A DNA stretch of 21,538 bases from a virus. A model generated the notes under the pieces. It saw only the letters and a list, made by a program, of their open reading frames with translations. It searched no databases and had not been told where the DNA came from. A program made the translations under genes and the position numbers. The stretch covers positions 1-21,538 of IMG/VR virus record IMGVR_UViG_3300032086_003016. One strand, 5' to 3'. Positions 1-21,538 of this stretch are shown in pieces (the first letter of the stretch is position 1; each line of letters opens with the position of its first letter).

Positions 1-659
1 TTGCTGACCAGATTGCCTGAAGCAGACAGGTCTGAGAAGTTCGCACGGTTTGTTGCAGATGCAACCAACAGCTTTGGATTGCCGCCGTCTGACCATGCGT
101 CCTGCATCCCGTCCTCAATCAGAGCCAGTGTCAGTGCACGGTCATCACCGCCTGTCACTGTGTCCGTGCCATCGCCAGTTGCAAATGCACCAGCAGTCGC
201 GCCAACTGAACCGTTGGTTATCCAGCATGACAGTGAAGCTGACTTGCGAGGTGATGAAGCTGAACGTGCTACATCTGTGTCACCGATTGACTTTTCTATG
301 TCGCGACGTAGCTCCAACGATTTTAAAACTCGCTGATAACTCAGTTCACGGTCGCGGCCCGCTTTATCGACGGCTTCTAGTGTCCCCGATACAGCCACGT
401 CTTTGACGCTTATCTGATGGTAATTACCGAATCTCTGAGTGCTCGTGGGCGTAGCAAATGTAGCATCTGCCCCTTCTGCAACGTGGTTGTTTGTTGCGGC
501 GGCGGCTAATTCCTGAACTTGCCATTCAGTGAAAATGCCGTTTGAGGTTTCTTTTTTCAATGCTGAAAAAATTGGGCACTCATCGGGGTCAATCCGATAA
601 ATTACGTCTGCCAGTTGCTCGCGCTCACCGACAGCAGTTGCGGTAGTATGGGTTGCCAT
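1..659 (-). CDS. Major capsid protein, SU10/DUF5309 type (C-terminus cut by window edge)
   Basis: Minus-strand reading frame open from ATG at 659 to the window edge, 219 residues visible. It would form the icosahedral head shell. The N-terminus has the layout I know from the SU10 (DUF5309) capsid family: a segment with LADVIYRIDPDECPIFSAL, then FTEWQVQELAAAATNNHVAEG, then RFGNYHQISVKDVAVSGT, then a helix with SYQRVLKSLELRRDIEKSI. A GAAGGGA ribosome site lies about 8 bases before the ATG. It follows the scaffold gene by 15 bases, the usual scaffold-capsid order. Family assignment is from memory of conserved segments, without an alignment; the call is strong. The plus-strand frames over this stretch are shadows. 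Confidence 0.93.
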   Translation of the reverse strand, partial: MATHTTATAVGEREQLADVIYRIDPDECPIFSALKKETSNGIFTEWQVQELAAAATNNHVAEGADATFATPTSTQRFGNYHQISVKDVAVSGTLEAVDKAGRDRELSYQRVLKSLELRRDIEKSIGDTDVARSASSPRKSASLSCWITNGSVGATAGAFATGDGTDTVTGGDDRALTLALIEDGMQDAWSDGGNPKLLVASATNRANFSDLSASGNLVS

Positions 660-674
660 GATTTTATTCCCTTC

Positions 675-1682
675 TTAGCTTTTTCCCATTAAAAGATCGA
701 CAGCGGCATCTACAGACCTTTCTCTATTGAGGCGGTCCATCGCCTTTTGTCGTTGACGACTGACAACTTGAGCCTTTGTCTTTGGTTGCCCTGACTTAGC
801 CATCTTGGGAGCTTTGGCCGCTTTTTTCTTCGCGGCGGGTTTCTTCTGTTGAAGATTATCCCACTGCCACGCCTTATAAAGCAGTTCGATTGCCCGTGCG
901 TCTGACGCATTTGCAATCTCTTCTTCTGAGAAGCCAATCCGCCGCTGTGCGTACTCAATGACCTGCATCCGCTCATTGTTGCGAACTTCGTCATTTTGCC
1001 ACTGCGGGATGCGGTTCAGCATCTCCTTCTTTTGTTCAGCAAGCCGCTGTTTCATGGCCTGCTGTTGCTCCTGCATCTGCTGTTGGGCTACCGCTTGCCT
1101 TTCGGCTTCTACTTGGCGGGCATATTCCTTTTGTTGGTCTAATTGCGCCTTGTAAACGATTAAGTCCTCAGCAGAGTATTGCTTTGCCAGTTCAGCCCAG
1201 TCAGGTTCCTGTTGGTTTGCCTGCTGTAACTGTGCGGACAACTGTTCAAGTTGTTGTGCGTAGGTGTCCCTCATCTGCTTCACTTGCGCGGCCTCTGATT
1301 CAAAAGCCTTGCGTTGCTCTGCGAGTTCTTGACTACGCTTTGTGTATGCTTGCTGTCGGGAGTACCCGTTCAGCAGTTCCTCTTCCGTGACCTCATACTC
1401 TTCACCGTCGACGCGAACAGTGTATGTCTGAGGTTGGTCGGGCTCTGCCTCTTCGTCATCCTCTTCAACTTCATACTCACCCTCTTCATCATCCTCGACA
1501 TATTCGACCTCTTCAGTCTCAGTCTCGGCCTCTGCTTCAAGTGTCGGGGCTTCTTCCACTTCCGTGGCTTCTTCCCCTTGCCGCCCTTCGCTTTCCGTAT
1601 CCTTAACGGGTGGAGTTGCTAACAGGGATTCAATGGCTTCGTTCATAGATAACTGGCCAGTCTCTTGCGAGTTATTGTCCAT
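675..1682 (-). CDS. Head scaffolding protein
   Basis: 335 aa. It probably guides assembly of the capsid shell and is then lost or degraded. Residues about 25-85 are extremely acidic (runs of Glu and Asp), about 115-225 are Gln/Glu/Ala/Lys rich with a strong coiled-coil look, and the C-terminus is basic (PAAKKKAAKAPKMAKS region, then RQRQKAMDRLNRERS). An acidic N-terminal half, a central helix and a basic C-terminal capsid-binding end are typical of phage scaffolds, which diverge too fast for sequence matching. The position directly upstream of the capsid gene supports the call. AAGGAAG precedes the ATG. No protease domain is visible. Confidence 0.8.
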   Translation of the reverse strand: MDNNSQETGQLSMNEAIESLLATPPVKDTESEGRQGEEATEVEEAPTLEAEAETETEEVEYVEDDEEGEYEVEEDDEEAEPDQPQTYTVRVDGEEYEVTEEELLNGYSRQQAYTKRSQELAEQRKAFESEAAQVKQMRDTYAQQLEQLSAQLQQANQQEPDWAELAKQYSAEDLIVYKAQLDQQKEYARQVEAERQAVAQQQMQEQQQAMKQRLAEQKKEMLNRIPQWQNDEVRNNERMQVIEYAQRRIGFSEEEIANASDARAIELLYKAWQWDNLQQKKPAAKKKAAKAPKMAKSGQPKTKAQVVSRQRQKAMDRLNRERSVDAAVDLLMGKS

Positions 1683-1684
1683 TA

Positions 1685-1972
1685 CTACTTCCTTTTCTCA
1701 AATTTTACACGGTTTTGCAACTCATCGAGTTGCGCCTTTGCCAACTTGCCGGAGGTAACTACCTGTTCAAGATAGTCTTTTACTGCCGCCAAGTTCTGAC
1801 ATAACATATACAGCCGTTCACGGTTTTGTGAATCTTCCACAGAACTGTTTTTCCACGCCTGTATAAAATCTGTTTCAAGTTTGTCAAATGCTTCATTTAA
1901 TAACTCGTCTCTCAATAAACTAGCGGCTCTGTCACCTCTGCTTATCTGCTCCCTCGCCTTACCTTCATTCAT
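1685..1972 (-). CDS. Small alpha-helical protein between portal and scaffold, unknown function
   Basis: 95 aa, charged and almost entirely helical in appearance (RDELLNEAFDKLETDFIQAW, then LYMLCQNLAAVKDYLEQVV). It starts on a TAATG overlap with the stop of the preceding gene and has no clear ribosome site of its own, so translation is probably coupled. It ends two bases before the scaffold start. I do not recognise a named family. Small helical proteins at this place in head operons can be accessory assembly factors, but that is only inferred from position. Confidence 0.8.
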   Translation of the reverse strand: MNEGKAREQISRGDRAASLLRDELLNEAFDKLETDFIQAWKNSSVEDSQNRERLYMLCQNLAAVKDYLEQVVTSGKLAKAQLDELQNRVKFEKRK

Positions 1973-3135
1973 TAGATTAACGTATACCCCGTCATGTCAT
2001 ATGGATCCTGAAAATACTCCACATTTGTAGGCCGTCTGAACGCCATGTTCATTGCCTCAAATGCCGCTGGGTCCTGACCCGCAAGTAACCCACCGTATGT
2101 GTCTATAGGCTGGTCCAGCAGCCCAAGTCGCAAGAACCTACCAGTTGTCGGGAAATAACCATCCTCTGGCATGATAAGCCCATCGCGGATCATTGACCGC
2201 TCTTCTTCCTCTTCTTCTGTAATAGGTTTGATGGAAACCTGCTCTTCTTGTTGTGGGCCGTCATCACTGCTGTAAGCTGGTCTAATCAGGTTCTCAAACG
2301 GGCCCCTGTAGCTGTCGTCCTTAGGGCCGGAGTAAGTTGTAATGCCAAAGCGGTTGTTATACTTCAACTCGCCTTTGCCAACCTTGGTTGTGATATCGCC
2401 AGTTGCGCGGTCTATCTCTCCGCCCATGCTTAAGAGGGTGCCGTAGTCTTTGAACCCAGCCTCTCGGTCTTGCTCCTCGCCAGTGAAAAAACTTTTTACT
2501 TTGCCGAATATATCACTGCCAAAAGACGGTCTGGGGTCCGCTGTGAGGTCGAACATATCTTCGCGCAGTTGAAAAGCGGCTTCCGCCTGCTCTTTTGAAA
2601 CCTCCACCCCGTTTATTTGATAACCCCTTGTACCGTCTGCTTTAGTGTATTCAACTGGCGCGGCGGGGACATTGCCAAAACCAGAAATACCAGAGGGTAT
2701 CAGCATATTCTGAGAAAATGACGGCACACCACTTGCCATAGGGCGCATAAGCTGTGCGTTTGCAAGATTAAAGCTGGGGACATTTATTCCCCCCAACCCC
2801 TGAACAAAACCTAAATTTCTATAAATTGGATTATTAAACAAATTTGCATTTCGTTGCGCGATAAATGCTTGCTCAGGTGTACCGACATGACCAAGCCCTG
2901 TCTTTTGACGTATTGCTGTGTTAATGGCAGTCATGGCTTGCAGTTCTTCTAAAGACGGCTGGTCGGAGCCACCGTCATCAGAAAAATCGAACCCACCACC
3001 TAATATGCCGCCAGAGCCACCAGCGGCGGCTTGGGCGGCTAGTTCAGCTTCATACGGGTCGTTGTAGCCCTCGGTAGCACCGCCGCCTATTGTTGTGCCG
3101 CCCGCAAGAAAACCGTCTGGAATTGAAATTGCCAT
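1972..3135 (-). CDS. Unknown protein downstream of portal, probable virion component
   Basis: 387 aa with a Gly-rich, low-complexity N-terminus (GGTTIGGGATEG and GGSGGILGGGFDF), an acidic stretch near residues 285-310 (TEEEEEER) and no catalytic motif that I can see. The SD GAGGTAG lies inside the last codons of the portal gene and its ATG is 2 bases after the portal stop. Position in the head operon suggests a head-associated or ejected structural protein. Function not recognised. Confidence 0.8.
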   Translation of the reverse strand: MAISIPDGFLAGGTTIGGGATEGYNDPYEAELAAQAAAGGSGGILGGGFDFSDDGGSDQPSLEELQAMTAINTAIRQKTGLGHVGTPEQAFIAQRNANLFNNPIYRNLGFVQGLGGINVPSFNLANAQLMRPMASGVPSFSQNMLIPSGISGFGNVPAAPVEYTKADGTRGYQINGVEVSKEQAEAAFQLREDMFDLTADPRPSFGSDIFGKVKSFFTGEEQDREAGFKDYGTLLSMGGEIDRATGDITTKVGKGELKYNNRFGITTYSGPKDDSYRGPFENLIRPAYSSDDGPQQEEQVSIKPITEEEEEERSMIRDGLIMPEDGYFPTTGRFLRLGLLDQPIDTYGGLLAGQDPAAFEAMNMAFRRPTNVEYFQDPYDMTGYTLI

Positions 3136-3137
3136 AG

Positions 3138-5144
3138 CTACCTCGGTAAGTTAGTGCTGATCTCAGCATCGGTTGCGGCTTTTATTGCCCTTAGTTCAGC
3201 TTCAGCGGCAAGTTCCTGTCGGCGCAGTTCTAGTTCCGCCTCCATCTTCTCACGCTCTAGCTGTAATTCCATCATCATGCGTTCCCGCTTCAGGGCCATT
3301 TCTTGCTGGAGCTTGGCCATCTCTGTTGCGTTTGCGTCTTGCTGTGGCTGTTGGGCCATTTGCTGTTGCGCCATCTGAATCTGTTGCGGGCTGTTAAAGA
3401 ACTGGTCAGCGTCCTTGAACCCGCCAATCTCTGCAATGGACCGCAAAGTGTTGACATACTGAGCCATGCTAACAGCCGGATTGTTTGGCCCCAACTGCAT
3501 CAGGATTTGCTCTTGCTTGGCCGCAATCTGTGTCAGGAACGCAATCTTCTGCTCATCGTCTGCTGTGCCCAGACCAACCTGCACAACCACGTCAAACTCG
3601 CTGTGCCACTCGCGGGGGTCAATCGGCACAAAATTATTCCGCAGACGAACTATGCGCGGCTTCTGGTCGTACTTGGTAATGAGGTGCAGTAAACCCTTGA
3701 ACAAGTCCTTGACACCGCACTCTGCCATTGTGCGGGCGTAAGATTCCAACTTGACCTGTGCGCCCCGTACAGTCGCGCTGATTGCGCTGGCTGTAGTTGA
3801 CTGCAATGCGTTTGCATCGAGCCCTTGTGAGGCTTTGCTCATGCCAGTGCGCTGTTCTTTGATGCTGTCGATATAATCCATCAATGGGCGTACTTCGCCG
3901 CCAACTGGGGTGCCAGTAATCGGCTGAATCATGCCCTGTTGACGCATACGGATGATACCGCCAGCGGTTCCGTCCAGAACGTCATCAATATTTACCTGAC
4001 CCTCGACAACACCCATTCTGGGTAGTGTAGAGCTATAAACACTGTCGAGGTACTGCCGGAGCAGTGTGGACTTGATAACCTGTAAATCCTCTGTCATGTC
4101 GTACACAGAGCGGCCTATCAGGCGGTGCGGCATAAGCACGGGGCTGACAACAGCAAACGGGATATGGTCAAATGGCTCGTTGTGCAGTATTTCGTCACCG
4201 CCCTCGCCGATAGCGCAGACGCGGCGCAGTTCAGCAATGCCGTCACCGTCATAGTCAACCCGCATGACGCACTCATAATAGATGACCTCGGCTAGTGTCG
4301 GGTCAGCGGCATCAGTGCCTGTGTTTGCCTCAATGTCCTGAAAGCGGTTGGTGCGCTCCTCGTCCACGTCAATGCTGGAGGTGCCTGCATGGGCTTCCAC
4401 AATGTCGCGGTCATATCCCATAGCCACAAGGTCGGAGACAGTCATCACGGTGCGGTGTGCTACAAAGTGAGCGTCCTCCAGTGAGGTCGCACGACGGTTT
4501 ACGAGAAACTCCTCCGGCGGCACATTCTCAACTTTAATCTTGCCTGTCTTTTCTGTAATGCGAACCTTCAGGCTGTAGGTCATATCCATTGGGACCATCT
4601 CGCCTGTTTCGTCTTCCATGTAAGACGCGGCCTGCTCGTTCACAACGCCGATAATTTCCATGTCGGGGTTGGCTAACAATGCTGCCAGTTCAGTCTCGTT
4701 GAGGTTCTCGTATTCTTCCTCGCGGATATCTTCTGATTCATCCCAGTAATATTTAACGACACCTAGTCTAAAAAGGAGCGCATCCTTGAACCAGTTGTGA
4801 AGAATCTTATAGCCAGAATTATCGTGATTTAAAATGTAATTACAGTAATCTGTGATCTGCTCGGCTTTTTGCTGGTCCTCGCTGGTGCGGGCATTGAAGC
4901 GGACGTACTGGTCATTGGCTGTAAACACCCGCATGAGGTTGGGCATGATAGCCTCAATGGTGTCAGACACTTCCGTGCTGATAACCTGTGACCGGCCTTC
5001 GACTTCATTGCCCATAGGTTCGCCAAGGTAGAAGTCCATAGCGCGAATACGCTCCTGACTGAACTCTGTGTCAAAGTGGTTCAGACTGTCGCGTATCTCA
5101 GACGAAACAATGCTGTTAAGCTGATAATCGTCCATCTCTGCCAT
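3138..5144 (-). CDS. Portal protein, P22-like
   Basis: 668 aa. It would form the dodecameric ring at the capsid vertex through which DNA is packaged and ejected. The N-terminal region (EVEGRSQVISTEVSDTIEAI, then LMRVFTANDQYVRF) is characteristic of P22-like portals. The middle carries IPFAVVSPVLMPHRLIGRSV and a helix with GMSKASQGLDANALQ. The C-terminal 80 residues are a Gln/Glu/Arg-rich coiled coil (barrel/crown equivalent). I chose the ATG at 5144, where the portal-like sequence begins and an AAAGGGAAAG site lies upstream. The frame stays open to 5237, but those 31 codons are Arg-rich and overlap the gene before. Length fits large P22-type portals. Confidence 0.93.
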   Translation of the reverse strand: MAEMDDYQLNSIVSSEIRDSLNHFDTEFSQERIRAMDFYLGEPMGNEVEGRSQVISTEVSDTIEAIMPNLMRVFTANDQYVRFNARTSEDQQKAEQITDYCNYILNHDNSGYKILHNWFKDALLFRLGVVKYYWDESEDIREEEYENLNETELAALLANPDMEIIGVVNEQAASYMEDETGEMVPMDMTYSLKVRITEKTGKIKVENVPPEEFLVNRRATSLEDAHFVAHRTVMTVSDLVAMGYDRDIVEAHAGTSSIDVDEERTNRFQDIEANTGTDAADPTLAEVIYYECVMRVDYDGDGIAELRRVCAIGEGGDEILHNEPFDHIPFAVVSPVLMPHRLIGRSVYDMTEDLQVIKSTLLRQYLDSVYSSTLPRMGVVEGQVNIDDVLDGTAGGIIRMRQQGMIQPITGTPVGGEVRPLMDYIDSIKEQRTGMSKASQGLDANALQSTTASAISATVRGAQVKLESYARTMAECGVKDLFKGLLHLITKYDQKPRIVRLRNNFVPIDPREWHSEFDVVVQVGLGTADDEQKIAFLTQIAAKQEQILMQLGPNNPAVSMAQYVNTLRSIAEIGGFKDADQFFNSPQQIQMAQQQMAQQPQQDANATEMAKLQQEMALKRERMMMELQLEREKMEAELELRRQELAAEAELRAIKAATDAEISTNLPR

Positions 5145-5307
5145 TTTTCTTTCCCTTTGGCTTTGCCTTTGCACCGTGCAGGCACTTGGCCTTGCTGTCG
5201 CACATCTTACGAGAGACGCACCCCGTGCACCTCTCAAACACTTCCGCTACTGGCTCAACTCTCTGCCGCACTGGGCGAGGCCGCCGCATGACCTTTACAA
5301 CCTGCAT
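5116..5307 (-). CDS. Cys4 miniprotein with basic tail (paralogue of 5512-5700)
   Basis: 63 aa. Four cysteines with spacing C-x2-C-x5-C-x5-C (CTGCVSRKMCDSKAKC) would suit one zinc ion, followed by a Lys-rich tail (KAKPKGKKNGR). The gene begins on the stop of the 70-aa gene (position 5307) and overlaps the portal start by 29 bases in another frame. The cysteine spacing is identical to that of the 62-aa protein at 5512-5700. No family recognised; a nucleic-acid-binding role is a guess from the zinc-like site and basic tail. Confidence 0.7.
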   Translation of the reverse strand: MQVVKVMRRPRPVRQRVEPVAEVFERCTGCVSRKMCDSKAKCLHGAKAKPKGKKNGRDGRLSA

Positions 5308-5519
5308 CAGTCTGACGAAAAAATCCCAGTCTGGCCTGTGTAAACCTGCCGAGCCCTCGCCGGACGCTTGGGGCGAGACTTGGGGCCTGTCACGGGCTGA
5401 CCTCTTGTGCTGGCCCTCATATTTGTCTTAACTTTGTCAGCCGGAGTATTCATCGGGTGATTAGGGTTTGCATAGGTTGGCCGTGATATTGGGCCTGTAA
5501 CATTCTTATAATTAGGCAT
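5307..5519 (-). CDS. Small basic Pro-rich protein, unknown function
   Basis: 70 aa, rich in Pro, Arg, Lys and Asn, with little predicted order (ISRPTYANPNHPMN, then GPKSRPKRPARARQ). It overlaps the end of the preceding Cys4 gene by 8 bases and its stop is shared with the start of the next one, so it sits in the middle of a translationally linked trio just upstream of the portal. No family or motif recognised. Confidence 0.65.
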   Translation of the reverse strand: MPNYKNVTGPISRPTYANPNHPMNTPADKVKTNMRASTRGQPVTGPKSRPKRPARARQVYTGQTGIFSSD

Positions 5520-5700
5520 CTTTTTTCGCCTTTTTCTTGCCAGATTTAATTTTGCCAGTCATACCGATACCATCGGTTGTCATCACTGGGTGAGACACTG
5601 GCTCAGGTAGTATATCACCTTCGCCGCCTATTTTATAGGCTATGCACCGTTCTTGTGGCCCACAACGGTGCGGGTATGGGCAGTGTTCGCATATATTCAT
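5512..5700 (-). CDS. Cys4 miniprotein with basic tail (first of the pair)
   Basis: 62 aa. The N-terminus has CEHCPYPHRCGPQERC, again C-x2-C-x5-C-x5-C, and the C-terminus is Lys-rich (KIKSGKKKAKKDA). AAAAGGA lies about 8 bases before the ATG. This is the first gene of the portal-capsid segment to the left of the embedded plus-strand gene; its start lies next to that gene's promoter region. A zinc-binding knuckle is likely from the cysteines. Function unknown. Confidence 0.7.
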   Translation of the reverse strand: MNICEHCPYPHRCGPQERCIAYKIGGEGDILPEPVSHPVMTTDGIGMTGKIKSGKKKAKKDA

Positions 5701-5701
5701 G

Positions 5702-5742
5702 TTTACAATTCCTTTTTCTATGATATACTCTTAGCCTGTAGT
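5702..5742 (+). promoter_or_regulatory. Promoter for the embedded plus-strand gene
   Basis: TTTACA at 5702-5707 and TATACT at 5724-5729 are 16 bases apart, a good sigma-70-like pair. The following CTTAGCCTGTAGT (5730-5742) is a close variant of the ACTTAGCCTATAGT element found before the gene at 8749. The gene's SD follows immediately (AAAGGAGG). Confidence 0.6.
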
Positions 5743-5755
5743 AAAGGAGGACATA

Positions 5756-5929
5756 ATGACCAACCCACCACAATCACAAAGAGAGTTATTAATGGCTCTT
5801 ATTGAAAAGGTTGTTTCGCAAGACATCTCTGATCCAGAACTCTTAGAGAAGCACCTAGATGTTATAGATAACTTTATCTGCGAATTATTAGATATAGACA
5901 AGTCTAGCAACCCCTCGTATTCCCTTTAA
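5756..5929 (+). CDS. 57-aa plus-strand protein embedded in the late minus-strand region
   Basis: 57 aa, acidic and helical (RELLMALIEKVVSQDI, then DNFICELLDIDKSS). It has its own promoter and a perfect AAAGGAGG site 6 bases before the ATG, so it is likely real despite its size. It points against the surrounding head genes, and its TAA overlaps the stop codon of the convergent 474-aa gene (shared TTTAAA). A single-gene accessory cassette is likely. Function not recognised. Confidence 0.7.
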   Translation: MTNPPQSQRELLMALIEKVVSQDISDPELLEKHLDVIDNFICELLDIDKSSNPSYSL

Positions 5930-7350
5930 AACAAAATACCTAAATTCTGCCCCTCCTCAATAAACTGGCTTATTCTGTCAGCGTATTGAGGAGTTATTTT
6001 TTGTCTAGTAAAGGCAGTAGGCATGGTGATTGCTCTGTAATCAGAAGTTACAGGGGCATTTCGAGCCCTGCGAGGACTAAGAAGATCAGGGGCGGCAATT
6101 TCAAATGGAATTTTGCCAAACCCTAAACTACCCATGTAAGTCAAATCATCACTATCAAAGTTCAATGGGTAAGTCGTGTGTGTTGATTTTCTTAAGCCTT
6201 GTATTGGTGTGGGCGCAAGCATCATCGACTGCCCAACCACACCATCTGGCAAACCTAAAAATTCTTTTTGTGTCGACGCCTTTCTGATGCTTGACATATC
6301 AGGAAAGCCTGCTTTTTGAGCGGCCTTACCTGCCAATTTATCAACAAAAATAGCTCGTAGAATGGGGTCGTCAATTAGTTGTTTTTCTGCGTCTTTACTC
6401 CTAATACCCTTCCAATCAGGGTAAGTTTTTTTAATAAGGTCATCAAATGCTTTGATATCTTTTTTAGATATTTTTGTGTTATCAATAACACGCTTGGCAA
6501 TCTGTGATGTTTGCGAGGAATATATGTCTGACCTTGGCCCCATAAGCAGGGTTGTAAAAATAGGCTCCGAACCTTCTTTAATAACAGTGTTTTGCCTATT
6601 AACTGCTGAACTCATAGGCGATCCACCAGACGCCCAATTCTCAAACCTTCGCGGGTAATAAACCCCGCCCTCTGTCACGAGTTCTTCACTTAAAGGCGTC
6701 CCATCAACACTTTTTACACGTTTACTTATAGAAGTTCTGTCCGCAGGGGTGAATATTAACTCACGCCCAATCTGTTCCTGTATATCAATATTCTGTTTTG
6801 GTAGCAGACCACCAACATCGACCTGATCGGAAACCATGCTTGTGTAGGGCCTTATGCTAGGGGTTGAACCACCCAAGTCTGTTGACCTTTCTATAGCCCC
6901 TCTTTTATTTCTTATAGCAACAACAGGGTCATTATACCCGCCCTGAGCGATTTCAATCATCCGTTCAATTTTTGTTCTTGGCACCTCGTCTAGTAACCCG
7001 CCAAAATAACCACCACCTGCGCCCAGCATAGCTTGGCCTGATTCAGCCGCCGCTTGCCTCGTAGGTGTGCCAACCAGCAAGCCGCCCCCCGTAACCATTC
7101 CGGCCAAGTTTTGTGCAGAAGAAACAGGGTCATCTAGCTCACCGCGATACGCCTGTAGTGGAGCCATAACCGCATCTTGAATGTCTGATAAAATCGGCGG
7201 CACAGCTACCCTGAGCCCCTTGCCCTCAACGGGAACTGTAAATGGCAAAAATGGGCCCAGCATACCAGCAAGCGGGCGGCGGGGTACGCCGTCACCGCTC
7301 ATCATATAATCGAGCATGACCTCATCAGGCGTTGCGAGTAGTCCTTGCAT
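5926..7350 (-). CDS. Large unknown protein, probable virion or ejected protein
   Basis: 474 aa from ATG 7350. An upstream extension to 7440 exists, but those 30 residues are basic and overlap the gene before, and GGAAAGAAGAG precedes 7350. The N-terminal 130 residues are hydrophobic, Gly/Pro rich (GMVTGGGLLVGTP, GAGGGYFGGLLDEVP). The middle has GGVYYPRRFENWASGGSP followed by PIFTTLLMGPRSDIYSS, which loosely recalls segments of phage polyvalent proteins that are ejected into the host. That resemblance is weak and from memory. No nuclease, lysin or protease motif seen. It ends against the convergent 57-aa gene. Confidence 0.8.
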   Translation of the reverse strand: MQGLLATPDEVMLDYMMSGDGVPRRPLAGMLGPFLPFTVPVEGKGLRVAVPPILSDIQDAVMAPLQAYRGELDDPVSSAQNLAGMVTGGGLLVGTPTRQAAAESGQAMLGAGGGYFGGLLDEVPRTKIERMIEIAQGGYNDPVVAIRNKRGAIERSTDLGGSTPSIRPYTSMVSDQVDVGGLLPKQNIDIQEQIGRELIFTPADRTSISKRVKSVDGTPLSEELVTEGGVYYPRRFENWASGGSPMSSAVNRQNTVIKEGSEPIFTTLLMGPRSDIYSSQTSQIAKRVIDNTKISKKDIKAFDDLIKKTYPDWKGIRSKDAEKQLIDDPILRAIFVDKLAGKAAQKAGFPDMSSIRKASTQKEFLGLPDGVVGQSMMLAPTPIQGLRKSTHTTYPLNFDSDDLTYMGSLGFGKIPFEIAAPDLLSPRRARNAPVTSDYRAITMPTAFTRQKITPQYADRISQFIEEGQNLGILF

Positions 7351-7564
7351 TTCTCTTCTTTCCGCTGGCTGTTGTGGACCACTTGACCCGCTTGGGACCA
7401 GTTTTCTTCTTTGCCTCTTTTTTGCTGATCTTGCTTGCAACAGCTTGAGGCCGACAGGCAGGGTATCCCCGCTTCTCGCCCTTCCGCCGTCCGCAGGGTT
7501 CGCCAGTTTTTACGTCAACCCACTTTTCCCCGAACCATTTGCCCAGACCCGCTTGTGCTGGCAT
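7325..7564 (-). CDS. Small basic protein of a conserved phage type, unknown function
   Basis: 79 aa. The segment GLGKWFGEKWVDVKTGEPCG then RRKGEKRGYPACRP is a pattern I recall from small proteins of environmental phages and large viruses (possibly DUF6321-like; label uncertain). The C-terminus is strongly basic (KKEAKKKTGPKR). It starts on a TAATG overlap with the previous gene and overlaps the next by 26 bases. Two cysteines are conserved in this pattern. Function unknown; nucleic-acid contact is a guess from charge. Confidence 0.75.
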   Translation of the reverse strand: MPAQAGLGKWFGEKWVDVKTGEPCGRRKGEKRGYPACRPQAVASKISKKEAKKKTGPKRVKWSTTASGKKRNARTTRNA

Positions 7565-7749
7565 TACGCCCTCTTCACTCTGTTGTCAGAGCCCTTCCAT
7601 TTGCCGCCTTTTTCCTTATACCATTTTGCCGCCCACGCATTTGCGTAAGCGGAGGGGTACACGTCAAACTTTTTCTTTGCGGCAGACTTTGCTCTTGACC
7701 ACAAAGCCGGATTGGTCGGGATTGACTTCTTGCTACTTTTTGCTGGCAT
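7564..7749 (-). CDS. DUF5872-like small protein
   Basis: 61 aa. The core LWSRAKSAAKKKFDVYPSAY followed by ANAWAAKWYKEKGGKW matches what I remember of DUF5872, a family seen in phages, large DNA viruses and some bacteria, with no known function. Two alpha helices around the YPSAYAN motif are likely. Its start overlaps the end of the 33-aa gene by 17 bases, and its stop is linked by TAATG to the next gene. Confidence 0.8.
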   Translation of the reverse strand: MPAKSSKKSIPTNPALWSRAKSAAKKKFDVYPSAYANAWAAKWYKEKGGKWKGSDNRVKRA

Positions 7750-7834
7750 ACTTGCCGCACATGGTTTTAGAGCCCTTGCCCTTTTTGCCCATGTCCTCTT
7801 TCAGCCCTTTTGCCTTATCAGTGCCGTAAGTCAT
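7733..7834 (-). CDS. 33-aa Lys/Gly-rich microprotein
   Basis: MTYGTDKAKGLKEDMGKKGK then GSKTMCGKYASKK. It starts on an ATGA overlap with the 13-codon reading frame upstream and overlaps the DUF5872-like gene by 17 bases. Support is context: it fills the only gap in an otherwise unbroken chain of overlapping frames and shares the Lys/Gly composition of its neighbours. Function unknown. Confidence 0.55.
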   Translation of the reverse strand: MTYGTDKAKGLKEDMGKKGKGSKTMCGKYASKK

Positions 7835-7872
7835 TTTTTCTTACCGCCTTTGCCTTTTTTACCATAACCCAT
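7831..7872 (-). CDS. 13-aa Lys/Gly microprotein
   Basis: MGYGKKGKGGKKK. Only 13 codons, but it has the best ribosome site in the cluster (AAGGAG, 9 bases before the ATG), begins on a TAATG overlap with the 58-aa gene and hands over by ATGA to the 33-aa gene. It may be a real peptide or mainly a coupling cistron that reloads ribosomes. Too short for similarity evidence. Confidence 0.45.
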   Translation of the reverse strand: MGYGKKGKGGKKK

Positions 7873-8048
7873 TACCAGTTACTCCTTGCTTTTTTCTGCG
7901 CTGTTTTTGACAACTGCCCAAAGTGGAACAGCTTTTTCGAGTTCCTCGACATAGACTTGCCCGTCATTAAAGTGCCGTCAGGGTGCTTGTGCATAGCCCC
8001 CTTATGCTCTTTGCCGTCACGGAAGTAATGTTTAACGCCCATGCCCAT
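7872..8048 (-). CDS. 58-aa small basic phage protein
   Basis: The segment VKHYFRDGKEHKGAMHKHPD followed by GTLMTGKSMSRNSKKLFHF resembles a compact family I recall from environmental phages, where a His/Lys-rich beta hairpin is followed by a basic helix. Start taken at ATG 8048, 4 bases after the previous stop; ATG 8042 is an in-frame alternative. No clear SD, so coupling is likely. Function unknown. Confidence 0.7.
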   Translation of the reverse strand: MGMGVKHYFRDGKEHKGAMHKHPDGTLMTGKSMSRNSKKLFHFGQLSKTAQKKARSNW

Positions 8049-8052
8049 CTGA

Positions 8053-8349
8053 TCACCATTTGCAACGGTCAGCCCAGTAAGCCGCTGACATTTTGCCCCT
8101 TGCTATATTTTTTGCGTGGCGGTCTTTAAACGCCTTGCGCTTCTTCTTCATTGCCGCACTTTCACCTTTTTTCGGTGCGCCCGCAGTTTTTGCGCCCTGC
8201 TGACCAAAGCGAATCAGTTTTATCTTGTCACCTTCCTTGGCAACAACGACATGGCTCTTTGTTGGGTGATTCGGAGTGCGTTTGCACTTGTTATACCCGC
8301 TCACACCTGCTCTGGCTAAACGGGGGTCCTTAGGTGCTCTTGGTGCCAT
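8053..8349 (-). CDS. Conserved small basic phage protein, unknown function
   Basis: 98 aa from ATG 8349 (ATG 8352 directly before it is an alternative; GAGGTAG fits 8349 better). The pattern RLARAGVSGYNKCKRTPNHP then SHVVVAKEGDKIKLIRFGQQ then RHAKNIARGKMSAAYWADR is widespread in phages as I remember it. It looks like a small beta-sheet domain followed by a basic helix. The first codons overlap the acidic gene upstream by about 20 bases. Function not established. Confidence 0.8.
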   Translation of the reverse strand: MAPRAPKDPRLARAGVSGYNKCKRTPNHPTKSHVVVAKEGDKIKLIRFGQQGAKTAGAPKKGESAAMKKKRKAFKDRHAKNIARGKMSAAYWADRCKW

Positions 8350-8620
8350 CATCTACCTCAACAAGCATACTGTCCCTGACCTCGTAATATTGCTCAGGTT
8401 CCAGCCCCGCACGGAACGCCCAGAGGGCCGACATATGCAACAGGGCCATCATTATCTCTTCAGCGTCAACATCCATGACGTGAAAGGTGCCCTGAGCGTT
8501 CAGGTCCATAACGTCAACAAGCGACCTGACCCGCTCTTCATGCCTCAAGAGCACGTCAACCGAATCAAAATTAACCTCTATATCCAGTTCCTTTTTCGGA
8601 AACTTAACAACATTATCCAC
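8330..8620 (-). CDS. Acidic 96-aa protein, first gene of the late leftward operon
   Basis: 96 aa starting with GTG at 8620 behind a good GAGGAG site (6 bases). Strongly acidic, with helical segments (VDVLLRHEERVRSLVDVM, then AEEIMMALLHMSALWAFRA). It is the first gene after a minus-strand promoter (8646-8674). No family recognised. Its composition is opposite to the very basic proteins that follow. Confidence 0.75.
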   Translation of the reverse strand: MDNVVKFPKKELDIEVNFDSVDVLLRHEERVRSLVDVMDLNAQGTFHVMDVDAEEIMMALLHMSALWAFRAGLEPEQYYEVRDSMLVEVDDGTKST

Positions 8621-8645
8621 GCGGAACTCCTCAAAAGTCCTTGCC

Positions 8646-8674
8646 AGTATAGCTATTTACAGAAAAATGCACAA
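8646..8674 (-). promoter_or_regulatory. Leftward promoter of the head-gene operon
   Basis: On the minus strand, TTGTGC (8669-8674) and TATACT (8646-8651) are separated by 17 bases, a sigma-70-like arrangement about 25 bases before the GTG at 8620. It lies back to back with the rightward element at 8691-8732. Confidence 0.55.
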
Positions 8675-8690
8675 TAGATGCGTTTTTTGC

Positions 8691-8732
8691 TTTACTCACC
8701 CTTAATACTTAGCCTATAGTTATATTATAGGG
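8691..8732 (+). promoter_or_regulatory. Rightward promoter carrying the shared TAATACTTAG element
   Basis: TAATACTTAG at 8703-8712, 8-base spacer CCTATAGT, then TATATTATA at 8721-8729, followed by GGG and the SD of the gene at 8749. TTTACT at 8691-8696 with TATAGT at 8715-8720 (18-base spacing) would make a sigma-70 promoter. The same element with the same spacing occurs at 12010-12036 and, inverted, at 21335-21362. Confidence 0.65.
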
Positions 8733-8748
8733 AATTAAGGAGATTAAA

Positions 8749-9354
8749 ATGCTTTTTACATACGCTGAAACTACCCCATACAAAGGCGCTTCTTTTACGA
8801 ACAATGGCAAGCTGTACGGTTATGAGGATTGCGGCAAATGTGATGGCGCTGGCATTTTATGGCATCACATGAGCGTTGCAGATGGCGTTTGCTTTCGTTG
8901 CGGTGGTGCCAAAAAGGTTAAAGCCCGTCTTTATACTGAGCGCGAGAACGCTAGTCAGCGCCGCCGCATCGAGAAGGCTATTTTGCTAGAGCGTAGCCGC
9001 GCCGCTATCAATATGGAAATTTCTGCTATTAAGGGCATCAAGCGCAAAGTTCAAGATGGCTTGCACAACATACAAAGGCTCAAAGCTAATGCTGAGTCAG
9101 ACCACGTTGGTAGTGTCGGCGACCGCATCGAGTTCCAAGCGACCATGAAGTTTTGCATGGGTTTCGATGGCTTTTACGGCACAACTTACATTAACACGAT
9201 GGTAGATTCTGACGGCAACATTTTTGTCTACAAAGGCGGCAAGCCTCTGGGCAAGCGGGGAGACGTTATAAGCCTGAAGGCTACCATTAAAGAGCATGGC
9301 GAATATAAAGGCGCAAAGCAAACTGTTATCAACCGCCCCAAAGTTACCAACTAA
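8749..9354 (+). CDS. Zinc-finger plus OB-fold-like protein, probable nucleic-acid binder
   Basis: 201 aa. The N-terminus has two CxxC pairs, C28/C31 and C48/C51, in a DnaJ-like setting (CGKCDGAG, then CFRCGGAKK), likely one zinc site. A charged helix follows (about 60-110). Residues about 120-200 have the pattern VGDRIEFQATMKF, then YGTTYINTMVDSDGNIFVYK, then GDVISLKATIKEHGEYKG, which looks like a five-strand OB-fold barrel with the DxDGN turn seen in small ssDNA-binding-like phage proteins. The SD TAAGGAG precedes the ATG. First gene of a three-gene plus-strand island. DNA binding is inferred. Confidence 0.8.
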   Translation: MLFTYAETTPYKGASFTNNGKLYGYEDCGKCDGAGILWHHMSVADGVCFRCGGAKKVKARLYTERENASQRRRIEKAILLERSRAAINMEISAIKGIKRKVQDGLHNIQRLKANAESDHVGSVGDRIEFQATMKFCMGFDGFYGTTYINTMVDSDGNIFVYKGGKPLGKRGDVISLKATIKEHGEYKGAKQTVINRPKVTN

Positions 9355-9363
9355 ACCAGAGGT

Positions 9364-9379
9364 GGGGGCGTAAGCCCCC
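9364..9379 (+). other. GC-rich hairpin with GUAA tetraloop between genes
   Basis: GGGGGC (9364-9369), loop GTAA, GCCCCC (9374-9379): a perfect 6-base-pair stem with a GNRA-type loop, directly before the SD of the 56-aa gene. No T-run follows, so it is not a typical terminator. It could protect or process the message, or limit read-through. Confidence 0.5.
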
Positions 9380-9393
9380 CAAAGGAGGAAACA

Positions 9394-9564
9394 ATGAAAA
9401 TTGAAATAACATTTGATATTGAGCCTAAGCAATACAGCGATTTCAGGCATGAGCCAACTCAGAAAGAAGTAAAGGAGTATATCTCTCGCTTTATGAATAG
9501 GCGGCATGACTATGATGAAAGCGCATATTTTAGAAATGTTAAAGTTGTCGCAAAGCGCAAATAA
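9394..9564 (+). CDS. 56-aa protein of the plus-strand island, unknown function
   Basis: Starts MKIEITFDIEPKQYSDFRHE and ends with a basic strand (VKVVAKRK). The perfect AAAGGAGG site 8 bases before the ATG makes it credible despite its length. The opening beta strand (KIEITFDI) resembles the start of the 86-aa protein at 12058 (KVSVTIDLELS), so the two could be distant relatives in equivalent cassettes; this is based on about ten residues only. Confidence 0.7.
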   Translation: MKIEITFDIEPKQYSDFRHEPTQKEVKEYISRFMNRRHDYDESAYFRNVKVVAKRK

Positions 9565-9573
9565 GGAGGAAAA

Positions 9574-9819
9574 ATGGCACAGAAAACGCTGGATAAACTG
9601 CAAGCTGTTTGTGATGAGCATGACCTAGAAATGAACGCTCATTACGAACATTTAGACGGCTGGTCGATTGCTTTCTATGCGCCAGACAATATGTTTTGGA
9701 ACTCAATAGATGGGGTATCAGTTGTCTATAACCACGATAACATACGCCTCGCTTTGCGGTTTTTAAAAGAAGAAATTGCAGAAGGCTTCAGGCCAATCAG
9801 GTCGGACGATTTACATTAA
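9574..9819 (+). CDS. 81-aa protein of the plus-strand island, unknown function
   Basis: 81 aa with an alpha-beta-beta-alpha look: KTLDKLQAVCDEHDLEMNAH, then GWSIAFYAPDNMFW, then IRLALRFLKEEIAEG. AAGGAGG precedes the ATG by 5 bases. It ends one base before the stop of the convergent terL gene, with no visible terminator between them. Family not recognised. Confidence 0.75.
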   Translation: MAQKTLDKLQAVCDEHDLEMNAHYEHLDGWSIAFYAPDNMFWNSIDGVSVVYNHDNIRLALRFLKEEIAEGFRPIRSDDLH

Positions 9820-11217
9820 TTAAACAATCCAACCAGTTTTGGGGCGGGGGCTAGAACTCCCGCTCCATTTTTTTGTGTAGCCCATAGCACTGGCACCCTG
9901 CTGGGCAAAGGTCAGCACAAAAGCGTCAGCCACGTCAGGGCTCCGCTGGCCCCTCCGCTTCATCTCGTCCTTTGATTCGACCTTCAACTTGCCCGTGCTC
10001 AAATACTTGTACCGTATGCCCGTAATCTCCTGAATGAGCGTGTCATCATCGGGTATATGCACGTCCCTGCCCTCGAACCACTCCCTCGCGTTCCAGAACA
10101 ATTCATCCCTCAGCCTGCCGAACCTCTGCTTCAAACTGGCCGTCTCCGATACCGACACAGCCACAGCGGGCAGGTCCAGTTCCACAAGGCGGTCAGCCAA
10201 CCCCGCACCCAGCCCAATCGCGTCAATGTAAATCGCCTGCGGGCGGGTCATATACGGACACGCCTCATACTCCGTCAGCACAATACCAGCAAGCTCCATC
10301 AGGTCCTTGTTCTGCCACGTCTTGATCGGCTCAATCATCACCTGCCCCTGCCGCTTGGCCAAGGCCGACCTGTCCCCGCCGAATCGGGCCACGTCCAGAC
10401 CCCAGATAACGGGCGTTGTTGGCGAGGGGGTAACTTCCCTCCGCGTGGCCTCTTCCACAATGTAAAGCGGCACCAGTACGTCATCAGACTGCGTGGGGAA
10501 CTCGCCCAGTACCCGCACCCTGTACACATTGCTGTCCTCGCCATACTTCTCGGCCATGCCCTTCAGGAACTCCTCAGAGACATATTCCCCGTCATGACAG
10601 GACACCGTAATGTTGTGCCACATATGACGCATAGAATGGAACGATTCGTAGAAAAATCCATCAGACCGCGTGGGGTTCCCACACATTACCGTTTTTGCGT
10701 TGGGGGTCGACAGAGCACCCTCAGCTACCTGAAACACCACGTCAGGCACCCCAGACGCCTCTTCAACAAGAAACAGCATATTCTCGCTGTGAAAGCCCTG
10801 CAACGCCTCTGGGTTCTCCTTACGGCTCGTTCTGGCCACTGCAAAGCTGTCACTGGCCCCTCGCAGGCTTATCTTGTCGCTCTTGAACTCCAGCAGGCTC
10901 TTAAAGCCGTCAGGGAGCTTTCTCGCCCACTTGTCAATCTCCGACCAGAGCACGTCCGACAACTGGTGCGCCGTATTGGCTGTAATGGCAACCTTGCACG
11001 GGTAATGACTAAACAGCCACCACAGGACCAACCACGACTGGAACGCCGTTTTACCGACCCCGTGGCCGGACTTGATGCTCACGCGGTCATGGCTTGCTAC
11101 AGCGCGGAGGGCTGAGGCTTGCCACTGCTGGGGCTCGGCTTGCAGAATGTTTTCAACAAAGAAAACAGGGTCAGCGTGGATTTTTACGAGCAGGTCGGTG
11201 GTGAGGTTGTCTGTCAT
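9820..11217 (-). CDS. terL: Terminase large subunit (packaging ATPase/nuclease)
   Basis: 465 aa. Motor that pumps DNA into the prohead through the portal and cuts the concatemer. The ATPase domain has the Walker A SGHGVGKT (Lys at residue 56) and a Walker B region LFLVEEAS near residue 145. The C-terminal RNase H-like nuclease shows GLDVARFGGDRSA near residue 273, IYIDAIGLGAG near 333, and SPDVADAFVLTF near 435, giving the expected acidic residues. All key motifs are intact. ATG 11217 has only a weak ribosome site. The long plus-strand frame opposite it is a shadow. Confidence 0.96.
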   Translation of the reverse strand: MTDNLTTDLLVKIHADPVFFVENILQAEPQQWQASALRAVASHDRVSIKSGHGVGKTAFQSWLVLWWLFSHYPCKVAITANTAHQLSDVLWSEIDKWARKLPDGFKSLLEFKSDKISLRGASDSFAVARTSRKENPEALQGFHSENMLFLVEEASGVPDVVFQVAEGALSTPNAKTVMCGNPTRSDGFFYESFHSMRHMWHNITVSCHDGEYVSEEFLKGMAEKYGEDSNVYRVRVLGEFPTQSDDVLVPLYIVEEATRREVTPSPTTPVIWGLDVARFGGDRSALAKRQGQVMIEPIKTWQNKDLMELAGIVLTEYEACPYMTRPQAIYIDAIGLGAGLADRLVELDLPAVAVSVSETASLKQRFGRLRDELFWNAREWFEGRDVHIPDDDTLIQEITGIRYKYLSTGKLKVESKDEMKRRGQRSPDVADAFVLTFAQQGASAMGYTKKWSGSSSPRPKTGWIV

Positions 11218-11416
11218 GGGAATCTTTCTGGGGGGTGTGTGGTTATGTTCTTTTTTTCACCGCCCCCGCGTGTGATTTGACGGGGGGGGTCTGAGATTGC
11301 GAACTATTCGCAGAAGTTTGTCGCATAATGTCCATTATGTAATTGGTATACCCTGCAATATCAATGACTTAGCTATGTCGTAATGTCGGGCTTGTAAAAG
11401 TGTCGCAATCTGGACA
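11218..11416. other. Noncoding terS-terL spacer with dyads and repeats, candidate packaging site
   Basis: 199 bases with no credible gene. It contains the dyad TGCGAACTATTCGCA (11298-11312), a second near-identical dyad inside the terS 3' end (11433-11447), the dyad CATAATGTCCATTATG (11324-11339), and three TGTCG-AAT-like repeats (from 11319, 11376 and 11401). A C-run and G-run (11263-11268, 11281-11288) can pair across 12 bases. Recognition sites for small terminase often lie in or beside terS, so a packaging signal is plausible but unproven. Confidence 0.5.
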
Positions 11417-11944
11417 CTAATCTGCCCCTAGTTGCGAACCATTCGCAGGTTTCGCGTGTGCGGGCGTAGCGGTGTGAGCGTTTTGCCCCTCATCCTCATG
11501 CTCTATAACTACATCCCCCTCCAGCTTTGCCTGCTCTACTCTAGCCGCAACCCTCTTTAATTCATCAACAAAACTTGCTTTATGCTCCACTTCGACCCGC
11601 TGATTGTCTCCGTAAAACCTAGGATACAGCTTCGTCATCCGCCACTTCATCGTATCCACTGCAAGCCTGCCTGCGTTGTAATCCATCTCGCCAGTGGCTA
11701 CGGCCTTGATCACGTCATCTATCTCATCATCAATAGCAGTTGCCCGTGATTCCATAGCCTCATGGTAACGCCGGTCAATTTCAGCGTCTCTGCTCTTCAG
11801 ATAATGGAAACTCTCGTAGCTGGGCATATCCTTCATCTTGCCCACAGCCCGTGCGCTCATGCCATCAATAGCAATCCGCTTTAGATACTCTTCCAGTATC
11901 TCTGGGTTCCAGACTGTTCTGTAATTACCTTTTCTTTTCGCCAT
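11417..11944 (-). CDS. terS: Terminase small subunit
   Basis: 175 aa from ATG 11944 (AGGAGGT 5 bases upstream; an in-frame GTG at 11950 is less likely). It would recognise the packaging site and hand DNA to TerL. The N-terminal part has a helix-turn-helix look (EILEEYLKRIAIDGMSARAV, then MPSYESFHYLKSRD), then the central helices with GRLAVDTMKWRMTKLYPRFY GDN, a pattern common in phage small terminases. The C-terminal 40 residues are low complexity. One copy of the TGCGAA-N3-TTCGCA dyad lies in its last codons. Location directly before terL supports the call. Confidence 0.88.
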   Translation of the reverse strand: MAKRKGNYRTVWNPEILEEYLKRIAIDGMSARAVGKMKDMPSYESFHYLKSRDAEIDRRYHEAMESRATAIDDEIDDVIKAVATGEMDYNAGRLAVDTMKWRMTKLYPRFYGDNQRVEVEHKASFVDELKRVAARVEQAKLEGDVVIEHEDEGQNAHTATPAHAKPANGSQLGAD

Positions 11945-11960
11945 AGGCACCTCCTAACCC

Positions 11961-11990
11961 GTTATAACCTGAACAAGTTAAGCATTGCAA
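11961..11990 (-). promoter_or_regulatory. Possible leftward promoter of terS-terL
   Basis: On the minus strand, TTGCAA (11985-11990) and TATAAC (11961-11966) are 18 bases apart, about 17 bases before the terS ATG. Moderate match to sigma-70. Confidence 0.4.
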
Positions 11991-11998
11991 GTTAGCTG

Positions 11999-12036
11999 TT
12001 GACTAACCCTAATACTTAGTTTAAGGCTATATTATA
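11999..12036 (+). promoter_or_regulatory. Rightward promoter carrying the shared TAATACTTAG element
   Basis: TAATACTTAG (12010-12019), 8-base spacer TTTAAGGC, TATATTATA (12028-12036), 21 bases before the ATG at 12058. TTGACT at 11999-12004 lies upstream, but no good -10 sits 17 bases after it. Same layout as the element at 8703-8729. Confidence 0.6.
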
Positions 12037-12057
12037 ACCGTTCAAAAGGAGGAACAA

Positions 12058-12318
12058 ATGAAGGTATCCGTAACAATCGACCTTGAGCTTTCTGACAGAG
12101 AGCTTGAGGCAATTAATTTATCAAAGGCTGTCAGCCCTCATTACACAAAGCCAGATGAGGTGCACCTTGAGGAATATATTAAGGAAACAATGCAGATAGT
12201 TGGGCGTAACTGGGTGCTGGACACTCAGCATGAATTTCGTCCGTTCTATCTTCGCGACCTGATCCCAGACGGTAATGGCGGCTACAAGTTGCCATCTGCA
12301 TACAGCTTAAGATTTTAG
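12058..12318 (+). CDS. 86-aa protein of the second plus-strand island
   Basis: Begins with a beta strand (KVSVTIDLELSDRELEAINL) and a helix (LEEYIKETMQIVGRNW), and ends with a short mixed segment. AAAAGGAGG precedes the ATG by about 6 bases. First gene of a two-gene cassette bounded by a promoter and a strong terminator. Family not recognised; the opening resembles the 56-aa protein at 9394. Confidence 0.75.
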   Translation: MKVSVTIDLELSDRELEAINLSKAVSPHYTKPDEVHLEEYIKETMQIVGRNWVLDTQHEFRPFYLRDLIPDGNGGYKLPSAYSLRF

Positions 12319-12327
12319 GAGGAGCAA

Positions 12328-12531
12328 ATGAAAATCTTACAATCAACAGACCGTGGCATGAAAACCTACGACATATCCTGCGAAAACCATGACGCTGTAC
12401 AGCTTCAGGTTAAGCGTATCTTCGACCAGTACCCGTCACTGGGCTACGGCACCATGTCAAGCGGTGTTCGCTGGTCTGACATGGACGGCCTGTGGAAAGT
12501 CCACGTCTCTCACTCGCTATCATGCGACTAA
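12328..12531 (+). CDS. 67-aa protein of the second plus-strand island
   Basis: Starts MKILQSTDRGMKTYDISCEN and continues with VQLQVKRIFDQYPSLGYGTM, then VRWSDMDGLWKVHVSHSLSC. A small alpha/beta fold is likely. AGGAGG lies about 5 bases before the ATG, 9 bases after the previous stop. Followed directly by a rho-independent terminator. Function unknown. Confidence 0.75.
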   Translation: MKILQSTDRGMKTYDISCENHDAVQLQVKRIFDQYPSLGYGTMSSGVRWSDMDGLWKVHVSHSLSCD

Positions 12532-12538
12532 CCCAACA

Positions 12539-12561
12539 GGGAGGCTTCGGCCTCCCTTTTT
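12539..12561 (+). terminator. Rho-independent terminator of the second plus-strand island
   Basis: GGGAGGC (12539-12545), loop TTCG, GCCTCCC (12550-12556), then five T. A perfect 7-base-pair stem with a UUCG tetraloop and T-run, acting on plus-strand transcripts. The T-run meets the stop codon of the convergent replication gene. Confidence 0.93.
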
Positions 12562-13157
12562 CATATCGGCTTAGGCAATCCATTACCCAACTCTAGCCAA
12601 GCATCATCGCTCTGGTCAGTCAGCAGAAACACCTCAACATCATCCAGTATAGGCTGGAACCTGAACCCCTCCGCCTTATACTTCTGCCACAATCTGTCAG
12701 CCAGTGTATGAGCGAACGCCTTCTGCTTATCAGATAAAACCCTCTCCCTCTTTTTGTTCTGACGGTAGCGTTTCTCACTAGTAGTTATAAGGGTTAAAGT
12801 ATTATAAGGGTTAGTGGCTCTGTGTGAGCCCTCAGGAGCACTGTTTGAGGGCTCAGAGTGAGCCGTCTCACAGTGAGCCCTACCCTCGTCAGTGTCTTTT
12901 TCAACAAATGTCATCACCACAATATCGGTTTTATTAAACCGCTTTTGCCTGTGGATCACTCCCGCATCTTCCAACTGCTTCAGCTTGCGTTTTACCGTTG
13001 CCCGTGAGCATCCGCACAACTCGCATATGCGTTGCACACTGGGCCAAGCCTGACCCATGCTGTCGTTCATATGGTCGGCAACACACAACAGAACCAGCTT
13101 CTCCAGCGGGTCTTTGGTCTGATAGTCCCACGCCCATGCCAACGCCTTCACGCTCAT
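12561..13157 (-). CDS. Winged-helix replication protein (phage O-like initiator candidate)
   Basis: 198 aa. The N-terminus, VKALAWAWDYQTKDPLEKLV then ADHMNDSMGQAWPSVQRICE then CGCSRATVKRKLKQLEDAGV, is the winged-helix domain common to phage replication proteins that open the origin and load the helicase. A low-complexity linker (about 90-130) follows, then a basic C-terminal helix region (DKQKAFAHTLADRLWQKYKA). The linker codons contain direct and inverted repeats (12785-12881), as in lambda O, where the origin lies inside the gene. Last gene of the leftward operon, ATGA-coupled to the previous one. No helicase or polymerase gene is in the window. Initiator role inferred; a plain HTH regulator is the alternative. 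Confidence 0.78.
   Translation of the reverse strand: MSVKALAWAWDYQTKDPLEKLVLLCVADHMNDSMGQAWPSVQRICELCGCSRATVKRKLKQLEDAGVIHRQKRFNKTDIVVMTFVEKDTDEGRAHCETAHSEPSNSAPEGSHRATNPYNTLTLITTSEKRYRQNKKRERVLSDKQKAFAHTLADRLWQKYKAEGFRFQPILDDVEVFLLTDQSDDAWLELGNGLPKPI
12785..12881. repeat. Iteron-like repeats inside the replication gene, candidate origin
   Basis: Two direct copies of TTATAAGGGTTA (12785-12796 and 12802-12813, period 17). Next to them TGAGCCCTCA (12825-12834) is a perfect inverted match of TGAGGGCTCA (12846-12855), and GTGAGCC occurs in direct orientation at 12824, 12858 and 12873. The AT-rich pair beside the GC-rich set recalls the iteron plus unwinding-region plan of lambdoid origins. The stretch encodes only a low-complexity linker, so the repeats are unlikely to be there for protein reasons. 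Confidence 0.6.
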
Positions 13158-13573
13158 TTTAAATACTCCGTAAACAAATCAATATCAAAATGCGCCAGCA
13201 AGCCCTTATCCTGCCAATCCCTCATTTGATTTCGCCCTCCGTACTTCACCTCAAAATCCTCCTCAAAATCTATATAGCCCAGTCGGTCAGTCCATTGCAC
13301 AAACAGGTAAGCCGGACATTTGCAGTACCGAGCCATTTCCCGTGCACTAATCACCTTGCTCAAATTACAGAAAAATGTCCCGTATTTACGCATTTCGTTG
13401 TTACGGCACCTCACCTCCACAAGCCCCGTAATTGTCCCGTCACGCACCATAGCAAAGTCTAGGTGGTTATGTACCGGCAACTTGTAAGCCTGCACTCCCT
13501 GAGGCGTTATACGCTCAATAACCCGCTTTTCACGCTGGAGATCCTGCTCACTCTCATACAGCGGACGGTTCAT
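13154..13573 (-). CDS. PD-(D/E)XK-like protein with an altered active site
   Basis: 139 aa. LPVHNHLDFAMVRDGTITGL then VEVRCRNNEMRKYGTF has the D...ExK strand layout of the PD-(D/E)XK nuclease fold (Asp in LDF, Glu in VEV), followed by AREMARYCKCPAYLFVQW. The usual catalytic lysine is arginine here (E-V-R). It could be an inactive binding protein, a nuclease tolerating Arg, or a different fold. It is joined to its neighbours by ATGA overlaps on both sides, between the resolvase block and the replication protein. Confidence 0.7.
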   Translation of the reverse strand: MNRPLYESEQDLQREKRVIERITPQGVQAYKLPVHNHLDFAMVRDGTITGLVEVRCRNNEMRKYGTFFCNLSKVISAREMARYCKCPAYLFVQWTDRLGYIDFEEDFEVKYGGRNQMRDWQDKGLLAHFDIDLFTEYLK

Positions 13574-13794
13574 ATCTCGTCTTCTTCTTTGCAGCCAACC
13601 TGCGATATAACAGCCGCCTGCCCGCCGTTAAGCCGTGTAAAATCCTGATGCGCTTTTACTCGCTTTGGCTCTGTAGCCATCATGCAGGCCAGTCTTGTCT
13701 CGAACAGGCCCTCATTAAACATCAGGTAACAAGTCGCCTTGTCATCCACGTTAAACTGCGAAATAATGCAGACAGCTATCATACCTTTAAACAT
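13570..13794 (-). CDS. 74-aa protein, unknown function
   Basis: Starts on a TGATG overlap with the stop of the resolvase-like gene and ends on ATGA with the next. The first half is a likely beta-sheet segment (MIAVCIISQFNVDDKATCYL), the second acidic at its end (CKEEDEI). No family or motif recognised; real by operon context. Confidence 0.65.
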   Translation of the reverse strand: MFKGMIAVCIISQFNVDDKATCYLMFNEGLFETRLACMMATEPKRVKAHQDFTRLNGGQAAVISQVGCKEEDEI

Positions 13795-14102
13795 CAGATT
13801 TTACCCCCTAGCAGGTCCAAAAAATCGCCGAGGTCAACCACGGCCAAGGGCTTTTTACGGTCCGCCCCAACGACCAGAACATCAGCCCCTTCAATGTGCT
13901 GATATAAAAACTTAAACCCGTCAGCCCGCTTCTTTGCCTCAACCTCCCATGTCTCCCGACCCTTTTTGATAATAACATCATTCTTGAAGCCCTCAGCAGC
14001 CCCCGACAGCGGCACCCTGTACGCTTCCAAGTCGCGCAGTCTGGCCAGTTCAACAATCTCCCGCTCAAAGCGAGAACCCTTTTCTTTCTGTTTGTTAGCC
14101 AT
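13794..14102 (-). CDS. Hjc-like Holliday junction resolvase (PD-(D/E)XK)
   Basis: 102 aa from ATG 14102, with an AAGGAAAAC site upstream. The frame stays open to 14141, but the family-like start is NKQKEKGSRFEREIVELARL. Motifs: Glu in RFEREIVE, Asp in GFKNDVII, and E-x-K in WEVEAKKR, then a strand ADVLVVGADRKKPLAVV. Archaeal-type Hjc resolvases have this size and order. It would cut branched DNA made during phage recombination and replication before packaging. It overlaps the upstream methyltransferase gene by 8 bases. Confidence 0.82.
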   Translation of the reverse strand: MANKQKEKGSRFEREIVELARLRDLEAYRVPLSGAAEGFKNDVIIKKGRETWEVEAKKRADGFKFLYQHIEGADVLVVGADRKKPLAVVDLGDFLDLLGGKI

Positions 14103-14763
14103 GTTTAGTTTTCCTTTTTTGCAAACAAACAACATTCTCAAAAGCTATCCGCTTTTCACTGTTTTTCCCGAATCTCATTCCTTTAGATTGCACTTGTTTT
14201 TGATTAACAAGCTCCAATCCGAGATCAGTTAAAGTGTTGATATGCCAATCAGTCACAGTCATTGTTTCGCCGCCTGCAATGAAGTCTTTACAATTCAGTA
14301 TGAACACGCCGCCATCTTTTAAGGCGTCCACGCAAACCCTCCAAATATTTTTGTGTAATGTTTCATATTTTTTGTTCTTCCTCCCAAAATGCAGGTTGGC
14401 AGTTGTGCCATCAGATAGGCATCTCCCAAGCCGATGCCTATAGGTAATTCTTTTTGAGCCATCGCCAGCGTTGAAGTCGTCCGCCATTCTGTTTCCATAA
14501 GCTGGGCTAGTCAAAACAGCGTCAAACTTTCCCAGTTTAGGAACTTCAACTAAACTATCGCCACAAATTACACTTTCATTTTGTTCAGCCCATTCAACTT
14601 CAATTTCTACACCCACAACGTCATATTCTGTCAACAACCTAGCAGTAGTCCCAATTCCAGCGAACGGGTCTAAAACCCTACAACCCTTTTTGGGTAAAAA
14701 TTCTGAACAAATAGATAAAATATGCTGACCCATCACCGCTGGGTGCTTAGTTAAGTTTGACAT
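14095..14763 (-). CDS. DNA methyltransferase, N4-cytosine/N6-adenine type (TSPAY motif)
   Basis: 222 aa from ATG 14763 (a GTG at 14775 is the alternative). SAM-binding motif RVLDPFAGIGTTARLL near residue 30, acidic end of the next strand VVGVEIE, catalytic motif IV LTSPAYGNRM near residue 87, and GGVFILNCKDF near 150. Order I then IV. TSP-x-Y is typical of enzymes methylating exocyclic amino groups. No partner restriction endonuclease is visible, so an orphan phage methylase for protection from host restriction or for regulation is likely. Target sequence cannot be told. Confidence 0.85.
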   Translation of the reverse strand: MSNLTKHPAVMGQHILSICSEFLPKKGCRVLDPFAGIGTTARLLTEYDVVGVEIEVEWAEQNESVICGDSLVEVPKLGKFDAVLTSPAYGNRMADDFNAGDGSKRITYRHRLGRCLSDGTTANLHFGRKNKKYETLHKNIWRVCVDALKDGGVFILNCKDFIAGGETMTVTDWHINTLTDLGLELVNQKQVQSKGMRFGKNSEKRIAFENVVCLQKRKTKHG

Positions 14764-14765
14764 TC

Positions 14766-15290
14766 CTATATCCACTCCAGTTCTGTTGTGCCCTTAAAGT
14801 CCTTAACCCAGACCGCCCACATGAACGCCATCTTTCCAGAGCCGTACCAAGATTCGTCATGGTCCCCCCGAATCATGGTCTGCCGCTTGCTAAAAACATA
14901 AATCCGCGCTGGCGGGTTGTAAGCATACAACTCGTTAAACCGCTTGACACCTTCCAAAAAGGCAAGGCGCAAAAGCCAGCAATGCTTCTGCGCCCCAAGG
15001 TCAATGGCTTTCTGTATGAATTCCTGAGCCAGTTTGTAAGGTGGGTTGGTGACTATGTTCGGAGCCAGCAACTTTGTTTCCATCAGAAAGTCAACGCCTG
15101 TCTTGCCATACCCCCTGTCAACTAAATCTGTTGACACAACTTCGTTACTAAACCCCTCCAGCATCCGGCTCATATGGCCCTCACCACAGGCGGGTTCCCA
15201 TACTGGCCCGTCAAAAGTTTCAAGCCCAAAGAACGGGATCATGGCACTGTCAGGAGTGGGGTAAAAGTCATCCTTTTCGCGGTTATCCAA
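14766..15290 (-). CDS. DNA methyltransferase, NPPY type (probable N6-adenine)
   Basis: About 174 aa if started at TTG 15290, which has AAGGGGG 7 bases upstream; ATG 15317 is in frame but lacks a ribosome site and overlaps the previous gene by 35 bases. The start DDFYPTPDSAMIPFF is typical of phage N6-adenine methylases; motif I VWEPACGEGHMSRML binds SAM, and motif IV NIVTNPPYK is catalytic. It ends at GTTELEWI, two bases before the second methylase. Two different methylases in tandem suggest modification of more than one site. It lacks a target recognition domain of normal size. Confidence 0.85.
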   Translation of the reverse strand: MDNREKDDFYPTPDSAMIPFFGLETFDGPVWEPACGEGHMSRMLEGFSNEVVSTDLVDRGYGKTGVDFLMETKLLAPNIVTNPPYKLAQEFIQKAIDLGAQKHCWLLRLAFLEGVKRFNELYAYNPPARIYVFSKRQTMIRGDHDESWYGSGKMAFMWAVWVKDFKGTTELEWI

Positions 15291-15471
15291 GAGTAGACCC
15301 CCTTGGCTTAGGCACATGGTCGGGCCGCTTTGGCTTACCCGTCAGGTTTTCTTTAATGTCAGCGTCCACAAAACACCCGTCAGGCAGTTGGTCGCTCCAC
15401 TCCTGCTGTATGCGCCGATTTTCCTTGACCGACTTCTCCCAGTCTTCCCGAATCAATCTACCTGTCATCAT
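15283..15471 (-). CDS. 62-aa protein, unknown function
   Basis: From ATG 15471 (AAAGGG upstream). The frame extends to 15570, but that part lies opposite the previous gene in another frame and has no ribosome site. Sequence: a charged helix (RLIREDWEKSVKENRRIQQE) then LPDGCFVDADIKENL and a Pro/Arg-rich tail. It overlaps genes on both sides, fitting the operon. Family not recognised. Confidence 0.6.
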   Translation of the reverse strand: MMTGRLIREDWEKSVKENRRIQQEWSDQLPDGCFVDADIKENLTGKPKRPDHVPKPRGSTLG

Positions 15472-15655
15472 TCTGACCCTTTCGGTAGTTTGATTTGCGC
15501 CGCTGATAAGCCATGCGAACAGAAGACGAAAAGTCACCTGTCGGCTTGGGCCCGTGATCAGCCTGCTCATAATGCTTAAAGAAAATGACCCGTTCAGTCA
15601 TGCGCTTTAAATAACGCTCGAACTCATCGGGTGGCAGGTCGCAGGGGTCACTCAC
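15458..15655 (-). CDS. 65-aa protein, unknown function
   Basis: From GTG 15655 with GGAGG 9 bases upstream (TTG 15661 is the other option). Contains CDLPPDEFERYLKRMTERVI and a basic end (RMAYQRRKSNYRKGQ). Start overlaps the regulator gene by 8 bases. No motif recognised; reality rests on operon spacing and the ribosome site. Confidence 0.6.
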   Translation of the reverse strand: MSDPCDLPPDEFERYLKRMTERVIFFKHYEQADHGPKPTGDFSSSVRMAYQRRKSNYRKGQNDDR

Positions 15656-15848
15656 CAGCAAACACCTCCGCCCAGTCTTTCAGACCAACCTTGCCAGCCG
15701 ACATTTTATGAATCTGTATCATGTGCAAACCGCTTGGTGGCCGCTTGCCATAAATCCAATTATGGACAGTCGGCTGTGTCACCTTCATGTCCCTTGCAAG
15801 GTCTGCCTGCCGCAAACCCTTGTGCACTAACCATTCCGCTAACGTCAC
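15648..15848 (-). CDS. Cro/CI-like helix-turn-helix regulator
   Basis: 66 aa from GTG 15848 (AGGAG upstream). It is nearly all one HTH domain: LAEWLVHKGLRQADLARDMK then VTQPTVHNWIYGKRPPSG, with the QADLARDMKVTQPTVHNW helix-turn-helix. Size and fold fit Cro-type repressors. It is the first gene of the leftward methylase/resolvase/replication operon, next to the divergent control region 15849-15940, so it probably represses one or both promoters there. No CI-sized partner or integrase is seen, so it is not evidence of lysogeny. Confidence 0.88.
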   Translation of the reverse strand: MTLAEWLVHKGLRQADLARDMKVTQPTVHNWIYGKRPPSGLHMIQIHKMSAGKVGLKDWAEVFAGE

Positions 15849-15940
15849 CCATAACTCCTATTTAACTGTTGACACTAATGTGTATAACCCTTAGTAAAGT
15901 AGAATTAGGAAACTGTAAACAGAAAAATTAGTCAGGGTTT
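15849..15940. promoter_or_regulatory. Divergent control region with a perfect DnaA box
   Basis: Intergenic region between the HTH regulator (left) and the exonuclease operon (right). TTGACA lies at 15869-15874. TGTGTATAAC (15879-15888) is a possible extended -10 for rightward transcription (TTTAAC about 16 bases before TATAAC), and TGTGTATAA (15879-15887) is the complement of TTATACACA, a perfect DnaA box. AACCCTTA follows (15887-15894), shared with the repeats at 12785-12813. CACTAATG (15873-15880) and AAATTAGT (15925-15932 approx.) may be half-sites. Promoter assignment tentative; control role likely from position. Confidence 0.6.
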
Positions 15941-16753
15941 ATGCAAGAAGAGCTCACACATTATAGTCCAAGTCAGTTGCTACGGCCAATGGCTATCTGG
16001 ATGTTCCAATATATTTATTTGAACCGCAAACAGCGCAGAGCCATAAAGGTTGGCTGGAACGCGGCATTTGGCACGGCGGTCCACGGCGGTATACAGGCCA
16101 TGATGACTATAGGCTCCTCTTTGGACGAGGCCATTGACAGCGCACTTATGTCCTATGATTTCCATGATGCTCCTGATTCGGAGCCGGACGAAAAGAAAGA
16201 AAAGTTCAGGGAGTTGATACCCGTTGCTATAGAAAACGGTGTTGATCTCTTAGCAGACCAGTTCGGGGGTGCTCAGGAGGAGCAGAAGGTCGAGGTATCT
16301 TTGGCGGGTGTAGACTTGCCGATATTGGGGTTCATAGACCTCTGCTCCGCCACAGCGTTCTGCGAGGTGAAAACAAAGGCACCGCGCATGGGTGCTGTAA
16401 AAAAGGACGGCACCAGAGGCTGGACCAAGGCGTCCATACCAGAGAAGCCACAGTTTGAGCACCTGTGCCAAGTCGCTATCTATCAGCTTGCCACGGGCCT
16501 GACCCCACACATTGCGTATGTATCCGGCACTGACGCTGTTCTGTTTGGCCCTAATAACTGTGAGGAACTACAGCCTGATCGCATGGCTCATTATGTCGAG
16601 GAGATGCGGGCCCGTGCGATTCGCAGGCAGAACCTGTTGCAAGTTTCAACTGACCCGAAAGTTCTGGCAGGTGTTTTGGACCCAGACTTTCAGCACCCGT
16701 TTTATTGGGACGATGATTATATAGAGGAGGCAAAAGCATTATGGAAGGTATGA
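15941..16753 (+). CDS. RecB/Cas4-family exonuclease (PD-(D/E)XK)
   Basis: 270 aa. Motifs in order: HYSPSQLL at the N-terminus, His48 in GTAVHGG, Asp133 in ILGFIDL, Glu142 and Lys144 in FCEVKTK, and the QxxxY-like CQVAIYQLATG. This set marks RecB-type phage exonucleases that chew one strand to give a tail for annealing. The next gene encodes the annealing protein, so the pair is a two-component recombinase as in lambda exo-bet. AGGG lies close before the ATG. First gene of the rightward operon. All catalytic residues present. Confidence 0.88.
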   Translation: MQEELTHYSPSQLLRPMAIWMFQYIYLNRKQRRAIKVGWNAAFGTAVHGGIQAMMTIGSSLDEAIDSALMSYDFHDAPDSEPDEKKEKFRELIPVAIENGVDLLADQFGGAQEEQKVEVSLAGVDLPILGFIDLCSATAFCEVKTKAPRMGAVKKDGTRGWTKASIPEKPQFEHLCQVAIYQLATGLTPHIAYVSGTDAVLFGPNNCEELQPDRMAHYVEEMRARAIRRQNLLQVSTDPKVLAGVLDPDFQHPFYWDDDYIEEAKALWKV

Positions 16754-17406
16754 ACATCTGGAAAACCATGTCGCAGATTGACACACGGAAGCTGGTCGAG
16801 AAAAAGAACGGCTTTACTTATCTGTCATGGTCCCACGCCCTGCGTCTGTTAAAGGACCATGTGCCAGACGCAATGGTGACAAAGCACATATTTAAACAGC
16901 CTGATGGAACTTTTCTGCCCTACATGGTAGACCCTTCGGGCTTTGCCTATGTGCAGGTGACTGTCACGCTGGGCAAGGATGTTGCGGCGGCTACAGAAAT
17001 CATGCCCGTGCTAAACCATGCCAACAGGCCCGTTCAAAAGCCCAACAGCTTCGAGGTTAACGCATCACTGCAACGGTGCATGGCTAAGGCCATCAGCATG
17101 GCTACGGGGCTGGGGATACATTTATACAGCGGCGAGGATTTGCCGCAGAGCTTTGCTGGACCAGACAACTCTGGGGTAAAGGCAAATGAGGGGACTGCAT
17201 CGACAATATATAGTTACCACGATGACAAAACCGCAACTGGTGCGGTTCCCTCTGGTAATTTAAAACAGCTATCACTTGCAGAGGAGATAGCTATGTGCCC
17301 CGATATAGAGGCTCTTAAAACTCTCTACAATCGGGTGCAACTTAGATTGACTGCCGAGGACCGGCAGTTATTCACCAGCCGCAAAAAGGAGTTTATCAAT
17401 GGCTGA
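16741..17406 (+). CDS. DUF1071/Sak3-like single-strand annealing protein
   Basis: 221 aa from ATG 16741 (GAGGAGG 10 bases upstream; ATG 16750, ATGA-overlapping the exonuclease stop, is possible). The segments EKKNGFTYLSWSHALRLLKD, EIMPVLNHANRPV, and NASLQRCMAKAISMATGLGI then HLYSGEDLP are the DUF1071 signature. Members act as phage annealing proteins (Sak3 group). The C-terminal 75 residues are a variable linker and a short helical tail. It would anneal the tails made by the upstream exonuclease. Confidence 0.88.
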   Translation: MEGMNIWKTMSQIDTRKLVEKKNGFTYLSWSHALRLLKDHVPDAMVTKHIFKQPDGTFLPYMVDPSGFAYVQVTVTLGKDVAAATEIMPVLNHANRPVQKPNSFEVNASLQRCMAKAISMATGLGIHLYSGEDLPQSFAGPDNSGVKANEGTASTIYSYHDDKTATGAVPSGNLKQLSLAEEIAMCPDIEALKTLYNRVQLRLTAEDRQLFTSRKKEFING

Positions 17407-17656
17407 ATATGAGCAGAAGGATATGACGGGTTCGTTGTTTCCAAATGACAAGGGTGACAATGAAATGCGCCCTGATATGCGTGGCACCATCATGGTCGGC
17501 GGTACAAAGTACAGCCTGTCAGCGTGGAAGAACGAATCAAAGGCGGGCAAGAAATATGTCAGCCTGAAGGTGTCGGAGTTCATCGAGCGACCAGCTAGTA
17601 ACGGCGCGGCTACTGCTCCGGCTAATAATAGCATAGATGATGAAATACCGTTTTAA
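17399..17656 (+). CDS. Small ssDNA-binding-like protein with an SSB-type C-terminal tip
   Basis: 85 aa. MRGTIMVGGTKYSLSAWKNE then KAGKKYVSLKVSEF is a short beta-rich core resembling DUF736/ssDNA-binding-like small proteins. A flexible Ala/Asn linker leads to the tip SIDDEIPF, nearly the DDDIPF end with which bacterial SSB recruits repair proteins. AAGGAG precedes the ATG. Placed right after exonuclease and annealing genes. The tail suggests docking to host SSB partners; this is inference, and a full OB fold is not certain at this length. Confidence 0.75.
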   Translation: MAEYEQKDMTGSLFPNDKGDNEMRPDMRGTIMVGGTKYSLSAWKNESKAGKKYVSLKVSEFIERPASNGAATAPANNSIDDEIPF

Positions 17657-17874
17657 TGGCTTGGTATGACCGCAAGAAAAAGAAGCAGAAGGATCAGGCT
17701 GTGCCTGTCGATAGGTACGACACCTGCTCCTTTTGCAAGGGAACTTTTAACTGGCGGGTTGCAGGCGTTACTAATGGACTAAAGGAGGTTTTTTGTTCAG
17801 ATGAGTGTCTTAGAGAAAATTATCTTAAAAATGTTCGGGAGCTCGGTGAAACCGTCCCGTTTGACGCATTATGA
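17656..17874 (+). CDS. Small treble-clef zinc-finger protein
   Basis: 72 aa. CSFC near residues 24-27 and CSDEC near 47-51 form a CxxC...CxxxC zinc site like that of small treble-clef (MYM/YHS-type) fingers; the N-terminus is Lys-rich (RKKKKQKD). It starts on a TAATG overlap. Its last 74 bases also carry the start of the DnaA-like gene in another frame. Function unknown; protein or nucleic-acid binding likely. Confidence 0.75.
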   Translation: MAWYDRKKKKQKDQAVPVDRYDTCSFCKGTFNWRVAGVTNGLKEVFCSDECLRENYLKNVRELGETVPFDAL

Positions 17875-18151
17875 CCAGCGCATTGAAAAGGTCATCCGAA
17901 TCACCAGCGAGGTCACAGGGGTGCCAATGGCAGAACTGTTGTCCAAGCGGCGTTATAACTCAGACGAGCGGCACATTGCAATGTACTTGTCCGTCAGACT
18001 GCTGGGTTGCTCTTATCCAGAGGTGGGCAGGGCATTTGGGCGCGACCACACTACCGTTTACTATGCGGTCAAAAAACTCGACAAGCGGGGCAGGGGCCGC
18101 TCAAAAATCAACCGTCACCTTAGGGAAGTTGAGCGGTGTCTGAGCGCATGA
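17801..18151 (+). CDS. Stand-alone DnaA domain IV (origin DNA-binding domain)
   Basis: 116 aa from ATG 17801; GTG 17846 with GGGAG 5 bases upstream is a strong alternative (101 aa). ATG 17801 has AAAGGAGG about 12 bases away. The core V-TGVPMAELLSKRRYNSDER then HIAMYLSVRLLGCSYPEVGR then AFGRDHTTVYYAVKKL is the DnaA C-terminal domain with its signature GRDHTTV, whose residues read the DnaA box. The AAA+ ATPase and helicase-loading domains are absent. It could bind phage sites as a regulator or compete with host DnaA at oriC. A perfect DnaA box lies in this operon's control region. Confidence 0.85.
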   Translation: MSVLEKIILKMFGSSVKPSRLTHYDQRIEKVIRITSEVTGVPMAELLSKRRYNSDERHIAMYLSVRLLGCSYPEVGRAFGRDHTTVYYAVKKLDKRGRGRSKINRHLREVERCLSA

Positions 18152-18315
18152 CACTGCGGTATGTCACGCACGATGACATAAAAAAATATGAAAAGGCAGG
18201 CTGGGTGATTATCTCCCGCCTGTCTTACCCCCACAGTCAACACGCTGTTTTGATGAGGAAAATGTTGAATGATCCGAGACGAACCAGAGCCAATTATTTT
18301 GCTAGAACCCTATGA
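18148..18315 (+). CDS. 55-aa protein, unknown function
   Basis: Starts on ATGA with the DnaA-like gene stop and overlaps the next gene by 47 bases. DIKKYEKAGWVIISRLSYPH then SQHAVLMRKML looks like a small helix-strand-strand domain (pattern E..GW.vi....H..avlm, which I recall loosely from other phage proteins). The last 15 residues are basic. Function unknown. Confidence 0.6.
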   Translation: MTLRYVTHDDIKKYEKAGWVIISRLSYPHSQHAVLMRKMLNDPRRTRANYFARTL

Positions 18316-18460
18316 TGACGGTATACTGGTAACAGTTCCGAATGTCGGGTTTTCGCATAAAAAGAAGATGACGGCTAAAGAGCAGATTCAACTTGCTATA
18401 TTTTTATTAGAAAAAGCCGTACATAAACATGATGACACTGAGCAGGAATTTTATCGCTGA
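18269..18460 (+). CDS. 63-aa protein, unknown function
   Basis: Acidic start (IRDEPEPIILLEPYDDGILV), two beta strands (ILVTVPNVGF), then a helix (TAKEQIQLAIFLLEKAVHKH). GAGG lies about 11 bases before the ATG. The strand-strand-helix plan with a Lys-rich turn is compatible with a small regulatory or DNA-mimic-like protein, but nothing specific is recognised. It overlaps genes on both sides. Confidence 0.65.
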   Translation: MIRDEPEPIILLEPYDDGILVTVPNVGFSHKKKMTAKEQIQLAIFLLEKAVHKHDDTEQEFYR

Positions 18461-18887
18461 CGGAATAATTAGTCAGACAGCCTCCGGCCTTGCTGGTGAA
18501 TATATTGCCGCCGCGTCAATCCTCCAAAGGGGTTGGCGTGTTTCTTTAGCGCAACAAGATGCAGTGGACTTGATAGCATGGCACCCCGAATCAGTGCAGA
18601 CCCTCCGCATACAGGTCAAAGCCTGTCAAGCCTCACGACAGGGGAAAGGCCACAGACACAGGGTGCACTTCCAGACGGGGCTCGGTGGCAATAAACGGAT
18701 GCCCACGCTCAAGGACTATGATATTCTAGCCTGCGTATCTTCTGAGCAGCGGGCCGTCTGGTATCAGCCAGTGACTTCTGTGCAGACAAAGAAGTACACC
18801 AAACCTATATCATTCTTTAATGACCCAGACCTCGAATCAACAAGCTGGGCCAAAGCAGTGGAGATCATCAATGAAACAAGTTCCTAA
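18429..18887 (+). CDS. PD-(D/E)XK nuclease-like protein (PDDEXK_5 type)
   Basis: 152 aa (ATG 18429 or the adjacent ATG 18432; no clear ribosome site). SGLAGEYIAAASILQRGWRV gives the N-terminal Glu helix, QDAVDLIAWHPES the Asp, and LRIQVKACQAS the Q-x-K strand. This is the layout of PDDEXK_5-type proteins related to group I intron endonucleases and resolvases. Gln in place of Glu before Lys is normal for this group. It could be a repair or branch nuclease. The overlap with the previous gene is 32 bases. Confidence 0.75.
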   Translation: MMTLSRNFIADGIISQTASGLAGEYIAAASILQRGWRVSLAQQDAVDLIAWHPESVQTLRIQVKACQASRQGKGHRHRVHFQTGLGGNKRMPTLKDYDILACVSSEQRAVWYQPVTSVQTKKYTKPISFFNDPDLESTSWAKAVEIINETSS

Positions 18888-19086
18888 TCGCAGACCGTGC
18901 ATTACTACAAATGTGGGGGCCGGAATGGCCGTAACAGTTAGCTTCTGCCCAAGGTCGGGCGAGGCTATAGAAGTGTTTATGTCCCAGCGGGGTAAGGCCA
19001 GCGATAATGAACTGACAGAGGCCATGTACAATTTGGGTGTTACTGCGTCTAAATTGATGCAGGGCGAGTTTGATGAGGCCGTGTGA
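18871..19086 (+). CDS. TSCPD-like small protein
   Basis: 71 aa from ATG 18871 (GGAG 9 bases upstream). VTVSFCPRSGEAIEVFMSQR then ASDNELTEAMYNLGVTASKL recalls the small TSCPD domain found alone in many phages and at the end of vitamin B12-dependent ribonucleotide reductases: strand, EVF, Gly-rich turn, long helix. No reductase gene is in the window. Its stop overlaps the endolysin ATG by one base (TGATG). Assignment from pattern memory only. Confidence 0.65.
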   Translation: MKQVPNRRPCITTNVGAGMAVTVSFCPRSGEAIEVFMSQRGKASDNELTEAMYNLGVTASKLMQGEFDEAV

Positions 19087-19538
19087 TGGATGACAACACA
19101 GACAAGCTAATTAAGCAAATAAAGCGTCATGAGGGCAATGTCATGAACAATGGCAAGCATGAGCCCTATGAGGACCACTTGGGCTACCTGACCATAGGCT
19201 ATGGTCGGTTAATCGATCCAGAGATAAAGGGCGGCATTAGCGAATCAGAAGCTGAAATGCTGCTGATGAATGACCTTGTTGCGTTCATGGACGCGGCAAA
19301 GTCTTATAGCTGGTATGATAGTCTTGATGACGTGCGAAAAGCTGTTATCGTAAATATGCTGTTTAATCTGGGCCAGCCACGGTTTAATAAATTTGTCGCA
19401 ATGCACGAGGCACTTAAAGCTCAGAACTACGCAACAGCCGCCGCAGAGATGCTTGATTCGCGCTGGGCCAAGCAGGTTAAAGGGCGGGCAAAAGAACTGG
19501 CAGAACAGATGAGGACAGGAAAATGGCAACTGTATTAG
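19086..19538 (+). CDS. GH24 endolysin (T4-type lysozyme/muramidase)
   Basis: 150 aa from ATG 19086 (a GTG codon at 19083 is the frame alternative; GAGG about 7 bases upstream). Cuts the MurNAc-GlcNAc bond of peptidoglycan at the end of infection. Catalytic triad visible: Glu16 in KRHEG, Asp30 in YEDHLGY, Thr36 in LTIGYG, with the D-x5-T spacing of T4 lysozyme. The helical part has VRKAVIVNMLFNLGQPRFNK, also typical. No signal peptide or SAR anchor, so export depends on a holin, encoded next. Confidence 0.93.
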   Translation: MDDNTDKLIKQIKRHEGNVMNNGKHEPYEDHLGYLTIGYGRLIDPEIKGGISESEAEMLLMNDLVAFMDAAKSYSWYDSLDDVRKAVIVNMLFNLGQPRFNKFVAMHEALKAQNYATAAAEMLDSRWAKQVKGRAKELAEQMRTGKWQLY

Positions 19539-19723
19539 ACGAATGGAAGGTGCTACCCCGACTGGCGTTTCTGTGTCAGATTATATTAACGTGGCAGGTG
19601 TGCTATTGGTTTATGGGCTTGCCTGCTGAGGACAGGACTGTTGAGACAAGCGGGTTTGTCAGCATAGTCACAACCATGCTGTCGGCCTCTTTCGCAATAT
19701 GGCTGAACAAGGAGAAGTCATGA
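19523..19723 (+). CDS. Holin-like protein with two membrane segments
   Basis: 66 aa. Two hydrophobic segments, about residues 12-33 (LPRLAFLCQIILTWQVCYWF) and 44-61 (GFVSIVTTMLSASFAIWL), with a short acidic loop and a Lys-containing tail (NKEKS). Size and place directly after the endolysin fit a class II-type holin. GAGG lies 8 bases before the ATG; it overlaps the endolysin by 16 bases and the next gene by ATGA. Confidence 0.8.
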   Translation: MATVLDEWKVLPRLAFLCQIILTWQVCYWFMGLPAEDRTVETSGFVSIVTTMLSASFAIWLNKEKS

Positions 19724-20094
19724 TCCAAGCATTAATCCCCGCAGTGTCCGGCATACTGGACAAGTTTATTCCTGACGCTGACACCAAACAGGAGTTGGCA
19801 TTTAAGTTAAGCACAATGGCCGAGAAACACGCTCAGGAGCTAGCTCTGGCGCAAATAGAGGTTCTCAAGGCAGATGCCAAGGGGAACTGGTTTCAGGCAT
19901 CGTGGCGGCCCCTTATTGGCTGGATTTGTGGCCTATCGCTGGGCATAAATTACATGGTCAGCCCGATTGCCTCTGGATTCGGCGTGACTATCCCGCAGGC
20001 AGATATGTCTGTAATGATGCCCCTGATGTTCGGTATGCTCGGCATATCTGGCATGAGGTCATACGACAAGTCAAAGAAGACCGACACCAAATAA
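19720..20094 (+). CDS. Holin of the 3-TM superfamily (Holin_3TMs-like)
   Basis: 124 aa from ATG 19720. An N-terminal amphipathic/helical part (IPDADTKQELAFKLSTMAEK) is followed by the mark of this family, GNWFQASWRPLIGWICGLSL, and hydrophobic segments around residues 66-84 and 98-113. The motif WxRPLIGW is common in phage proteins annotated as 3-TM holins. Together with the preceding gene it gives two candidate holins; one may be an antiholin. No spanin genes are visible. Confidence 0.82.
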   Translation: MIQALIPAVSGILDKFIPDADTKQELAFKLSTMAEKHAQELALAQIEVLKADAKGNWFQASWRPLIGWICGLSLGINYMVSPIASGFGVTIPQADMSVMMPLMFGMLGISGMRSYDKSKKTDTK

Positions 20095-20121
20095 AGAAAG
20101 GCCCCCACCGAGGTGAGGGCC
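20089..20121 (-). terminator. Rho-independent terminator for the GIY-YIG unit
   Basis: On the minus strand GGCCC-T-CACC and GGTG-G-GGGCC pair (20100-20121) with one internal mismatch, followed by TTTCTTTATTT (20089-20099). It ends leftward transcription about 25 bases after the 58-aa gene and lies over the end of the convergent holin gene. The plus strand has no T-run after the stem, so rightward termination would be weak. Confidence 0.75.
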
Positions 20122-20143
20122 AGTCAGGGAGGAAACAACAAGA

Positions 20144-20320
20144 CTATCGTTTGTCAAAGGAGGAAGACTGACAGCCTTCTCTCTTTTCTACAAAAGATAA
20201 AGCCGCGTTGCAAGTCTCAAAGGGCAACTGCTGAATTAGCTTGGTGCCCTGCCAGATGCTGACAACCCAGCCTTCGGTTTGCCGCTCCACTTCATGCCTG
20301 TAAGATGTAAACCATGCCAT
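20144..20320 (-). CDS. 58-aa protein co-transcribed with the GIY-YIG gene
   Basis: Begins MAWFTSYRHEVERQTEGWVV and continues with SIWQGTKLIQQLPFETCNAA then LSFVEKREG. A perfect GGAGG 5 bases before the ATG lies in the last codons of the endonuclease gene, so the two are in one transcript. Small alpha/beta protein of unknown function. It ends just before the terminator. Confidence 0.7.
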   Translation of the reverse strand: MAWFTSYRHEVERQTEGWVVSIWQGTKLIQQLPFETCNAALSFVEKREGCQSSSFDKR

Positions 20321-20321
20321 G

Positions 20322-21266
20322 CTATCCTCCGAAAATTTCTTCTAAACTTTTTCCTGCCTTGCGTCCTCTATAAATTCTGTTCCTTACAGCCGCTCCACTT
20401 AAACCAAATTCAAGGCCAATTTCAGCGTAAGTTCTGTAAACTTTGCCGTTAATGTAATATTCCTTAAACGGTTTTGGCCTACTGTTGGGCAATATATCCT
20501 TTGACAAAGCATCCTCCAAAGACCACCCATAATGCAAGCGACTTTTTACACTTGCTGGGTTTAGTCCATAAAACCTAGCCGCCTCGGATATGCTTTTAAA
20601 TCGCTTGCCAAATGGGCGCACCTCATGCCTGCTTTGCTTTCTTTCGCAGACTTCAAGAGCCTCTTCTAACGTCCAGCCATTTCTATGATATCTCTGCCTA
20701 AACACATTATTACACACCCCAAATTTTTTGCACATATCTCGCTCTGAGGAGTATGTTATGCCTTGAAAAATAACTGGCTTTGATTGCTTCGTGTAATCTC
20801 TCGGAGACTTCGGCTTTGGGTCTAACCCAACAGCCTGTCGAACTGTCCAGCCTTGCTTTGCTATTCTAACTCTAACGGTTATCTCTTTAACCCCGTATGC
20901 GTCAGCTAGTTGACCGTACCCAAAATAAGATTTTCCTTCACAAACGTATTCTTTCCCATATTCATTTGCGGGAGTAACAGAACCGCCTCTGTTTTGATTG
21001 TAACCCATAGGCCATAATGTGTTTAACTGATCAATCCAATACCTTTCCCTTTCGCGCAAATCCTCAACTGTAGACAACTTTTCCAGACACTCCCACTTAA
21101 AATTTTCCCAACCGAAATCCCTGTACGCCTGATAAATTGTATTTTGACTTCCAATCCCGTTCATATATGACTTTTTATGACCCCATTTTCTGTGCGACAT
21201 TAAGCGAGTTGTGCATCCCACATACATCATATCATTGACGATGTTTGTTACGCAGTAAACAAGCAT
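20322..21266 (-). CDS. GIY-YIG endonuclease with four DNA-binding repeats (homing type)
   Basis: 314 aa. Residues 1-95 are the GIY-YIG domain: LVY at 2-4 (GIY position), YVG at 15-17 (YIG position), Arg21, Glu74 in RERERYWI, and GYNQNRGG at 88-95. Four repeats follow (about 105-150, 165-210, 215-262, 268-314), each like G-x-Y/F-x-S/T...A..YG(L/V)....V+.R...GW(S/T)-EEAL, a NUMOD/homeodomain-like HTH unit for a long target site. It is a free-standing phage homing endonuclease by layout. It lies in its own promoter-terminator unit after the lysis genes. The start has only a weak ribosome site and may be coupled to the 18-codon frame upstream. Confidence 0.9.
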   Translation of the reverse strand: MLVYCVTNIVNDMMYVGCTTRLMSHRKWGHKKSYMNGIGSQNTIYQAYRDFGWENFKWECLEKLSTVEDLRERERYWIDQLNTLWPMGYNQNRGGSVTPANEYGKEYVCEGKSYFGYGQLADAYGVKEITVRVRIAKQGWTVRQAVGLDPKPKSPRDYTKQSKPVIFQGITYSSERDMCKKFGVCNNVFRQRYHRNGWTLEEALEVCERKQSRHEVRPFGKRFKSISEAARFYGLNPASVKSRLHYGWSLEDALSKDILPNSRPKPFKEYYINGKVYRTYAEIGLEFGLSGAAVRNRIYRGRKAGKSLEEIFGG

Positions 21267-21304
21267 ATCAACCTGCCTACGCTATAAGTCTTTGTCTGTG
21301 TCAT
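21248..21304 (-). CDS. 18-aa leader frame before the GIY-YIG gene
   Basis: MTQTKTYSVGRLICLFTA, starting at ATG 21304 behind a good GAGGAGAG site and ending inside the first codons of the endonuclease in another frame. The endonuclease start lacks a good site, so ribosomes may arrive through this frame. It may be only a translational leader. Confidence 0.35.
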   Translation of the reverse strand: MTQTKTYSVGRLICLFTA

Positions 21305-21334
21305 TTTTCTCTCCTCTGACTGTGGGAACCTCCC

Positions 21335-21379
21335 CACTATATTACTATACGCTAAGTAAATAGTAATGTGAACCCCTAG
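21335..21379 (-). promoter_or_regulatory. Leftward promoter carrying the shared ACTTAG element
   Basis: On the minus strand: TATTTACTTAG (21352-21362), 8-base spacer CGTATAGT (21344-21351), then AATATAGTG (21335-21343). TTCACA lies 17 bases before TATAGT, giving a sigma-70-like pair. Same layout as the elements at 8703-8729 and 12010-12036, facing the GIY-YIG unit. Confidence 0.55.
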
Positions 21380-21399
21380 ACTTAACTTTTATTTAACTT

Positions 21400-21538
21400 T
21401 TATTGGAGCACCCTGTGGAGCACGAGCCAGAAGAACCCGACTACTGCTGAGAATATGGCTAAGGCCATAGACCACATCATTATTTCTTCGCGCTCTTCCT
21501 GCCGCTTTTTTTCTTCTGCAATCCGCTGTTTCCTAATT
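21400..21538 (-). CDS. C-terminal end of a small membrane protein (start outside window)
   Basis: Open frame from the window edge to TAA at 21400-21402, 45 residues visible. A charged coiled-coil stretch (RKQRIAEEKKRQEEREEIMM) runs into one hydrophobic segment (LAIFSAVVGFFWLVL) and the end HRVLQ. It looks like a one-TM protein with a cytoplasmic helical part. Family cannot be told from the fragment. Confidence 0.6.
   Translation of the reverse strand, partial: IRKQRIAEEKKRQEEREEIMMWSMALAIFSAVVGFFWLVLHRVLQ

Follow-up and report, generated by a model that had tools for sequence, protein, structure and literature searches.

Stand-alone or fused copies of DnaA domain IV in a phage-like context have been described for GafY/HdaB of Caulobacter and for the N-terminal part of GafA of Rhodobacter (PMC9632790, PMC11150451, PMC9638019). 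GafY/HdaB was first described as acting in replication and was later shown to be a DNA-binding activator of the prophage-like gene transfer agent (GTA) cluster in Caulobacter (PMC9632790, PMC11150451), and GafA binds 75–125 bases upstream of terS in RcGTA (PMC9638019). The roles of DnaA residues R399 and T435 have also been reported (PMC9638019). In the PHROG collection, family 27829 ("DnaA-like replication initiation protein") combines small phage proteins with DnaA domain IV whose genes lie mostly beside replication genes; phage DnaA-IV proteins without an ATPase are, consequently, a known kind. Annotated phage "DnaA" genes are present in Caudoviricetes MW202613, Rhizobium phage RHph_TM3_3_3, and Microcystis phage Mae-JY35, and no literature on phage-encoded DnaA was found under "phage-encoded DnaA" or Bac_DnaA_C. 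Another system relevant to the locus considered here is the lambda-type replication module, in which an O-like gene with internal iterons adjoins an AT-rich stretch. The phage under study has such a module, and its DnaA-IV protein is an extra element.

Results

Organization of the Early Operon

The window, i.e., the whole stretch of 21,538 nucleotides that was analyzed (IMG/VR record IMGVR_UViG_3300032086_003016), is a 21.5-kb piece of a tailed, marine-type phage. Its gene layout resembles that of phage C72C1 (OQ984150, 34.9 kb, circular) and of some dozens of IMG/VR contigs. The nearest terminase of a cultured phage with a named host was that of Sinorhizobium phage phiM5 (47%). The window belongs to clade 1 of the relatives, and clade 2 is more distant from it (identity to the window of about 66–70% for the repressor and 51–52% for DnaA-IV).

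A 92-bp gap (15849–15940) separates a leftward operon, the first gene of which encodes a 66-aa Cro/CI-type helix-turn-helix repressor (15648–15848, minus strand; HTH_3 E = 5e-7, YdaS E = 5e-8, and PHROG repressors), from a rightward early operon. The latter (plus strand) begins with a candidate RecB/Cas4-like nuclease gene (15941–16753; weak matches to phrog_10230, E = 2e-6, and phrog_1706, E = 1e-4), followed by genes for a Sak-type single-strand annealing protein (16741–17406; SSAP_Sak E = 2.5e-33), a small single-strand DNA-binding protein (SSB, 17399–17656; phrog_18154 E = 6.4e-12), a small zinc-finger-like protein (17656–17874), and the DnaA-IV protein (17801–18151); further small genes, a candidate lysozyme-like endolysin, and membrane proteins come after it. 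The position of the DnaA-IV gene was constant in every relative whose contig reaches that far, and the gene is a core member of the early operon, which is itself conserved. It starts inside the 3' end of the zinc-finger-like gene, and this overlap of about 70 nt (17801–17874 in the window) was found in all 11 records checked, suggesting translational coupling of the two genes. The dN/dS values of the DnaA-IV gene between the window and its relatives were 0.10–0.26; the gene is under purifying selection. Close relatives of the family were not found as prophages in 84,980 bacterial and archaeal genomes, where the matches were more distant and mostly represented DnaA.

The DnaA-IV Protein

According to the preliminary description, the gene at 17801–18151 encodes a DnaA domain IV with the motifs RHIAMYL and AFGRDHTTV and without an ATPase domain. 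Both motifs are present; domain IV was the only domain matched in the 116 residues, and AAA+ is missing. The protein consists of a short N-terminal helix (MSVLEKII), a Bac_DnaA_C domain at residues 28–92 (PF08299, E = 4.6e-18, 65.4 bits versus the curated cut-off of 31.5), and a C-terminal helix. Against the full-length DnaA model TIGR00362, it scored 64 bits versus a cut-off of 344; its assignment as a full DnaA replication initiator was rejected, as both the AAA+ ATPase domain III and the helicase-recruiting domain I are missing. The best PDB sequence matches were the DNA-binding domains of M. tuberculosis and E. coli DnaA. The structure comparison proposed earlier, performed with an AlphaFold2 model (pLDDT 85), gave Foldseek TM-scores (by target length) of 0.81 and 0.86 to 3PVP (M. 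tuberculosis) and 1J1V (E. coli), respectively, which are DnaA DNA-binding domains bound to DnaA boxes. The phage protein has in common with these domains the fold, the helix-turn-helix, the signature GRDHTTV, and the contact residues, whereas it differs from DnaA in having neither domains I–III nor the ATPase and in its conserved N-terminus, MSVLxKII.

In an alignment of 20 family members, R50, R51, R57, H58, D82, and H83 were invariant, and positions 84 and 85 (T84/T85, the counterparts of E. coli T435/T436) were occupied by T or S. The E. coli contact residues R399, R407, D433, and H434 correspond to R51, R57, D82, and H83, respectively, the equivalence being obtained by counting along the E. 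coli sequence. The single-G sequence AFGRDHTTVMYA of the phage protein is identical to that of M. tuberculosis DnaA. The sole structural oddity is the loss of two residues from the loop joining the counterparts of R399 and R407, a deletion that is characteristic of clade 1 and is seen neither in clade 2 nor in the outlier L066; it may alter minor-groove reading in clade 1.

Comparison with GafY and with Other Phage DnaA-IV Genes

The comparison with GafY was carried out using GafY-type homologues from Alphaproteobacteria. In the tree, these formed a clade (support 96/94) apart from the phage family (98/90). With the phage protein, the DnaA model scored 64 bits and the GafY-type model PRK06030 scored 33, while the reverse preference was seen in the GafY homologue L168 (58 and 71 bits, respectively). 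The recognition helix of GafY is mostly DR[ST]T, as opposed to DH[ST][ST] in the phage family. The sigma-like partner GafZ had no profile match in 12 phage records (tblastn best E = 0.38). Membership of the phage protein in GafY was rejected on the basis of the separate clade, the preference for the DnaA model, and the missing GafZ; nevertheless, it may work like GafY without being one.

In the gap upstream of terS (11945–12057), a non-coding element, GTTAGTCAACAGCTAA, near 11992–12007 is conserved in most clade 1 relatives. Two promoter-like sequences that point away from each other, rightward TTGACT and leftward TTGCAA-N17/18-TATAAC, flank this element, which is a candidate site for a phage regulator.

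The window family gave no PHROG match above noise, and its gene lies in a recombination/SSB operon apart from the O-like initiator, which distinguishes it from PHROG 27829. In other phage groups, a stand-alone DnaA-IV gene was located directly upstream of DnaB (L193 and L195), upstream of a replisome organizer gene (MW202613), after a DUF1376 gene (MN988468), near DUF2312 and DUF1376 genes (Bradyrhizobium phage OP596614), downstream of an O/DnaD-like protein gene (L203), adjoining MuB in the early region of a Mu-like prophage (L166), and beside a GapR-like gene (L196 and L197). In the two latter records (L196:3485–4072 and L197:3200–3787), the DnaA-IV gene is directly followed by genes for a GapR-domain protein and a RusA-like protein.

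Replication Initiator and Origin

A lambda O-like replication initiator is encoded at 12561–13157 on the minus strand (phrog_1032 E = 8.7e-25, HTH_36 E = 1.2e-14) and is likely the true initiator of the phage. Within its gene, a lambda-type origin (12785–12881) comprises inverted iterons (12816–12881) and two adjoining AT-rich TTATAAGGGTTA repeats (12785–12796 and 12802–12813). At the corresponding position, C72C1, G003, G007, and G008 have iterons that are just as clear but differ from those of the window (GTGTCA...TGACAC types). Given this origin and the O-like initiator, the DnaA-IV protein is unlikely to be the initiator.

The window contains exactly three copies of TAACCCTTA (0.13 expected), namely, one in the control region of the early promoter (15885–15893) and two in the AT-rich repeats of the origin (12788–12796 and 12805–12813). 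Since the latter two belong to a single tandem repeat, the finding is no more than a lead.

The DnaA Box in the Control Region

A perfect DnaA box had been reported on the minus strand of the repressor–operon gap, and TTATACACA is indeed found at 15879–15887. The sequence TTATNCACA has one perfect match in the entire window, and one-mismatch matches numbered 16 versus 17.5 expected. The location of the box, rather than the match itself, had been put forward as the argument; when the dinucleotides were shuffled, the 92-bp gap received a perfect box in 0.6% of cases and at least one of the nine intergenic gaps did so in 2.8%, so that the location is unusual, but only mildly. The second, eight-of-nine match mentioned earlier exists as well, at 8613–8621 rather than 8611–8619; it overlaps the GTG start codon of the gene 8330–8620 and is not conserved. 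Genome-wide enrichment of DnaA boxes was not found in 12 records (0–2 boxes each versus 0.3–1.2 expected).

The gap was compared across 37 contigs, C72C1, and a few more records. The box is conserved in the near-identical relatives of the window (L030 and L031) and in clade 2, where it was present in all 13 contigs (10 of 10 distinct control regions); this clade also keeps the DnaA-IV gene. In clade 1, it was missing from 15 of 17 distinct control regions; it was also missing from C72C1, L009, L010, L023, L029, and the outlier L066. About 20 box-less loci carry the DnaA-IV gene on the same contig, and loss of the box from close relatives that keep the gene is an outcome that had been named beforehand as refuting the preliminary interpretation. 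The FGRDHTTV helix of the box-less L034, L046, L047, and L009 is identical to that of the window, and, among the compared relatives, neither the repressor nor DnaA-IV had a recognition helix that covaried with the box. Thus, the box in the control region is dispensable for relatives that keep the DnaA-IV gene, with the reservation that, as both box and gene are kept in clade 2, it may serve as a binding site of DnaA-IV, host DnaA, or the repressor in particular lineages.

The Predicted Early Promoter and a Candidate Operator

Conservation among relatives points to a rightward promoter at 15869–15897 (plus strand), which the promoter scan did not flag, consisting of TTGACA (15869–15874), a 17-bp spacer, and TAGTAA (15892–15897), with TATTAA in place of TAGTAA in clade 2. 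The extended −10 previously proposed to underlie the box is weak by comparison. With the promoter so defined, the box sits in its spacer. In clade 1, TTGAC(A), ATA(A)CC, TAGTAAAG, and, further on, TGTAAA are conserved, whereas ten bases that take in the TGTG half of the box are free to vary; the TATAA part is kept by nearly all relatives. Clade 2 shows hardly any variation over the full 44 bp of the promoter, so that the box is conserved there, though no more so than its surroundings.

The palindrome ACACTAATGTGT (15872–15883) overlaps the −35 element and the box and provides candidate repressor operator half-sites in the box-carrying lineages. In each of the four records having the palindrome ACACTANTGTGT, it was found at this place of the control region only. 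Intermediate relatives do not have ACACTANTGTGT, which is shared by the window lineage and the distant clade 2, even though the recognition helix of the repressor is almost unchanged. Just downstream of the early promoter, CTGTAAACAG (15913–15922) forms a short inverted repeat, the arms of which seem to co-vary among relatives (CGGT..ACCG, CAGT..ACTG, and TTGT..ACAA), which suggests an operator or a leader hairpin. The most natural interpretation is that the box belongs to the spacer/operator of this conserved early promoter, opposite the divergent Cro-like repressor gene, with the box-like string occurring in two lineages.

Discussion

From its context, we tentatively favor, with slightly less than even confidence, the view that the DnaA-IV protein is an accessory factor of the phage replication and early-gene programme that binds DNA site-specifically. 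The ATPase-less protein would be made early in infection, together with the recombination and single-strand DNA-binding proteins, and would act in trans on sites other than the box at 15879. Replication itself would be initiated by the O-like protein at the iterons within its gene, in which case DnaA-IV would help rather than initiate. The Pfam, PDB-sequence, and fold matches, the invariant contact residues, the constant gene order, and the low dN/dS (0.10–0.26) agree with this role, as do the loss of the box with the gene kept, the lack of box enrichment, the O-like initiator with its iterons, and the replication-gene neighbors in other phages. Repeats around the DnaA-IV gene that could serve as binding sites were sought and not found. 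It should be noted, however, that in clade 2 the exact box accompanies the gene in 10 of 10 distinct control regions, that the replication-module context stems from other phage groups whereas the O-like gene of the window family lies in the divergent operon, and that a bare DNA-binding domain is equally compatible with a GafY-like role in transcription.

In the latter case, DnaA-IV would recruit or aid host RNA polymerase at phage promoters, for example the divergent ones upstream of the terminase genes. The precedents of GafY as a DnaA-domain-IV activator (PMC9632790, PMC11150451) and of GafA binding upstream of terS (PMC9638019), together with the GTTAGTCAACAGCTAA element conserved upstream of terS in clade 1, argue for such an activator, but the GafY clade is separate from the phage family, the bit scores on the DnaA and PRK06030 models point in opposite directions for the phage protein (64 versus 33) and L168 (58 versus 71), the 12 phage records have no GafZ homologue, and clade 2 is without the terS element; on balance, we consider this role rather unlikely. 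Still less probable is a host takeover in which DnaA-IV, occupying host DnaA boxes, would hinder host initiation or make host replication proteins available to the phage. A protein that retains the box-reading residues and has no ATPase would be expected to act as a dominant competitor, but similar genes recur beside phage replication genes and not among host-takeover genes.

As for the box, the preliminary interpretation holds in that the gene encodes a DnaA domain IV without an ATPase and with invariant box-reading core residues, but not in its proposal of autoregulation. Binding of DnaA-IV to TTATACACA at 15879–15887 to control the promoter of its own operon would be in line with the retained contact residues, with the placement of the box within the promoter (expected in this gap by chance at 0.6%), and with its presence in 10 of 10 distinct clade 2 regions, whereas 58% of the third codon positions of the neighboring repressor gene vary. 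However, the box is missing, with the gene kept, from 15 of 17 distinct clade 1 control regions and from C72C1, box-less relatives share the FGRDHTTV helix, and the near-invariance in clade 2 extends over all 44 bp of the promoter. As most close relatives that keep the gene are without the box, autoregulation through it, in the manner of host dnaA, appears very improbable. There is about an even chance that the box is instead a by-product of the conserved promoter/operator (TATAA plus the palindrome of the Cro-like repressor), unrelated to DnaA or DnaA-IV. Its site between the divergent repressor and the early operon, the conserved TATAA next to the variable TGTG half, and the confinement of ACACTANTGTGT to this place in the four records having it support this explanation, although lineages that have the palindrome and those that do not possess nearly the same repressor recognition helices, so that the palindrome does not track repressor specificity. 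The explanation concerns nothing but the box and can hold together with the accessory role of the DnaA-IV protein.

A broader reading, to which we assign a low probability as a whole, is that ATPase-less DnaA-IV is a recurrent phage tool, unrelated phages having independently paired a box reader with DnaB, a replisome organizer, or GapR; that host-type (or altered) DnaA boxes mark phage DNA or displace host DnaA; and that the reader also acts on its own early promoter in clade 2 and the window lineage. The evidence establishes the DnaA-IV family and its conservation and removes the box at 15879 as an argument for autoregulation. Should DnaA-IV proteins indeed recognize DnaA boxes in the infected cell, they would represent naturally occurring helpers or dominant competitors of DnaA and would offer a simple system for studying how box reading by DnaA is separated from ATP-driven origin melting.
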